From contig CAJXYU010000005.1 in the NCBI GenBank assembly GCA_913063155.1, forward strand, positions 62,001 to 126,000: DNA of 64,000 nucleotides, given 5' to 3'. This document shows, in pieces, positions 1-64,000 of the stretch (positions are counted from its first letter, which is position 1; the number at the start of each line of letters is the position of its first letter). The stretch comes from an uncultured Desulfovibrio sp. (GTDB lineage Bacteria > Desulfobacterota > Desulfovibrionia > Desulfovibrionales > Desulfovibrionaceae). Made by a program: the position numbers and the translations under genes. The notes under the pieces are model-generated. The model saw nothing but the letters and a program-made list of their open reading frames with translations. It did not search any database and was not told the origin of the DNA.

Positions 1-1
1 C

Positions 2-445
2 TTGCTCATTGATTCCCCTCCGGGTACCGGCGACGAGCCCATGACCGTGCTCAAGACCATTCCCGACGCCCTGTGCGTGGTGGTGACCACCCCGCAGGAA
101 GTTTCCTTGAGCGACGTGCGCAAGTCCATTAATTTCCTGCAGTACGCCAATGCCAATATCCTTGGCGTGGTGGAAAACATGAGCGGCCTCGTCTGTCCCC
201 ATTGTAACAAGTCCATCGACCTGTTCAAAAAGGGCGGAGGCGAAGAACTGGCTGAAAAGTACGGCCTGGACTTCCTCGGCGCCATCCCGCTGGATCCCGC
301 AACGGTTGTTGCCGGCGACAGGGGAACTCCGGTCGTTCTCTTGGAGGAGGAATCCTTTGCACGGGATGCCTTCCTCAAGCTCAGTGAAAAGGTGGCCGAG
401 GCAGCCGAGAGCAGTCTTGAAGCGGCTGCCACAACCCACGGCTGA
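2..445 (+). CDS. mrp: Mrp/NBP35-family P-loop ATPase, C-terminal part (5' truncated by window)
   Basis: Only the last 147 codons are present; the gene begins before the window, so the Walker A region is missing. The visible part starts with LLIDSPPGTGDEP, the DxPPGTGD stretch of Mrp/ApbC ATPases. It continues through VVTTPQEVSLSDVRKSI and a CPHC pair typical of the Fe-S-binding end of the family. Mrp proteins act as cytosolic Fe-S cluster carriers, and the exact partner cannot be told here. The stop lies five bases before pgsA, so the two are probably cotranscribed. Family assignment is secure; the role is by family only. Confidence 0.9.
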   Translation: MLIDSPPGTGDEPMTVLKTIPDALCVVVTTPQEVSLSDVRKSINFLQYANANILGVVENMSGLVCPHCNKSIDLFKKGGGEELAEKYGLDFLGAIPLDPATVVAGDRGTPVVLLEEESFARDAFLKLSEKVAEAAESSLEAAATTHG

Positions 446-450
446 AAACG

Positions 451-1035
451 ATGAAAAGACACCTCTTCAATTTGCCCAATACGCTGACCCTGACGCGAAT
501 TCTCGCCGCACCCATAATCGTGCTGTTGCTGTATTGCGAGCTTTGGCTCGGGTGGAAGTTCGGCTCCATGCTGGCGGCCATAGTCTTCATGCTTGCTTCC
601 CTGACCGACATGTTCGACGGCATGATCGCCCGGCAGCAGAACCTGATCACCAATCTAGGCAAATTCCTGGACCCCCTGGCAGACAAACTCCTGATCTGCT
701 CAGTGCTCATCATGCTGGTGCGCATGGGGCCTGAGTGGAAGGTCCCGGCCTGGGTGGTCATCATCATTGTGGCCCGTGAGATTGCCGTCACCGGCATGCG
801 GGCCATTGCCGCGGAAAAGGGCGACGTGATCCCTGCCGATAAATTCGGGAAGATGAAGACCATAGTGCAGAGCCTGGCCCTGGCTCCGCTGCTCTGGCAT
901 TACCCGCTTTTCGGCATCAACCTTGTCCTGGTCGGCCAGGTCCTGCTTTACACGGCCTTGGTTCTCACCGTTTTCTCCGGGGCGAATTATCTGTACAATT
1001 TCTACAGAAATTGGTTAATGAATGAAGAAAGTTGA
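451..1035 (+). CDS. pgsA: CDP-diacylglycerol--glycerol-3-phosphate 3-phosphatidyltransferase
   Basis: This 194-residue polytopic membrane protein makes phosphatidylglycerophosphate from CDP-diacylglycerol and glycerol 3-phosphate, the committed step to phosphatidylglycerol. The CDP-alcohol phosphotransferase signature is intact around residues 50-77: D-x2-DG-x2-AR-x8-G-x3-D-x3-D, seen as DMFDGMIAR followed by GKFLDPLADK. Length is normal for PgsA. It follows the Mrp gene by five bases and precedes a small conserved gene. A second CDP-alcohol transferase lies at 44650-45246; this copy has the more typical PgsA N-terminus (LPNTLTLTRI). Confidence 0.95.
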   Translation: MKRHLFNLPNTLTLTRILAAPIIVLLLYCELWLGWKFGSMLAAIVFMLASLTDMFDGMIARQQNLITNLGKFLDPLADKLLICSVLIMLVRMGPEWKVPAWVVIIIVAREIAVTGMRAIAAEKGDVIPADKFGKMKTIVQSLALAPLLWHYPLFGINLVLVGQVLLYTALVLTVFSGANYLYNFYRNWLMNEES

Positions 1036-1054
1036 AGCTATAAGGTGAAACTCG

Positions 1055-1333
1055 ATGGCCGAAACCAACGTCACGAATTACATGGTCCGTATTTCAAACT
1101 GTCTTCAGACCATTTTGGAGCTGGAGCCCGAGCTTGAACGCCTGGAGCTTGGGCATTCGTTGCTGGATGAGTTCGTCGTGTTGAAATCGTTCCTGGAAAA
1201 GATCGACAGGGTGGAGGTCAGTGAAGAGGATGTCCGGCGTATCGAGCAGGCTACAGCCAACTTTCTTGAAGAACTCAAGGGGCCCCTGGCGGGTCTTGAT
1301 GCGGAAGAAAGCGGCGGTCGCCGTCTTCAATGA
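1055..1333 (+). CDS. small helical protein of unknown function
   Basis: A 92-residue acidic protein, almost certainly all-helical, with heptad-like stretches (LQTILELEPELERLELG and SEEDVRRIEQATANFLEEL). It has no signal peptide, membrane segment or cysteine motif. The start is the ATG at 1055, 20 bases after pgsA. The stop is nine bases before the FtsB-like gene, so it lies inside the same operon. I do not recognise the family. The context between a phospholipid synthase and a division-type coiled-coil protein hints at an envelope or division accessory role, but that is inference only. Confidence 0.7.
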   Translation: MAETNVTNYMVRISNCLQTILELEPELERLELGHSLLDEFVVLKSFLEKIDRVEVSEEDVRRIEQATANFLEELKGPLAGLDAEESGGRRLQ

Positions 1334-1341
1334 GGCTGTGA

Positions 1342-1665
1342 ATGGCTGGTAAACGCATACTGTTGGTCTGTCTGGTTCTCATAAATCTGTTTCTGCTTTT
1401 CAGGCTCGTGTGGAGCGGGCAGGGCATCTTTGCCTATATGGAGCTCAAGCAACGGCATGAAGCTCTGGAAAAACAGTTGCAGAAAGTCGACGCCAGGAGC
1501 CTGGACCTGAGCCGGGAGATCGGTCGGCTCAAAAACGACCGGGCATACCAGGAGAAAGTCATCAGGGACAGAATGAATTTCGTTAAGAAAAATGAAATCC
1601 TCTACATCTTCCATGATAATGAAGTTGCAACCACTGGAGTGAAGGCGGATGGAGAAAAAAATTGA
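1342..1665 (+). CDS. FtsB/DivIC-like septum formation initiator protein
   Basis: A 107-residue bitopic membrane protein. A single N-terminal transmembrane helix (about residues 5-23) is followed by a coiled coil (about 35-70, containing ALEKQLQKVDARSLDLSREIGRLKND) and a short C-terminal segment with YQEKVIRDRMNFVKKNEILY. That segment matches the FtsB/DivIC hallmark in which the coil is followed by an E-x2-R-x5-K-x-E-x3-Y/F pattern. Family members bridge FtsL and FtsQ at the division site. Its 3' end overlaps the next gene by 17 bases, implying translational coupling. Confidence 0.8.
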   Translation: MAGKRILLVCLVLINLFLLFRLVWSGQGIFAYMELKQRHEALEKQLQKVDARSLDLSREIGRLKNDRAYQEKVIRDRMNFVKKNEILYIFHDNEVATTGVKADGEKN

Positions 1666-2449
1666 GTGGTATCAGGAGGTCCTTTCCCTTGAACCAGGTT
1701 CCAAGGTCTTTTTCCCCTTAGCCAAGCTCTTTGTTGAGACCGGCGATACTGAGGATGCCGTCAAAACCCTGAAGCAGGGACTGGACAGACACCCCGATTT
1801 TCTCGAGGCGCGCATGCTGTTGGTGCAGCTCCTGACCGACCTCGGGCGGGAGGATGAAGTGCATGACCAGTTGGAGCGCGTTGTTGATCCATTGAAGGAG
1901 TATCCGGCTTTCTGGAGGGCGTGGGCCCGCAGCATGCCGGAGGAGAAAAGAGATCTCAGCGTTTTTCTCATGCTGGTGTCCGCCAATCTTTCGGGCGATG
2001 ATATTCGCTGGACGGATGTGGTTTTCGAAGGCCTTTCTTCCCTCTCCACTCGTCTTGTCGGTGCGCCCCTGCCTCCGCCATGCGAATATAAAACGAAGGA
2101 GCCCGGCCTGCAGGTTTTGGCCCCGGACCGGGAATATGAGGGTGTTCTGGATCGGGAGGATTCGATCACTCTGGACGGCGGCAGCCTGCGAACACGTACC
2201 ATGGCCGAATTGCTCGCCTCTCAGGGCGATATCCGGGGTGCCTTGGATATTTTCCGGGAATTGCTGGAGCTTTCCAGTGAAGAGGGAAAGCCGGCTCTGC
2301 AGGAGCGTATCCGCGAGCTGGAAACGAACCTCGGCAAAAAGGACCTTGAGGAAGAAAAAGACGATCCCTTCAGCGTGCATGCGAAAAACAGGCTCATCGG
2401 GACGTTGGAAACTCTGGCCGCGCGTTTCGAAGCCCGTGTCCGCTCATAG
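1649..2449 (+). CDS. TPR-repeat protein
   Basis: A 266-residue cytoplasmic protein starting inside the end of the FtsB-like gene (17-base overlap). TPR-like helical pairs are visible at about residues 8-75 (SLEPGSKVFFPLAKLFVETG, AVKTLKQGLDRHPDFLEARMLLVQLL). Another unit lies at about 183-215 (TMAELLASQGDIRGALDIFRELLE). The middle is less regular and the C-terminus is rich in Lys and Glu. TPR proteins are scaffolds; no catalytic motif is seen. Overlap with the septum-type gene suggests a division or envelope assembly role, which is inference. Confidence 0.8.
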   Translation: MEKKIEWYQEVLSLEPGSKVFFPLAKLFVETGDTEDAVKTLKQGLDRHPDFLEARMLLVQLLTDLGREDEVHDQLERVVDPLKEYPAFWRAWARSMPEEKRDLSVFLMLVSANLSGDDIRWTDVVFEGLSSLSTRLVGAPLPPPCEYKTKEPGLQVLAPDREYEGVLDREDSITLDGGSLRTRTMAELLASQGDIRGALDIFRELLELSSEEGKPALQERIRELETNLGKKDLEEEKDDPFSVHAKNRLIGTLETLAARFEARVRS

Positions 2450-2532
2450 CTCGAACTTGAATACTGATCAGACTCTGTGTAAGAGGTGGCTTCCCGCAAC
2501 AGGGTGTCACCGCAACAGGAATATTTGAATAC

Positions 2533-3333
2533 ATGAAACGGATACTTTCTTTGGTTTTGATCCTGGCCCTCGTTGTCGCGGTGGCCGGGTGTCATACGTG
2601 GACAAGGACAAAGCGTTATATCAAGGGCCAGTGGCAGCCCATTCGTGATTACGTCGACCCTGCAGCGACCATTGATACCGATGCCTACAAACTGCAGAAT
2701 CCCAACTTCGAGAAGTTGGCTCGGCTTGTTACGCCTGTCGATGCGCCTCTCTTGAGCTTGAACCGTTATATTTCCGACAAAGACACTTATCCCGAAAAAG
2801 AGTGGTTCGATCTGTTGATGACCCGTTTCCCGTGGTTGGATCGTGCTTTTGTCACCAACGACAACGGCACCATCGTGGAGCAGGTACCTGAAGTGCCCAT
2901 GAAGCGTTTCAGTCAGCCGCTGGTTTTCGAAGGACATTGGCGTACCACTTTTTTGAAGACCGTTCCGGATTATCCCGACCTCGGGCCGGAGTTGTATATC
3001 GGGACCCCCTATTTCAAGGATGCGGATTTCAAGGGGCTGGTCGTTGCCGGATTCGACCCCAGGACCGTGATCAATTTCAGCCCTGAACCGAAGGAACTTA
3101 TCATCATCCATCCAGGTGGCGGCGTGTGGAGCGTCGGGGAGCCTGTGGACGAGCAGGGGCTTCTCAGTGTGCCTTGGGAGGACATCCTGAAGGAAGCCGT
3201 GACTGGCCAGGTCCAGGTGGGTGATAAATATTATACTTGGCTTGCCAGATTCATCGGCGAGGATGAATATGTCTATGCCACGGAAAGTGTCGACCCCATG
3301 GTGGAAAACAAGTCTAACTGGTGGCCTTTCTAG
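2533..3333 (+). CDS. putative lipoprotein, possibly with a Cache/PDC-like sensor fold
   Basis: A 266-residue exported protein. The N-terminus is a lipoprotein signal: MKR, a hydrophobic stretch and a lipobox VAGC placing the lipidated cysteine at residue 20. The rest is periplasmic, with alternating strands and the phrases VTNDNGTIVEQVPEVPMK and TFLKTVPDYPDLGPELYIGTPYFKDADFKGLVVAGFDPRTV. These are reminiscent of the dCache/PDC sensor fold of chemoreceptors, but no output domain follows. It lies between the TPR gene and fbp, 83 bases after the former. Family assignment is tentative; lipoprotein status is well supported. Confidence 0.7.
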   Translation: MKRILSLVLILALVVAVAGCHTWTRTKRYIKGQWQPIRDYVDPAATIDTDAYKLQNPNFEKLARLVTPVDAPLLSLNRYISDKDTYPEKEWFDLLMTRFPWLDRAFVTNDNGTIVEQVPEVPMKRFSQPLVFEGHWRTTFLKTVPDYPDLGPELYIGTPYFKDADFKGLVVAGFDPRTVINFSPEPKELIIIHPGGGVWSVGEPVDEQGLLSVPWEDILKEAVTGQVQVGDKYYTWLARFIGEDEYVYATESVDPMVENKSNWWPF

Positions 3334-3362
3334 CATAGTCAGGATTTACAAGGAGAATCTTC

Positions 3363-4382
3363 GTGTCCCAGCAAGTCACAGTCACTGAACATATCATCCT
3401 GCATCAGAACATGGTGCCCACGGCCACAGGGCAGTTTACCCGGCTGTTCAACGAGCTCGTCCTTTCCGCAAAGATCATCGCCCGAGAGGTCAACAAGGCC
3501 GGATTGGTCGATGTGCTCGGCTTCACTGGCGACGTGAACGTTCAGGGCGAGGAAGTGAAGAAGCTCGACGAATACGCCAATCGGATTCTCATTTACCGAT
3601 TGGCCCGTTCCGGAGTGCTCTGCGCCATGGCCTCGGAGGAGAATGCGGACATTATCGAGGTCCCGCACGGATTGCCGCAGGGGAATTATATCATCATTTT
3701 CGACCCCCTGGACGGTTCCTCCAACATCGACGTCAACGTCAATATCGGGACGATTTTTTCCATCTATCGCCGCAACAGCCCCCCCGAAGACCATTTGCTT
3801 TCCTCGGATGTTTTGCAAAAGGGCGTGGAACAGGTGGCCGCCGGGTACATCCTGTACGGTTCATCCACCATGCTGGTCTTCACCACGGGGAACGGGGTGT
3901 TCGGATTTACGCTCGATCCCGGCGTCGGGGAATTCCTGCTTTCCCACCCCAACATCCGTATCCCGGAGCAGGGCAAGATCTATTCGGTCAACGAAGGGTA
4001 CAGTCAATACTGGGACGCTGGAACCCGAGCCGTGGTGGACTATTTCAAGTCGTCCGAGAATTCTCACAAAAAGCCCTACAGCGCCAGATACATCGGCTCC
4101 CTGGTAGCGGATTTTCACCGCAATCTCCTGTACGGCGGCGTTTTTCTGTATCCGGCCGACATGCGCGACCCCAAGAAGCCCACGGGCAAGCTGCGCCTGC
4201 TTTGCGAAGCCAATCCCATGGCCATGATCGTGGAACAGGCCGGCGGCATGGCCATCGACGGGGAGCGGCGCATCATGGAGATCGAGCCCGACCATCTGCA
4301 CCAGCGTACGCCGTTGTTCATCGGTTCGCGCAAGGATGTGAAGATGGTGCAGGAAATCTACCAGAAGCATAAGGGTCAATAG
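3363..4382 (+). CDS. fbp: class I fructose-1,6-bisphosphatase
   Basis: A 339-residue enzyme that hydrolyses fructose 1,6-bisphosphate to fructose 6-phosphate in gluconeogenesis. The metal and substrate site [14 protein letters not shown] is intact at about residues 115-130, followed by TIFSIYR. The catalytic glutamate region ASEEN is also present (about 91). The C-terminal [17 protein letters not shown] motif is typical of class I enzymes. The start is a GTG at 3363 preceded by AAGGAG. It is followed by tsaD after six bases. Length and motifs are canonical. Confidence 0.96.
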
Positions 4383-4388
4383 TTCTCC

Positions 4389-5465
4389 ATGCTGTGCCTA
4401 GGCATTGAAACGTCTTGTGACGAGACGGCGGTCGCGCTCGTGCGCGGCGGAAAGCTTCTGGGTCAGAAGCTGGCCACCCAGATAGATGTTCACGCCGTGT
4501 TCGGCGGAGTGGTCCCCGAGATCGCTTCCCGTGAGCATCTCCGGGTGCTGCCGGTCCTCTATCGAGAACTGCTGGCGGAGACCGGAGTGCAGCCTCAGGA
4601 CATAGATGTGGTCTCGGTGGCCCGTGGTCCCGGGTTGCTTGGGGCGCTGTTGGTGGGCGTCAGCTTCGCCAAGGCCTTGAGTGTGGCTTGTAACGCCCGG
4701 TTGGTGGGTGTGAACCATCTCTGGGGGCATCTCCTGGCGCCAGGCTTGGAGCAGGAGTTGACGTTTCCTGCCCTTGGTCTGCTGGTTTCCGGCGGGCATA
4801 CCCATACGTACCGCATTGATTCTCCTACGCAATTTGAGCTGTTGGGCAGAACTCTGGATGACGCTGCCGGGGAAGCCTTCGACAAGGTCGCAAAACTGCT
4901 GAACTTCCCGTATCCGGGCGGCAAGTTTATCGACCAGCTGGGAAAGGGCGTCGAGCCGGATACCAAACTGTTCCCCAGGGCGTTCATCGACACCCCGAGT
5001 CTGGATTTCAGCTTCAGCGGACTGAAAACCGCCGTAGCCAACCATATCCAGGCCCACCCGGAGCTTATTCTTGACGAGATGGGCGATATTTCCTCATTCA
5101 TGAAAATGCCTGTCGAGCGTCGCGAAGCGATTTCCAAAGTGTGCGCCTCCTTCAACTGGAGCGTGGCCGACACCCTGCGTATCAAAGTGGAGAGGGCGCT
5201 CAAGCAGGCCGGGCGGATGGAGAGCCTTGTGGTGGCGGGGGGCGTTGCCGCCAACTCCATGGTCAGACAGACCATGCAGGACCTTGCCGATACACGTAAG
5301 TTGTCTCTGATTTTGCCGGGATTGCACCTGTGTACCGATAACGCCTCCATGATCGCCTATGCGGGTGAACTGTTTGCCGGACAGGGCTATTGCCATACCT
5401 TGGACCTGGAGGCCATTCCCCGGGGGCGTGTTGTTCCCCTCGATTGGCATGTTTGTGAGGAATAG
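4389..5465 (+). CDS. tsaD: tRNA N6-adenosine threonylcarbamoyltransferase
   Basis: A 358-residue ASKHA-fold enzyme that transfers threonylcarbamoyl to A37 of ANN-decoding tRNAs (t6A), working with TsaB, TsaC and TsaE. It opens with LGIETSCDETAVALV, carries the metal-binding HLWGH motif (HxxxH, about 112-116) and the LGRTLDDAAGEAFDKVAKLL block. It ends with VVAGGVAANSMVR and the nucleotide-binding LCTDNASMIAYAG segment. It follows fbp by six bases. The same window also encodes TrmO (53394-53831), which methylates the t6A product. Confidence 0.97.
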   Translation: MLCLGIETSCDETAVALVRGGKLLGQKLATQIDVHAVFGGVVPEIASREHLRVLPVLYRELLAETGVQPQDIDVVSVARGPGLLGALLVGVSFAKALSVACNARLVGVNHLWGHLLAPGLEQELTFPALGLLVSGGHTHTYRIDSPTQFELLGRTLDDAAGEAFDKVAKLLNFPYPGGKFIDQLGKGVEPDTKLFPRAFIDTPSLDFSFSGLKTAVANHIQAHPELILDEMGDISSFMKMPVERREAISKVCASFNWSVADTLRIKVERALKQAGRMESLVVAGGVAANSMVRQTMQDLADTRKLSLILPGLHLCTDNASMIAYAGELFAGQGYCHTLDLEAIPRGRVVPLDWHVCEE

Positions 5466-5490
5466 CGAGGCCGGATTGTCCTGTTCCAGC

Positions 5491-5519
5491 TTGACAGTCC
5501 GGGCGGCCATAACTACTTT
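5491..5519 (+). promoter_or_regulatory. possible sigma70-type promoter for trxA-trxB-bamD
   Basis: In the 162-base gap after tsaD there is a perfect TTGACA at 5491-5496. It is followed after 17 bases by TACTTT (5514-5519), which matches the -10 consensus at only three positions. It would give a leader of about 100 bases to trxA. Support is weak because of the poor -10. Confidence 0.3.
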
Positions 5520-5627
5520 TAGTAACTTGGTTGATTGTGACAGTAAGCGGACTGACTCCACAGGTATCCGCCCCAGTTGATACGGTTCAAAGCCGTCGAA
5601 TTTCGAAACGATAAAAGGAGTATACGC

Positions 5628-5948
5628 ATGGCTATGCAGGTAACGGACAGCAATTTTGAAGCTGAAGTGTTGAATAGCGACGTCCCTGTGCTCATCGATT
5701 TCTGGGCTCCGTGGTGCGGCCCGTGTCGGGCGATGGGGCCGGTTATTGACGAACTCGCCTCCGAATACGATGGCAAAGTCAAAATCGCCAAAATGAATGT
5801 GGACGAAAACTCTGCGACCCCCGGTAAGTACGGTATCCGTGCTATCCCGACCATTATCCTGTTCAAGGGGGGCGAAGTCCTGGATCAGAGCACCGGTGCT
5901 GTTTCCAAGAGCAGCATCAAGGAAATGATTGAGAAAAAAGCACTGTAA
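5628..5948 (+). CDS. trxA: thioredoxin
   Basis: A 106-residue thioredoxin with the redox motif WCGPC (C30 and C33), the cis-proline loop IRAIPTIILF and the usual closing helix. I place the start at the ATG at 5628, preceded by AAAGGAG with good spacing; upstream in-frame codons lack such a site and would add a non-family extension. The stop is one base before trxB, so the thioredoxin and its reductase are cotranscribed and probably coupled. It acts as the general cytosolic dithiol donor. Confidence 0.97.
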   Translation: MAMQVTDSNFEAEVLNSDVPVLIDFWAPWCGPCRAMGPVIDELASEYDGKVKIAKMNVDENSATPGKYGIRAIPTIILFKGGEVLDQSTGAVSKSSIKEMIEKKAL

Positions 5949-5949
5949 G

Positions 5950-6870
5950 ATGAATATTTACGACGCCGTAGTCATAGGGGGCGGTCCGGCAGGAATGACG
6001 GCTGCCCTTTACCTTTTGAGGGCAGGGGTCAAGACTCTTTCCATCGAGAAGATGGCCCCTGGTGGACAGGTTCTCATGACCGAGGAGATTGAGAATTATC
6101 CCGGTTTTCCCTCTGGTTTGAAAGGATATGAGCTTGCGGACAAGTTCGCTGCTCACCTTGAGGAATATCCCCATGACAAGATCATGGACGAGGTGAAGGA
6201 AATCAAGATCGGTAATCCCGTTCACGAGATCCATGTCGCCGACCAGGCTGTGGGCGCCAAAGCCATCATCTTCGCCACCGGGGCCAGGTACCGTAACCTG
6301 GGAATTCCTGGTGAACAGCGCTTGGTGGGCAAGGGGGTTTCCTACTGCGCCCTGTGCGACGGCAACTTTTTCAGGGATAGGACCGTGGCCGTCGTAGGCG
6401 GCGGAAACTCCGCCTTGGAAGAAGCTTTGTATCTTGCCCGTCTGGTCAAGAAGCTGTACCTCATTCACCGCCGTGAAGAATTCCGTGGTGCTGTCTGCTA
6501 CCAGAACAAGTGCTTTACTCACGAGAAGATCGAAGTCCTGCGGAGTACCGTGGTGGACGAGATTGTCGGCGTCGAGGAAGTGGAGACTTTGGCTCTGACC
6601 AATGTCAAAACCGGCGAAAAAAGCTCTTTGGATGTGGATGGAGCGTTCATTTTTGTCGGTTTCGAGCCGGTCATGCACTTTGTTCCGGGTGAGGTGGAAA
6701 AGACAGTGCATGGTATTGTGACCGATATCGAGATGTGCACCAACGTGCCCGGTATTTTTGCCGCCGGGGATATTCGCGCCAAAATGTGCCGCCAGGTGGC
6801 CACTGCGGTTGGTGACGGCGCCACCGCGGCAACCTCCGCATTTTCCTATCTCGAGCAACTTGGCAATTAG
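5950..6870 (+). CDS. trxB: thioredoxin reductase
   Basis: A 306-residue FAD flavoprotein that recharges thioredoxin. The FAD fold GGGPAGMTAALY lies at the N-terminus. The redox site is CALCDG (C133 and C136), a variant of the common CATCDG. The pyridine-nucleotide fold VAVVGGGNSALEEALYL and the C-terminal FAD motif GIFAAGDIR are both present. The start ATG at 5950 follows the trxA stop by one base. Cofactor preference is not decided here: the segment HRREEFRG carries the HRR-type motif seen in NADPH-dependent reductases, so NADPH is the simplest guess. Confidence 0.96.
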   Translation: MNIYDAVVIGGGPAGMTAALYLLRAGVKTLSIEKMAPGGQVLMTEEIENYPGFPSGLKGYELADKFAAHLEEYPHDKIMDEVKEIKIGNPVHEIHVADQAVGAKAIIFATGARYRNLGIPGEQRLVGKGVSYCALCDGNFFRDRTVAVVGGGNSALEEALYLARLVKKLYLIHRREEFRGAVCYQNKCFTHEKIEVLRSTVVDEIVGVEEVETLALTNVKTGEKSSLDVDGAFIFVGFEPVMHFVPGEVEKTVHGIVTDIEMCTNVPGIFAAGDIRAKMCRQVATAVGDGATAATSAFSYLEQLGN

Positions 6871-6882
6871 CCGACGAGGCCT

Positions 6883-7617
6883 ATGTTGAGGCAATTTAAA
6901 CAATGCGCAGCATTTATGCTGCTTTTGGTCACGCTTTCCGGGTGTGGCCTCATCGATTATTATTTTTTACCGCCTCCTGAAGATACCGCCCAGGAACTCT
7001 GGGAGGCCGGAATGGATTCCATGCAGTCCAAGGAGTACCTGGAGGCTCAGGACTACTTCATCAAGCTCAAGGACAAGTTTCCGTTCAGCCCTTATACGTT
7101 GAAGGCGGAGATTGCTTTGGCCGACGCCTATTACCTCGACGCAAAGTACGAGGAGGCTGTCGATGCCTACAAGGAATTCGAGTCCATGCATCCTTCCAAC
7201 GAGAACATTCCCTATGTGCTCTTTCAGGTGGGTATGGGCAACTTCAATATGTTCAAAGGCATTGACCGCAGGCAGGACAACATCAAGGAAGGGCTTGAGT
7301 ACTTCTACCGAGTGGAGCAATCCTTTCCCAAGTCCGAGTATGCGGAACAGGCTCGTCTCTATATTCAGAAGAGCCGCAGGATACTGGCCGAGCATGAACT
7401 CTATGTGGCGGATTTCTTTTGGAGAACCGACCGCTACGGTCCGGCCTGGAACCGCTATAAATATGTGGTGGAGAATTTTTCCGATGTCCCGGATCTGCGA
7501 GATTATGCTCGCAGAAGAGCTGAATACGCCTACTTCGAGTATCAGAAGACAGTGGCGGACGAAGAGCGCATGCGCATCCAGGAGAGCTGGCTGCTATGGC
7601 TCAAGAATTGGTTGTAA
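6883..7617 (+). CDS. bamD: outer membrane assembly lipoprotein BamD
   Basis: A 244-residue lipoprotein with an N-terminal signal ending in lipobox LSGC (cysteine 21). TPR repeats follow, in the BamD pattern: ELWEAGMDSMQSKEYLEAQDYFIKL, then KFPFSPYTLKAEIALADAYYLDAKYEEAVDAYKEF. Later comes QSFPKSEYAEQARLYI. BamD is the essential lipoprotein that joins BamA to the rest of the beta-barrel assembly machine on the periplasmic face of the outer membrane. It follows trxB after 12 bases with a GAGG site. A strong terminator comes directly after it. Confidence 0.93.
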   Translation: MLRQFKQCAAFMLLLVTLSGCGLIDYYFLPPPEDTAQELWEAGMDSMQSKEYLEAQDYFIKLKDKFPFSPYTLKAEIALADAYYLDAKYEEAVDAYKEFESMHPSNENIPYVLFQVGMGNFNMFKGIDRRQDNIKEGLEYFYRVEQSFPKSEYAEQARLYIQKSRRILAEHELYVADFFWRTDRYGPAWNRYKYVVENFSDVPDLRDYARRRAEYAYFEYQKTVADEERMRIQESWLLWLKNWL

Positions 7618-7627
7618 CTTGAAACGT

Positions 7628-7654
7628 AAAGCGGCCCACAGGGCCGCTTTTTTT
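7628..7654 (+). terminator. rho-independent terminator after bamD
   Basis: AAAGCGGCCC and GGGCCGCTTT form a ten-pair stem around the loop ACA, followed by a run of T. It ends the trxA-trxB-bamD unit just before the next gene's ribosome binding site. Confidence 0.93.
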
Positions 7655-7668
7655 GTAAGGACAGACCA

Positions 7669-8538
7669 ATGAGCTTTGTTTTTCCCGACTGGCTGGAACC
7701 ACATTACATCACCGACGAACTTCTGGGAGAGGCGTATGCTTCGGTGCCGGACAACCGGCGCGCCCTGCTCAAGACATGCATCGCCCGATTGTGGGAATGG
7801 TATGGGGTTTCCCGTACGTCCAGCCAAGCAGTGGAACGAAGCTTCCGGGGAGGGTTTGTTTCCCGGGAATTGCGCAGGCCCATGGATTTCGCTGTCATTG
7901 CCTGCGGAGCCGATCATGACTCTCCCGCTCAATTGTTGGCTGCCGCTGTACCGGCTGTTGCAGCCGGGGTGCGGAATGTTTTGGCAGTCAAACCCAAGAC
8001 TGCAGGATGGAGCCTGCCCCAGTTGGTGGCGTTGGAGTTGGCCGGCATAGAGTCCGTGATTGAGTTGGAGCTGGAAGAAATGAACCGGCTGCTGAGAGAT
8101 TTGGCCCATGAAGGCGGTACCGGTCGTATGGTTTTCGTCAATGCTGCTCGGGAAGCTTCTGTTGTTGATCATTACGCCTTTGGCGTGCGGCCGTTGTTGC
8201 TTGAAAGCGGTGCTTCGGTTGTTTACCACGCCGGCGCCGGCCCCCGGTTCGACCTTGAGGCCATTGCTTTTGGGCAGGCCGGGACTCCCATGACCTGTCT
8301 CGGCGAGAAAAACGAAGTTGACAGTCCTGATTTTTCCTGTGCAAATAGAGAAATTGAATATTTATTACAGGTAGATGCCAGAGTGGCTTTTTTGCCTGTG
8401 GAGCTCCATGCCCAGATGTCCGGACGGTTCCCTGTCGTCTTGGGGCCGGGGCACGAGGCATGCTGGGTCTGGACGGAAATTGACGCCGACACATTTGTTG
8501 ACACCAAGGTGTGCTGGGCTGACGGAGAAGAGCTGTGA
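7669..8538 (+). CDS. protein of unknown function, weakly histidinol-dehydrogenase-like
   Basis: A 289-residue soluble protein with no signal peptide. Two stretches recall His[22 protein letters not shown] (compare the HisD run MxAVPAxVAGVxxIVxxTP) and [15 protein letters not shown] (compare LAxAGVDEVYxIGG). The HisD catalytic GGAQAIAALAYGT loop and zinc ligands are not recognisable, and it is far shorter than the usual 430 residues. It may therefore be a degenerate or repurposed relative. The start ATG at 7669 has an AAGGA site, and its stop overlaps the GTG start of the EF-G gene, so translation is coupled. The function is unknown. Confidence 0.75.
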
Positions 8539-10586
8539 GCAAAACGAAGAGTCCTTCGAAAAAGAATCTCGAACGCTTGCGGAATATCGGAATCATCGCT
8601 CATATTGATGCGGGAAAAACCACACTGACTGAGCGCATTCTCTATTACTCCAAGAAGATCCACCGGATCGGGGAGGTCCATGAGGGAACAGCCACCATGG
8701 ACTACATGCCCGAGGAGCAGGAGCGTGGCATTACCATTACCTCGGCTGTGACCACCTGCGAGTGGGACGGCAGTATGATCAATATCATTGATACCCCCGG
8801 TCACGTGGATTTCACCATTGAAGTAGAGCGCTCCTTGCGTGTTTTGGATGGAGCTGTCGGCGTTTTTTGCGGCGTCAGCGGTGTCGAGCCCCAGTCGGAA
8901 ACAGTCTGGCGGCAGAGCAGTAAGTACAATGTTCCCAAGCTGGCCTATGTAAACAAGCTGGATCGCCTGGGGGCTGACTTCGAGGCCGTGCTGGATTCCA
9001 TGAGTCGGAAGCTCGGGGTTAATCCGCTTCCCCTGCAATACCCGGACGGACTCGAGCAGGATCTGAAAGGGGTGTACGACCTTGTGGGCATGAAGCGCCT
9101 GGAGTTCGATCCCGAGTCCAAGGGCGAGCAATATGAGTCTTTTGAGCTTACTGCCGGAGAGGTGGAGCGTATGACTCCATGGCGCGAGAAAATCATCGAG
9201 GCCGTTGCCGATTACGATGATCAACTCCTTGAACTCTATCTTGCCGGAGAGGATATTCCGGTCGAATCGTTGCGGGCCGCCATTCGTAAGGGGACGCTGG
9301 CGCTCGATTTCGTACCGGTTCTGTGCGGCTCGGCACTCAAGAACGTCGGCGTGCAGCCTGTCGTGGATGCTGTATGTGCGTATCTTCCCAGTCCTTTGGA
9401 TGTTCCGCCTGCCACGGGCATTGACCCCGAAACAAGGCAGAAGAAATCGTTTGCCGTTGGCGGCAAAGAGCCTCTTTCCGCTTTGGTGTTCAAGGTCAGC
9501 ATGGATTCCGGCCGGAAGTTGGCGCTCATGCGCCTGTATTCCGGCAGCATTACTGCCGGGGGCACGGTCTACAACGTGACACAAAGCGAGGAAGAGCGCG
9601 TAGCGCGTCTTTTTCACATGCATGCGGGCAGAAAGGAGAAACTGGATGCGGCCTTTGCCGGCGACATCGTCGCCGCTGCGGGCATGAAGTTCGCCAGGAC
9701 TGGGGACACTCTGTGCTGTAAGGACAACCAATTGATTTTGGAACAGATCGGGAATTACAAACCGGTCATCTCTCTGGCCATTGAACCTAGAAACTCTGAC
9801 GAGGCGGACAAGCTGGAAGAGGTGCTTGAAAAGTATCTGCTCGAAGATCCCACCCTCGAGGTCAAGAATGATGAGGACACCGGCCAGGTGGTTCTTTCGG
9901 GTATGGGTGAGTTGCACCTTGAAGTTATTCTCGAACGCTTGAAACGTGAATACAAGTTGGAGCCGCGCACGGGCAAGCCGCAGGTCGTCTACCAGGAAAC
10001 CGTGAGCGCCAAGGCGACCGCCGAAGCCGAGTTTAACAGGGAACTCGGAGAAGTCGTCCATTACGGTCAGGTCTCCTTGTCCGTGGAGCCCATGGACCGT
10101 GATACCGGTCAGAAAGTTTCTTTCGAGGTGGACGTGGATTCCTGGCCCGCCGTTTGGCTGGACGCAATTCAGGAAGGCATTGAAGACGCCTTGCAGAGCG
10201 GACCTCTTAAGGGGTATCCCGTTCAGGACGTTCATGTTCGCGTGCTGGGTTTGTCGAGACAGGAGGGGGAATCCAGCGAAGCCGGATACCGCATGGCGGC
10301 CGCAATGGCTATGCGTGAAGCCCTGCAGAAGGCCGGGCCCAGGATGCTCGAGCCCATCATGTGGATCGAAATCGGCGTGCCCGAGGATTTTGTGGGCGAT
10401 GTCATCGGTCTGCTTGGAGCCAAGGGGGCCAAGGTGGAAAACATGGTGGACAAAGGCGGCCAGAAGGTTGTGGAAGCCTTGGCTCCTTTGGGAAGGCTGT
10501 TCGGTTTCTCTACCGAGCTCCGTTCCTCGACTCAGGGGCGGGCCGGTTTCATGATGAAATTTTCAAGGTTTGACATATTGGAGTAA
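8535..10586 (+). CDS. fusA: elongation factor G (stand-alone paralogue type)
   Basis: A 683-residue translational GTPase. G1 AHIDAGKTT, switch I region [18 protein letters not shown]3 DTPGHVDF and G4 NKLDRLG are all intact. Domain II, domain III with [18 protein letters not shown], domain IV and the final domain V ending [10 protein letters not shown] follow. It starts with GTG at 8535, overlapping the previous stop. It is not next to rpsL, rpsG or tuf, so it could be an additional EF-G (EF-G2 type, often devoted to ribosome recycling or to a special condition) rather than the str-operon copy. Whether another copy exists lies outside this window. Confidence 0.93.
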
Positions 10587-10589
10587 TTT

Positions 10590-11117
10590 GTGCCCGGCGT
10601 CGAAAACGGTGCAGGCAGCACCACCAAAAAGAAAAACAGCCAGAACAATGGGTGGTGGGACAGGCTCAAGCGTTCCACCCGTTATTGGTACCTGCGCATC
10701 ATGCGGCAGAAGTCATCGCCCAAGCAGCTTGCGTTTTCACTTGCCCTGGGAGTCTTCATTGGTGCCATGCCCATTATTCCTCTCCAGTCCGTCGTGGTAG
10801 TCGCCCTGGCTTTTCTGTTCAAGGTGCCCAAGTTCGCCGCCTGGCTGGCGACCTGCTATTCCAATGCCTTTACCATGGCCCCCTTTTACTATTTCCTGTA
10901 TCTTGTCGGGCATTTTTTCCTGCCTATCGACGCCCATTTCGATCCCTCCAAGTTGGCCATGGTCGAAATGCTGGAGGCCGGGTGGCAATTTTTTACGATC
11001 ATTTTGGCAGGCGGCTTCATTTTCGGCGTTCCGGCAACAATCTTGACTTATTTTGTTTCTTTGTACGCCATTCGTCGTTTCAGACGACGGCGTGCTTTTC
11101 GTATGCTGAGAAAATAG
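10590..11117 (+). CDS. DUF2062 integral membrane protein
   Basis: A 175-residue protein with a charged N-terminus, then two to three membrane helices (about 55-75, 80-105 and 130-160). The DUF2062 phrase SPKQLAFSLALGVFIGAMPIIPLQ and the YSNAFTMAPFYYFLYLVGHFF stretch are clear. The start is a GTG at 10590 with GGAGT seven bases ahead, three bases after the EF-G stop, so it is part of that operon. The molecular function of DUF2062 is not established; members often sit near envelope or glycosyltransferase genes. Confidence 0.85.
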   Translation: MPGVENGAGSTTKKKNSQNNGWWDRLKRSTRYWYLRIMRQKSSPKQLAFSLALGVFIGAMPIIPLQSVVVVALAFLFKVPKFAAWLATCYSNAFTMAPFYYFLYLVGHFFLPIDAHFDPSKLAMVEMLEAGWQFFTIILAGGFIFGVPATILTYFVSLYAIRRFRRRRAFRMLRK

Positions 11118-11267
11118 TATTGGTTCGCCATCGTATCTTGTCATGTGTTTTCCTCGGTCCCATGATTGAAACCAACACGATTTCAGCGTAGTGATCAAAA
11201 AAAGATTCATTATCACTTTGATGAACGCCCTCTTGTATCATTCGGATGGTGCTCAAAAGGAAGCTGC

Positions 11268-13364
11268 ATGAGAAATGTGTCCGTATTCAGTGGTGGGGGT
11301 CTCCGTTCCTTTTTGTTCGGAATTCTTGTTTGTATAATTTTTGTAATTGCACATTTTCTAGACTCTTCGGCCGCTTTCTACACGGCTCTTGGTCTGGGCG
11401 TTACTTTTGCGGTGTGCGGGGGGCTTTGGGTTCACGCTCCCATGGCCCGCATTCGCAAGGCGTTAAGGGATGTGGAGTCCAAGACGGGTAAGGCTCGCTT
11501 TTTGGAATCCTTGGACAAGTCCGGTTTCGGAGAGGCCTTCGACGTGCTTCGCAAAGGGCACGAAGCAGCGATGGAAGAGTGCCTGTTCTTTCACAACGCC
11601 CTCAAGGTGCTCGGTAACCAGGTCGTTGTCTCCAATCGTGAAGGCAAAATCATGCTGGCCACTGAATCCGCATTGGAGATGATCGGTAAACCGATTTCCC
11701 AAGTGATGGGCTTCACGGTCAGCCAAGCCTTTTACAACACCACCAGTGGTTCCATTGCCGAAGAGGTATTTAAGAGCGGCAAGGGCAAGGACGCCACAAC
11801 GGAGCTTAGATTGTGGAACGGGCAGGTGGTGAACGTGCGGCTTTTTTCCCGGCCCATTTACAACTCATCTGATGAGATCGTAGGGGTGGTTACGTCTTTC
11901 CTCGACATGAAGGAAGTGGTCCAGAAGCAGCGCGACCTTGAAGAGCAGAAGTCCCGAATGGCCCAGGTGGGCAGCGACGTGAGCACGCTGGCGGAGCGTG
12001 TCGCTTCCGCCTCGGAAGAAATGTCCGCCTCTGCGGATGAGCAGGCCCGCGGAGCCCAGAGGCAGAGTCGTCAGACCGAGACCGTGGCCACTTCCATGGA
12101 ACAGATGACTTCGACGGTTCTGGAGGTGGCCAGCAATGCTTCGGCCACTTCGCATGCTGCAGAGGGAGCTCAGGCTTCCGCCGGCCAAGGCGTGGAAATG
12201 GTCACCCAGGCTGTGGACGCCATCAACAATGTCTCTGTTTCCGCCGGGCAGCTTGCGGAAGTGGTGGGACAGCTTGATAGCCAGGCCGAGGAAATCGGCC
12301 GGATCATCAACGTCATCAATGATATCGCGGATCAGACCAACCTTTTGGCGCTGAACGCCGCCATCGAAGCCGCACGCGCCGGCGAGGCCGGGCGGGGATT
12401 TGCCGTGGTGGCCGATGAAGTCCGGAAGCTGGCGGAAAAGACCATGACCGCCACCAAGGAAGTTGAAAGCGCCATCCACACCATTCAGGAACGTTCGGCT
12501 CATGCCATGTCATCCATGTCCCGCACGGAAAAGCAGGTGCAGGAGAGTACCGACTTGTCCAACAAGGCGGGAGAGGCGTTGCAGCAAATTATGGAAAGCA
12601 TTGAGGATATGGTCCACCGGGTTTCCCAGATCGCAACGGCCGCAGAAGAGCAGTCGGCCGCCGCCGAAGAGATCGGCAAAAGCATCGAGGAAATTGCCCT
12701 GGTCGCCCGCGAGGCCGACGAAGGCGCCGGTCAGCAGGCCTCGGCGACCCGGGATTTGGCGGAGCTTGCTCAGCAATTGCTGACAGTGTCCATGGAGTTC
12801 CGGGAGGACGGCGAAAGTCAGGATAAGCTGCGTGTGTCCACTGGGGAAATGAAGGGTATTCTGCCCAAGCTGACCCAGAAATTTGTCGAGAAGACATTTG
12901 GCAAGGCCACGTACGAGGCCATGCAGGAGGAAATGGGCAACCCGGTCTTCCTGCCTACTGCAAGTTATCCGGACGGCGTCATGCTGCAGATGGCCGAACT
13001 GGTTGCCAAGTTGGAGAGTACCACCGAGCGTGATTTTTTCCTCAAGCTGGGGCGTTTCACCGTGGGCGAGTTCTACAAGATGTACCAACGCTACTTCAAG
13101 GATGAAGGTCTCAAGGAATTCTACATGCGCATGAATGATGTGCACGCCCAACTTACCGAAGAGCATCCCGGCATTACGCCTCCCAGTTTCACCTATGAAG
13201 ACAAGGGAGACGAGCTGTTCATCAATTACCGCTCCGCCCGGGGCTTATTCGACTATTTTGAAGGCATTTTGCGGGGTGCCGCGGAGTTCAAGGGGGAAGA
13301 CGTGGACATCAAAATCAAACCCTTTGATGATGAAACTGCGCGTGCTGAAATCAAATTCAAATAA
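11268..13364 (+). CDS. methyl-accepting chemotaxis protein with C-terminal H-NOX haem domain
   Basis: A 698-residue receptor. Two adjacent membrane helices lie at about residues 10-50 with almost no periplasmic loop. A PAS-like domain follows (about 105-225). The MCP signalling hairpin (about 230-500) has the tip region [39 protein letters not shown]. The last 171 residues (528-698) form an H-NOX domain: it begins [18 protein letters not shown], has candidate proximal haem ligand H626 in NDVHAQL, and the porphyrin-binding YxSxR motif at Y654-S656-R658. The 28-residue spacing between H and Y fits the family. The start at 11268 was chosen for its AAAAGGA site; an upstream in-frame ATG at 11166 lacks one. 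cheA follows after 142 bases, in which I see only the short repeat ACAGGCT twice. Confidence 0.93.
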
Positions 13365-13506
13365 ATTATAACACTGCCGGAGCATAAACAGGCTATAACA
13401 GGCTGGTCAACGGATTTGGATTATGTAGTATTGTGCACAAGTGCCTTGTTTCGTGCATTGAGTAGCTAGTACGTCCAATCTGATCGGCTCACAGGAGAGT
13501 GCTCAC

Positions 13507-15639
13507 ATGTCGGATGATTTGAATCGGCAAATATTCAAAGAAGAAGCCTATGAGCTGCTGGCGGAGTTGGAAGGATCACTTCTGGAGCTTGAAGATGCGC
13601 CGGACGACCTCGACTTGGTCAACAGGGTTTTCAGGGCGCTGCATACCATCAAAGGCTCCGGTTCCATGTTCGGTTTCGAGGATATCGCCGAATTCACCCA
13701 TGAGGTCGAGACCGTTTTTGATATGGTGCGCTCCGAGGAATTGAACATCACCAAGGACTTGTTGAATCTTGCCCTGCGGTCCCGTGATCATATCCAGAAA
13801 ATGCTCGACAACGCCGACGCCGGCGAGGTCGTGGACCCGGAGGGCATGGAAGACATTTTGCTGGGGTTGCAGAAATTGGCCAGCGGGGAAGTCCTGGAAG
13901 AAGAGGGGGCGAAAGACGGCGTTGAAGCCGCCGAGGTTGAGGAGATCCCGGCAGAGGAAGAAGAAGTCCAGTCCCATTGCCATCTCATCAAGGTGGTGCC
14001 CCAGGATGAAGCCGGGAAGCTGGAGGAAAGCTTCGAGTCCCTGTTCGAGGAGTTGCAGCGGCTGGGCGAATTCCAGATTTTGACCCGTCCTTCAGACCTT
14101 CCGGGCACCGAAGACGTTTACTGGGAATTTCGGTTGGACACGGATCGCAACAAGGATGCGGTCAACGATGTTTTCCTATTCACGGATCTTAATCTTCGCG
14201 TCACGGTGGAGGAATACCGAGAGAAAGAGCCGCCGCGTGAGGCGGAGGCCCTGCCTCCCGAGCCTGCCATCGAGGAGGAAGAGCTGCCCAAGCTCGGCGA
14301 GATACTGGTGGAAGAGGGAGCCATACGGCAGGATGATATCGAGGATGCGCTCAAGCAACAAAAGCCCATCGGGCAGATCCTCAAGGAAGCTGGAAAAGTG
14401 ACTGATGATCAGCTCAACCAGGCGGTCAGCAAGCAGACCAAGGTGAAAGAGTCCCAGCAGGTCAAGAAACAGCAGGAAGCGGTTTCCAGTATTCGTGTGG
14501 CGGCAGAAAAGCTTGATTGGCTGGTGGACTTGGTCGGCGAGCTGGTAATTGTTCAGGCCCAGATCTCCCAAGTGGTCAGCGAGCGGAACGACCCTGTTCT
14601 GACGTCGCTTTCCGAGGAGTTGGAACGGCTCAGCGATGAGCTGCGGGACTCCACTCTGGGGATCCGCATGCTGCCCATCGGCACCTCCTTCAGCAAGTTC
14701 AGGCGGTTGGTCAGGGATCTTTCTTCCGAGCTGGGGAAGGAAATCATCCTTTCCACCAATGGTGCGGAAACCGAACTGGACAAGACCGTCATTGAGCGTT
14801 TGGGCGATCCGCTTGTGCATTTGCTGCGCAACAGCATAGACCATGGCATTGAACCCCCGGCGGAGCGCAAGGCTGCGGGCAAGATGGAAGAAGGCATGAT
14901 TTTGCTTTCCGCGGAACACTCCGGAGGCGAAGTGCTCATCCGTATCACCGACGATGGCCGTGGCATGGATCCGGAAAGCATCCGAGCCAAGGCCATAGAG
15001 CGCGGCATGATCGTAGCCGACGCCGAGTTGACGAAAAAGGAGCTGTTCAAGCTTATTTTCGAGCCGGGTTTTTCCACGGCCAAGAAGGTCACCAACGTCT
15101 CCGGTCGCGGCGTGGGCATGGATGTGGTCAAACGCGCCATTGATTCCCTGCGGGGGACTATCGATATCGACAGCATGATCAACAAGGGGACCACCATCAC
15201 CATCCGTCTGCCTTTGACCCTGGCCATCATCGACGGCCTGCAGGTTCGGGTGAGCGATGAGTTCTATGTCATCCCGCTTTCATTGGTCGAGGAATGCGTG
15301 GAGCTTAACAGCTCGGAGATAGACGAAGGTGAAGGGGGACAGAAACTGCTTCACCTGCGCGGCGAAATCGTGCCCTATATTCATTTGCGTGATTTCTTCA
15401 TGGTCGACGGGGAGAATCCTCCCATTGAGCAGATCGTCATCACCGGCGTGGAAGGCGCCCGGGTAGGTATTGTCGTGGATACGGTCATTGGCGAGCATCA
15501 GACGGTCATAAAAAGCCTCAGCCGTGTCTATAAGGATGTCGAAGGCATTTCCGGAGCCACCATCAAGGGGGACGGCTCCATTGCGCTCATTCTCGATATA
15601 CCCAGCCTGGTCCGGCGGGTTGTCGTCGAGACCAATTAG
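13507..15639 (+). CDS. cheA: chemotaxis histidine kinase CheA with inserted MshEN-like repeats
   Basis: A 710-residue kinase. The Hpt domain carries the phospho-accepting H46 in [14 protein letters not shown]. After an acidic linker and a putative P2-like region there is an unusual insert at about residues 260-310. It has two short copies of an MshEN-type pattern, [22 protein letters not shown] and [23 protein letters not shown]. The dimerisation helices and the HATPase follow, with N box [15 protein letters not shown]1 DDGRGMD and G2 [11 protein letters not shown] CheW-like domain ends the protein. The start at 13507 has AGGAGAG upstream. It phosphorylates CheY and CheB under receptor control. 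Confidence 0.95.
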
Positions 15640-15664
15640 AGAACCTCGTGACTGGAGTTTCATG

Positions 15665-16735
15665 ATGGGCAAGAAGATTCGCGTTCTCGTTGTGGATGAC
15701 TCCGCAGTCGTGCGGCAGACTCTGACTCAGATTCTGGATTCGGACCCGGATATCGAAGTCATGGCCAGTGCGGTGGATCCATTCGTGGCTGCGGAGAAGA
15801 TCAAACAGGAAGTACCTGACGTCATCACCCTGGACATTGAAATGCCGCGCATGGACGGGTTGACTTTTCTGAAGAAGATCATGTCTCAGCATCCCATTCC
15901 GGTGGTGATTTGTTCCTCCATGGCCCAGAAAGGGGGAGAGAACGCCCTGAAGGCCCTTGAATATGGAGCGGTGGAGATCATCACCAAACCCAAGGTGGGC
16001 ACCAAGAAATTTCTTGAGGAATCGAAGATATCCCTTTGTGACGCAGTCAAGGCTGCGGCTCTGACCCGGGCCAAGAAGGTCAAGCTTCCGGCCAAGCCGC
16101 TCAAGGCTCAACCCAAACTGGATGCTGATGCCGTCATCCCCATGGGGCGTCCTCAGGCTTTGCAAACCACGGAAAAGATTATGCTGGTGGGTGCTTCCAC
16201 TGGCGGAACCGAGGCTTTACGGGTTTTTCTGGAACAACTGCCTGCCAATTCCCCACCTGTGGCCATAGTGCAGCATATGCCTGAGCATTTCACGGCCGCC
16301 TTCGCCAATCGGCTGAATGGCATCTGTCAGGTGACGGTCAAGGAAGCCCAGGACGGAGACGCCATGTTGCGTGGCCAGGCTCTCATCGCGCCGGGCAATA
16401 AGCACATGCTTTTGAAGCGGAGCGGAGCAAAATATTATGTGGAAGTGAAGGATGGCCCCCTGGTGTCCAGGCACCGTCCATCCGTGGACGTGTTGTTCCG
16501 CTCCGGAGCGCGCTTCGGCGGCAGGAACGTGGTGGCCGGCATCATGACCGGAATGGGGGACGACGGCGCCAAAGGTATGAAGGAACTTCATGACGTCGGT
16601 GCATATTGCATCGCCCAGGACGAGGCCTCCTGCGTTGTCTTTGGTATGCCGCAGGAAGCCATAAAGATGGGTGGGGTAGACAAGATTCTTTCATTGGAGC
16701 GTATTGCCCCGGAAATGATCAGGGTATGCGGCTAA
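15665..16735 (+). CDS. cheB: chemotaxis protein-glutamate methylesterase CheB
   Basis: A 356-residue two-domain enzyme. The receiver domain has DD at 11-12 and the phospho-accepting D57 in [11 protein letters not shown]. The C-terminal esterase has the nucleophile serine in [10 protein letters not shown], the histidine in VQHMPEHFT and the acidic residue in [12 protein letters not shown]. It removes methyl groups from receptors such as the adjacent MCP. Two ATGs stand back to back at 15662 and 15665; the second gives better spacing to GGAG. It lies 25 bases after cheA. Its stop overlaps the convergent DUF190 gene by four bases. No cheR or cheW is next to it. Confidence 0.95.
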
Positions 16736-17070
16736 CCGGCGTTGTGCCGGTACATGATCACCTCCACCGGTTCCCGTGTGACCAGGCCTTCCTGGATCAA
16801 GCCGCTGAGCTTGGGCAGGAAGGCTTCGATTTTTTCAGGGATGTCCACGATTTCTATGATGACCGGCATGTCTTCGGAAAGCCTGAGGATTTTGTTACTG
16901 TGCACCAGACTGTTGGCCCCGTAGCCGCTGATGCCGCGCAAGGCCGTGGCTCCGGCCAGGCCGTCTTTGCGTGCTTCTTCGATGATGACTTCCATGAGCA
17001 GTTTGCCGTTGTGACGGTCGCTTTCTCCGATGAAGATTCGGATCCGTTCGGCCTTTTCTGGGAGTGTCAT
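16732..17070 (-). CDS. DUF190 protein (CrcB-associated)
   Basis: A 112-residue soluble protein with the DUF190 pattern: [43 protein letters not shown] and [20 protein letters not shown]. The fold is PII-like. Family members are often found beside CrcB-type channels, as here, and may modulate ion transport. The start was set at the ATG at 17070, which has GGAGG ahead; a longer frame to 17130 has no site. It lies 43 bases downstream of crcB on the same strand. Confidence 0.88.
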
Positions 17071-17113
17071 GAAAACCTCCTGTAAGGGCGGTTGGTTATC
17101 TGAATAATCCCCA

Positions 17114-17491
17114 CTACAAAATACGACCAATGGCTATGCCCGCCAGGACGAGGACGAGTCCTGCCACGCTTTGTCCCGCAATGTTGGCTGCGGCCTGGAA
17201 GTATTGCGTAAACTTGACGAGGGTCGCGGTTTCAAACATGTACGTGGAGAAAGTGGTGAACGCGCCCATGAAACCGCTTAATATGAGCAATCTCAGATCG
17301 CCGCCTAGCCCGATACGGTTTTCCATGTAGCCCCATATCGTTCCGAACAGGAAGCAGCCGAGAATGTTCACAGCAAACGTGCCGAAGGGAAAGTTTGTCC
17401 CGGCCAAGCGCTGGACGACACCGGAGAGCCAGTAACGGCAGAGTGTGCCGCATGCGCCGCCCATGGAAAGAAGAATAATTTTTTTCAACAT
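17114..17491 (-). CDS. crcB: fluoride channel CrcB/Fluc
   Basis: A 125-residue four-helix membrane protein that lets fluoride leave the cell. Family motifs are present: GGACGTLCRYWLSG, then FPFGTFAVNILGCFLFG (the GTxxVNxxG motif), and GFMGAFTTFSTYMFET (the F-S-T filter region). The start is the ATG at 17491 with GAGG upstream; the in-frame ATG at 17524 lacks a site. It reads divergently from the CYTH gene with only about 47 bases between, too short for a fluoride riboswitch. Confidence 0.93.
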   Translation of the reverse strand: MLKKIILLSMGGACGTLCRYWLSGVVQRLAGTNFPFGTFAVNILGCFLFGTIWGYMENRIGLGGDLRLLILSGFMGAFTTFSTYMFETATLVKFTQYFQAAANIAGQSVAGLVLVLAGIAIGRIL

Positions 17492-17538
17492 TTTTAATCG
17501 CCTCGCCCACTTCTTACCAGTCATGGAGGAGAAAGCAA

Positions 17539-18135
17539 ATGGCTCTCGAGTTGGAGCTGAAATATCTGGATCCGGACCTGGGATTTTTACGCGGCCTGCT
17601 GGAAAGTCTTGGAGCCCGCTCCATGGGACGTTATTTCGAGGAAAACCTCGTCTTCGACGACGGGGACCGTTCTTTGAAAGGCAAAGACGTGTTGCTTCGA
17701 TTGCGGTCCAGGAAGGGAGAATCCATCCTTACCGTCAAGAAGCCTCCCCAAGTGGAAGTGGACTCCCGGCTCAAGGTGTTTGAGGAATTGGAAACAGCGG
17801 TGCATGATTTTGGAATCATGAAGAGTATCCTGGAATCTCTCGGCTTTGGCGTTGCCTTCGCTTATGAAAAGGTTCGAGAGAAATGGGAGTTGGAAGACTG
17901 CTTTATCTGTCTGGATACTTTGCCCTTCGGCAATTTCGTGGAAATCGAAGGAAGCGAGAAAGGGGTGCCGCGTTGCGCAGGCATGCTGCACCTTGCTCCG
18001 GAGCAGGCTTCCAAGCTGACCTACCATGCCCTCAATCTCGAATATAGAGAAGCGAACGGTCTGCAGCCCGATGAGAGTTTCGTATTTGAAAATGGGGAAA
18101 AGCTGGAATTATTACGCCGAATAGGCAAAGAATAA
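17539..18135 (+). CDS. CYTH-domain triphosphate-binding protein
   Basis: A 198-residue protein opening with LELELKY, the ExExK signature of the CYTH superfamily (class IV adenylate cyclases, thiamine triphosphatases and inorganic triphosphatases). Further basic and acidic tunnel residues follow in the expected order: LRLRSRKGESILTVKKP, then FVEIEGSEKGV and LTYHALNLEY. The substrate cannot be told from sequence. It has an excellent ribosome site (GGAGGA). The gap of 77 bases to clpS suggests the latter has its own promoter. Confidence 0.85.
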   Translation: MALELELKYLDPDLGFLRGLLESLGARSMGRYFEENLVFDDGDRSLKGKDVLLRLRSRKGESILTVKKPPQVEVDSRLKVFEELETAVHDFGIMKSILESLGFGVAFAYEKVREKWELEDCFICLDTLPFGNFVEIEGSEKGVPRCAGMLHLAPEQASKLTYHALNLEYREANGLQPDESFVFENGEKLELLRRIGKE

Positions 18136-18212
18136 CGCCTGACACTCGACAGCGTAAACGAAGCAACTTATATTGGAATCTAGGCTAAAAAGGCTTTGTT
18201 GGAGTAGAACAG

Positions 18213-18527
18213 ATGACTGAACCATATACCGGCGACCAGCAGCAGCCGGATATCCTGGACGAGCATGAAGTCTGGGAGCCGAGGAAGTACAAGGTCTTGC
18301 TGCACAACGACGACTACACCACCATGGATTTTGTCGTGGAAGTGCTTGTGAGGGTCTTCCGCAAGAGCGAGACCGAGGCCACCATCATCATGCTGCAGGT
18401 CCATAACGAAGGCTATGGGGTCTGTGGCCTGTATACCGCCGAAGTGGCGGAAACCAAGGTGGACATGGTCCACCGTCTTGCGAAAAGTGCGGGATTCCCG
18501 CTTAGATGCACGATGGAAGGTGAATAA
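18213..18527 (+). CDS. clpS: ATP-dependent Clp protease adaptor ClpS
   Basis: A 104-residue N-recognin that delivers proteins with bulky N-terminal residues to ClpAP. The core YKVLLHNDDYTTMDFVVEVL binds the N-degron, followed by VFRKSETEATIIMLQVHNEG and the C-terminal AGFPLRCTMEGE. Residues N and D of HNDD and the hydrophobic pocket are intact. The stop overlaps the clpA start by one base. Together with clpA and aat this forms a complete N-degron module. Confidence 0.97.
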   Translation: MTEPYTGDQQQPDILDEHEVWEPRKYKVLLHNDDYTTMDFVVEVLVRVFRKSETEATIIMLQVHNEGYGVCGLYTAEVAETKVDMVHRLAKSAGFPLRCTMEGE

Positions 18528-20854
18528 TGACGATGCTCAGCAAGGGGCTGGAAAATGCCCTCACAGATGCCGTGAATGAGGTGAAGCGTCGCAATCATGA
18601 GTTCCTTACGCTCGAACACCTGTTGTACGCCATATCCCGGGAAGACAATGGCAAGGAAATTTTGGCTTCCTGCGGTGTTGAAGTGGGGAAATTGCATGAT
18701 CAGTTGAGCGCATTCTTCAGAGACAACATGGAAGCCCTGCCCGAAGATACCGAAACCGAAGTCATACAGACTCTCGGCGTTCGTCGTGTGTTGCAACGCG
18801 CCGTGTGGCAGAAAAAGGCTGCGGGCAAGGATATTGTGGAAGTGGGCGATGTCCTGGCCGCCATGTTTGATGAAGAAGATTCCTATGCCGTCTACTTCCT
18901 GCGCACTCATGACGTTTCCCGCCTGGATGTGTTGGATTACATTTCCCACGGCGCGCAGGAACACCAGGAGTGGAGCGCCCCTTCCGACAGTGAGCCTGAT
19001 TCCAAGCCAGTCCGGGAGACGCCGTCCTCCCGCCCGGGCGACCAGAAGAATCCTTTGGAGGAATACACCACCAATTTGACCGAACGGGCCGGCAAGGGAC
19101 TTATCGATCCGCTCATTGGCCGTGACCAGGAAATGGAGCGTGCCATTCAGGTGCTTGCACGTCGCCGCAAGAACAATCCCATTTTTGTGGGGGACCCTGG
19201 CGTTGGCAAGACCGCCATGGCCGAAGGCTTGGCCCGCCATGTGGTGGAAGGCAAAGTGCCGCGCAGCTTTCGTGACGTGAAGATTTATGCACTGGACATG
19301 GGGGCATTGCTGGCCGGCACCAAATATCGTGGTGATTTCGAAGCGCGTCTCAAAGGTGTGCTGGCCCAGCTCAAGCACCATGAGGACGCCATTTTGTTCA
19401 TCGACGAAATTCATACCATTGTAGGTGCCGGTTCCGTCAGCGGGGGCAGCATGGATGCCTCCAACATCCTCAAACCGTTTCTGGCTTCCGGGGATATTCG
19501 CTGTATCGGATCCACTACCTACGAGGAATATAAAAACCATTTTGAAAAGGACCGCGCCCTGTCACGCAGGTTCCAAAAGATCGACCTGCCCGAACCTTCC
19601 GTGGAAGAGACCGTGGAAATCCTCAAAGGCCTTAAGTCCTATTACGAGGAGTTTCATGGCGTAACCTACAGCCACTACGCGCTCAAGGCCGCCTCGGAAT
19701 TGGCTGGTCGGCACATCAGCGACCGCTTCCTGCCGGACAAGGCCATTGACGTCATGGACGAAGCCGGCGCCCAGTACCGCCTTTCCGGACGCCCACGCAA
19801 AAAGGACAAAATCACGGTGCAGGACATTGAAAAGGTCGTGGCCCGGATGGCTCGTATTCCGGCCCGTCGCCTGTCAATGTCCGACAAAGGCCGTCTCCAG
19901 ACCTTGGAAGATGACCTCAAGGGTGTGGTCTTCGGGCAGGACGATGCGGTCAAGATTCTGGCTGGGGCCATCAAGCGTTCCCGTGCCGGCATGAAGCAGG
20001 CCGGGCGCCCGGTGGGTAGTTTTTTGCTTACCGGCCCCACTGGGGTGGGCAAGACCGAGCTGGCCCGTCAGCTGGCCACAATTCTCGGCGTGGGCTTTCT
20101 GCGTTTTGATATGAGCGAATACATGGAAAAGCATGCTGTGGCGCGGCTTATTGGCGCTCCTCCTGGATACGTGGGCTTTGATCAGGGCGGCCTGCTCACG
20201 GAAGGCGTGCGCAAACAGCCGCATTGCGTGGTGCTTTTCGACGAGATAGAAAAGGCGCATCCGGACGTTTTCAACATTCTGCTGCAGGTCATGGATTACG
20301 CAACCCTGACCGACAACAACGGGCGTAAGGCCGACTTCAGGCATGTGATTCTGCTCATGACTTCCAATGCCGGCGCCCGGGAAATGTCCAAAGGACAGAT
20401 CGGCTTCAAGCGGGATGAGGAAAGCGACCGCAAGGATGGGGCGCTCAAGGCCATTGAGAAATTGTTCAGTCCCGAGTTCCGCAACAGGCTGGATGCCATC
20501 GTGCCTTTCGGTGCGCTGACCCCGAGCATCATGGAAATGATCGTGGACAAGTTTCTCAAGGAACTCAATGAACAACTCGGCGAACGTCGTGTCCGTGTGG
20601 AGCTGACCAAGACGGCACGCAGACGACTGGCCGAATTGGGGTACGACCCTGCCTTCGGCGCACGGCCCATGGGCCGGGTCATTCAGACCGAGATCAAGGA
20701 CGCCATTGCCGAAGAACTGCTTTTCGGAAACCTGATGAAGGGCGGTGTGGCCACCATGGATCTTGCAGGCAAGGTCAGGGGCAAGAAAATTCCGACCGAA
20801 GGGGCCTCACGGGAGTTTGTATTTACTTTCGATTCCGCGGCCAAACGCCACTAG
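18527..20854 (+). CDS. clpA: ATP-dependent Clp protease ATP-binding subunit ClpA
   Basis: A 775-residue AAA+ unfoldase. The N-terminal Clp repeat includes [16 protein letters not shown] module 1 has Walker [15 protein letters not shown] and Walker [18 protein letters not shown] module 2 has [14 protein letters not shown] and [13 protein letters not shown]. The IGF loop used to dock on ClpP is present ([10 protein letters not shown]). There is no long coiled-coil M domain, so it is ClpA rather than ClpB. It is coupled to clpS and closed by a terminator. Confidence 0.97.
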
Positions 20855-20874
20855 CCTGCGCAAACGAATGAAAG

Positions 20875-20899
20875 AGGCGGCCCGAGTGCCGCCTTTTTT
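20875..20899 (+). terminator. rho-independent terminator after clpA
   Basis: AGGCGGC and GCCGCCT form a seven-pair GC-rich stem with a six-base loop, followed by six T. It ends clpS-clpA, so aat 46 bases further on may be partly independent. Confidence 0.88.
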
Positions 20900-20944
20900 C
20901 GTGGTTCCCTTGTTGTACCGTAACACTTGTAATATTATTTGATC

Positions 20945-21649
20945 ATGGTGATTTACAGGCTTTTTGAAGATCCTGTCTTTCCGGACCCGGAAGACGCCGA
21001 ACCCGATGGGCTGCTCGCCGTGGGCGGCGATCTTTCGGCAGCACGCCTGCTGACAGCATACGCTAACGGCATCTTTCCCTGGTACTCCCCGGACTCTCCT
21101 ATTCTTTGGTGGTCCACAAATCCGCGCTTGGTGCTGTTTCCTGAACAACTGCACGTGCCTAAAAGTTTGAGAAGGGTGCTCAATCAGCGGCGTTTTCAGT
21201 TTTCCATGGACAAGGATTTCCAGGGCGTGATTCATGGTTGCGCCCGGACGCCGAGACCGGAACAGGACGGTACCTGGATAGTGGATGAAATGGTGAATGC
21301 CTATACGCTTCTGCACGACATGGGCTTTGCCCACAGTGTGGAGGCTTGGCAGGAGGGCGAACTTGTTGGAGGCGTCTACGGGGTGGCCCTGGGCAGGGTT
21401 TTTTTTGGGGAATCCATGTTTTACACCGTGCCGGACGCGTCCAAGGCAGCCTTTGTCATGTTGGTGAGGCAGCTCTGCAAATGGGGCTTTCGGCTTATCG
21501 ACTGCCAACAGACCACAACACATCTGTTGCGTTTCGGTGCGGTCGAACTGCAGCGATACGACTTTATTTCCCGTGTCCGGCGATCGGTGGAAGAGGACCA
21601 GTCAAGGGAAGGCCGATGGCGGTTCGACTGGCAGCGGGACGACTCTTGA
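20945..21649 (+). CDS. aat: leucyl/phenylalanyl-tRNA--protein transferase
   Basis: A 234-residue enzyme that adds Leu or Phe from aminoacyl-tRNA to the N-terminus of proteins beginning with Arg or Lys, making ClpS-recognised degrons. The family phrases GLLAVGGDLSAARLLTAYANGIFPWY, LWWSTNPRLVL and DGTWIVDEMVNAY are present, together with GELVGGVYGVALGRVFFGESMF. The start is the ATG at 20945; an upstream TTG at 20939 is less likely. The position after clpS and clpA fits the substrate pathway. Confidence 0.95.
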   Translation: MVIYRLFEDPVFPDPEDAEPDGLLAVGGDLSAARLLTAYANGIFPWYSPDSPILWWSTNPRLVLFPEQLHVPKSLRRVLNQRRFQFSMDKDFQGVIHGCARTPRPEQDGTWIVDEMVNAYTLLHDMGFAHSVEAWQEGELVGGVYGVALGRVFFGESMFYTVPDASKAAFVMLVRQLCKWGFRLIDCQQTTTHLLRFGAVELQRYDFISRVRRSVEEDQSREGRWRFDWQRDDS

Positions 21650-21721
21650 ATATCATTTCTCTCCCTTGCGTGGTGTGCTAGCTTTCGGCAATCTCGGCAA
21701 ACGACAAAGGGTGAGGGAAAC

Positions 21722-22720
21722 ATGACGTATTTCAGGCCATTCATTTCCTTTCTGTTTTTTATGACTCTCGGCATGGCAGGGTGCCAGGCCCAGGTCTATA
21801 CCCAGGCGATTCCGGTTTCTTCCGTTCCCATGGGTGCGGATCTCTATGTTGACGGCAAGATGGCGGGGCGGACGCCCACCAGTGTCGAATTGGAGCGTAA
21901 CCGTGATCATATTCTGACTTTCAAGAAGGAAGAGTATCGGCAGAAGGATGTGATCATAAAACGCAAATATCAGCAGGAACAGGTGACCATGAATGCCATG
22001 AGTCAGGGTATTCATGATGCGAATTTCTTCAAGGATGATTCCATGGGCATTATGTCCGGGGTCAATTCCATTCAGCAGCAGGAGCAGAGTGGCGAAGCCT
22101 ACGTGCTGACGCCGTCCGCCGTTTCCGTGACCCTGGTTCCCCAGGCAGGGACCGAAACCGCGGCACAGACCGCCGAGGCTCTGCCCACGTTGGAAACCCT
22201 TTCTCCATTCGATCAACAGGTCATCGGACGTATCTTGGAAAAAGAGCGGTCCGGAAAACCGTTGAGTTGGTCAAGCCCGGCCGATGGCGCGCAGTTTCAT
22301 ATGACCCCGGAGCCCGCCTTTGACCGTAAGGATGGCTGGCACAGACCTTTTACACTCAGCGTAACCAGGAAGGGACGCTCTCAATCCATGAAAGGCGAGG
22401 CCGTTCGACTGGGCGATGAGCATTGGAGGATTTTGACTCCGGACGAAATGGCGGCCTTGCAGACGGCGGAGCCGCCAGCCCTTGACGCCACGTCGACCGA
22501 TGCGCTCAAGGGAGTAGCCGGCGCCGCTGCCGAGGAATTGCCTACCGTGGGGAAGGACTGGAGTTCCTCTCATAAGTCCTCACGTACTTCGGTGTCCGAG
22601 GACGGCGGCACCACGACGACCACGACCCATGAAACCAAGACGTCCGTGGGTGTACATGTCAATCCTGCCAAAGTTTTGGAGGGCCTTGAGTCCTTGGAGG
22701 AGAGTGGAGAAAGCAAGTAG
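21722..22720 (+). CDS. PEGA-domain lipoprotein
   Basis: A 332-residue exported protein. The signal ends at a lipobox-like MAGC (cysteine 21). A PEGA-type module follows at about residues 30-75 (IPVSSVPMGADLYVDGKMAGRTP, then a hydrophobic strand). The remainder is low-complexity and Ala/Thr/Ser-rich, with a run of threonines near the C-terminus (GGTTTTTTHETKTS). The function is not known. PEGA modules are usually surface or periplasmic binding units. The gene stands alone between aat and a bidirectional terminator. Confidence 0.8.
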   Translation: MTYFRPFISFLFFMTLGMAGCQAQVYTQAIPVSSVPMGADLYVDGKMAGRTPTSVELERNRDHILTFKKEEYRQKDVIIKRKYQQEQVTMNAMSQGIHDANFFKDDSMGIMSGVNSIQQQEQSGEAYVLTPSAVSVTLVPQAGTETAAQTAEALPTLETLSPFDQQVIGRILEKERSGKPLSWSSPADGAQFHMTPEPAFDRKDGWHRPFTLSVTRKGRSQSMKGEAVRLGDEHWRILTPDEMAALQTAEPPALDATSTDALKGVAGAAAEELPTVGKDWSSSHKSSRTSVSEDGGTTTTTTHETKTSVGVHVNPAKVLEGLESLEESGESK

Positions 22721-22738
22721 CGTGGGAAGGTGTGAAGG

Positions 22739-22767
22739 AATAGGCGATCCAGGCCGGATCGCCTATT
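22739..22767. terminator. bidirectional rho-independent terminator
   Basis: AATAGGCGATCC and GGATCGCCTATT form a perfect 12-pair stem around the loop AGGCC, flanked by T on one strand and A on the other. It lies between the convergent PEGA lipoprotein gene and the minus-strand gene ending at 22769 and can serve both. Confidence 0.92.
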
Positions 22768-22768
22768 T

Positions 22769-23254
22769 TTATTCCTCGATGACGATGGGAGGATGCTGGC
22801 TCAGGTCATAGAGGCCCTTGAGCGGTATGTCCAAGGAGTAGCTCGGTATTTTTTCGAAGGCGATGACGCCGATGTTCTTTCCTTCCTCCACGCAGGAAAG
22901 AGGCATCAGTCCGGCCGGGACGGGAAATGAAAGTACCGATGAGCTGATGCTTGTAATTCTTGTGGAATACTGGGCTTTGAGGTAGTTGATAATGGTGTCG
23001 CGTTCCTCTTCGGTGAAGGCCTCGAGGACAATGTTCTTGCATTCGGGGGCGCCGCCGGCAGCGGTGTCGACGTTCGTGTCCGGGGCCAACAGGTAGTCCC
23101 AGTCAAAGGATGCTTCCTCGGCTTCGGGCCAGCAGGCCCGGAAAAGGTGGACATCTACATCCCTGCGGCCTTTGAATGTCCTGATGGTCATGGACAGCAC
23201 ATGGGCACGTTCCACCGGCAAGGAAGTTTGAGCGGGGGAGATGGTGATTTTCAT
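22769..23254 (-). CDS. conserved-looking protein of unknown function
   Basis: A 161-residue acidic soluble protein beginning [38 protein letters not shown]. There is no signal peptide, membrane helix or recognisable catalytic motif. The start at 23254 has GGAG six bases ahead on the minus strand; an in-frame ATG at 23272 is possible but has a poorer site. It reads divergently from uvrB, with 86 bases between the two starts, which must contain both promoters. I cannot assign a family. Confidence 0.7.
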
Positions 23255-23340
23255 GTTGCGCTCCATCGTCAAGTTGTAGGGTATTCCAAGCTCATCATAC
23301 GGGAAGAGACTCCCTGATACAAGAAGGTTTCGGGAAACAA

Positions 23341-25341
23341 GTGCCGGATTTCAAGCTCGTTAGCGAATTTAAGCCCACAGGGGACCAGCCCGAGGCGATC
23401 AAACAGATCGCCGGAAACATCACTGCCGGTGTCCAGGATCAGATTCTGCTCGGCGTCACCGGTTCGGGCAAAACCTTCACTGTGGCCAACGTGGTGGCCG
23501 AACTCAACCGGCCGGCTTTGGTTCTGGCTCCCAACAAGACTCTGGCCGCCCAACTCTACAGTGAGTTCAAAGCCTTGTTCCCAAATAATGCGGTGGAGTA
23601 TTTTGTCAGCTATTACGACTATTACCAGCCGGAAGCATATCTGCCGCGTACCGATACCTATATTGAGAAGGATTCGTCCATAAACGACGACATCGAACGT
23701 CTGCGCCATGCCGCGACCCATGCCCTGCTGACGAGGAGGGACGTACTTATCGTGGCCTCGGTCTCCTGCATCTACGGCTTGGGGTCCCCGGAGTACTACG
23801 CCAAGATGTTCATCCCTGTGGAAGAAGGGCAAAGCATGTCCATGGAGTCCCTGTTGGAGCGACTGGTGGAGGTGCATTACGAGCGCAACGACTACGACCT
23901 GCACCGCGGGACCTTTCGGGTGCGCGGCGATGTGGTGGAAATCATTCCGGCTTACAACCGTGAGATCTCCCTGCGCATCGAATTTTTCGGGGACGAGATT
24001 GATTCCATCTGCGAGGCCGATCCGCTCACCGGTGAGGTCAAGGCAAAAATTCGCAAGACCGTGATTTATCCGGGCAGCCACTATGTCACGGATCGCGACA
24101 ACCTGAATCGGGCCATGGACGATATCCGCGATGAACTTCAGGTTACCTTGGCTTCCATGAAGCAGGGGAACCGGTTGGTGGAGGCCCAACGCCTGGAACA
24201 GCGGACCATGTTCGACCTGGAGACCATTGAGGAGATCGGTTATTGCAGCGGCATTGAAAACTACTCCAGACACCTGGACGATCGTCAGGCCGGAGAACCG
24301 CCTGCGACGCTGCTTGATTACTTCCCGGATGATTTTCTGATTTTTGTGGATGAATCGCACATCAGCATTCCCCAGGTGGGCGGCATGTACAATGGTGACC
24401 GTTCCCGCAAGACCACATTGGTGGATTTCGGCTTCCGTCTGCCGTCAGCTTTGGATAACAGGCCCTTGAATTTCGAGGAATTTCTGGAGCGTATCGGCCA
24501 GGCCGTGTACGTCTCGGCCACTCCCGGTCCTTGGGAACTCGAGCGCGCCCAGGGACTTGTGGTGGAGCAAATCATCCGGCCAACGGGGCTTGTCGATCCG
24601 CAGCTGGAGGTTCGCAAGACCAAGGGGCAGATCGACGACCTGCTGGAAGAGTGCAAGAAACGCCAGGCAAGGGATGAGCGCGTGCTGGTGACCACCCTTA
24701 CCAAACGCATGGCCGAGGACCTCAACGATTACCTGAATAAAATGGGTGTGCCTTCGCGTTATCTGCACTCGGACATCGACACCCTGGAGCGTATGGCCAT
24801 CATCAAGGCCTTGCGGGAAGGGGAGTTTGCCGTGCTGGTAGGCATAAACCTTTTGCGGGAAGGTCTTGATATCCCGGAGGTCTCGCTGGTAACCATGCTG
24901 GATGCGGATAAAGAGGGTTTCCTGCGTTCCACCCGTTCCCTTATTCAGACTTTCGGCCGGGCCGCGCGCAACTCCGAAGGTCGGGTGATCATGTATGCGG
25001 ACCAGGTGACCCGTTCCATGAGTGACGCCATGGACGAGACCGAACGCCGCCGGGACAGGCAGGTTGCCTATAACGAGCGGCATGGCATCGTGCCGAAGAC
25101 GATCCGCAAGAAAATGGACAATCCTTTGGCGTCCATCACCGGCGCGCCCGATGATGAACTCATCGCCAAGGCTGCCGAGGACTTCAGCCGTTACGAAGGC
25201 GACCCCAGGCGAATGGAAAAGGAGATCCGTCGTATGGAACGCGAGATGCGTGAGGCGGCCAAGGAACTGGAGTTTGAACGGGCCGCTGAACTGAGGGACC
25301 GCATAGCGGTCATGCGGGAAAGACTCATCAAGCTCGGGTAG
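23341..25341 (+). CDS. uvrB: excinuclease ABC subunit B
   Basis: A 666-residue damage-verifying helicase of nucleotide excision repair. Walker A is [14 protein letters not shown]. The beta-hairpin region [21 protein letters not shown] inserts between DNA strands. The DEAD-box-like segment is [12 protein letters not shown], and motif VI is [13 protein letters not shown]. The C-terminal UVR domain that contacts UvrC is complete (residues about 625-660, [15 protein letters not shown]). The start is the GTG at 23341. The gene is followed after six bases by the channel-like gene. Confidence 0.98.
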
Positions 25342-25347
25342 CGCGAT

Positions 25348-28432
<3,085 letters not shown>

Positions 28433-28474
28433 CGCGTCACCACCACACGTTTACATATATAAGGAGTCGCCGTT

Positions 28475-29254
28475 ATGGCCACGAACGTCATCATCATGGG
28501 CGCCCATGGGCGCATGGGGGCAACCCTTGCCGGCATGGCAAGGCGGGACGATGAGCTCAACCTCGTCGGTGTGTGCGAGCGTCCGGGCCACGCCAAGGGG
28601 TTGGAAATGCTCGAATGTGAGGTTGCCGACAAACTTGAGGAATTGCTTCCTAAATGCCCAGGCGCGGTCATCGTGGATTTTACCTCTCCCGAGGCATCCG
28701 TGAAAATGGCGCAGATTGCGGCAGAGCACGGCAATCCGTGCGTTATCGGCACCACCGGCCTCACTGCCGGGCAGCAGGCCGATCTGGCCGAATCCGCCAA
28801 CAAGATTCCGGTGTTCTGGGCCCCCAATATGAGCGTTGGCGTCAATGTGCTGCTCAAGGTGTTGCCTCAGTTGGTGCAGGCACTTGGCCGGGATTACGAC
28901 ATCGAAATCTCGGAGATTCATCACAAGATGAAAAAGGACGCCCCCAGCGGAACGGCCATCAAACTGGGCCAGTGCCTGGCCGAAGCCCGTGGCTGGGAGT
29001 ATGACGAGGTGAAACGGCACTGCCGCGACGGCATTATCGGCGCACGGCCCAAGGAGGAGCTGGGTGTACAAACCCTGCGCGGCGGCGATGTCGTGGGCGA
29101 TCACACCATGTATTTTTTCGGTCCGGGTGAGCGCATTGAGGTGACTCACCGGGCTCACTCCCGTGAAACCTTTGCCGCAGGTGCGCTACGCGCCGCCAAG
29201 TGGTTGGCGGGGCAGAAGCCCGGCAGGCTTTATGCCATGGCTGATATTTTCTAA
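28475..29254 (+). CDS. dapB: 4-hydroxy-tetrahydrodipicolinate reductase
   Basis: A 259-residue reductase of the lysine and diaminopimelate pathway. The nucleotide-binding start [17 protein letters not shown], the [15 protein letters not shown] segment and the substrate site [19 protein letters not shown] are intact. An AAGGAG site precedes the ATG. A terminator follows, so it forms the end of the uvrB-to-dapB run. No lysine riboswitch is visible in the 42-base gap upstream. Confidence 0.97.
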
Positions 29255-29288
29255 CCCGGCTATTCCATAGCCTGAACGTTTGAGTTTC

Positions 29289-29320
29289 GCCGGGGGAGGA
29301 CCGTCTCTCCCGGCTTTTTT
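29289..29320 (+). terminator. rho-independent terminator after dapB
   Basis: GCCGGGGGAG pairs with CTCTCCCGGC (one G-T pair) around a six-base loop, followed by six T. It separates dapB from the MATE gene. Confidence 0.85.
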
Positions 29321-29346
29321 GGGGATTGAGAGAAAAAGAGGTTTTT

Positions 29347-30702
29347 GTGGCAATTGAGATGAATGGCGAGCACGCCTTTGTCAGGGCTCCCAACCGAACC
29401 CTGCTCAACATGTCCGTCCCGGTGCTTTTTTCCTTGGTGGCGGAGCCGATTACCGGCTTGGCCGACACCGCGTTCGTGGCCCGGCTCGGGGCCGAGGCCG
29501 TGGCGGCGCTGGGCATTGGGGCCATGGCTTTTTCCGCCGTGTTCTGGGCCTTCAACTTCCTGGGCATCGGTACCCAGACCGAAGTGGCGCATTACATCGG
29601 GGGAGGGCAGCGCGGGCGGGCCGCCGAGATGGGAGCTTTGGCCGTGTTTCTGGCCACGGCCTTAGGCATCGGCCTGATGATATGCATTTCGCCGATCCTG
29701 CGGCCCATTGCCGCTTTATTGGGCGGTGACGGCACTGTGCTGGGCCTGGCGGAGGATTACATGCTTTACAGGCTCATGGGTGCGCCCGCGGTGCTGGTGA
29801 CCATTGCCTGTTTCGGTTCCCTGCGCGGGGCTCAGGACATGACCACGCCTTTCTGGGTGGCCAGCGGTGTGAATCTGCTGAACGTGCTCCTGGATTGGCT
29901 GCTTATCTTCGGGCACGGGCCCATTCCTCCCCTGGGTGTGGCCGGGGCGGCCATTGCCAGCACAGCCGCCCAATGGATGGGCGCGTTCTGGGTGTTGCTG
30001 GTCCTGTCTCGCAAGGTCGGGTTCTCTTTCCGGGTCAACCTTACTGATATGAAAAAGCTGTTCAGCATTGGCGGAGACCTGTTCATCCGCAGCGGAATGG
30101 TGCTGCTTTTTCTTTCCCTGTGCACCCGCGTGGCCAACCAGGCCGGAGCGGCCGAAGGCGCGGCTTATCAAGCCATCCGTCAGTTCTTCATTTTTGCGGC
30201 CTTGTTCATGGACGCCTTCGCAATTACCGGCCAGAGCTTGGTTGGCTACTTTCTGGGGAGGCGGGATGTCCATAATGCGCGCCGCGTGGCCATTTATACC
30301 TGCTGGTGGAGCATTGTCACCGGGGTGGTTTTGTGTGCGGCCATGATCACGGGCGTGGAGTGGGTGGCTTGGCTGCTGGTTCCTGCCGATGCCAGGAGTT
30401 CCTTTGACGGCGCATGGGTGACGCTTTCATTTATTCTGCCGTTTTTTTCTTTGGCTTGTGCCACGGACGGTATCCATTGGGGAACGGGCGATTTCAAATA
30501 CCTGCGCAACGTCATGCTGGTTGCTTGCCTGTCTGCCGCTCCCTTGGTGCTTCTTTTCGAAGCCATGCATCTGGACGATATTCTCGTTTGGATCTGGCTC
30601 GGCACCGGGATTTGGGCCGGTATTCGAAGCGGATTCGGCGTTGTCAGGATCATACCGGGAATCGGAAGGGCTCCTTTGAAAAAAAACGCCTCGTCGCCGT
30701 AA
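29347..30702 (+). CDS. MATE-family efflux transporter (first of two)
   Basis: A 451-residue transporter with about twelve hydrophobic helices and the MATE layout: a helix pair beginning LLNMSVPVLFSLVAEPITGLADTAFVARLG, then GFSFRVNLTDM between the halves. MATE proteins export drugs or metabolites with sodium or proton coupling; the substrate is unknown. The start is uncertain: GTG at 29347 follows AAGAGG with five bases, while TTG at 29326 and ATG at 29359 are also in frame. It has only low resemblance to the other MATE protein at 59126-60526. A long hairpin terminator overlaps its stop. Confidence 0.88.
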   Translation: MAIEMNGEHAFVRAPNRTLLNMSVPVLFSLVAEPITGLADTAFVARLGAEAVAALGIGAMAFSAVFWAFNFLGIGTQTEVAHYIGGGQRGRAAEMGALAVFLATALGIGLMICISPILRPIAALLGGDGTVLGLAEDYMLYRLMGAPAVLVTIACFGSLRGAQDMTTPFWVASGVNLLNVLLDWLLIFGHGPIPPLGVAGAAIASTAAQWMGAFWVLLVLSRKVGFSFRVNLTDMKKLFSIGGDLFIRSGMVLLFLSLCTRVANQAGAAEGAAYQAIRQFFIFAALFMDAFAITGQSLVGYFLGRRDVHNARRVAIYTCWWSIVTGVVLCAAMITGVEWVAWLLVPADARSSFDGAWVTLSFILPFFSLACATDGIHWGTGDFKYLRNVMLVACLSAAPLVLLFEAMHLDDILVWIWLGTGIWAGIRSGFGVVRIIPGIGRAPLKKNASSP

Positions 30703-30742
30703 ACGAAAAGCGCCCCTTCTTGAGAAGGGGCGCTTTTCGTTT
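30701..30742. terminator. bidirectional terminator, 20-base inverted repeat
   Basis: Bases 30701-30720 and 30723-30742 are perfect inverted repeats with GC-rich centres (GCGCCCCTTCT and AGAAGGGGCGC) and A/T-rich ends. The structure serves the MATE gene on the plus strand and the Hpt gene on the minus strand. Its first bases overlap the MATE stop codon. Confidence 0.92.
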
Positions 30743-30759
30743 CATTGAAGTGTGAAATG

Positions 30760-31107
30760 TCAGTTGTCGGCCATGAAGTTGAACATGAACGTGTAGGCGT
30801 TGTTCATCTCGTTTTCAAGGCTTTTGAGATGCGTGTGCGCGGCGCTCATGTCGTTGTCCTTGGTTGCGTTTTCCAGCAGCAGGCAACACTCGCGTACCCG
30901 TTCGGCCCCCATGGTGGCTGCCCCGCCTTTGAGCGAGTGGGCCAAATGCCGGAGTTGGTCTACATCTCCGGATTCCAGGGCTTCCCTGATCTGTTGCACT
31001 CTTTGTGGCTCCTGACTGACGAAGACGGCGAACATTTTCTTCAGGAACGGTTTTTTCTTGGCCATCGACTCCAAAAACTGGCTGTCGATTACATCTTTTT
31101 CCGGCAT
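30760..31107 (-). CDS. stand-alone Hpt phosphotransfer protein
   Basis: A 115-residue four-helix protein with the phospho-accepting H57 in HLAHSLKGGAATMGAERV. Hpt proteins relay phosphate between a hybrid kinase and a response regulator. No kinase is adjacent, so its partner is unknown. The ATG at 31107 is preceded by AGGAA. It lies just downstream of rtcB on the same strand (20-base gap) and may be cotranscribed with it. Classification is secure; the pathway is not. Confidence 0.92.
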   Translation of the reverse strand: MPEKDVIDSQFLESMAKKKPFLKKMFAVFVSQEPQRVQQIREALESGDVDQLRHLAHSLKGGAATMGAERVRECCLLLENATKDNDMSAAHTHLKSLENEMNNAYTFMFNFMADN

Positions 31108-31126
31108 ACAGGTTCCTCACTTCCCG

Positions 31127-32575
31127 TCATCCCTTGATGCATGCCAGGGGCTGGAGGCGGGCCACGGGGGCCACCAGTCCGGCTCCTGTCGCAGACGTGA
31201 TGACGTCGCTTATATCTTTATACGCACCTGGTGCTTCTTCGGCAATGCCTTTGAAAGAAAAACTGCGTACAAAGATCCCTTGGTGACGGAGTGATTCTGC
31301 TATATCTCTGCCGATAAAGCGTTTTTTAGCTGCCGTTCTGCTCAGCGCCCTCCCTGCGCCGTGACAGGCCGAGCCGAAGCTCGTCTGCATGGAGGACTTG
31401 GTTCCCGCCAGGATGTAAGAGGGGGTTCCCATGCTTCCACCTACCAGAACGGGCTGTCCTGCCGCGCGGATGTCCGCAGGGATGGCGGGGTGACCGGGAG
31501 GGAAGGACCGGGTCGCTCCCTTGCGGTGCACATAGACTGTCTTCATGGTTCCGTCCCCCGTATCGTGCCTCTCGGCCTTGCAGGTGTTGTGGGAGACGTC
31601 GTAGAGCAGGTCGAGTCGGGCGTCCGGGAAGACTTCGGAAAAAGCATGACGCACCAGGTGGGCAATGACCTGCCGGTTGGCCAGGGCACAGTTGATGCCC
31701 GCCCGCATGGCCCCAAGGTAGCGTTGGCCCAATTCCGAGTTGATGTGGGCGCAGGCGAGGTCCCGGTTTGGAATGGTGATTCCCTTGAGTTTACGTTTTC
31801 CTTTGCGGCGGGGGGCCATTTCTTCGAGATAGTCCGTGGCGATCTGGTGCCCCAGCCCGCGTGAACCGCAGTGAATGCTGACGACGGCATCGCCCTCCTT
31901 GATGCCGAAGATGGCGGCCTTGTCCGTATCCAGCACCATTTCCACCCATTGAACTTCAAGATAGTGATTTCCGGAACCCAGAGAGCCGATCTGGTCCTTC
32001 ATGCGTTTCTTGGCCTGTTTGGACACCTCGCGGGGATCGGCACCGGTCATGGCTCCGCCTTCCTCGATACGTTCCAGGTCGCGTTTCAGTCCATACCCCT
32101 GGCCAACCGCCCACCTGGCTCCTTGGCGGAGCATGTCGTCCATCTCGTCGCCTTCCAGCCGGATGTCTCCCCCCTTGCCTACACCTGTCGGAACGGTATG
32201 GAAAAGTTTTTCGGCCAGATCTTCCTGGCGAGCAAGTATGTCGTCACGCGTCAGGCCTGTGAGCAGGGTACGCACGCCGCAGGCTATGTCGAATCCCACA
32301 CCGCCCGCAGAGACCACGCCGTCATCCTCGGGATCGAAGGCCGCCACGCCGCCGATGGGGAAGCCGTAGCCCTTGTGGGCGTCGGGCATGGCCATGGATG
32401 CCTTGACGATGCCCGGCAGACAGGCCACGTCACGCACCTGCTGAATGGCCGCCGGGTCCATATCGTTCACCAGCGCATGGCTTGCGTATATGATGCCCGG
32501 CACCCGCATGTCACCTGTCTGCGGCAGATGCCATTTGAACTCACCGTGCCGCTGGAGTTGTGCAACTGCTTTCAT
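31127..32575 (-). CDS. rtcB: RNA-splicing ligase RtcB
   Basis: A 482-residue 3'-5' RNA ligase that joins 2',3'-cyclic phosphate or 3'-phosphate ends to 5'-hydroxyl ends using GTP and manganese. The metal-site regions GGVGFDIACGVR, HCGSRGLGHQ and DVSHNTCKAERH are present. The guanylylated histidine lies in SACHGAGRALSR. Length is normal. No archease or RtcA gene is adjacent. The start has only a weak GAG site and sits just beyond the terminator that ends the paaK-ACT operon, so its own promoter is not obvious. Confidence 0.95.
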   Translation of the reverse strand: MKAVAQLQRHGEFKWHLPQTGDMRVPGIIYASHALVNDMDPAAIQQVRDVACLPGIVKASMAMPDAHKGYGFPIGGVAAFDPEDDGVVSAGGVGFDIACGVRTLLTGLTRDDILARQEDLAEKLFHTVPTGVGKGGDIRLEGDEMDDMLRQGARWAVGQGYGLKRDLERIEEGGAMTGADPREVSKQAKKRMKDQIGSLGSGNHYLEVQWVEMVLDTDKAAIFGIKEGDAVVSIHCGSRGLGHQIATDYLEEMAPRRKGKRKLKGITIPNRDLACAHINSELGQRYLGAMRAGINCALANRQVIAHLVRHAFSEVFPDARLDLLYDVSHNTCKAERHDTGDGTMKTVYVHRKGATRSFPPGHPAIPADIRAAGQPVLVGGSMGTPSYILAGTKSSMQTSFGSACHGAGRALSRTAAKKRFIGRDIAESLRHQGIFVRSFSFKGIAEEAPGAYKDISDVITSATGAGLVAPVARLQPLACIKG

Positions 32576-32582
32576 GGCTCAT

Positions 32583-32615
32583 AAAAAAAGGGGAACCGGT
32601 GTCCCGGCTCCCCTT
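32583..32615 (-). terminator. rho-independent terminator of the paaK-ACT operon
   Basis: Read on the minus strand, AAGGGGAGCCGG pairs with CCGGTTCCCCTT (one G-T pair) around the loop GACA and is followed by seven T. It lies 20 bases after the ACT gene and eight bases before the rtcB start. Confidence 0.9.
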
Positions 32616-32635
32616 GGTTTTTCCTTGGGCGGCTT

Positions 32636-33067
32636 CTACAAGGTGTAGAGCTTTTCGCCGGGGATGATTGTGAAACCTTTTTTCAGGAGCATCTCGATGC
32701 CCTGGTCGGTTCGATCGAAGCGGAAGATGAGTACGGCGCTGTCCCCACTCTGGGTGACGAAGGCGTACATGTATTCCACGTTGATATCCGCATCCTGCAG
32801 CATGCTCAGAATTTGATGCAGTCCCCCCGGCTCGTCCTTCACTTCCACTGCCACCACTGAGGTGCGGCCAACGGTGAAGCCGTTTTCCTTGAGTCTGGCC
32901 TTGGCGGTCTTGAAGTCGGAGACGATGAGGCGCAGAATCCCGAAGTCCGAAGTGTCGGCCAGGGACAGGGCGCGGATGTTCACACCGGCTTCGTGCAGGA
33001 TCTTGGTTACCTCGGCCAGGCGGCCTGCGCGGTTTTCGAGAAATATGGAAAGCTGATCAACCTTCAT
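32636..33067 (-). CDS. tandem ACT-domain protein
   Basis: A 143-residue protein made of two ACT modules: [34 protein letters not shown], then [35 protein letters not shown] domains bind amino acids, often as allosteric sensors. It lies 65 bases downstream of paaK, inside the operon controlled by the phenylalanine leader described at 34464-34595. The gap contains a 14-base palindrome, CGGGCATATGCCCG (33082-33095). The start is the ATG at 33067 with GAGGAGA; a longer frame to 33088 is less likely. An aromatic amino acid ligand is a reasonable guess, not shown. Confidence 0.9.
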
Positions 33068-33132
33068 GGCTCTCCTCGCTTCGGGCATATGCCCGGATGA
33101 ATTAACGGATGAATCTACCTTGTACGATTCCT

Positions 33133-34434
33133 CTAGTCATTGCGTTTGTCAATGATACGTTTGGCCTTGCCTATGGAACGCTCGATTCCCTTGGGTTCCA
33201 CAAGCTTTACCCGGGCCGTGACGCCGAGGAATTCCTTAATGTTTTTTTGTACCTTGCTTTCAAGACGCTGTAAATTTTTAATTTCATCCGAGAACATCGA
33301 TTCGTTCACTTCCACGTTGACGGTCAGGGTATCCATGTTGCCCCGGCGTTCGATGATGAGTTGATAATGCGGGCTCAGGCCATCGGTTTCGATGAGGATG
33401 GATTCGATTTGGGACGGGAACACATTCACGCCGCGGATGATGAGCATGTCGTCGCTGCGGCCGGTGACGCGCTGCATGCGGGCCGTGGTGCGTCCGCACT
33501 TGCAGGGAGCGATGTTCAGGGAGGTCAGGTCGCGGGTGCGGTAGCGGATCAGGGGGATGGCCTCCTTGGTAAGGGTGGTGATGACCAATTCGCCGGTTTC
33601 TCCCGGGGGCAGCGGTTCGCCGGATGCGGGGTCGATGACTTCGATGAGGAAGTGATCTTCCATCATGTGCAGGCCGTCCTGGGCCTCGTGGCATTCGATG
33701 CCCACGCCCGGTCCCATGATTTCCGACAGGCCGTATATGTCGATGGCCGTGATGCCCAGGCGCTTTTCAATGTCCTTGCGCATTTCCTCGGTCCAGGGCT
33801 CTGCGCCGAAGATGCCTATCTTGAGCGGCAGCTTTTTTATGTCTATGCCCATTTCCTCGGCTGTTTCAGCCAGGAATAAACTGTAGGAGGGGGTACAGCA
33901 GATGACCGTGGGCTCGAAATCCTTGAGCAGCATGACCTGCCTGCGGGTTGCTCCGCCGGAGATGGGCACCATGGCTGCTCCCAGGGTTTCACCTCCGTAA
34001 TGCGCGCCCAGGCCGCCGGTGAAAAGACCGTAGCCGTAAGCGTTGTGGACCGTGTCCCTGGATGTGGCGCCTGCTGCGACAAAGCAGCGGGCCATGAGGT
34101 GTCCCCAATTTTCGATGTCGCGTTTAGTGTAGCCGACCACGGTGGCCTTGCCCGTTGTGCCGGAGGAGGAATGGATGCGTACGATGTTGTCGCGGCTCAC
34201 GGCGAACATGCCGAAAGGGTACTGATTTCGCAGGTCCTGTTTTTCCGTGAAGGGCAGGTGACGCACATCCTCCAGACATTTGATGTCCTGAGGTTTGATG
34301 CCGGACTCGTCGAAGCGCTTTTTGTAGAAGGGCACGTTGTTGTAAACCCGTTCGCACAGGGCGCGCAGCCGTCTGAGTTGGAGCGCCTCCAGGTCCTCCC
34401 GGGGCAGGGTTTCGTTGTCCACATCGTAAATCAT
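33133..34434 (-). CDS. paaK: phenylacetate--CoA ligase family enzyme (aryl-CoA ligase)
   Basis: A 433-residue AMP-forming ligase. The adenylate motif [17 protein letters not shown] is at about residues 88-104. A second block, [17 protein letters not shown], and the late [23 protein letters not shown] hinge motif match PaaK. It activates phenylacetate or a related aryl acid with ATP and CoA. It is usually annotated as catabolic, but no other paa genes are here. Instead the gene is preceded by a phenylalanine leader peptide and a terminator hairpin and followed by an ACT protein. The ATG at 34434 has a strong AAGGAGG site. Family is secure; the physiological direction is argued in the findings. 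Confidence 0.93.
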
Positions 34435-34463
34435 CCCGATTCCTCCTTGTGTTCGCCTGAACT

Positions 34464-34502
34464 GAAAATAAAAGGGCCACTGGCTGGATGCCCGTGGCCC
34501 TT
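34464..34502 (-). promoter_or_regulatory. transcription attenuator (terminator hairpin) of paaK
   Basis: On the minus strand AAGGGCCAC (34502-34494) pairs with GTGGCCCTT (34480-34472), followed by TTTTATTTT (34473-34465). This is a good intrinsic terminator placed about 30 bases before the paaK start and 43 bases after the leader-peptide stop. A competing helix is possible. GCTCGTGG (34540-34533) can pair with CCACGGGC (34497-34490), which occupies the terminator's 5' arm. The first of these sequences is next to TAAGAAAGA (34530-34522). That stretch in turn can pair with the phenylalanine codons TCTTTTTTA (34567-34559). Confidence 0.82.
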
Positions 34503-34544
34503 GATCGTCGGTTACAATCCGTCTTTCTTACTCCACGAGCGTCC

Positions 34545-34595
34545 TCAAGGCAGGCCCATAAAAAAGAAAAAACGGAAGAAAAACAGTTTGATCAT
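34545..34595 (-). CDS. phenylalanine-rich leader peptide upstream of paaK
   Basis: A 16-codon frame reading MIKLFFFRFFFFMGLP then TGA. Seven of sixteen codons are phenylalanine (residues 5-7 and 9-12). An in-frame TGA lies directly before the ATG, so it cannot be the tail of a longer gene. Composition and size resemble the pheA leader peptide of enteric bacteria. There is no Shine-Dalgarno sequence, but the promoter-like element at 34602-34631 would place the transcript start at or near this ATG, so it may be leaderless. The terminator hairpin follows, then paaK. Translation is not proven. Confidence 0.78.
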   Translation of the reverse strand: MIKLFFFRFFFFMGLP

Positions 34596-34601
34596 TCAGA
34601 A

Positions 34602-34631
34602 ATCATGCATCAGGTGGCGCTTTGCTGTCAA
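34602..34631 (-). promoter_or_regulatory. candidate promoter of the paaK leader transcript
   Basis: On the minus strand a perfect TTGACA (34631-34626) is followed after 18 bases by CATGAT (34607-34602), which matches four of six -10 positions. The expected start point, about seven bases further, coincides with the A of the leader-peptide ATG at 34595. The 336-base gap between paaK and the nitroreductase gene is thus mostly leader RNA and promoter. The rest (34632-34770) holds a seven-base inverted repeat, GGGTTGA and TCAACCC, at 34714-34752, of unknown meaning. Confidence 0.5.
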
Positions 34632-34770
34632 GTTCGGCGTGCCCTGTCGCGTCGCTGGACGTGGTGGATGGCGCAGGGCATCTTTTAATGTATGGTATGG
34701 AAATGACGTTGCAGGGTTGACCGTAATCCTTTACTAAACCTGTGTTCAACCCATAAGGGGAGTAGCAAAG

Positions 34771-35349
34771 ATGAATTTTCGCGAGCTTGTGGCAAAAAAT
34801 CGAAGCTATCGTCGTTTTGCCCAGCATCATCCCGTTTCCATGGACGACCTCGTGGAACTTGTGGCCTTGGCAAGACTGACCCCGTCCGCCCGTAATCTGC
34901 AGGCCCTGCGCTTTGCGCTTGTCGCCGAGGAAGCCAAATGTGCCGAGGTTTTTTCCACCCTTGGCTGGGCAGGGTATCTGCCGCGTTGGCCGGGACCGGC
35001 CGAAGGGGAGCGTCCTACCGGGTATGTGGTCCTTTGTGTGGACCGCGAACTGACTGGCGAGGATTGGGGGGACCAGGGCATAGCCGCTCAGACTATCATG
35101 CTTGGTGCGGTTGAAATGGGATATGGGGGCTGCATCCTTGGCAGCGTGAACCGGGAGAAGCTTTCGAAGATTCTCGACATGCCCGAGCATCACGAAATTT
35201 TGCTGGTGCTTGCGCTGGGCGTTCCCGCCGAGCATGTGGTCGTTGAACCGTTGCCTGAGGACGGCAGCATCAAGTATTGGCGGGATGAAAGGGAAGTGCA
35301 CCATGTGCCCAAACGTGATCTGGATGAATTGATCTCGGTCAAATATTAG
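34771..35349 (+). CDS. nitroreductase-family flavoprotein
   Basis: A 192-residue FMN-binding protein. The N-terminal NRSYRRFAQHHPVSMDDLVELVALARLTPSARNLQALRFALV segment holds the usual FMN phosphate contacts (R-S-x-R-R-F and PSARNLQ). The AEMG-like block reads GAVEMGYGGCILGSV. Members reduce nitro groups, quinones or flavins; the substrate is unknown. The ATG follows AGGGGAG. It starts divergently from the paaK leader and is followed by rsfS after nine bases. Confidence 0.9.
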   Translation: MNFRELVAKNRSYRRFAQHHPVSMDDLVELVALARLTPSARNLQALRFALVAEEAKCAEVFSTLGWAGYLPRWPGPAEGERPTGYVVLCVDRELTGEDWGDQGIAAQTIMLGAVEMGYGGCILGSVNREKLSKILDMPEHHEILLVLALGVPAEHVVVEPLPEDGSIKYWRDEREVHHVPKRDLDELISVKY

Positions 35350-35358
35350 GATTGAAAC

Positions 35359-35745
35359 GTGAGTAAAGAGAAAAAGTTCAAAGAAATTTCCAGCAGCGAC
35401 AAGGCTGCTCTCGTATGCGAATGGCTTGATGAGAAGCAGGGTGAGGAGATCGTGCTCATGGATGTGAGCGGCCTGTGTTCCATCGCGGAATTCATTTGCG
35501 TGGTTTCGGCCCGCAGCATCAAGCATGGCCAGGCCTTGGCCGACTTCGTGCTCGAGAGGTGCAGGGAAGATAACATCGAATTTTTCGGCATGGAAGGCTA
35601 CCGTCCCGGAGACTGGGTGTTGGTGGATCTCAATGACGTCATTGTCCACGTATTCCAGTCCGAACTGCGTGAATTCTACAACATTGAAGGCATGTGGTCC
35701 GAAGCCGAACGAAAGAATTATTGCGGGGAAAACCCCAGAGGATAA
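35359..35745 (+). CDS. rsfS: ribosomal silencing factor RsfS
   Basis: A 128-residue protein that binds uL14 on the large subunit and blocks subunit joining in starvation. The core is LVCEWLDEKQGEEIVLMDVSGLCSIAEFICVVSARSIKHGQALAD, then EGYRPGDWVLVDLNDVIVHVF and REFYNIEGMW, a near-perfect RsfS pattern. It starts with GTG at 35359. It lies three bases before gpmI, so the two are cotranscribed. Confidence 0.95.
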   Translation: MSKEKKFKEISSSDKAALVCEWLDEKQGEEIVLMDVSGLCSIAEFICVVSARSIKHGQALADFVLERCREDNIEFFGMEGYRPGDWVLVDLNDVIVHVFQSELREFYNIEGMWSEAERKNYCGENPRG

Positions 35746-35747
35746 CC

Positions 35748-37262
35748 ATGACCCAAAAGACGCTTTTGCTGATTCTCGACGGCTGGGGAATCGCCCCGGA
35801 CGGCCAGGGAAACTGCGTGCGCAACGCCGCCACGCCCTTTCTTGATTCCCTTATGGGAAAATATCCCCACACCGAACTGTTGTGTGCGGGCCGCGCCGTG
35901 GGCCTGCCCGACGGTTTTATGGGCAATTCCGAGGTGGGGCATATGAATATAGGCGCCGGGAGAGTGGTTTACCAGGACATGACCCGTATTGACATGGCCA
36001 TCGAAACCGGGGCCATGAACGAAAATCCCACCTTGCTGGAGCTTATGGCCAAAACCAAGGCTGGAAGCGGTCGTTTGCACCTTATGGGGCTCATATCCGA
36101 TGGCGGGGTGCACAGTCACCAGAACCATATTTACGCGTTGCTCAAGATGGCCAAGGAACAGCAGGTTCCCGAGGTCATCGTGCATTGCTTCATGGATGGT
36201 CGCGACACGCCGCCCACCAGCGGCAAGGGCTATGTGGAGAAGCTGGTCGCCGGGATGGATGAGATCGGCATCGGTCGTCCGGGCGTGGTTTCCGGTCGCT
36301 ATTACGCCATGGACCGTGACAAGCGTTTCGAGCGCAACGAACTGGCCTACAAGGCTCTGGTGGAAGGCGACGCCCCGATCAAGGAGGATGCCATCCTGGG
36401 GATTCAGGATTCCTATGATGCCGGTGAGAACGACGAGTTCATCAAGCCGTTCCTGGTGGGCGGCGATGACGTCTGCATCGGCGACGGCGACGGCGTGTTT
36501 TTCTTCAACTTCCGCGCCGACCGCGCCCGCCAGATCAGCCGGGCCATTTTCGAGGCTGATTTCGCAGAATTCCCGCGCAAAAAAGTTCCCGCGCTGGCCG
36601 AATTCGCCACCATGACTCAGTACGAGTCCACTTTTCCGCTGCCCGTGGCCTTCCCGCCCGAAAGTTATGAAAACACCTTGGGCGAGATCATTTCCAAGGC
36701 CGGACTCAAGCAGTTGCGCATTGCCGAAACCGAAAAGTACGCCCATGTGACCTATTTTCTCAACTGTGGTCGCGAGGAGCCGTTTGATGGCGAAGATCGT
36801 GTGCTTGTGCAGTCCCCGCGGGACGTGCCCACCTACGACCTCAAGCCGCAGATGAGTGCGGACGAGGTGGCCGACAAGCTGGTGGAACGTTTGGGCGATT
36901 ACGACCTGAGCGTCTGCAACTTCGCCAACCTGGACATGGTGGGGCACACCGGCATCATCGAAGCCGCCAACAAAGCTTGCATTACGGTGGACGCTTGCGT
37001 GAAACGTGTTGTCACGGCCATGCTGGAGCAGGGCGGTCGGGTGCTGCTCACCGCCGATCACGGCAATGCAGAGGAAATGATCGGTCCGGACGGTGGCCCG
37101 CAGACCGCCCACAGCACCAACCCCGTCCCCCTGGTCTACATTGCCGGGGATGCCGGCGGAGATCTGGAAAAGGGTATTCTCGGTGATATTGCGCCGACCG
37201 TCCTTTCCCTTATGGGCTTGGAGCAGCCTGAAGAGATGACCGGTAAAAGTTTGTTGAAATAA
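35748..37262 (+). CDS. gpmI: 2,3-bisphosphoglycerate-independent phosphoglycerate mutase
   Basis: A 504-residue di-manganese glycolytic enzyme interconverting 3- and 2-phosphoglycerate. The metal site LILDGWG and the phosphorylated serine S61 in FMGNSEVGHMNIGAGR are intact. HSHQNHIYALL, FMDGRDTPPTSG, FNFRADRARQISRA and the late LTADHGNAEEM block are also intact. The start is the ATG at 35748; an upstream in-frame codon at 35694 lies within rsfS and is not needed. It is followed by a small zinc-ribbon gene. Confidence 0.97.
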   Translation: MTQKTLLLILDGWGIAPDGQGNCVRNAATPFLDSLMGKYPHTELLCAGRAVGLPDGFMGNSEVGHMNIGAGRVVYQDMTRIDMAIETGAMNENPTLLELMAKTKAGSGRLHLMGLISDGGVHSHQNHIYALLKMAKEQQVPEVIVHCFMDGRDTPPTSGKGYVEKLVAGMDEIGIGRPGVVSGRYYAMDRDKRFERNELAYKALVEGDAPIKEDAILGIQDSYDAGENDEFIKPFLVGGDDVCIGDGDGVFFFNFRADRARQISRAIFEADFAEFPRKKVPALAEFATMTQYESTFPLPVAFPPESYENTLGEIISKAGLKQLRIAETEKYAHVTYFLNCGREEPFDGEDRVLVQSPRDVPTYDLKPQMSADEVADKLVERLGDYDLSVCNFANLDMVGHTGIIEAANKACITVDACVKRVVTAMLEQGGRVLLTADHGNAEEMIGPDGGPQTAHSTNPVPLVYIAGDAGGDLEKGILGDIAPTVLSLMGLEQPEEMTGKSLLK

Positions 37263-37280
37263 GCAAGGAATAATAAGAAG

Positions 37281-37523
37281 ATGTCAGAGACCAAGAAACC
37301 GCTGACTCCGGTCAAGCCCGCAGGGCTGGAAATCATCTACCTTTATCCCTGCCCGCATTGTGAGCGCGAGGTACCGCTTATTGCACCCACGCGTCCTGCC
37401 ATGGCCCAGTGCGACGCTTGCCGCAGGAATTTTCCTATCGTGCCGGTGGATGACCGTACTGTGCGTTATATCAAACTGGTGCTTGCCGGCGGCAAGGCCA
37501 GCATTGATCCTGATTTCCTGTAG
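37281..37523 (+). CDS. small zinc-ribbon protein
   Basis: An 80-residue protein with two CxxC knuckles, CPHC (residues 25-28) and CDAC (45-48), in the arrangement of a zinc ribbon. Otherwise it has mixed beta structure (EIIYLYP, RTVRYIKLVLAGG). I do not recognise a named family. It lies 18 bases after gpmI and just before a terminator, so it is the last gene of the nitroreductase-rsfS-gpmI run. A nucleic-acid or protein-binding role is only a guess. Confidence 0.75.
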   Translation: MSETKKPLTPVKPAGLEIIYLYPCPHCEREVPLIAPTRPAMAQCDACRRNFPIVPVDDRTVRYIKLVLAGGKASIDPDFL

Positions 37524-37550
37524 GATTGACGGCAAGCCGATTGAAGGTAA

Positions 37551-37580
37551 AAGGGCCGCCCGGACGGGCGGCCCTTTTTT
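37551..37580. terminator. rho-independent terminator, probably bidirectional
   Basis: AAGGGCCGCCC and GGGCGGCCCTT form an 11-pair stem around GGAC with six T on the plus strand and As on the other side. It lies between the zinc-ribbon gene and the convergent LOG gene. Confidence 0.93.
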
Positions 37581-37617
37581 ATTTTCGATGTGGTCCGCGT
37601 GGATGGTCGTGAAAGTG

Positions 37618-38274
37618 CTAGATGACCACGTGGCGCTTGATATGGGTCACGGCCTCCTTGATGTCGTCCGTGACGATGAACAGGTCCAGGTCGTCCTTGT
37701 GGCAGAATTTGTTGGTCACCAGGGTGTTTTTGAACCAGTCGATGATACCGCTCCAGAACTCGGTGCCCAACAGCACGATGGGGAAGGGACGGATGCGTTT
37801 GGTCTGGATGAGCACCAGGGCTTCGGAGAGTTCGTCCAGGGTGCCGTAGCCCCCGGGCAGGGCCACGTAGGCCGTGGCGTATTTGATGAACATGAGTTTG
37901 CGGATGAAGAAATAGCGGAAGTCGCAACGCACATCCATGTAATCGTTATTGTGTTGCTCCAGCGGCAGGTGGATGTGCAGGCCCACGGACTGCCCCCCCG
38001 CTTCCTTTGCGCCTTTGTTGCCAGCTTCCATAAGGCCTGGGCCGCCGCCGGTGATGACCGTGAAGCCCGCCTTGGCCAATTCCGCAGAAAGTTCCTCGGT
38101 CTGTTTGTAGAGCGGCTCGTCGGGCTTGACGCGGGCTGAGCCGAACACGGAGACGGCTGGTCCGATGTCGCTCAAGGTTTCGAAACCATCGACTATTTCG
38201 GACATGATCTTGAAGAGTCGCCAGGACTCCTGCATGGAGAGGTCGTCGATTATGTACTGCTTGGAACTATGCAT
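37618..38274 (-). CDS. LOG-family (TIGR00730-type) nucleotide-binding protein
   Basis: A 218-residue Rossmann-like protein. VSVFGSARVKPDEPLY, VITGGGPGLMEAGNKGAKEAGG and the signature PGGYGTLDELSEALVLIQ identify the lysine-decarboxylase-like LOG family. Members are often annotated as cytokinin riboside 5'-monophosphate phosphoribohydrolases, or act as nucleotide 5'-monophosphate nucleosidases. The ATG at 38274 has AAGGAG. It reads divergently from the MBL gene; the 191 bases between hold a GCCCG/CGGGC hairpin and no clear promoter. Confidence 0.92.
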   Translation of the reverse strand: MHSSKQYIIDDLSMQESWRLFKIMSEIVDGFETLSDIGPAVSVFGSARVKPDEPLYKQTEELSAELAKAGFTVITGGGPGLMEAGNKGAKEAGGQSVGLHIHLPLEQHNNDYMDVRCDFRYFFIRKLMFIKYATAYVALPGGYGTLDELSEALVLIQTKRIRPFPIVLLGTEFWSGIIDWFKNTLVTNKFCHKDDLDLFIVTDDIKEAVTHIKRHVVI

Positions 38275-38465
38275 TCATGCTCCTTTGTTGGTCTGCAGTG
38301 CCGCCCGTTCTTCGGGCATGGGGATGTTGCTTGATTCTTCGTAATGGTGCATGTTGTGGTCCCTGAAGGGCATGGAACACCGAACACTTTGAATACACAT
38401 ATTCTTTCCCGACCGGAAGCTCATTATTGTCAGCGCGGATGGTGGGGAGCTCAACGGAGCATGGA

Positions 38466-40073
38466 ATGAAAGTCACCTTTCTCGGAGCGGCCCGAACCGT
38501 CAGCGGCTCCTGTTACATTCTCGAGCATGAAGGGACCAGGTTCGCCGTGGATTGCGGCATGCACCAGGGCAACAGGGAAATCGAGAGTCGGAACGAAAAC
38601 GTCAAGGCGTATGACGCCAAGCATATAGATTTCATTCTGATAACCCATGCCCATATCGATCACAGCGGCCTTTTGCCCGCAATGGTGGGCAGGGGATACA
38701 CCAATCCCGTCTATTGTACGGCCGCCACCAGGGACCTGCTGGAGATCATGTTGCTGGACAGCGCCCATATCCAGGAGATGGAGGCTGAATGGGCCAACCA
38801 GAAATCCAAGCGCAAGGGCGGGCGGCTTGTTTTACCCCTTTATACCATCGGTGATGCGGAGAGGACAGTGCCCTTGCTGGCTTCCGTCGAGTACGGCAAG
38901 GCATTTGAGCCGGCGCCGGGTATCAGGGTGACCTATCACGATGCCGGGCACATTCTCGGCTCGGCATTCATCGAAATCGAATACGAGCAGGACGGCAAGG
39001 CTACCAAGATCGTTTTTTCCGGTGACCTGGGCAGGCCCGAACAACTCATAGTCAACGCTCCCAGCGAGCTGGACTGCGCGGATTACCTATTCATGGAATC
39101 CACCTACGGCAACCGTGACCACAAGGACGCGGAGAACAGCCTGAACGAGCTGGCCGAGGCCATAGACTATTGCTACAAGAACAACGGCAAGGTGGTCATT
39201 CCCGCCTTTGCCGTGGAGCGGTCCCAGCAGCTCATCTATTCGTTGTTCCTGCTTCGCAAACAGGGTAAGCTGCCCGATGACATGCCCGTGTATCTGGACA
39301 GCCCTCTCGCCATCCGGGCCACGGAGGTCTTCCGCAGGCATCCTGAGTTTTTTGATCAGGAAACAACCGAGTACCTCCAGAACGGCGAAAATCCTCTGGA
39401 TCTGCCCAACCTTCATTTTACGGAGAGCCGGGAGCAGTCCCAGGAAATCAATGCTCGCCAGGAGCCAGCCATCATTATTTCCGCCAGCGGCATGGCCAAC
39501 GCGGGGCGTATCAAGCATCACTTGCGCCATAACCTCTGGCGACCCAATTGCTGTGTGGTCTTTGTAGGCTGGCAGGGCGTGGGAACCCCCGGTCGCAAGA
39601 TCGTCAACGGCGCCAAAAAAATCAGAATTTTCGGCGAAGACATTGCCATCAAGGCCAGGGTTTTGACTATTGGCGGCTTTTCCGGCCATGCGGGACAGTC
39701 CGAAATGATCGAATGGCTGGAGGGTATGCGCGGCAAACCGGTCAAGATCGTGTTGGTGCACGGAGAAGCAGAGGTCCAGAAGGCGTTCGCGGAATTGCTG
39801 ACCAGGGAATTCGGCTTTGAGGTCCATATTCCGGAATACATGGAAGAGCTCGGACTGGAGCCGGGCAAGGAGCTGGCTCCCATGGTGGATATGGCTGTCG
39901 CCCGTCCAAGAGTGGATTGGGACTTCCTGCTTCATGATTCCGATAAGCTGTTCGAGGAGCTCAAGGTCCGCATCAAATCCATTCAGGATCGTGCCTGGGT
40001 GGACCAGGTGGAAGCTCGTGACAGGCTGTTGGATCTCAACCGGTCTTTGTCGGAACTCATCTCTGAGCTGTAG
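38466..40073 (+). CDS. MBL-fold/beta-CASP RNA-processing-type hydrolase
   Basis: A 535-residue metallo-beta-lactamase protein with the zinc motif HAHIDH (61-66), DAGHILGS, the FSGDLGRPE motif and the beta-CASP insert. C-terminal SGMANAGRIKHHL and GGFSGHAGQSEMIEWL complete the CPSF73/YSH1-like arrangement. Family members cut RNA as endonucleases or 5'-3' exonucleases. The start is the ATG at 38466 with CGGAG six bases ahead. The first gene of a run with rsmD, coaD and miaA, it fits an RNA-metabolism context. Confidence 0.9.
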   Translation: MKVTFLGAARTVSGSCYILEHEGTRFAVDCGMHQGNREIESRNENVKAYDAKHIDFILITHAHIDHSGLLPAMVGRGYTNPVYCTAATRDLLEIMLLDSAHIQEMEAEWANQKSKRKGGRLVLPLYTIGDAERTVPLLASVEYGKAFEPAPGIRVTYHDAGHILGSAFIEIEYEQDGKATKIVFSGDLGRPEQLIVNAPSELDCADYLFMESTYGNRDHKDAENSLNELAEAIDYCYKNNGKVVIPAFAVERSQQLIYSLFLLRKQGKLPDDMPVYLDSPLAIRATEVFRRHPEFFDQETTEYLQNGENPLDLPNLHFTESREQSQEINARQEPAIIISASGMANAGRIKHHLRHNLWRPNCCVVFVGWQGVGTPGRKIVNGAKKIRIFGEDIAIKARVLTIGGFSGHAGQSEMIEWLEGMRGKPVKIVLVHGEAEVQKAFAELLTREFGFEVHIPEYMEELGLEPGKELAPMVDMAVARPRVDWDFLLHDSDKLFEELKVRIKSIQDRAWVDQVEARDRLLDLNRSLSELISEL

Positions 40074-40082
40074 GAGCGTGAT

Positions 40083-40643
40083 TTGAGAATTGTAGGAGGC
40101 GAATTCAAGGGGCGCAGGCTCAAGACCTGTGAAGGCCCTGGATACAGGCCTGCCACCCACAAGGTGCGCGAGGCCATCTTTTCCATGCTGCAGGCGCGCG
40201 GCATGGATTGGAGAGGCGCACGAGTGGTGGACATGTTCGCCGGAAGCGGCAGCCTGGGCGTCGAATGCCTGAGCCGTGGGGCGGAACTGGCCTGGTTTGT
40301 GGAAAAGAACAAGAAGGCGGCCGGCATCATTCGTTCCAATCTCAAGGAACTGGGAGTGACCGGCAATCAGTACAAGGTGTTTACCAAAGACTTGTTTTCT
40401 GTGTTATCCAAAAGTCCGGACATACCGTTTGATCTTGGTTTCATCGATCCGCCGTACGGCAAGAACCTGTTGCTTCCCGCCCTGGAAAAGGCGTTGGAGA
40501 ACAACTGGTTCGCCCAAGGTGCGTTTATTCTGGCCGAAGTGGAGGCGCAGGTTCACGCTCCCACGGAAGGGCCCTTGTCCGCGCTGAACCTTTTAACCGA
40601 TCGTGAATACGGTCAGACAAGGATTTTGTTATGGCGGAACTGA
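40083..40643 (+). CDS. rsmD: 16S rRNA (guanine(966)-N2)-methyltransferase
   Basis: A 186-residue methyltransferase. It begins LRIVGGEFKGRRLKTC, has VVDMFAGSGSLGVECLSRGA as the SAM-binding motif I and FIDPPYG as the catalytic DPPY motif. RsmD modifies G966 in the small subunit. The start is a TTG at 40083, preceded by GGAG. Its end overlaps coaD by 13 bases, the conserved rsmD-coaD pairing seen in many bacteria. Confidence 0.95.
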   Translation: MRIVGGEFKGRRLKTCEGPGYRPATHKVREAIFSMLQARGMDWRGARVVDMFAGSGSLGVECLSRGAELAWFVEKNKKAAGIIRSNLKELGVTGNQYKVFTKDLFSVLSKSPDIPFDLGFIDPPYGKNLLLPALEKALENNWFAQGAFILAEVEAQVHAPTEGPLSALNLLTDREYGQTRILLWRN

Positions 40644-41146
40644 ACCCCAGGCTTGCGGTCTATCCTGGCACGTTTGATCCCGTTACCAAGGGGCATGTGA
40701 GCCTGACCAAGCGGGGCCTCAAAATATTTGACCAGGTGGTGTTCGCCGTCGCCCGGAGCACCCCGAAAAACACCATGTTCACTCTGGAGGAGCGGGTTGA
40801 GATGGCCAGGGAGGTCTTTGCCGACGAGCCCAACGTGATCATCGAGCCTTTCGATGGCCTGCTTATAGACTACGCGGCCCGGCGTGGGGCGGGGTCCATC
40901 CTGCGCGGACTGCGCGCAGTCTCCGACTTTGAATACGAATTTCAGATGGCGCTTATGAACCGCCGGCTGGACCGTGAAGTCCAGACCGTGTTCCTCATGA
41001 CCGATTTCAAATGGATGTATCTCAGTTCCACCATCGTCAAGGAAGTGGCCAAGCATGGCGGCAACATCAAGGGATTGGTCCCTGAGGTAATCATTCCCAA
41101 GGTTTATGCCCGGTTTGCCGAGCTCAACGCTCTGGAAGAATCCTAG
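40631..41146 (+). CDS. coaD: phosphopantetheine adenylyltransferase
   Basis: A 171-residue enzyme of coenzyme A synthesis that adenylates 4'-phosphopantetheine. The nucleotide-binding YPGTFDPVTKGHVSL segment (T/HxGH type), GLLIDYAARRGAGSILRGLRAVSDFEYEFQMALMNRRL and LSSTIVKEVAKHGG motif are all present. It overlaps rsmD and is followed by miaA after three bases. Length is slightly above the usual 160 because of the C-terminal tail. Confidence 0.97.
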   Translation: MAELNPRLAVYPGTFDPVTKGHVSLTKRGLKIFDQVVFAVARSTPKNTMFTLEERVEMAREVFADEPNVIIEPFDGLLIDYAARRGAGSILRGLRAVSDFEYEFQMALMNRRLDREVQTVFLMTDFKWMYLSSTIVKEVAKHGGNIKGLVPEVIIPKVYARFAELNALEES

Positions 41147-41149
41147 ATC

Positions 41150-42079
41150 ATGGCCGACAAACCTTCGATTCTCTGCGTTTTGGGGCCCACGGGCACCGGG
41201 AAGACTGCGGCGGCCATCGCCGTTTCCAAGCGTTTGCCGGGCAGCGTCATTAATTTCGACTCCCGTCAGATTTATCGCGATTTTCCGATCATAACGGCTC
41301 AACCAGATGATGGGGAACAGGCCGCCTGCCCGCATCTCATGTACGGTTTCCTGGAGACGTCTGAGAAAATGAATGCGGCCAGGTTCGTGGACATGGCCCA
41401 TGGAGCCATCGCCGAAGTGCTGAGCCGGAATCGACTGCCCATGCTTGTTGGTGGCACTGGTCTGTATTTACGGTCCCTGCTGCAGGGCATCGCCCCCATT
41501 CCTGAGATTCCCGGGGAGATTCGGGCGGCTGTATTGAGCCGACTCAAGGACGAAGGGCCGCAGGCGTTACATCGGGAGTTGACCGAGGTGGACCCGGACT
41601 ACGCGGCCAGGATTCATCCCAACGACAGCCAGCGTAACGCCAGGGCCGCGGAAGTGTATGCCGCAACAGGCAAGACCATGACCTGGTGGCATTCGGAAGA
41701 GCATTACAAGACCCCGTATCGATATCTCAAGGTGGGGATGAAGATTCCTTTGGATGACCTTACGCCCAAGCTGGCGGCACGCATCGACGTTATGCTGGAG
41801 CATGAGGCCTTGCAAGAGGCCCGGGCTGCCTATGCGAAGTGCCCGGACCCGGAAGCACCGGGCTGGACCGGAATCGGCTGCGCCGAACTGTTGGCCTATA
41901 TCCGGCGGGAGATGAGTCTGGCCGAGGCCAAGGAGAAATGGGTCAAAAATACCAGGGCCTATGCCAAACGTCAGATGACTTGGTTCAAGAAGGAAAAGGA
42001 CATCGAGTGGTTCGCGCCGGGCGACAACGAAGCCATCGCCTTACGGGTGGAACAGTGGCTTGCCGAGGGCGGCTGTTGA
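41150..42079 (+). CDS. miaA: tRNA dimethylallyltransferase
   Basis: A 309-residue enzyme that adds dimethylallyl to N6 of A37 in UNN-decoding tRNAs. The P-loop LGPTGTGKTAAAI, the substrate segment VINFDSRQIYRDFPIITAQP and the VGGTGLYLRSLLQGIAP block are typical. The C-terminal RAYAKRQMTWFKKEK motif is also present. It is the last gene of the MBL-rsmD-coaD-miaA run. The 92 bases to the convergent sixA-like gene hold no clear terminator. Confidence 0.96.
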   Translation: MADKPSILCVLGPTGTGKTAAAIAVSKRLPGSVINFDSRQIYRDFPIITAQPDDGEQAACPHLMYGFLETSEKMNAARFVDMAHGAIAEVLSRNRLPMLVGGTGLYLRSLLQGIAPIPEIPGEIRAAVLSRLKDEGPQALHRELTEVDPDYAARIHPNDSQRNARAAEVYAATGKTMTWWHSEEHYKTPYRYLKVGMKIPLDDLTPKLAARIDVMLEHEALQEARAAYAKCPDPEAPGWTGIGCAELLAYIRREMSLAEAKEKWVKNTRAYAKRQMTWFKKEKDIEWFAPGDNEAIALRVEQWLAEGGC

Positions 42080-42171
42080 AAGAACGTGTAGTGTTGCTGG
42101 AACGGTGAATAGGCACGGAGTGGCGTTTTCGTGCGTTGCTGATCCGTCTCGACTTCAGCTTCTTCCCTTGG

Positions 42172-42666
42172 TCAGCTGCTTTGCATCAGGTTCAGGAATT
42201 TGGGCGGCAGCATCCAGTCCAGGACGCCGCGCCGATGCTGGGCCTCGAGGCTGATACGCAAGATTCCGCCGTTCTCTATACCGAAATGCAGGGTGGGCGG
42301 AACGTCCTGCAAAAGCATATAAGAGGCCAGGTTGTTGAGCGAGGGCAGGTGACCGGCTATGAAAATTGTCTGAGCTTCCCCGTATTCCATGACCAGGTCC
42401 AGACTTTTCTGGGGATCGGCCATGGGTTTGAATCTCTCGTCGCAGACGATATTCTGTGTGGGGTAGTCAACGGATTTTGCCACGATTTCGGCAGTTTGAA
42501 TGGAACGTGTCTTGGTGCTGGCGAAGATGACGTCGAACCAGAGACCGAGATGCTTGAGGATTGTGGCGCTTTTTTCGACCTGTTCCCGTCCCACCGGACT
42601 GAGCGGCTGTTCCGGATCGAGTTCCTTGGACAGGCTGGTACCGTGCTGCATCAGGTAAATCTGCAT
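42172..42666 (-). CDS. sixA: SixA-like histidine phosphatase
   Basis: A 164-residue member of the histidine phosphatase superfamily. The N-terminus reads MQIYLMQHGTSLSKELDPEQPLS: the catalytic histidine is in QHG rather than the usual RHG, a variant seen in SixA-like proteins. The STKTRSIQTAEIV block and the second histidine in IFIAGHLPSLNNLASYML are present. SixA removes phosphate from phosphohistidine proteins. The start is the ATG at 42666; a longer frame reaching 42750 is unlikely. The target is unknown. Confidence 0.88.
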   Translation of the reverse strand: MQIYLMQHGTSLSKELDPEQPLSPVGREQVEKSATILKHLGLWFDVIFASTKTRSIQTAEIVAKSVDYPTQNIVCDERFKPMADPQKSLDLVMEYGEAQTIFIAGHLPSLNNLASYMLLQDVPPTLHFGIENGGILRISLEAQHRRGVLDWMLPPKFLNLMQSS

Positions 42667-42817
42667 GATTGGCTCCGTTGTTCGATTGATTGCGCAAATG
42701 TATAGTATCATACCTGGTCCGGCAAGGAGGCATATGAACGGCTTGCGCAAAAGTCCGGAGAAGGCTAAATCCGAAGTTGTTCATGAAAAGCTTACCTGCC
42801 ATGAAAGGCTCACATAA

Positions 42818-43753
42818 ATGAAGATAATCCCCGCAATTCGATATTTGTTGATGACCGCGCTGACGGTGACCGTATTGAGCGCCACCAGTGCTCAGGCCTT
42901 TCGAGGCTATGTGCAGCAGGCCGGCGATGTTTCCGTTTCCTGGGGCAACGGCGAGATAGCCGTGGTCAAGGATATGGAGGTGGATCCGGATAATTTTGAC
43001 GCCACTCACCAGACAGCCCTGGCCGTGCGCAAGGCTGCTGTAACCTCCCGCAGGCAGATGTTGGACGCCATTTACGGCATCCGCATCGATTCCACATCCA
43101 CGGTGGGGGTTTTCCTGTCCGAGGACGATCAGGCCGATGCCCGTGTACGCAGGCTGATTCAGAACTCCAAGCTTGAGCTGCCCGAGTTCCTGGACGGCAA
43201 GGGACAGCTCGTTGTTTCCGAGTCTCTCCGGGGCGAACTGGCTAAATTGGTGTTTCCCAGCACCATTCCTTTTCAGAGCGGGATTCCGCCCAAGCTGGAA
43301 CTCGGACTGGATAATCTGGCCGCCATGAATGCCATGGAACCCACCGGTATGGTGGCAGGGGCTGAGATGTATACAGGTCTGGTCGTGGACGCTACGACTT
43401 TGTTCGATGTCCAGCCCGCCCTGGCTCCTGTCATCTATGGCCGTGACGGAAAGGGTGTTTATGGCGCCTTCCGCGTGGGACGCACCAATGCCGTGAAATA
43501 TGGTGTGGCGGCCTATTCCACGACAGCCGACCCCATCCAGCTTCGATCTCGTGTGGGTGACCATCCCCTGGTGGTATCAGCCCTTGCCGTCGTCGGTGTG
43601 GGCAAAACCGATTTAATCATTTCCGGTGCGGACGCGGAATTGGCCCGCATGCTTCTGAAAGACCCCGCCGTTGCCGCTCAGTGTCGGGTGGTTATTGCCT
43701 TGGGGAAAAGTGTGGAGCCGGATGAAGATTTACAAGAGGAGATTCAGCCATGA
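42818..43753 (+). CDS. exported protein of unknown function (first of a pair)
   Basis: A 311-residue protein with a signal peptide (hydrophobic residues about 8-25, cleavage likely after TSAQA). The N-terminal portion DVSVSWGNGEIAVVKD, then ALAVRKAAVTSRRQMLDAIYGI, recalls LPP20 and FlgT-type periplasmic domains, but the match is loose. The rest has alternating strands and VGKTDLIISGADAELARMLLK near the end. Its stop overlaps the next exported gene by four bases (ATGA), so they are translationally coupled. The function is unknown; a flagellar or envelope link is inference. Confidence 0.75.
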   Translation: MKIIPAIRYLLMTALTVTVLSATSAQAFRGYVQQAGDVSVSWGNGEIAVVKDMEVDPDNFDATHQTALAVRKAAVTSRRQMLDAIYGIRIDSTSTVGVFLSEDDQADARVRRLIQNSKLELPEFLDGKGQLVVSESLRGELAKLVFPSTIPFQSGIPPKLELGLDNLAAMNAMEPTGMVAGAEMYTGLVVDATTLFDVQPALAPVIYGRDGKGVYGAFRVGRTNAVKYGVAAYSTTADPIQLRSRVGDHPLVVSALAVVGVGKTDLIISGADAELARMLLKDPAVAAQCRVVIALGKSVEPDEDLQEEIQP

Positions 43754-44643
43754 GGCTGCTGAAATATTTTGCATGTATAATTGTTTTTGTTTTGACTGCC
43801 GGACTGGCCCAGGCCCAGCCCGTGGAGGTCTTTGTTCCCTTTGAGGAGGGCATGACTTCCATGCAGCTTCGCCAGAAGGCCTCGGATGAAGCCTTTGCCC
43901 AGGCCGTGACAAGCATTGCTTTGAAACTGCTTCCGGGCCCTTTGGCAAAAGAGCGGCAACGGTTACTCAAAGACTATTTTTTGGAAAAGGCGGGCGGTTA
44001 CGTGCTGGGCTACAAGGAGATCTCCTCCTTTCGCGCGGAAGACGGACTGAACCTGACCATGGATGTGAACGTCAACCGCAAGGCTTTGCGCTCTGCGTTG
44101 CAGGATTTGGGTGTTTACTTCACGGTTTCCAAACCGCTTCCGGTCACCTTTCGCCACCAGGGTGAATTGGGTGACGAAAGTCTGCAGAAGATTCGTGATC
44201 TCATCCTGCTCACCGGTCTCAAGCGCGATTTGGACGTGCAGCCGGAATTTCTGCTGCAGCGTGAGGGGGAGAAGCTCTGGAAAGGGCGGCTCATCTTCGA
44301 AGGCCGCGACTGGGTTTCTATCAAGAAGGACATTCCCGAACTTTGGTTCGACCTCTGGAAGCGCTATTTCAACCGCAAGGAGTTGCGCGAGAGCGCTTCA
44401 TCCTCCACCAGGCTTCGCGTGACCGGATGGTTCACTCCGGACGGCGTGCAGGACTTCGATCGAGTGCTTCAGAGCTGGGTTTCGGCCGTACAGGAAGTGA
44501 AGCTGGTGGAAATGGAAATGCTTCCTTCCGGTGTCTCCGCCACATGGGATGTGCACGTCATCAACCAGGGGCTGCTCAAGGACCGGTTGGCGGCTTTTCT
44601 TCCCGGTCGTGGTCTGACCTTCGGCATAATGAACCAGGAGTAG
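43750..44643 (+). CDS. exported protein of unknown function, DUF2066-like
   Basis: A 297-residue protein with a signal peptide ending near AQAQP. Phrases RQKASDEAFAQAVTSIALKLL and LEKAGGYVLGYKEISSFRAEDGLNLTMDVNVNRKALRSALQDLGV resemble the DUF2066 pattern (repeated A-L helices, then a beta strand, then a hydrophobic helix), though I cannot confirm it. The C-terminus continues with beta-rich sequence. It overlaps the preceding exported gene by four bases and is six bases before the CDP-alcohol transferase gene. Confidence 0.72.
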   Translation: MRLLKYFACIIVFVLTAGLAQAQPVEVFVPFEEGMTSMQLRQKASDEAFAQAVTSIALKLLPGPLAKERQRLLKDYFLEKAGGYVLGYKEISSFRAEDGLNLTMDVNVNRKALRSALQDLGVYFTVSKPLPVTFRHQGELGDESLQKIRDLILLTGLKRDLDVQPEFLLQREGEKLWKGRLIFEGRDWVSIKKDIPELWFDLWKRYFNRKELRESASSSTRLRVTGWFTPDGVQDFDRVLQSWVSAVQEVKLVEMEMLPSGVSATWDVHVINQGLLKDRLAAFLPGRGLTFGIMNQE

Positions 44644-44649
44644 AGTGTT

Positions 44650-45246
44650 ATGTCGGCCATGATTCCGCGTGATACCATCTGGACCATTCCCAATCTCCTG
44701 ACCATCTCCAGGATTTTGCTCACGCCGGGATTTGTCATGGCCTATGTTGACCATCGTTTTGATCTGGCCTGGGGGCTTTTCGCCGTTGCCGGACTCACCG
44801 ATGCGTTGGACGGTTTTCTGGCCCGCATTCTCAAGCAACGCTCCCGTCTTGGAGCCATGCTTGATCCGTTGGCCGACAAATGTCTGTTGGTGACTTCATA
44901 CATCTGCCTGGCCATGCAGGGGTGGCTGCCCCATTGGTTGACTGTGCTTGTGGTCAGCCGGGACGCCATCATTATCGGTGGTTTGGCGTTGCTGCATTTC
45001 TGGGGGGTGGACATTAAGTCCCGAATCCAACCCATTTGGTCCAGCAAGGCCACCACCACGGCCCAGATTCTTCTGGTGCTTTTCATCATGATTCAGAAGA
45101 CGTTCGAGTTGAACTACAGTGTGCTCGAAACTTGGATCATTTCCTTGACCGCAGGGTTAACCGTGGTTTCCGGAGTGCATTACGTGCTTAAGGGATTCGG
45201 GTTCTTCGCGGAAGAGGTGGAGGAAGATCCTTGCAGGAAATGCTGA
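44650..45246 (+). CDS. CDP-alcohol phosphatidyltransferase (second in window)
   Basis: A 198-residue polytopic membrane enzyme. The CDP-alcohol signature is complete: DALDGFLARILKQRSRLGAMLDPLADK (about residues 50-77). It could make phosphatidylglycerophosphate, phosphatidylserine, phosphatidylinositol phosphate or cardiolipin; the substrate is not determined by the motif. Compared with the copy at 451-1035 it has a short C-terminal soluble tail ending in CRKC. It forms a unit with the two exported proteins upstream and ends at a strong terminator. Confidence 0.88.
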   Translation: MSAMIPRDTIWTIPNLLTISRILLTPGFVMAYVDHRFDLAWGLFAVAGLTDALDGFLARILKQRSRLGAMLDPLADKCLLVTSYICLAMQGWLPHWLTVLVVSRDAIIIGGLALLHFWGVDIKSRIQPIWSSKATTTAQILLVLFIMIQKTFELNYSVLETWIISLTAGLTVVSGVHYVLKGFGFFAEEVEEDPCRKC

Positions 45247-45255
45247 TCGATGATC

Positions 45256-45300
45256 AATAAAAAAGACCCGGGAAGCTCTGCTTCCCGGGTCTTTTTTATT
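45256..45300. terminator. bidirectional terminator, 21-base inverted repeat
   Basis: Bases 45256-45276 and 45280-45300 are perfect inverted repeats with core GACCCGGGAAGC and GCTTCCCGGGTC and A/T-rich ends, loop TCT. It ends the CDP-alcohol transferase gene on one strand and tatA on the other. Confidence 0.94.
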
Positions 45301-45310
45301 TTGTATCGAA

Positions 45311-45502
45311 TTAATCTTCTTTTTCAGTCTTCTTTTCCTTGGGAGTCACATCGATTTCGTCGGGCTCGCTGGTGGCCTTTTTGAAGTTGCTGATGGCTTT
45401 GCCGATACCGCCGCCGATTTCAGGCAGTTTCTTGGCTCCGAAGATGACCAGAACAATGAGCAAAATGATGAGAAGCTCCCAGATTCCGAAACCGCCGATC
45501 AT
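45311..45502 (-). CDS. tatA: Sec-independent translocase subunit TatA
   Basis: A 63-residue protein: an N-terminal membrane helix ([25 protein letters not shown]), the FG-x-KKLPE hinge, an amphipathic helix ([14 protein letters not shown]) and a charged tail. It forms the pore component of the twin-arginine pathway, used for folded redox enzymes such as hydrogenases and formate dehydrogenases. No tatB or tatC is adjacent. TatA/TatE cannot be separated from sequence alone. Confidence 0.95.
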
Positions 45503-45709
45503 ATATATCCTCCCAAAGTTGAATTCATTGATTTCTTGGTAGAGAGGCTATACACCCCCACAAAAGGGAGGTCAAGAACGGCGGGCTTTCTTACGGTTTT
45601 GCACCATGTTGGGGATATGTGGCTTTACAATCACCCGTGCGGAGCTTACACCTTTACCTTCAAAGTAAAATAACGTCGGACGTATTTGTCTTTCGTGATT
45701 CACGATACA

Positions 45710-46108
45710 ATGAAAACACTCCAAAGAATGCCTGCCGGCGGCTGCCGTTTTCATCTGCGGGGCCGGTGCCTTTATCCCGAACGTCTCAATCCGGGGTATA
45801 CCCGCGCATGGCGTTGCGAGGTGTTGGAAAGCTGGGAAAAGGTCTTTGACGACTTTTTGCGCCGGGCCGAAGCCTTCAATCTGGAGCAGCGTGAAGTCAA
45901 CGAGCTCTGGGCCACGCAGTTCGAACGGCTCACCAGGGGCGGAATAGACTGCCGAAAATATGAACATGATCCGAGCCGGGAACCTCCCGCCTGTATGCAT
46001 CTGTACGAGGGGCTGTGCATTCCGGCTTTGCCTGAATGCGAGGGAAGGTGCCGTCATTATGCAATCCGTGGACAGAACGACAAGCCTTGTCATGAGGAAC
46101 AGGAGTAA
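45710..46108 (+). CDS. cysteine-rich protein of unknown function
   Basis: A 132-residue protein with nine or ten cysteines and histidines spread over its length (CRFHLRGRC, WRCEV, DCRKYEH, CMHLYEGLC, CEGRCRHY). The pattern suggests a zinc- or Fe-S-binding fold but fits no motif I know. The start is uncertain: ATG at 45710 is chosen, but no strong ribosome site precedes it, and in-frame GTG 45695 and TTG 45686 exist. The next gene begins six bases after its stop, so the pair is probably cotranscribed. Confidence 0.68.
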   Translation: MKTLQRMPAGGCRFHLRGRCLYPERLNPGYTRAWRCEVLESWEKVFDDFLRRAEAFNLEQREVNELWATQFERLTRGGIDCRKYEHDPSREPPACMHLYEGLCIPALPECEGRCRHYAIRGQNDKPCHEEQE

Positions 46109-46114
46109 AACGCA

Positions 46115-46900
46115 ATGTTGATCTATTTCCCCGCCATGCATGTGGAGTTGTTGCCTGTGGAGCCCGTGGAGGGCGCTTTGTTTTTTGACCCCGGACTGGC
46201 CGACCAGAAACCGGTGAAAGGCTATTTCCGCCCGGAAGGACTGCCGGTGGGCGCTGCTCAGGGCCAGGCTTTGATCCGCGATTGCATGAACTTCGGTCGG
46301 CAGTTCAAGGATTCTTCCGAGATGGCGTTTTTCGGCATACACACTCCCGATGAGTATTTTGAAGAGTCGACGTCCTCCATCAAGGGCGAGCTTATGATGC
46401 GCCTCAAAGGGGAGACCAAGGCCGGGGAGCGGCCTGATGTGGCCAACGCACAGTTCACTCTCATGCTTGCCTGGCATCTGGAAGAAAGCCTCATCGAGGC
46501 GAAAGGACTTGAAAAGGGCGTGCGCGCCTCATGGGAAAAATTCGGTGAAACCCTGGGGATGGAAGAAGGAGACGATGATGATCGGGGCATGGCCCTGAGC
46601 AAGGTCATGAGCAGTGCCGCGCCCGGAAGCGACAGCGCCGTGTTTCCGTGGCAGCGGGTCATGGAGGCTTTGCCGGCGTTTTTGCCGAGCGACGCAGTGC
46701 TTGTGACCGGAGCTGGGGATGCATATGACGTTTGGCAGGAGTATGGTATCGAGTTTTTTTCTGTTCCTGATGAATTGAACCTTCCCGCTGGCGCCATTAT
46801 GGCCGAAGCCCCGGCCTGGAAGTTGGCCGGAAGAAAGGCTTTGCCTGAAAAACTACCCTGGGCCGCAAAGAGAGTGAAGGTCGCGGTTGTCAGGGATTGA
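46115..46900 (+). CDS. protein of unknown function
   Basis: A 261-residue acidic cytoplasmic protein. It begins MLIYFPAMHVELLPVEPVEGALFFDPGLADQKPVKGYFRPEGLP and contains a helical middle section (AQFTLMLAWHLEESLIEAKGLEKG) and an acidic run EEGDDDDRG. No signal, membrane helix or catalytic motif is visible. A GGAG site precedes the ATG. The neighbours are the cysteine-rich protein upstream (six-base gap) and a HAD phosphatase downstream (20-base gap), so it may form a three-gene unit. Function not assigned. Confidence 0.72.
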   Translation: MLIYFPAMHVELLPVEPVEGALFFDPGLADQKPVKGYFRPEGLPVGAAQGQALIRDCMNFGRQFKDSSEMAFFGIHTPDEYFEESTSSIKGELMMRLKGETKAGERPDVANAQFTLMLAWHLEESLIEAKGLEKGVRASWEKFGETLGMEEGDDDDRGMALSKVMSSAAPGSDSAVFPWQRVMEALPAFLPSDAVLVTGAGDAYDVWQEYGIEFFSVPDELNLPAGAIMAEAPAWKLAGRKALPEKLPWAAKRVKVAVVRD

Positions 46901-46920
46901 TACGAGAACAAGGAGACAGA

Positions 46921-47607
46921 ATGCTCATAACCAACGATCTCATGCGGGTGGATGTTTTCGCGGGCATCGGCGCCGTGGTGTTCGATTGTGACGGCGTGCT
47001 CATTGATTCCGAGGACTCCAACCGTAAATATTACAATAAACTTCGTGATCATATCGGCCTGCCGCCCATGAGCGATGCCGAGGCCGCGTATTGCCACATG
47101 CACACCACGGCCGAATCGCTGGCCCACATCATCCCCGATGATAAGATGGAAGCGATTCGGGAGTTCCAGCGCCGAGTGAGGTACAGGGACCTGTTGCCGC
47201 ATTTGAATCTGAAGCGCATGGACGGTCTGTTCGAGTTTCTTTGGTGGCTCAGGGATTGTGGGTTTCCCATGGCCATTAACACCAGTCGTACCGACACGAT
47301 GAATCTGGTTTTGGAGCTTATGGATTTGGAAGGTTTTTTTTACCCTGTGGTGACCTCTGCGGATGTGCGCAGGCCCAAGCCGCACCCCGAACCCATGTAT
47401 CAGGCCATGAACAAGATCGGGGCCCGTCCCGAGGAGGTTGTTTTCATCGGTGATTCCGTGGTGGACCAACACTGCGCGCAGGCCGCCGGAGTTCGCTTCT
47501 GGGCCTATGGCAACCAGCACTTGGAAGCCGATCTGCATATTACCGATTATTGGACATTGCGCCGCTGCATGCAGCGCGCGTATCCTGGTACGCGGGGACT
47601 CTATTAG
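46921..47607 (+). CDS. HAD-family hydrolase (phosphatase-like)
   Basis: A 228-residue HAD protein. Motif I is VVFDCDGVLIDSE, with the nucleophile aspartate and acid/base aspartate. Motif II is NTSRTD, and motifs III and IV are KPHPEPM and VVFIGDSVVDQHCAQAAG. A helical cap of subclass I lies between (about 30-110). Such enzymes are phosphoglycolate-phosphatase-like or beta-phosphoglucomutase-like; the substrate is unknown. The start is the ATG at 46921 with AAGGAGA; an in-frame TTG at 46897 is less likely. Confidence 0.92.
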   Translation: MLITNDLMRVDVFAGIGAVVFDCDGVLIDSEDSNRKYYNKLRDHIGLPPMSDAEAAYCHMHTTAESLAHIIPDDKMEAIREFQRRVRYRDLLPHLNLKRMDGLFEFLWWLRDCGFPMAINTSRTDTMNLVLELMDLEGFFYPVVTSADVRRPKPHPEPMYQAMNKIGARPEEVVFIGDSVVDQHCAQAAGVRFWAYGNQHLEADLHITDYWTLRRCMQRAYPGTRGLY

Positions 47608-47693
47608 GACTTGATAATTCACGACCGCTGTGCCAGTTTGAAGTCACGTGCCGGATTTTCCTCGGACATCCGGCGGTTTTACCCGGAGGACAG

Positions 47694-48005
47694 ATGGATT
47701 TAGTCGTTAGTGCTGTTGCGCAGGTTTTGAGCTTCGTTTTGACCGCATACATGTGGATCGTCATCATTTCAGCCCTGATCACCTGGGTGAATCCCGATCC
47801 CTACAATCCCATAGTGCGTTTTTTGCGTGGGGTGACCGAGCCTGTTTTTTATAAAGTCAGGCAGCTTCTGCCGTTTCTCAATGTCGGAGGGTTCGATCTC
47901 TCCCCCATCGTCATCATTCTGGTGATACAAGTCCTTAAAATTGTCGTCGTGGGCAACCTGTTGCGTCTTGCCTATTCCATGGGCGGCGGCTCCCCGATGA
48001 TGTAG
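47694..48005 (+). CDS. YggT-family membrane protein
   Basis: A 103-residue protein with two membrane helices and the family phrases ITWVNPDPYNPIVRFLRGVTEPVFYKVRQLLP and FDLSPIVIILVIQVL. YggT proteins often sit beside DivIVA and division or cell-shape genes, as here. The start at 47694 has CGGAGGA. The 86 bases upstream contain an inverted repeat (GCCGGAT and ATCCGGC at 47650-47674), of unknown meaning. It precedes the DivIVA-like gene by nine bases. Confidence 0.93.
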   Translation: MDLVVSAVAQVLSFVLTAYMWIVIISALITWVNPDPYNPIVRFLRGVTEPVFYKVRQLLPFLNVGGFDLSPIVIILVIQVLKIVVVGNLLRLAYSMGGGSPMM

Positions 48006-48014
48006 GAGGCACTT

Positions 48015-48518
48015 ATGTCGGTTTCCAAAATTGATCTTCTGAACAAACGTTTTTCCAAAAAGATGTTTGGCTATTCCAGGCTCGAGGTGGACCAGTTTCT
48101 GCTGGAGGCTGCGGACACCATGGGCGCCATGGCCGACAGCCAGAAGGAAATGAGGAAGAAGATGAAGCGGCTGGAAGCGGCTGTTCTGGAATACCGCAAG
48201 CGGGATGAGACCCTGCGAGACACTCTCATGAGTACCCAGAAGATGGTCGACGACCTCAAAGTGCAGGCATCCCGGGAGGCCCAGTTGATTCTCGATGAGG
48301 CCCGGAGCAAGGCCGAGACGACCATTCAGAAGGGACACAACCGCCTGGCTCAGATTCATGAGGAAGTGGAAGCCGTTAAACGGCAGAGAACGCAATTTGA
48401 AATTCAGCTCAAGGCCCTATTGGACTCGCATTTGAAAATGTTGGAACATGATGACCCCGATATAGAGAAAATGGAAGAGCTGGAGTCCAAGCTCACATAC
48501 CTGAAAAAAGCTGAATGA
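48015..48518 (+). CDS. DivIVA-domain coiled-coil protein
   Basis: A 167-residue protein. The N-terminus SKIDLLNKRFSKKMFGYSRLEVDQFLLEAADTM is the DivIVA membrane-curvature domain; the rest is a long coiled coil rich in K, E and R. DivIVA proteins gather at curved membranes such as division sites. The stop overlaps the DUF167 start by four bases. In Gram-negative bacteria such as this, members are less studied than in Firmicutes. Confidence 0.92.
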   Translation: MSVSKIDLLNKRFSKKMFGYSRLEVDQFLLEAADTMGAMADSQKEMRKKMKRLEAAVLEYRKRDETLRDTLMSTQKMVDDLKVQASREAQLILDEARSKAETTIQKGHNRLAQIHEEVEAVKRQRTQFEIQLKALLDSHLKMLEHDDPDIEKMEELESKLTYLKKAE

Positions 48519-48847
48519 CCCGAGAGAAGATAGCGACACCCCCAGAATTCGCCAGACATATGGGCGACAACGATTGGAAGCTTGACGTTTGGGTGCAGCC
48601 CGGAGCCAAAAAGAATGATTTGGCCGGGGTGTACCAGGGGTGTGTGAAGGTGCGCCTGAACGCGCCGGCTGCCGATAACAAGGCCAACAAGGCCCTTGTT
48701 TCCTATTTGGCCAGCAAGCTTGGCCTCAAGAAAAATCAGATACAATTGGAATCAGGTCGGACCAACCGCAGGAAGGTCTTGGCCGTTGTAAGCAGTAGAG
48801 AACCCGATTGGGAACGACTTGTTCCTTCGGGGAGCAATAACGTGTGA
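48515..48847 (+). CDS. DUF167 (YggU) protein
   Basis: A 110-residue protein with the DUF167 core: VWVQPGAKKNDLAGVYQGCVKVRLNAPAADNKANKALVSYLASKLGL, then QIQLESGRTNRRKVLAV. The fold is a small alpha/beta unit of unknown function, frequently paired with YggT, as here with one gene between. Its first 20 residues are an extension beyond the family core; a later ATG (48560 region, MGDND) could be the true start, though the overlap with the DivIVA gene supports the upstream one. Confidence 0.9.
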   Translation: MTREKIATPPEFARHMGDNDWKLDVWVQPGAKKNDLAGVYQGCVKVRLNAPAADNKANKALVSYLASKLGLKKNQIQLESGRTNRRKVLAVVSSREPDWERLVPSGSNNV

Positions 48848-48870
48848 ACGCTTAAACAAAGGAGCGTCCA

Positions 48871-49101
48871 ATGGAAGCCAGAGACCTTGAGATTATTGAA
48901 AAGTTCAGCGCTGAGGACATGGAACTGAAGTCCCTATGGGACCAGCATGTCGTCTTTGAAAAAATGCTCGAGAAGCTGGAAGGGAAGTCATACCTGAGCC
49001 CGACTGAAACTCAGGAAATGAAGGAACTCAAGAAGAAGAAATTGGCTGGCAAGACAAAACTGCAAACGATATTGGATAAATATCGAGATTCGGAGGCATA
49101 G
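48871..49101 (+). CDS. DUF465 (YdcH-like) small protein
   Basis: A 76-residue helical hairpin protein, typical of DUF465: [65 protein letters not shown] precedes the ATG. It is one base before ilvB, so the branched-chain amino acid genes are read from the same message as YggT, DivIVA and DUF167. Function unknown. Confidence 0.9.
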
Positions 49102-49102
49102 G

Positions 49103-50797
49103 ATGGAGCTGACCGGGGCCCAGATATTGTTGAAGTGCTTGGAAGAGGAAGGTGTTGATGTTGTTTTCGGTTTCCCCGGAGGAGCCGTCATCGACATTTA
49201 CGATGCAATCCCCAATTCTTCCATTGAACATATCCTAGTGCGCCATGAACAGGGCGCGATCCATGCCGCGGACGGCTATGCCCGTGCCACCGGCAAGGCC
49301 GGGGTATGCCTAGTAACTTCGGGCCCCGGCGCCACCAATACCGTCACCGGTATTGCCACGGCATATATGGACTCGATTCCCGTCGTCATTTTCACCGGAC
49401 AGGTGCCCACACCGCTCATCGGCAACGATGCGTTCCAGGAAGTGGATATCGTCGGCATTACCCGGTCCTGCACCAAGCACAACTACTTGGTGCAGGATGT
49501 TCGTGATTTGGCAAGGACGGTGAAACAGGCTTTCTACCTCGCACGGACCGGGCGTCCCGGTCCCGTGCTGGTGGATTTGCCCAAAGACGTGGTCAACCAG
49601 AAATGCACATTCGACTACCCGGAAAGCATTTCATTGCGCAGCTACAACCCTCATTTGAAACCGCATATCGGTCAAATCAGAAAGGTGGCCGGCCTGATTC
49701 GCAACGCGGAAAGGCCGCTCATCTATTCCGGCGGCGGAGTCATTTCCTCCAAGAGTCATGAGGAACTGCGGTGGTTGGCCAGGGAAATGAAGATTCCGGT
49801 CACCTCCACGCTCATGGGGCTCGGCGCCTATCCCGGAGACGATGAGGAACTCTGGCTGGGAATGTTGGGCATGCACGGAACCTACAGCGCCAACATGGCC
49901 GTGCACAACTGTGACCTTCTGCTGGCGGTGGGCGCGCGTTTCGATGACCGCGTCACCGGAAAGATCAGCGAGTTCGCGCCGTATGCGACCATCGTGCACA
50001 TAGACGTGGACCCCACGTCCATCCAGAAGAACGTGTCCGTTCATGTTCCCTTGGTGGCCGATTGCAAGAGTGCGCTCAGCGCCTTGCAAAAGGAGCTGAA
50101 GGCCGTCAAGGACGAGGTGAACTGGCAGCGCAAGCATGAACAATGGCTTGAGCAGATCGCCGAGTGGGGCCGGCTGCACCCTCTCAACTACATTGACGAC
50201 GAGGAAAAGATCAAACCTCAATATGTGGTTGAGAAGATATACGAAATCACCAAAGGTGACGCCATTGTCTGTACCGAGGTGGGGCAGAACCAGATGTGGG
50301 CGGCTCAGTTCTACAAGGTCAAGGAGCCCAATACCTTTCTGACTTCGGGCGGCCTCGGTACCATGGGCTACGGGTTCCCCGCAGCCATGGGCGCACAGCG
50401 CGCCTTTCCGGACAAGCTGGTCGTCAACATTGCGGGTGACGGTTCCATCCAGATGAATATTCAGGAAATGATGACCGTGGTTTGCAACAAGCTGCCTGTC
50501 AAGATCGTCATTCTCAACAACGGCTATTTGGGCATGGTCCGGCAGTGGCAGGAGCTTTTCTACAAGAAGAACTACTGCTCCACCTGCATGGAGGCACAAC
50601 CCGATTTCGTGAGGCTTGCCGAGGCTTACGGCGCGGCGGGCTACAGGATTACTGAAAAGAAGGACGTGGAAAAGGTGCTCCGAGAAGCCTTTGCAGTGGA
50701 CAAACCCGTCATCGTGGATGTCCGCGTGGCTCAGGAAGAAAATGTTTACCCGATGGTCCCGGCCGGGGCTTCGTTGACCGAGATGCTGCTCGTTTAG
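49103..50797 (+). CDS. ilvB: acetolactate synthase large subunit
   Basis: A 564-residue thiamine-diphosphate enzyme that condenses two pyruvates (or pyruvate and 2-oxobutyrate) in valine, leucine and isoleucine synthesis. The catalytic glutamate region is [20 protein letters not shown]. The FAD-binding middle domain includes GMHGTYSAN, and the thiamine diphosphate motif is [15 protein letters not shown] followed by NNGYLG. Full length. It is coupled to the DUF465 gene (one base) and to ilvN (12 bases). Confidence 0.97.
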
Positions 50798-50809
50798 GAG
50801 AGAGGAACC

Positions 50810-51295
50810 ATGAAACATACACTTTCCGTCATGGTTGAAAACGAGCCCGGTGTCCTTTCCAGGGTCGCGGGGCTTTTCAGTGGCAGGGGCTTCAACATCG
50901 AATCACTCAACGTCGCTCCCACATTGGAAAAGGGCGTTTCGCTCATGACCATAGTGGCTCATGGCGACGAATCCATTATTGAACAGATCGTCAAACAGCT
51001 TCGCAAGCTCGTTCCGGTCATCACGGTCAAGGATTTCACAGAGATCAAGGCCGTGGAGCGTGAGATGGTGCTTCTAAAGGTCAATGCAGAAGATTCCAAA
51101 AGGGCGGAAATACTCCGTATCACGGATATTTTCCGTTGCAAGGTCGTGGATGTGAGCATTGACGAATTGACTATCGAATGCACGGGAGACAGTGGCAAGA
51201 TCAAGGCCATCGTCAATCTCCTTTCCAGATTCGGCATCAAGGAGATCGCCCGGACCGGCAATGTTGCGCTGAAGCGTGCCATGCAGATCGATTAA
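50810..51295 (+). CDS. ilvN: acetolactate synthase regulatory subunit
   Basis: A 161-residue protein with an N-terminal ACT domain (LSVMVENEPGVLSRVAGLFSGRGFNIESLNVAPT) that binds valine for feedback inhibition. The C-terminal domain begins near REMVLLKVNAEDSKRAEILRI. It associates with IlvB. AGGAAC precedes the ATG, 12 bases after ilvB. The next gene of the pathway, ilvC, follows after a structured 160-base spacer. Confidence 0.97.
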   Translation: MKHTLSVMVENEPGVLSRVAGLFSGRGFNIESLNVAPTLEKGVSLMTIVAHGDESIIEQIVKQLRKLVPVITVKDFTEIKAVEREMVLLKVNAEDSKRAEILRITDIFRCKVVDVSIDELTIECTGDSGKIKAIVNLLSRFGIKEIARTGNVALKRAMQID

Positions 51296-51326
51296 CACCA
51301 CCCGAACGGCTCATAGCGCTGGACAA

Positions 51327-51383
51327 TCTCGGCTCCCGGTCGTAAGAGGCCGGGAGACGTTGGTTGCGTTTTTGCAGCCGAGA
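51327..51383 (+). promoter_or_regulatory. structured RNA spacer upstream of ilvC
   Basis: An inner hairpin CTCCCGG/CCGGGAG (51333-51339 with 51350-51356) lies inside an outer helix TCTCGGCT/AGCCGAGA (51327-51334 with 51376-51383). The two share two bases, so only partial forms can coexist. No T run follows the inner stem directly, although TTTTT lies in the descending loop. I see no leader peptide. It may be an RNA processing or weak attenuation element between ilvN and ilvC. Confidence 0.45.
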
Positions 51384-51443
51384 GGGATACATTTCCACTC
51401 ATTGTCCGTGTTTCACCACCGCATGGACAGAACGAATTCCTAG

Positions 51444-52445
<1,002 letters not shown>

Positions 52446-52468
52446 CGGTATACTCGATTTCGATTGCA

Positions 52469-52502
52469 AAAGGGCGGTTCCCAGGGGGCCGCCCTTTTTT
52501 TG
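52469..52502 (+). terminator. rho-independent terminator after ilvC
   Basis: AAAGGGCGG pairs with CCGCCCTTT, followed by six or more T. It ends the ilv operon. Confidence 0.92.
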
Positions 52503-52710
52503 TGGTCGTTTGAATGGAAACAGAATTTTCACCCGGTCGTCATGGAAGTGTGAAGAAAGGCTCTCCCAAACGGACGACAAAGCGAACGCTGCTTTTCGTT
52601 TATGTGTATTTTTTTACGGGCTAGTCTCCGGCCGCGGGATTTTTGCCTGAAGGTGTGTTTCTTTCCCTATCTAACTTGTTGATTTTCAATGTGTAAAAAA
52701 TGTGGAAAAA

Positions 52711-52744
52711 ATTGATTGACGAATCAATAAATCCGCTTTAAATC
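52711..52744 (+). promoter_or_regulatory. candidate promoter with overlapping palindromic operator
   Basis: In the 329-base gap after ilvC, TTGACG (52716-52721) is followed after 16-17 bases by TTAAAT or TAAATC, a modest -10. The expected start would lie just before the ATG at 52775. A perfect inverted repeat, ATTGATT-GACG-AATCAAT (52711-52728), overlaps the -35. Bases 52503-52710 are AT-rich in the second half and hold no gene that I can support. Confidence 0.45.
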
Positions 52745-52774
52745 GTGCTGCTTCTCAACAAGCGAGGATTGAAA

Positions 52775-53347
52775 ATGACGATCGATATATTATTTCTCGG
52801 GCTAATGGTTTTCTTGGCTGAAGCCGTGGTCCTTACTCTTGGCACCATCCGTGTCATGGTTTCCATGCTGGGTGAGCGGAAAATGGCGCTTCTGCTCGGC
52901 GTGGTGGAGATGCTTTTGTGGGTCATGGGCACCTCCACCGTGATCATGAAGGTGGGGGATGAACCGTTTCTGGCCCTGTGTTACGCCCTTGGGTTTGGTG
53001 TGGGCACCGCTCTGGGAATCACCTGCGAAAAGAAACTCGCTCTGGGCAATGTTGTGTTGCGTATCATCAGCAACAGTGCCGGCCGCAAGATCGCCAAAGT
53101 CGTTCGTGAAGCCGGATACGGCATCACCACGGTGACGGGCGACGGCGACGAGGGGCCGGTCACGGTTCAGTTCGTGGTTTGCAAGCGCAAAGACATGAAG
53201 CACATTTTGTCCCTTGCGCGGGATATGGACCCTGAGCTTTTCTATACCTTTGAAACGGCCGGAGCTTCCAGCATCCAGCGACCGGAGCAGGTGTCTTTCA
53301 TGGGGCGGATGAAGATGAAAAGTCCCGGATTGGCCAAAGTCATTTAA
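52775..53347 (+). CDS. DUF5698/DUF2179 membrane protein
   Basis: A 190-residue protein. Three membrane helices (about residues 4-24, 32-55 and 60-83) are followed by a soluble DUF2179-like domain (GNVVLRIISNSAGRKIAKVVREAGYGITTVTGDGDEGPVTVQFVVCKRKDMKHIL). Similar proteins include YebE-type and DUF2179 regulators whose ligands are unknown. The start is the ATG at 52775 with a GAGG site; a GTG at 52745 would lie at or before the likely transcript start. The gene stands alone. Confidence 0.88.
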   Translation: MTIDILFLGLMVFLAEAVVLTLGTIRVMVSMLGERKMALLLGVVEMLLWVMGTSTVIMKVGDEPFLALCYALGFGVGTALGITCEKKLALGNVVLRIISNSAGRKIAKVVREAGYGITTVTGDGDEGPVTVQFVVCKRKDMKHILSLARDMDPELFYTFETAGASSIQRPEQVSFMGRMKMKSPGLAKVI

Positions 53348-53359
53348 AGGTGACAAACC

Positions 53360-53386
53360 TGGTGGCCTCAGCAGAGAGAGCCACCA
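53360..53386. terminator. weak convergent inverted repeat
   Basis: TGGTGGC (53360-53366) and GCCACCA (53380-53386) form a seven-pair stem between the convergent DUF5698 gene and trmO. The T run after it is weak, so termination is only possible. Confidence 0.35.
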
Positions 53387-53393
53387 TTTCTTG

Positions 53394-53831
53394 TCATTCT
53401 TTGCCCGTTTCGAGCGTTTTCCAGCTCGGCAGGCCCCGGGGCTTTCTCTTGATGTCGATGATGGGAGTTCCGTCAATGACCTCCAAGGGCTCCACCTGGA
53501 AACGCGTGGGGCTGTCCATGGAGACAATGGAAATGCGATGCAGGCCAATGGGATTGGGTCTGGAAGGAGAACGGGTGGCGAAGACACCTTGCCTGGGGTT
53601 GCTCACATCGCCGCGGGGGTGGCACTGCAGGGCGGTTCGGTCACCCATATGGAGCCACGTGAAGAGTTCGATCTCCATGCCGTCCACAAGGCCAAGGGTG
53701 GCTTCGGCGTATTGCGGGTCCAGCTCAAGGATGGCCCGGACAGCGCCATCCTCGTTTTCCATTTTTGCAGGGCCGTCCGTCTCCTTGATGCTTGAGCGGA
53801 CATAGCCGATGACTTTCAACTGCAGGTCCAT
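53394..53831 (-). CDS. trmO: tRNA (N6-threonylcarbamoyladenosine(37)-N6)-methyltransferase
   Basis: A 145-residue SAM-dependent enzyme of the TsaA/TrmO family. It starts LKVIGYVRSSIKETDG, then the signature GVFATRSPSRPNPIGLHRISIVS, and the end VEPLEVIDGTPIIDIKRK. TrmO methylates t6A in tRNA-Thr, the product of TsaD. It lacks the long C-terminal domain of the E. coli protein. It is the last gene of a six-gene minus-strand run and follows thiL by nine bases. Confidence 0.93.
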   Translation of the reverse strand: MDLQLKVIGYVRSSIKETDGPAKMENEDGAVRAILELDPQYAEATLGLVDGMEIELFTWLHMGDRTALQCHPRGDVSNPRQGVFATRSPSRPNPIGLHRISIVSMDSPTRFQVEPLEVIDGTPIIDIKRKPRGLPSWKTLETGKE

Positions 53832-53840
53832 GCGTCCCTC

Positions 53841-54794
53841 CTATCCGAAGTGGTCAAACCCCTGCCGACGGTATTCTTCGCCGTTGAGCGTGATGGCTTT
53901 GTCGGTCACGATGCCGATCTTCCTGATTCCCGGGATGCCGGCCACTTTTTCCAGGAAAGTGGTTTCGTCCGCAGTGCCGAGCAGGGCATAATCCTCTCCC
54001 CCCAGGAAGACCAACTCTTCCGGAGCTACATCCTTGGCTTGGGCATACGTTCTCACTTCCGAGGGGATCATGTCGTCGCCGATGGTGATGTCGGCGCCGT
54101 TGTGCGGTCCCAGCAAACGGGGCAGGTCGCGAGCCAGCCCGTCCGAGACGTCCATGAGACAGTTGATGCCCGCTGCCGAGAGCAGGGTGCTGACCATGGA
54201 CTTGGGCTTGGGCCGTAGGTGGGCGTTGACCGACTGCGGATAGGACGTTCGTGCGTCGAGGCCTCTTTCCTCCAGGGAAAGCAGACCAACACGGGCAAGG
54301 CCGAGATCGCCGCAGGTGAAGATGATGTCGTCCGGTTGGCCTTTCTGGCGGGGAATGAACTTTCCTCCAGGACCGGCGGCCCCCCAGATGGTGATGCTCA
54401 CGCCCAGCTTGTCTGCCAGGCTGAGATCTCCACCCGCGAGGATGAGATCGTTTTGGCGGGCCAGCGAGGCCATGCTCTTGAAAAAGGCGTTCCAGTAGTC
54501 GCGATCGAGCCCCCACGGGATCATAAGATCCATGTTGAATCCCAAAGGCCGTGCTCCCATTCCGGCGATATCGCTGATGTTCACCGCCAAAGCCTTGTAT
54601 CCGATGTCTTCGGCGCCGAAGTAGCCGCGCCGGAAGTGTACGTCTTCCAGGAACAGGTCCGAGCTGACGCACAGGTCGCTCCCTCCCCTGATCACGGCGC
54701 AGTCGTCGCCGCGCCCCATTTTCAGAAACTGGTTTTCGCGGGGAAAATGTTTGTCGATGAGTTCGAGAAAGGCGTCTTCAGATGTCAGTTTCAT
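53841..54794 (-). CDS. thiL: thiamine-phosphate kinase
   Basis: A 317-residue kinase that converts thiamine monophosphate to thiamine diphosphate. Typical blocks are GDDCAVIRGGSDLCVSSDLFLEDVHF, IGYKALAVNISDIAGMGARPLGF, AGGDLSLADKLGVSITIWG and CLMDVSDGLARDLPRL. The start is the ATG at 54794 with AAGGA; the longer frame to 54815 has no site. Its product is the cofactor of IlvB. No TPP riboswitch is visible upstream. Confidence 0.95.
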   Translation of the reverse strand: MKLTSEDAFLELIDKHFPRENQFLKMGRGDDCAVIRGGSDLCVSSDLFLEDVHFRRGYFGAEDIGYKALAVNISDIAGMGARPLGFNMDLMIPWGLDRDYWNAFFKSMASLARQNDLILAGGDLSLADKLGVSITIWGAAGPGGKFIPRQKGQPDDIIFTCGDLGLARVGLLSLEERGLDARTSYPQSVNAHLRPKPKSMVSTLLSAAGINCLMDVSDGLARDLPRLLGPHNGADITIGDDMIPSEVRTYAQAKDVAPEELVFLGGEDYALLGTADETTFLEKVAGIPGIRKIGIVTDKAITLNGEEYRRQGFDHFG

Positions 54795-54811
54795 GTTCTG
54801 TTCCTTTGAAG

Positions 54812-56935
54812 TCATATCAATTCAACATAGTCTTCGATGATGACCTTGAGTCCGAATCCCGGAAAGTTGATGCGGTATTTGTTGGGTTCCACACGGGCGA
54901 TGATCTTGCCCTTGCCGAAAATCTTGTGGCGGCAGAACCCCAGGGAGCCCGGATCGGTGGTTGTTGTCGATGATTTTTCCATATCGCGCGGGGCCGCCAT
55001 GCTGGGCGGGCGCTCCCTTCGTTTGCGCTCCAGTCCGCCGGAATAGGCTTCCTGCAGTCGTTCGAAGGTGTGGTTCGGCAGTTCCAGCACAAACGGGCTG
55101 GGAAGGGCCGGGTCGGAGACTCCGTTGTAGCGATTGTAGATAGTCTTGGGCACGAACAAGTGCAGGGAATCCATGGCCCGGGTGCAGGCCACATACATGA
55201 GACGGCGCTCCTCCTCCAGGTCCTCGGGACGATTCAGGGATTTTTTGGACGGGAACCGGTCTTCCACGCAGTCGATGATGAGGACGGCCTTCCATTCCAA
55301 CCCTTTGGAGGAGTGGACCGTAGACAGCACCAAGGCGTTGTCCTTGCGTTTTTCCTCATCGGGATCGCCATCCAGACTGAGATCGCCCAGAAAGGTCTCC
55401 AGGTCCGAATAGTTGGCCGCAATCTGGCTGAGTTGCTCCAGTCCAGCCTGGCGCTTGGGGTAGTCGTCCGGGTATTTCTGGGTCAGGATGGGCTGATAGA
55501 AGGCCATGACTCGATCGATGGTGGCCGAGGGTTTTCCCGGGGTGGCTCGAATGGCGTCCAGTTCGTTGAGCAGGTCGTCCAGTTCCGCGTGTTTCTTGCG
55601 CATCTTGCCCAGGTACGTTTCGCCGCCGTCCGTGTGCATAGCTTCGTAGATTTTGGCCACGGTCTTGGGGCCCACTCCCTTGATGTGCTCCAGGGCGCGC
55701 TGCCAGGCCATGGTGTCGTGGGAGTTGAGCACGAGACGCAGGTAGCAGATCACGTCCTTGACGTGGGCGGCCTCATGGAAGCGAATGCCTCCGTATTTCT
55801 GGTATTTGATGCCGATGCGTGTCAGGGCCACCTCCAGGTGGTAGGATTGGTATCCCGCCCGGAAGAGCACGGCAATCTCGTGCAGCAGGTATTTGCGGCT
55901 CAGTTCGATGACCTTGTCCACCACCAGCCGGGCTTGAGTCTGATCACTGATGGAGTAGATGATTTCGGGGAGCCGATCGCTTTGACGGTCGGAAAAAAGC
56001 TTCTTGTCGAACTTGGTGTGCGCATTGGCGAGGATGTGGTTGGTCATGGTCAGGATGGGCTGTACGCTGCGGTAGTTTTGCTCCAGCCTGATGACTTTGG
56101 TCCCTTCGAATATCTTGGGGTATTCCAATATGTTGGCCACGTTTGCGCCGCGGAAGGCGTAGATGGACTGGGCATCGTCGCCCACGGCCATGACGTTGCC
56201 GTTTTTCCCGGCCAGATTCTTGACGATGCGCGCCTGCACCAGGTTGGTGTCCTGATATTCATCCACCATGATGTATCGGAATCGCATCTGAAGTTGGTTG
56301 CGCAGGGGCTCGTTTTCCTGCAGCAGGCGGTCCAGTTCAAAGAGTAGGTCGTCGTAGTCCATGAGGGCATGGTGACGTTTGTACTTGCCGTATTCTTCGG
56401 CGATGGTCTCGAAATCCTCTACATAGGACGTCAGGTGATACGCTTCCTGTTCCACAATGGCGTCGATGGTCCGTTCTTTGTTCCGGGATTTGGTGACCAT
56501 ATCCAGCATGGTGTTTTTTTTGGGGTAGGACTTGTCGCCCTTGCCCAGCTCCAGATCCTTGCGCAGGTCCCGGATGATGGATTCGGAATCGCCCCGGTCC
56601 AGCAGCGTGAATCCGCTGGGGTAGCCGATGTCGTGGGTGTTCATGCGCAGGGTGGCGTAGGCAAAGGAATGGAATGTTCCGCCGCTGGTGCCGTGCAGGG
56701 AACGTCCCAGGATGGTTTCGGCTCGGTGCAGCATTTCCTGAGCGGCCTTTCGGGTGAAGGTCAGCAGCAAGATCTGGGCTGGGTCCACTCCCTGCTCCAC
56801 AAGGTGCGCCAGCCGATAGACGATGGTGCGGGTCTTGCCGCTGCCCGCCCCGGCGATGACCAGCACCGGCCCTTCCGTGGTTTTTACTGCTTCGTACTGT
56901 GCCGGGTTGAGTTCTTGCTCGTAGTCTATGCTCAT
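54812..56935 (-). CDS. UvrD/PcrA-family DNA helicase
   Basis: A 707-residue superfamily 1A helicase. The Q motif LNPAQYEAVKTTEGPVLVIAGAGSGKTRT contains Walker A. Motif II is YIMVDEYQDTN, motif III AVGDDAQSIYAFRGA, motif V VLSTVHSSKGLEWKAVLI and motif VI ERRLMYVACTRA. The 3'-5' helicase acts in repair and replication. PcrA, Rep and UvrD cannot be separated with certainty. A four-base overlap with the preceding gene shows coupling. The C-terminal tail has a Tudor-like end (GKGKIIARVEPNKYRINFPGFGLKVI), as in PcrA/UvrD. Confidence 0.94.
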   Translation of the reverse strand: MSIDYEQELNPAQYEAVKTTEGPVLVIAGAGSGKTRTIVYRLAHLVEQGVDPAQILLLTFTRKAAQEMLHRAETILGRSLHGTSGGTFHSFAYATLRMNTHDIGYPSGFTLLDRGDSESIIRDLRKDLELGKGDKSYPKKNTMLDMVTKSRNKERTIDAIVEQEAYHLTSYVEDFETIAEEYGKYKRHHALMDYDDLLFELDRLLQENEPLRNQLQMRFRYIMVDEYQDTNLVQARIVKNLAGKNGNVMAVGDDAQSIYAFRGANVANILEYPKIFEGTKVIRLEQNYRSVQPILTMTNHILANAHTKFDKKLFSDRQSDRLPEIIYSISDQTQARLVVDKVIELSRKYLLHEIAVLFRAGYQSYHLEVALTRIGIKYQKYGGIRFHEAAHVKDVICYLRLVLNSHDTMAWQRALEHIKGVGPKTVAKIYEAMHTDGGETYLGKMRKKHAELDDLLNELDAIRATPGKPSATIDRVMAFYQPILTQKYPDDYPKRQAGLEQLSQIAANYSDLETFLGDLSLDGDPDEEKRKDNALVLSTVHSSKGLEWKAVLIIDCVEDRFPSKKSLNRPEDLEEERRLMYVACTRAMDSLHLFVPKTIYNRYNGVSDPALPSPFVLELPNHTFERLQEAYSGGLERKRRERPPSMAAPRDMEKSSTTTTDPGSLGFCRHKIFGKGKIIARVEPNKYRINFPGFGLKVIIEDYVELI

Positions 56936-58239
56936 TCTTGTATTCCGAAATGGTCGAGTATCAGGCGGCCGGTGTCCCGCATGCGCAGCGGTTGTGCGCC
57001 GTTGCTGTCGTAAAAAATCGCTCCGTCGACGGTGTGAGTGCCGAACCGGCCGAAATGGCCGAACACGGTGTTCCTGTTGAACTTGGCCTTGAGATCGAAT
57101 CCGGGCCTTGCCTGACAGACCAGGTCCGGGGCACGGTCGAGCATTGGGCCGGGGTAGAGTTTCTCCGCTTCAAAGACTTCTTCAATGACCCGCTCGCCGT
57201 TCAAGGTCAAGGCCATAAGCCCGGTGATGATTCGCTCCTTGCTGGGTCGGGTTTGTTGGCGGGAGAGAGAGGCACGCGAAAAACGGTCTCGGGTGTGCAG
57301 GTAGATGCGTCCCGGATCCAGGGCAAAGGCTGTGGTTTCGCTGGATATTGTGCTGGAATCCCATTCATTCTTCGGCATGGAAGTCTGATGGAGCAGACCT
57401 TCTTGCCGCAACCAGGCATTGAGATCCACTTCGGTCTTGAGTTCGGTGAACCCGTGGTCGGCCAGGACCATGAGCCGTTTGGGCTCCGGCAAGCTCTCGT
57501 AGCGTTCCAGCACCTGACCGACGGCTTTGTCCCAGAGACGCATGAATTCCATGCAGGCCGTGTGAAGAGGGTGTCCTTCGTCCGAAACTGCAGGCAGAAG
57601 AAAATGGAATAGTCGGTCTGTTTCGGTGAACACCTGCACAAACAGGTCCCAGGCCAGATCCGGCCACATGATTTCGAAGGCGGCCTGCCGCGAGGCCAAC
57701 GTGGCGCGCAATTCCGCCAGGAGGTATTCGGGATCGGCTGCGCCTTTGCTGGTGTCGGCCTCAAGCTTGTAGTTCAGGCTCTTCAGTCTTCCTGCCAGAA
57801 ACGGCGGGTGCACAGCCCGGGGAAGTCGCTCGGCCACAAAGCCGGACACGAGCATCCCCTTGATGGGTCTGGCCGGATAGGTGTTTGGCAGGTTGATGAT
57901 CCGCGACACCAGTCCAGCACTGCCCAATTTGTCGAAGATTGTGGGAACCTGCACCTGCGCGAAGTTGGTTATTCCGGATTGGTAGGTGTCCGCATCCATG
58001 CGCGCAAACCCGAATACGCCGTGCTCTTCCGGCCCCACACCCGTGTAGAACGAGGTCCAGTTCACGGGAGAGAGTTCCGGCAGTTCGGCCTGAACGGTGG
58101 TTGCCCGAGCCGCAATTTCGCCGATGTTCGGGAGTCTGTTCCCGAGTTGACGGGCCAGCTTCAGAGGCAGGCCGTCCAGTCCGAGAACCATGACACGGTT
58201 GCGTGTGGTTCTGTTGTTTTTTGTCAGCAGGATGCTCAT
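56932..58239 (-). CDS. alkaline-phosphatase-superfamily nucleotide phosphodiesterase-like protein
   Basis: A 435-residue cytoplasmic or membrane-associated enzyme of the type I phosphodiesterase family. The metal site and nucleophile region read MVLGLDGLPLKL, then ELPELSPVNWTSFYTGVGPEEHGVFGF (nucleophile Ser or Thr in SPVNWTSF). The late metal block is VLADHGFTE. A further histidine lies in FGHFGRFGTHT. No signal peptide is visible. The substrate is unknown. Its stop overlaps the helicase start by four bases. Confidence 0.9.
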   Translation of the reverse strand: MSILLTKNNRTTRNRVMVLGLDGLPLKLARQLGNRLPNIGEIAARATTVQAELPELSPVNWTSFYTGVGPEEHGVFGFARMDADTYQSGITNFAQVQVPTIFDKLGSAGLVSRIINLPNTYPARPIKGMLVSGFVAERLPRAVHPPFLAGRLKSLNYKLEADTSKGAADPEYLLAELRATLASRQAAFEIMWPDLAWDLFVQVFTETDRLFHFLLPAVSDEGHPLHTACMEFMRLWDKAVGQVLERYESLPEPKRLMVLADHGFTELKTEVDLNAWLRQEGLLHQTSMPKNEWDSSTISSETTAFALDPGRIYLHTRDRFSRASLSRQQTRPSKERIITGLMALTLNGERVIEEVFEAEKLYPGPMLDRAPDLVCQARPGFDLKAKFNRNTVFGHFGRFGTHTVDGAIFYDSNGAQPLRMRDTGRLILDHFGIQE

Positions 58240-58242
58240 GTA

Positions 58243-59136
58243 CTATTCGATGATCGCCTCGAATTTTTTGAGGAAGAAAGTCGGGTTGTAGGAAAGTTTC
58301 GCCTTGCGGAGTCCCTCATCTCCCAAGTCTTGTTCCCGGTTGACGTGGGTAAACTGCACGGCGTCGTTCTTCAGGAACATCTGGTTGATGGCCTGATACA
58401 CGCCCTTGTAGGCCACGTTGCCCTTTTCGAAGTGGATGACCACGGTGTCTTCGCAGAGCGGTTCGGCAACCGTGTAGGCGATGACTTTTCCGTCGCAGGA
58501 GATGGTGCCGCCGAACAGTCCTCCGATTTTGTCGAAGTTGGTCAGCACGCGGGTGATGGCCGTGTTCTCCGCCACCAGCGCTTCGGACGGATCGTTTTCC
58601 TCGAACCACTTGATCCATTCGGCCTGCATGGTCAGCACCTGGTCGATGCATACCGAGCACATGGGCTTGTATTCCCATTCGTATTTCTTGTTGAATTGGT
58701 TGAGCAGGTTCTTCTTCTTGTGGAACTTGTTGCCGCGCAAAGCCACCAGCTCTTCGACGGAGTAGACGTAATCCCACTGGCCACGTTTTTCGGTCAGGGT
58801 CAGGGTCAGGGTCAGGGAGTCGCCAAAAGCCTTGCTCCAGAGGGAAGACAGGTACTCGGGAACGCGGATGTATTTGTTGCATTCGCGCATGGCCTTGCAG
58901 TTGGTCCAGTCATAGTCGTCCCACGGCCCTACGGGAGCCCAGCAGGCCCGTTCCGGGTAGTTCTGGCGAATCCAGACGAGGCCTCTGTGAAAGGCCCATT
59001 CCAGTTGGTAGTACTCCGCCCAGCCCCAGATGTTGGCAAAGGCGAAATCGGAGGTCATGAGTTGCGGGCAGCCGGACAGGGCGTTTCTATATTCGTCTTG
59101 CCGTTCAAGAGATATGGGTTCGAAATCAAGCAGCAT
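58243..59136 (-). CDS. DUF2156 (phosphatidylglycerol lysyltransferase-type) protein
   Basis: A 297-residue soluble protein of the GNAT-like DUF2156 family, related to the C-terminal domain of MprF. Pattern blocks are SDFAFANIWGWAEYYQLEWAF, VEELVALRGNKFHKKKNLLNQF and the closing VNREQDLGDEGLRKAKLSYNPTFFLKKFEAI. An LTLTLTLT stretch is coded by four copies of a six-base repeat (58792-58817). Substrate unknown. It overlaps the MATE gene by 11 bases. Confidence 0.92.
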   Translation of the reverse strand: MLLDFEPISLERQDEYRNALSGCPQLMTSDFAFANIWGWAEYYQLEWAFHRGLVWIRQNYPERACWAPVGPWDDYDWTNCKAMRECNKYIRVPEYLSSLWSKAFGDSLTLTLTLTEKRGQWDYVYSVEELVALRGNKFHKKKNLLNQFNKKYEWEYKPMCSVCIDQVLTMQAEWIKWFEENDPSEALVAENTAITRVLTNFDKIGGLFGGTISCDGKVIAYTVAEPLCEDTVVIHFEKGNVAYKGVYQAINQMFLKNDAVQFTHVNREQDLGDEGLRKAKLSYNPTFFLKKFEAIIE

Positions 59137-60526
59137 TATGAGAAATCCTTGTGTTTCTGTCTTTGATCATGGCGAATTTGGTCCAGTTTCGGAACCTGAA
59201 ACAGTAGAACAGGGCAGCGGACTGCAGCACCTGGGAACAGAACATGGCTATCCAGATGCCTGTGGAGACGCCGAGAATATTGTGCCCGAGGACATATGCG
59301 AGGGGCAGCCGCAGGAACCATGTGGCCCCGCCCATGATGAGCATGTTCCAGAGGGTCGCGCCTGCGCCATTGAAGGCTCCGGCCAGAATCATGCTGGTCA
59401 GTGTGAAAGGTATGGCTAACACGTTCCACCACAGGTAGTCCATGGCCTGGGCTGTGACTGCCGGGTCCCGGGTGAAGAGCTTTACACAGGGGAGCATGAT
59501 CTGCCACAGGCTGACCGCGAAGATCAGGATGAAGACCAGGCCGATGCCCAGGATACGCAGGCCGAATTTTTTGGCCTCTTCCGGGCGTCGTGCGCCCAGG
59601 TAGTGGCCAATGAGGATGCTGGCGGTCATGTTGAAGGCGAACGCGGGCAGGAACAGGAATGATTCGATGCGCAGGCCGATGGACATCCCTGCCAGGGCGT
59701 CGATTTTGGCTACGGGAAGGCTGGCTGTGATGGCGTAGAGGACCAAGTAGCCGGAATGCCAGACTATCTGCATGAGTCCTGCGGGCCAGGCCACCTTGAG
59801 GATGTAAGGCGTGGCCCGTTTGATCCATCGCCAGGGGGCGAGGCTCTTGGTGCTCAGGTCCTTGCGGGCGATGAGCACCGCAAGGTTGAGCAGCGCACCT
59901 GCCGTGATCGAACCGAAGGTGGCCCAAGCCAGGCCCTTGTAGCCGATTTCGGGCAGACCGAACCAGCCGAGGCCGAGGCCGAGATCCAGGTAGGCGTTGG
60001 ACATGGTGATGAGAATGCCGCTGTACAGTGGAAACATGACTCTTTTACGCGCCCGAAAGACTGCGTTGGTGATGATCAGCAGGAAGTAGGGCGGCAATAC
60101 ATACAGATATACTTCCAGGAAGTAATCCGTGACGTAACGCATTTCCTGGGGGACCTGCAGTGCGGTGAGCAAAAGGTCTCGAATGGGCAGGCACAGAAAC
60201 ATGAACAGCTGTCCAAGCACCAGCGAGGCAATGACGCACATGCCCACGTAGCGTTGAACCCGTCGGTGCAGCCCGGCGCCTTCGGACTGGCTGATGGCGG
60301 CCACGGCCCCGTTGGCAATGGCCACGGCCACCACGAGCATAAAGAAGAGCGACTGGGTGATGAGACCCAGCGACGCTTGTACTTCGCGGTTTATTTTTCC
60401 GGCCACCCAGACATCGGCAACACCGATGAAGAAGTGGAAGACCATCATGAGGATCTGCGGCCAGGAAAGTTTCCAGATGGTACGGTATGGGGATTTGGCC
60501 ATATCGGCCGCGATATCGGATGCCAT
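59126..60526 (-). CDS. MATE-family efflux transporter (second of two)
   Basis: A 466-residue transporter with twelve predicted helices, beginning MASDIAADMAKSPYRTIWKLSWPQILMMVFHFFIGVADVWVAGKIN. Internal repeats typical of MATE carriers (GYKGLAWATFGSITAGALLNLAVL, GIGLRIE-like) are present. The start was set at the ATG at 60526; a longer frame to 60625 lacks family similarity. Another possible start is the ATG at 60502. It heads the six-gene minus-strand run. Confidence 0.9.
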   Translation of the reverse strand: MASDIAADMAKSPYRTIWKLSWPQILMMVFHFFIGVADVWVAGKINREVQASLGLITQSLFFMLVVAVAIANGAVAAISQSEGAGLHRRVQRYVGMCVIASLVLGQLFMFLCLPIRDLLLTALQVPQEMRYVTDYFLEVYLYVLPPYFLLIITNAVFRARKRVMFPLYSGILITMSNAYLDLGLGLGWFGLPEIGYKGLAWATFGSITAGALLNLAVLIARKDLSTKSLAPWRWIKRATPYILKVAWPAGLMQIVWHSGYLVLYAITASLPVAKIDALAGMSIGLRIESFLFLPAFAFNMTASILIGHYLGARRPEEAKKFGLRILGIGLVFILIFAVSLWQIMLPCVKLFTRDPAVTAQAMDYLWWNVLAIPFTLTSMILAGAFNGAGATLWNMLIMGGATWFLRLPLAYVLGHNILGVSTGIWIAMFCSQVLQSAALFYCFRFRNWTKFAMIKDRNTRISHNAA

Positions 60527-60612
60527 TGTGCTCTGCCGGTTCGGGTTCTCTGTGAAAGCGTGTGTCGCAGAGAATAGGCACTTTATGGCAAATGCCAACC
60601 CTGGGGCCGTAA

Positions 60613-60630
60613 GAAATTTGAACAAATTTC
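60613..60630. promoter_or_regulatory. perfect palindrome, candidate operator between MATE and cheY
   Basis: GAAATTTG-AA-CAAATTTC is a perfect eight-base inverted repeat with a two-base spacer. It lies in the 188-base divergent region, 16 bases upstream of the cheY -35 and about 87 bases before the MATE start. A dimeric repressor or activator site is plausible; no regulator gene is adjacent. Confidence 0.5.
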
Positions 60631-60645
60631 AGGGGCAGCGGATGA

Positions 60646-60675
60646 TTGACCTGCTTTTCCCGGCAATGTTATAAA
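60646..60675 (+). promoter_or_regulatory. sigma70-type promoter of cheY
   Basis: TTGACC (60646-60651) and TATAAA (60670-60675) are separated by 18 bases, matching both consensus boxes at five of six positions. The start would be near 60682, giving a leader of about 33 bases before the ATG at 60715. Confidence 0.65.
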
Positions 60676-60714
60676 TAATTCATTGAATTCACCCGCAAAC
60701 AATATTGGAATTAT

Positions 60715-61122
60715 ATGGCGGCAGAAATAGATTTGAATATGAAGATTCTCGTGGTGGACGACTCCGCCACCATGCGAAGAATCGTGATTTCCGCATTGCG
60801 TAAATGCGGCTTCAAGAACATCGTGTCCGCGGATGATGGCAAAACCGCATGGCCTCATATTGAACAGGGAGGCATTGATCTGATTCTCAGCGACCAGAAG
60901 ATGCCGGACGTCGGGGGCTTGGAGTTGCTGAAGATGGTGCGGGGCAATAAAGGCACCAAGGACTTGCCGTTTATTATGATTACGGCGGAGGCCTATCGGG
61001 AAAACGTCATGGAAGCCCTGAAACTTGGGGTTTCCAATTATATCGTCAAGCCTTTCAATGCCAATCAGCTCGTGCAGAAAATCGTCAAGGTATTGGACGC
61101 ATCACTTCCTCAACGAGGATAG
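60715..61122 (+). CDS. cheY: CheY-type chemotaxis response regulator
   Basis: A 135-residue single-domain receiver. Acidic residues D15 and D16, phospho-accepting D60 in LILSDQKMPDVGG, the threonine in IMITAEA and the lysine in YIVKPFNA are intact, with the CheY-like ATMRRIVISALRKCGFKN start. It probably relays signals to the flagellar switch. The start at 60715 gives the short N-terminal extension found in CheY; an in-frame ATG at 60739 is possible. It is monocistronic, separate from the cheA-cheB block at 13507-16735. Confidence 0.93.
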   Translation: MAAEIDLNMKILVVDDSATMRRIVISALRKCGFKNIVSADDGKTAWPHIEQGGIDLILSDQKMPDVGGLELLKMVRGNKGTKDLPFIMITAEAYRENVMEALKLGVSNYIVKPFNANQLVQKIVKVLDASLPQRG

Positions 61123-61147
61123 TTCACAAGAGTGCAGGACAGCCTGA

Positions 61148-61882
61148 TCAATTGTGATCGTGCGGAATGTCTCCCTCGATATGCACATGCATGTGTGTGT
61201 GGGGCTTGAGTGTGCCTTCTTTGATCCTGCCGTCGCGCAGAGCCAGAATACTGTCCGTTGTGTGCGCCAGGAAGTCCGTGTCGTGCGAAACCACGATTCT
61301 GGGGATTTCCAAGTGGTCAAGAATGTGCACAAGTCTGTGCCGTGCTTCCGGGGAAAGCCCGGTGGTCGGCTCATCCAGAATCAGGACCTTGGGGGTCATG
61401 GCCAGTATGGTGGCCAATGCCACCAGTTTCTTTTCCCCTCCCGAAAGCCTGTAGGGCACACGGCTTTCAAAGCCCGCCAAACCCAGACGGTCCAGTGTCT
61501 CCAATGAAATTTGTTTGGCTTCCTCTCTGGAAAGCCCCTGATTGAGCGGGCCGAAAGCCACGTCGTCCAGCACGGTGGGACAGAAAAGCTGGTCGTCCGA
61601 GTGTTGAAACAGAAAGCCGATTTTCAGACGGGCGGCCATGAAGTCCTTGGAGTCTGAAAGGGTATCCCCAAAAAGCCGGATCGTGCCTTTATCCGGTTTG
61701 ATGAGTCCCATGAGGATATGCAGGAAAGTGGTTTTGCCTGCACCGTTCGGCCCCATGATGCCGAGCTTGTCGCCCGCGTGCAGGCTGAAGTCCAGGCCGC
61801 GCAGCACGGGATCTCCTTCCGGGTACGCGTAGTGAATGTTGGTCAGTTCGATGAGTTTTTTGTCTGCCATGCCCGTACTCAT
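61148..61882 (-). CDS. cbiO: energy-coupling-factor ABC transporter ATPase (CbiO type)
   Basis: A 244-residue ATPase. Walker A is MGPNGAGKTTFLHIL, the signature LSGGEKKLVALATIL, and Walker B VLILDEPTTGLS. The C-terminus has a histidine-rich tail, PHTHMHVHIEGDIPHDHN (six or seven histidines in the last 18 residues). That tail is unusual for the ATPase and suggests nickel or cobalt binding. It overlaps cbiQ by four bases (ATGA), so they form one unit. The membrane-bound S component CbiM/NikM and CbiN are not in this window. Confidence 0.93.
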   Translation of the reverse strand: MSTGMADKKLIELTNIHYAYPEGDPVLRGLDFSLHAGDKLGIMGPNGAGKTTFLHILMGLIKPDKGTIRLFGDTLSDSKDFMAARLKIGFLFQHSDDQLFCPTVLDDVAFGPLNQGLSREEAKQISLETLDRLGLAGFESRVPYRLSGGEKKLVALATILAMTPKVLILDEPTTGLSPEARHRLVHILDHLEIPRIVVSHDTDFLAHTTDSILALRDGRIKEGTLKPHTHMHVHIEGDIPHDHN

Positions 61883-62649
61883 ATGAACCCTCGTTGCAGC
61901 AGGTCATAGGCGGTGATGCCCATTCCGAGCAGGGCTGCGGAAGTGATGAAGAAAATATCGCCAGCGGTGAAATTGAAGTCTGTCAGGGTATAGAAACGGC
62001 CTTTGAACCCGCGGCAGAGCATGGCGTTGTTGACGCGTTCCGCACGGTCCCAGCTTTTGACCAGCAGCATGCCCACAAGCCATGCGTAGCTGCGGTAGGT
62101 GTGCACGTTGGTCCTCGGCCTGAATCCCCTCGCGGCCATGGCTCTGGTCATGGTATCGTATTCGTTCCGGATGACGAAAATATACCTGAAGGTGAACAGG
62201 AAAAGGTGGCAGAGTTTGGCGGGAACCCGCAGAGACTGCATGGCTGGTCCCATGCTCTGCACCGGGATGGAACCGAGGAGCGCCATGAGACTGAGCACCA
62301 CTGCGTTGGATTTCAAGGTCAGGAGCAGCGCCATGACAAGGCCTTCTCTGGTCATGGTCAGCGGCCCGAGGTTGTAGACTGCCTGGCCTGGCGTAGAGAA
62401 AGGGATGAACAGCCACAGGAACAGGATGAACAGATTGACCACGAAGAGCCGTGTGAGCACCTTGCCTGGATTGTAGGCGGCCGGCAGTATCAAGCTCAGG
62501 CCTATGGCCAGGGAAAGCCAGGCGGCCCACGGAGTGGTCAGCAAGGCCATGGGAACCGTGAGCAGGAAGGCGGAGACCAGGCGCGCCCGAGGGTCGGTGC
62601 GGTGGAATATGGAGTTGCCCTTTGCAAAGGGCTCGGAAATGGCAGCCAC
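61879..62649 (-). CDS. cbiQ: energy-coupling-factor transmembrane protein (CbiQ type)
   Basis: A 256-residue membrane protein with five or six helices. The T-component coupling motifs are AMAARGFRPRT and AMLCRGFKG, which dock on the ATPase. The start is a GTG at 62649 with AAGGA. Upstream (62650-62731) there is a GCAGGGGC/GCCCCTGC inverted repeat without a T run. The gene is coupled to cbiO. CbiM is absent here, so it may work with one encoded elsewhere. Confidence 0.92.
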   Translation of the reverse strand: MAAISEPFAKGNSIFHRTDPRARLVSAFLLTVPMALLTTPWAAWLSLAIGLSLILPAAYNPGKVLTRLFVVNLFILFLWLFIPFSTPGQAVYNLGPLTMTREGLVMALLLTLKSNAVVLSLMALLGSIPVQSMGPAMQSLRVPAKLCHLFLFTFRYIFVIRNEYDTMTRAMAARGFRPRTNVHTYRSYAWLVGMLLVKSWDRAERVNNAMLCRGFKGRFYTLTDFNFTAGDIFFITSAALLGMGITAYDLLQRGFI

Positions 62650-62731
62650 GTTAATCCTTCATGTCAGGATTTTAAAGGGATAAGTCCTTTGGCGGGGGCA
62701 GGGGCAAAGGCCCCTGCACTTCAAGATCATG

Positions 62732-63289
62732 TTAAGCCAAGCCTACTTCAGGGGCGACTTCGGTGATGGCGTCGATGGACAGCTGAAGAAAATCCCCCAA
62801 CTCCAGGCCCAGCTTTTCGCATTCGCGGATCTCATCGCGGTTGACGCTGGCGGCGAAAGCCCTGTCCTTCATTTTTTTCTTGAGGCTTTTGGGCTTCATG
62901 CCTTCCATTTTGGTCGGTCGCACCAGCGCGGCGGTGTGCACCAGGCCGGTGATGGTTTCGCCGCAACGAAGGGCATAGTCGAAATCCGTTTCCGGCGGTT
63001 CGCTGCCGTTCATTTCCGAGGCGTGACGACGAATGGCGTCCAGCGCCTCTGCCGGCAGCTTGCCTTCCAGCATCTCGGCCGTGTCCAGGCCGTGCCGGGT
63101 GGCGCCATCCTTGGTTGTTGCATAGTCCAGGTCGTGCAGCAACCCGGAGAGCCCCCAGGTCTCTTCATCCTTGTTCAGTTTGCGGGCCAAGGCGCGCATT
63201 ACCGCTTCGGATTCGAGAGCGTGGTTGACCTGACCTGCCTCGCCGTTGTGCTGCTTCAGCAGTTTCAGTGCTTCTTCACGGGTAATCAA
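62732..63289 (-). CDS. HD-domain hydrolase-like protein
   Basis: A 185-residue protein with the HD motif in LSGLLHDLDYATTKDGATRHGL, preceded by a helical stretch (MITREEALKLLKQHN, HALESEAVMRALARKL). The family includes metal-dependent phosphohydrolases, many acting on nucleotides. The start is a TTG at 63289 with a good AAGGAG site. It lies upstream of cbiQ on the same strand, with an 82-base gap. Substrate unknown. Confidence 0.9.
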   Translation of the reverse strand: MITREEALKLLKQHNGEAGQVNHALESEAVMRALARKLNKDEETWGLSGLLHDLDYATTKDGATRHGLDTAEMLEGKLPAEALDAIRRHASEMNGSEPPETDFDYALRCGETITGLVHTAALVRPTKMEGMKPKSLKKKMKDRAFAASVNRDEIRECEKLGLELGDFLQLSIDAITEVAPEVGLA

Positions 63290-63342
63290 TGGAGTACTCC
63301 TTAAGTGGCGGAAGTTGGGTGAAGGGTCTCCTCAAAATATGA

Positions 63343-64000
63343 TCAATAGAGCCAGCAGGCTACATATCTCTTGTTTTCTAGTGCATTGAGGTCGGGCACG
63401 TCAACACGGCATTTGTCCATGGCTTGGGGGCAACGCGGATGGAAAGGGCAGCCTTTGGGCGGATTGGTGGGGCTGGGCAGGTCGCCGGAAAGGGGGATTC
63501 GTTCCATCTGCCGAGTGGGGTCGGGCAGCAATATAGCCGAGAGCAGGGCCTTGGTGTACGGGTGCAGCGGCTTGTCGAACAGGAGTTGTGAGGGAGCGAG
63601 CTCCACAATGCGGCCCAGATACATGACCGCCACCCGGTCGCTGATGTGACTGACCACGGAAAGGTCGTGGGAAATGAAGATATAGGTCAGCCCGAACTGT
63701 TGTTGCAGACCTCGGAGCAGGTTGAGGACCTGAGCGCGCACGGACACGTCCAGGGCTGATACCGGCTCGTCGCAGACCACCAGTTCCGGGTCCAACGCCA
63801 GGGCGCGGGCAACGGCCACGCGTTGGCGCTGACCTCCTGAAAATTCGTGCGGGTAGCGGTCGAACTGGTCGGCTCGCAATCCCACGCGTTCAAGGAGCTT
63901 GCGAGCCTTTTGCTTGCGTTGCGCATTGGTGCCGATACCGTGGATGTCGTACATTTCCTTGATGATGTTGCCTATGGGCTGGCGTGGATTGAGCGAGGAG
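63343..64000 (-). CDS. peptide ABC transporter ATPase (DppF/OppF type), 5' truncated
   Basis: The last 218 codons of a peptide transporter ATPase; the Walker A part lies beyond the window. The frame runs unbroken to the edge ([21 protein letters not shown]). The Q-loop side, signature [15 protein letters not shown], Walker [15 protein letters not shown] and H-loop [11 protein letters not shown] are intact. The end has the DppF/OppF zinc-finger-like [13 protein letters not shown]. It is the C-terminal subunit of an oligopeptide or dipeptide importer. Confidence 0.95.

Follow-up and report, generated by a model that had tools for sequence, protein, structure and literature searches.

A putative phenylalanine attenuator ahead of a paaK-like gene, and a predicted phenylalanine-limitation regulon in Desulfovibrionales

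Phenylacetate-CoA ligase (PaaK) is usually regarded as a catabolic enzyme. Why, then, does the gene for a PaaK-like ligase in an uncultured Desulfovibrio sp. lie behind a short reading frame crowded with phenylalanine codons and a terminator? We addressed this question in a window of 64,000 nucleotides, the whole stretch of DNA analysed, and in related genomes of the order Desulfovibrionales. The reading that we consider likely is that the element is a phenylalanine attenuator acting on paaK and the ACT-domain gene behind it, that it belongs to a phenylalanine-limitation regulon, and that the operon would serve the salvage of phenylacetate to phenylalanine.

The paaK leader lies on the minus strand of the window. 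Its promoter, as read from the sequence, consists of a TTGACA box (34631-34626), an 18-nt spacer and a -10-like CATGAT (34607-34602). Six bases past the latter, an ATG (34595) opens a leader ORF (34595-34545, stop codon TGA at 34547-34545) for the 16-codon peptide MIKLFFFRFFFFMGLP, in which seven codons specify Phe and read as the control codons. No Shine-Dalgarno (SD) sequence precedes this ORF. The 5′ strand of the putative antiterminator, GCTCGTGG (34540-34533), begins 7 nt past the first base of the stop codon; together with the remainder of the same segment, AGTAAGAAAGACG (34532-34520), it pairs with the Phe-codon stretch in ribosome-free RNA. A shared strand, CCACGGGC (34497-34490), can take as its partner either the antiterminator strand or the 3′ arm of an intrinsic terminator. 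The latter is formed by the stem-loop AAGGGCCACGGGCATCCAGCCAGTGGCCCTTT and a T-rich tract (34502-34465, −22.2 kcal/mol), with the stem at 34502-34471, the tract at 34473-34465 and GTGGCCC at 34480-34474. Downstream of the terminator come an AAGGAGG box and the paaK ATG (34434). All the elements named in an earlier note on this DNA, a 16-codon frame with seven phenylalanines between a TTGACA box and a terminator, ahead of the paaK ribosome binding site, were located in the sequence. The frame has the make-up of the short amino-acid-rich ORF of an attenuator, and its translation is predicted.

The gene behind the leader (34434-33133, minus strand) encodes a ligase of 433 amino acids that matches the PaaK equivalog profile TIGR02155 along its entire length (positions 1-422 of 422) with 630.4 bits. 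Since this score is below the curated cut-off of 646.3, we call the protein a PaaK-like arylacetate-CoA ligase. Its closest solved relatives by sequence (PDB 2y27, 2y4o and 4r1l) are named phenylacetate-CoA ligases, and phenylacetate is its presumed substrate. Directly downstream lies a gene for an ACT-domain-pair protein (33088-32636, minus strand; PF19571 ACT_8, 99.0 bits), and an ACT match shares the stretch with paaK in 24 of the 27 paaK stretches compared. An RtcB-family protein (31127-32575, minus strand) comes after paaK-ACT in the window, and an RtcB-family match is also found near paaK-ACT in L190-L193, L199 and L010.

Folding of the RNA from 34595 to 34464 (minus strand) gave −49.5 kcal/mol (z = −4.64), a stability reached by one of 200 shuffled sequences. 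In this fold the terminator is formed and the Phe-codon stretch is paired to GCTCGTGG...AAGAAAGACGG, in agreement with the earlier proposal that the Phe codons pair with a segment around 34530-34522. The position of the ribosome was mimicked by folding pieces of RNA that start 13 nt after the start of the A-site codon. With the ribosome stalled at any of the seven Phe positions and the terminator 3′ arm still unmade, GCTCGTGG pairs with CCACGGGC (−22.7 to −24.5 kcal/mol). Moving the A site to the stop codon abolishes this helix (−8.4 kcal/mol) and lets the terminator form; in the absence of a ribosome, a long first hairpin sequesters GCTCGTGG and the terminator forms as well. The alternative pairing of GCTCGTGG with the terminator 5′ arm, also suggested before, is thus seen in the folds of truncated RNAs. 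Terminator and antiterminator are mutually exclusive in these predicted structures, and the truncated RNAs model a stalled ribosome that would free the antiterminator strand and a ribosome at the stop codon that would mask it. When the last Phe codon occupies the A site, the full terminator (−30.0 kcal/mol) is more stable than the antiterminator (−22.7 kcal/mol), and the completed terminator prevails in every full-length fold, so the switch must be kinetic.

A coherent sequence of events can be proposed from these folds. RNA polymerase would start at or beside the leader AUG, and the mRNA would probably be leaderless. When Phe-tRNA is ample, the ribosome would reach the stop codon and cover GCTCGTGG, leaving CCACGGGC to pair with GTGGCCC and the terminator to form. 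When charged tRNA-Phe is scarce, the ribosome would stall in the Phe run and GCTCGTGG would pair with CCACGGGC, pre-empting the terminator and allowing paaK-ACT to be transcribed. In an untranslated leader, the Phe-codon stretch would pair with GCTCGTGG...AAGACGG, making termination the default. The window's own antiterminator duplex beats about 90% of shuffles (p = 0.104), and its significance was for this reason taken from relatives.

A paaK gene was matched in 184 of the 199 genomes of the order. The matches listed yielded 149 paaK upstream regions from 148 genomes; four shorter than 200 nt were dropped and 145 were examined, G194 and G003 standing outside this set. In 59 of the 145 regions a short ORF has its ATG 34-38 nt after TTGAC; it contains three or more aromatic codons (F/Y/W) in 50 regions and four or more in 41. 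The looser set of 50 includes decayed leaders of the window's genus (G080 and G086) and weak ones of g2, g39 and g43. The 41 leaders span seven genus groups: 20 of 24 regions in the window's genus (g1), 8 of 14 in g13, both in g8, both in g18, the single one in g33, 2 of 3 in g37 and 6 of 15 in g39, against 0 of 84 in all others. Throughout 984,180 strand-bases of background (the window and neighbouring stretches), only six ORFs with at least four F/Y/W codons were found at this spacing from TTGAC, and three of these are paaK leaders and one an aro-operon leader. Given 41 leaders in 145 paaK regions, the leader is more than chance.

The nearest named relatives are Salidesulfovibrio brasiliensis, with the paaK leader MLKQFFTVFFFFMSLT, and Pseudodesulfovibrio, and the window presumably comes from this group; further leader peptides of relatives are MIKLFFFRFFFFMDLT, MQQFLFARFFWFTGSL, MLNHDFFTFFRFFFFWTIN, MLDNALFQRFTGFFSGFFTEPQEPVA, MQSRNFPFLFSFYYFFYFCVKLGSGG and MTAFPSTISFFATYWYFWYGFRSESVVV, and a genome of another family (G003) has MNQTFTTFSLFYFYFFTFAHKGESVVSA upstream of a paaK-like gene. 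Both Phe codons are used (TTT 134, TTC 57 in 33 leaders). The leaders encode Phe in most of the Pseudodesulfovibrio group, Phe and Tyr in g37, and Phe, Tyr and Trp in G006. By the rule used, a terminator is present in 55 of the 57 regions whose leader has at least two aromatic codons, and in 34 of these 55 the antiterminator duplex is better than shuffles at p < 0.05 (not significant in 21). Within the window's genus, no antiterminator better than shuffles was found in G086 and G088, the paaK leader of G080 has no terminator by that rule, and the one of G094 has two aromatic codons only; despite their weak paaK leaders, G080, G086 and G088 have the ADTH synthase and symporter leaders described below. 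The earlier note had staked its proposal on the conservation of Phe codons and hairpins upstream of orthologous paaK genes. Codons, terminator and antiterminator do recur in relatives, but 104 of the 145 paaK upstream regions have no leader with four or more aromatic codons.

For a comparison of the three strands, 41 rows were aligned on the GTGG/CCAC/GTGG core. All three strands are changed and both helices kept in G195 (GCTTGTGG/CCACAGGC/ACCTGTGG), in G006 (GTCCGTGG/CCACGGAC/CTCCGTGG) and in G012 (GTCCGTGG/CCACGGAC/GTTCGTGG). The share of antiterminator pairing in this comparison is inflated, because the strand was chosen as the best-pairing site. Covariation was assessed in a narrower alignment of 28 leaders, which omits G080, G086, G088, G197 (whose leader is the same as that of G177), six leaderless g13 regions and those of g8, g18, g33, g37 and g39. 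Terminator covariation was 0.229, compared with a shuffled mean of 0.134, and none of 500 shuffles was as high. In the antiterminator, 97.3% of the cells pair, which leaves too little variation for covariation testing; the signal was weak, with one pair changed on both sides and 98 of 500 shuffles as high. A strict motif, CTCGTGG...CCACGGGC...GACCGTGG, matched once in each of 15 of the 30 genus genomes; the window genome, whose terminator 3′ arm differs, had no match.

The g39 genomes form a case of their own. Their paaK leaders (L142-L150, L158 and others) keep the position, the promoter spacing and the terminator, with one to five aromatic codons. In 2 of 14 the antiterminator is better than shuffles at p < 0.05, and these genomes have a weak match, or none, to the alpha subunit of IOR (indolepyruvate/phenylpyruvate ferredoxin oxidoreductase). 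The switch of g39 may sense something else or be decaying, and its contribution of six to the 41 leaders was counted without being relied on.

The same leader design is found ahead of other operons. The aro operon of the window genome, in the order ADTH synthase, DHQ synthase II, prephenate dehydratase, EPSP synthase, TyrA-like protein, trpE, trpG and trpD, stands behind a similarly built leader, MDKFFSSNTFSYLYFWYWFIRARGHGRVVL, with Phe, Tyr and Trp codons and a terminator. All 30 loci examined, 25 from the window's genus, have an aro-type leader upstream of their best-matching ADTH synthase, the operon content behind it having been checked in the window genome. In all 20 further genomes an aromatic short ORF lies ahead of ADTH synthase, and in 16 its distance from TTGAC fits as well.

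When run over the 199 genomes, an RNA model built from the paaK leader matched 48 at E ≤ 0.01. Besides paaK, its matches lay ahead of a second ADTH synthase (10 or more genomes of the genus) and of a sodium:solute symporter; G194 gave a match, and in G003 the leader stands before paaK. One match, G027:C17, was taken as chance, there being no such frame at that place. At this threshold the model misses the leader of the window genome's own second ADTH synthase, MNIKTAFRFFFSFFFFRDTCGLGVRMR with its terminator, which was found by direct reading (contig C4, L279:267-350, plus strand). Of 30 genomes of the genus, 27 encode this second enzyme, and a Phe leader precedes it at all 27 loci, that of the window genome included (F182, Y16, no W); the window genome's copy looks like a Phe-responsive isozyme. 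For the symporter, a Phe leader was found in 30 of 30 loci (L299-L328), which are the best 30 of the 52 genomes with a symporter (23 from the window's genus and seven from g13; F238, Y19, W13). The window genome had no match to a symporter ortholog at 1e-150. In the window's genus, a short ORF apparently lies between the terminator and the symporter gene. The symporter is a candidate importer of phenylacetate or Phe.

Codon content differs between these leaders. In the window's genus the paaK leaders total F105, Y7 and W3, compared with F88, Y83 and W41 for the aro leaders, in a test not corrected for relatedness. By such counts, the all-aromatic operon carries an all-aromatic leader, and paaK, the second ADTH synthase and the symporter carry leaders mainly of Phe. 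Across 145 genomes, paaK leader and symporter occur together in 32, the leader only in nine, the symporter only in 18 and neither in 86 (Fisher 9.6e-12, not corrected for relatedness). The shared design on ADTH synthases and symporter places paaK in a predicted multi-operon Phe attenuation regulon in Desulfovibrionales. Its units would be paaK-ACT, the second ADTH synthase, the Na+ symporter in relatives and, in a Phe/Tyr/Trp version, the aro-phe-tyr-trp operon.

The position of the promoters bears on how these leaders would be translated. Within the search range used (ATG 34-39 nt from the start of TTGAC), this distance is 35-37 nt in 49 of the 50 paaK leaders with at least three F/Y/W codons and 36-37 nt in 27 of 30 ADTH-synthase leaders, which puts the predicted transcription start within about 1 nt of the leader AUG. 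An SD-like 4-mer precedes 13 of the 50 paaK leaders and is absent from 37; none of the 30 ADTH-synthase leaders has one, whereas it precedes all 131 paaK starts aligned to an ATG or GTG. Promoter spacing and the missing SD suggest that the leader ORF is leaderless, its 5′ end being a prediction.

In which direction would the pathway run? In the proposed salvage route, PaaK would convert phenylacetate to phenylacetyl-CoA, IOR would carboxylate this reductively to phenylpyruvate, and phenylpyruvate would yield Phe. We favour salvage over catabolism because the sister leaders sit on synthesis and transport genes, because PaaA/PaaC, the partners of aerobic phenylacetate breakdown, are missing (PF05138 in 0 of 199 genomes of the order), and because an IOR-alpha match at 1e-150 is present in 165 of the 199. 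Salvage best fits a switch for Phe-tRNA shortage that paaK shares with a synthesis gene and a transporter gene. Among the 41 genomes with a paaK leader, 38 have the IOR-alpha match and three lack it at that threshold. A paaK relative is clustered with ACT, iorA and iorB in G187 (L204) and in two clostridial records (L014 and L016). The earlier note had supposed an operon working for synthesis and including the oxidoreductase. The first idea gains from the sister leaders, the lack of PaaA/PaaC and these three clusters, and loses from the place of IOR in the window genome; the second does not hold, as the gene downstream of paaK in the window is that of the ACT-pair protein, and iorAB lies on another contig, unlinked to paaK and without such a leader. 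Neither the iorAB stretch of the window genome (L189) nor its other ligase-like genes (L002-L006) showed an aromatic ORF at the TTGAC spacing, and 18 iorA stretches of other genomes (L211-L228) had no ORF with at least four F/Y/W codons, in scans based on TTGAC and blind to leaders with a different -35 box. In L189 (348-17119, minus strand), iorA and iorB are followed by what looks by eye like a GAF/AAA-type regulator (13094-14665), and a further PaaK-like gene (348-1751) lies about 11 kb from the latter.

The strongest competitor accepts a real Phe-sensing attenuator and has PaaK work in the other direction or in another pathway, such as IOR-linked oxidation of aromatic amino acids or CoA activation of a different aryl acid; Phe limitation would then be an indirect signal. 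We regard it as unlikely. In its favour, the IOR of Desulfococcus multivorans, a sulfate reducer belonging to a different group, is assigned a catabolic role (PMC5109826, in the portion available), the window genome has its IOR outside the paaK operon, and the ligase scores under the PaaK cut-off, its substrate being putative. Against this, a starvation switch on a step of amino acid breakdown would presumably be wasteful, and the sister leaders sit on synthesis genes and a transporter gene. PF05138 was found in none of the 199 genomes, as noted, and TIGR03200, a marker of the benzoyl-CoA pathway, reached its cut-off in none of the 199 genomes and had no match in the window genome; weaker matches occur in 31 of the 199, three of them (f3) close to the cut-off, and G157, one of the genomes that carry a paaK leader, shows a partial match.

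A short aromatic peptide ahead of a gene also recalls control of the tnaC type, in which excess Phe or an aryl acid would arrest the ribosome and induce paaK rather than derepress it. This is improbable. Across genera the leader peptides have aromatic content in common and share little sequence, the geometry suits masking and release of an antiterminator, and the same design stands on the aro-phe-tyr-trp operon, which is expected to respond to lack. That the T-rich stretch instead serves the divergent nitroreductase gene starting at 34771, as its promoter or as a binding element, with the Phe frame an accident, is hardly credible, given that leaders persist in L208 and L206 with no nitroreductase match in the stretch examined, that the G006 leader consists of mixed F/Y/W codons and is not poly-T, and that codon content differs between paaK and aro leaders within one genus.

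The preferred reading, a Phe attenuator, places the locus beside known systems. The pheA and pheST attenuators of enterobacteria respond to charged tRNA-Phe, and the paaK leader resembles their Rfam family, RF01859 (Phe_leader), in its Phe-codon leader peptide, terminator and antiterminator. It differs from them in its target, an arylacetate-CoA ligase with an ACT protein, and in a leader start that has no SD. RF01859 is the best sub-threshold Rfam match of the window stretch (25.2 bits, E 0.04, model positions 1-125 of 125), under the gathering threshold of 55 bits; among relatives it scored 25.3-33.6 bits in 3 of 10, where other leader families also scored sub-threshold. No Rfam family matched at gathering score in the window, and none of the five matches that positions 34380-34760 gave up to E = 10 was a T-box; T-box and riboswitch readings were rejected. 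Anatomy, alternative folds and conservation in orthologous upstream regions all support the pheA-type attenuator first suggested for this site.

Among related bacteria, the Desulfovibrio vulgaris supraoperon aroA′-aroB′-aroQ-pheA-aroF-tyrA-trp, known here by description, is listed with a putative attenuator (PMC1173090, Table 7); its counterpart in the window genome stands behind an F/Y/W leader. That paper draws on a database for its attenuators and lists the tyrA-linked ones; its part on attenuators does not mention paaK, the second ADTH synthase or the symporter. A leaderless leader ORF at the RNA 5′ end under attenuation control is described, in the text available, for Sinorhizobium meliloti trpL (PMC7298713), which differs in its trp target and in that the 5′ end comes from earlier work there and is predicted for the paaK leader. 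On direction, the sections available of PMC13285125, in which a synthetic direction for ligase and IOR in anaerobic bacteria is debated, say of Bacteroides that an AMP-forming arylacetate-CoA ligase beside IOR favours synthesis and that IOR may serve aromatic amino acid synthesis. This possible synthetic role of the Bacteroides enzymes and of methanogen IOR is like that proposed for the window, and those sections mention no attenuator; ligase and IOR adjoin in Bacteroides, whereas they are unlinked in the window genome. In the available text of PMC5764234 the words phenylacetate and indolepyruvate do not occur, and that of PMC5343134 has nothing on the point.

No paper joining phenylacetate-CoA ligase, attenuation and leader peptide was found in the open-access literature searched. 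Among the titles and abstract openings listed from the open literature, with subscription papers mostly outside it, none describes a Phe attenuator on paaK, the second ADTH synthase or the symporter, and to that extent the earlier view of a Phe attenuator on paaK as undescribed stands. The class of mechanism is known; the targets, the probable leaderless build and the regulon were not found in print in the literature searched. The element is best filed as a predicted variant of leader-peptide attenuation with new targets, probably leaderless and spread over several operons.

A more specific form of this idea, to which we give about even chances, is a leaderless, Phe-specific regulon that unites the second ADTH synthase, a Na+ symporter importing phenylacetate or Phe, and PaaK-ACT feeding IOR, with the codons of each leader recording the product of the genes behind it. 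If this is true, leader composition could assign the product of a transporter or a ligase and settle the direction of PaaK and IOR in anaerobes. A starvation switch would reveal that direction from sequence alone, since breakdown of Phe is not expected during a shortage of Phe. The same leader predicts a physiological role for an uncharacterised Na+ symporter and for the second ADTH synthase of these bacteria.
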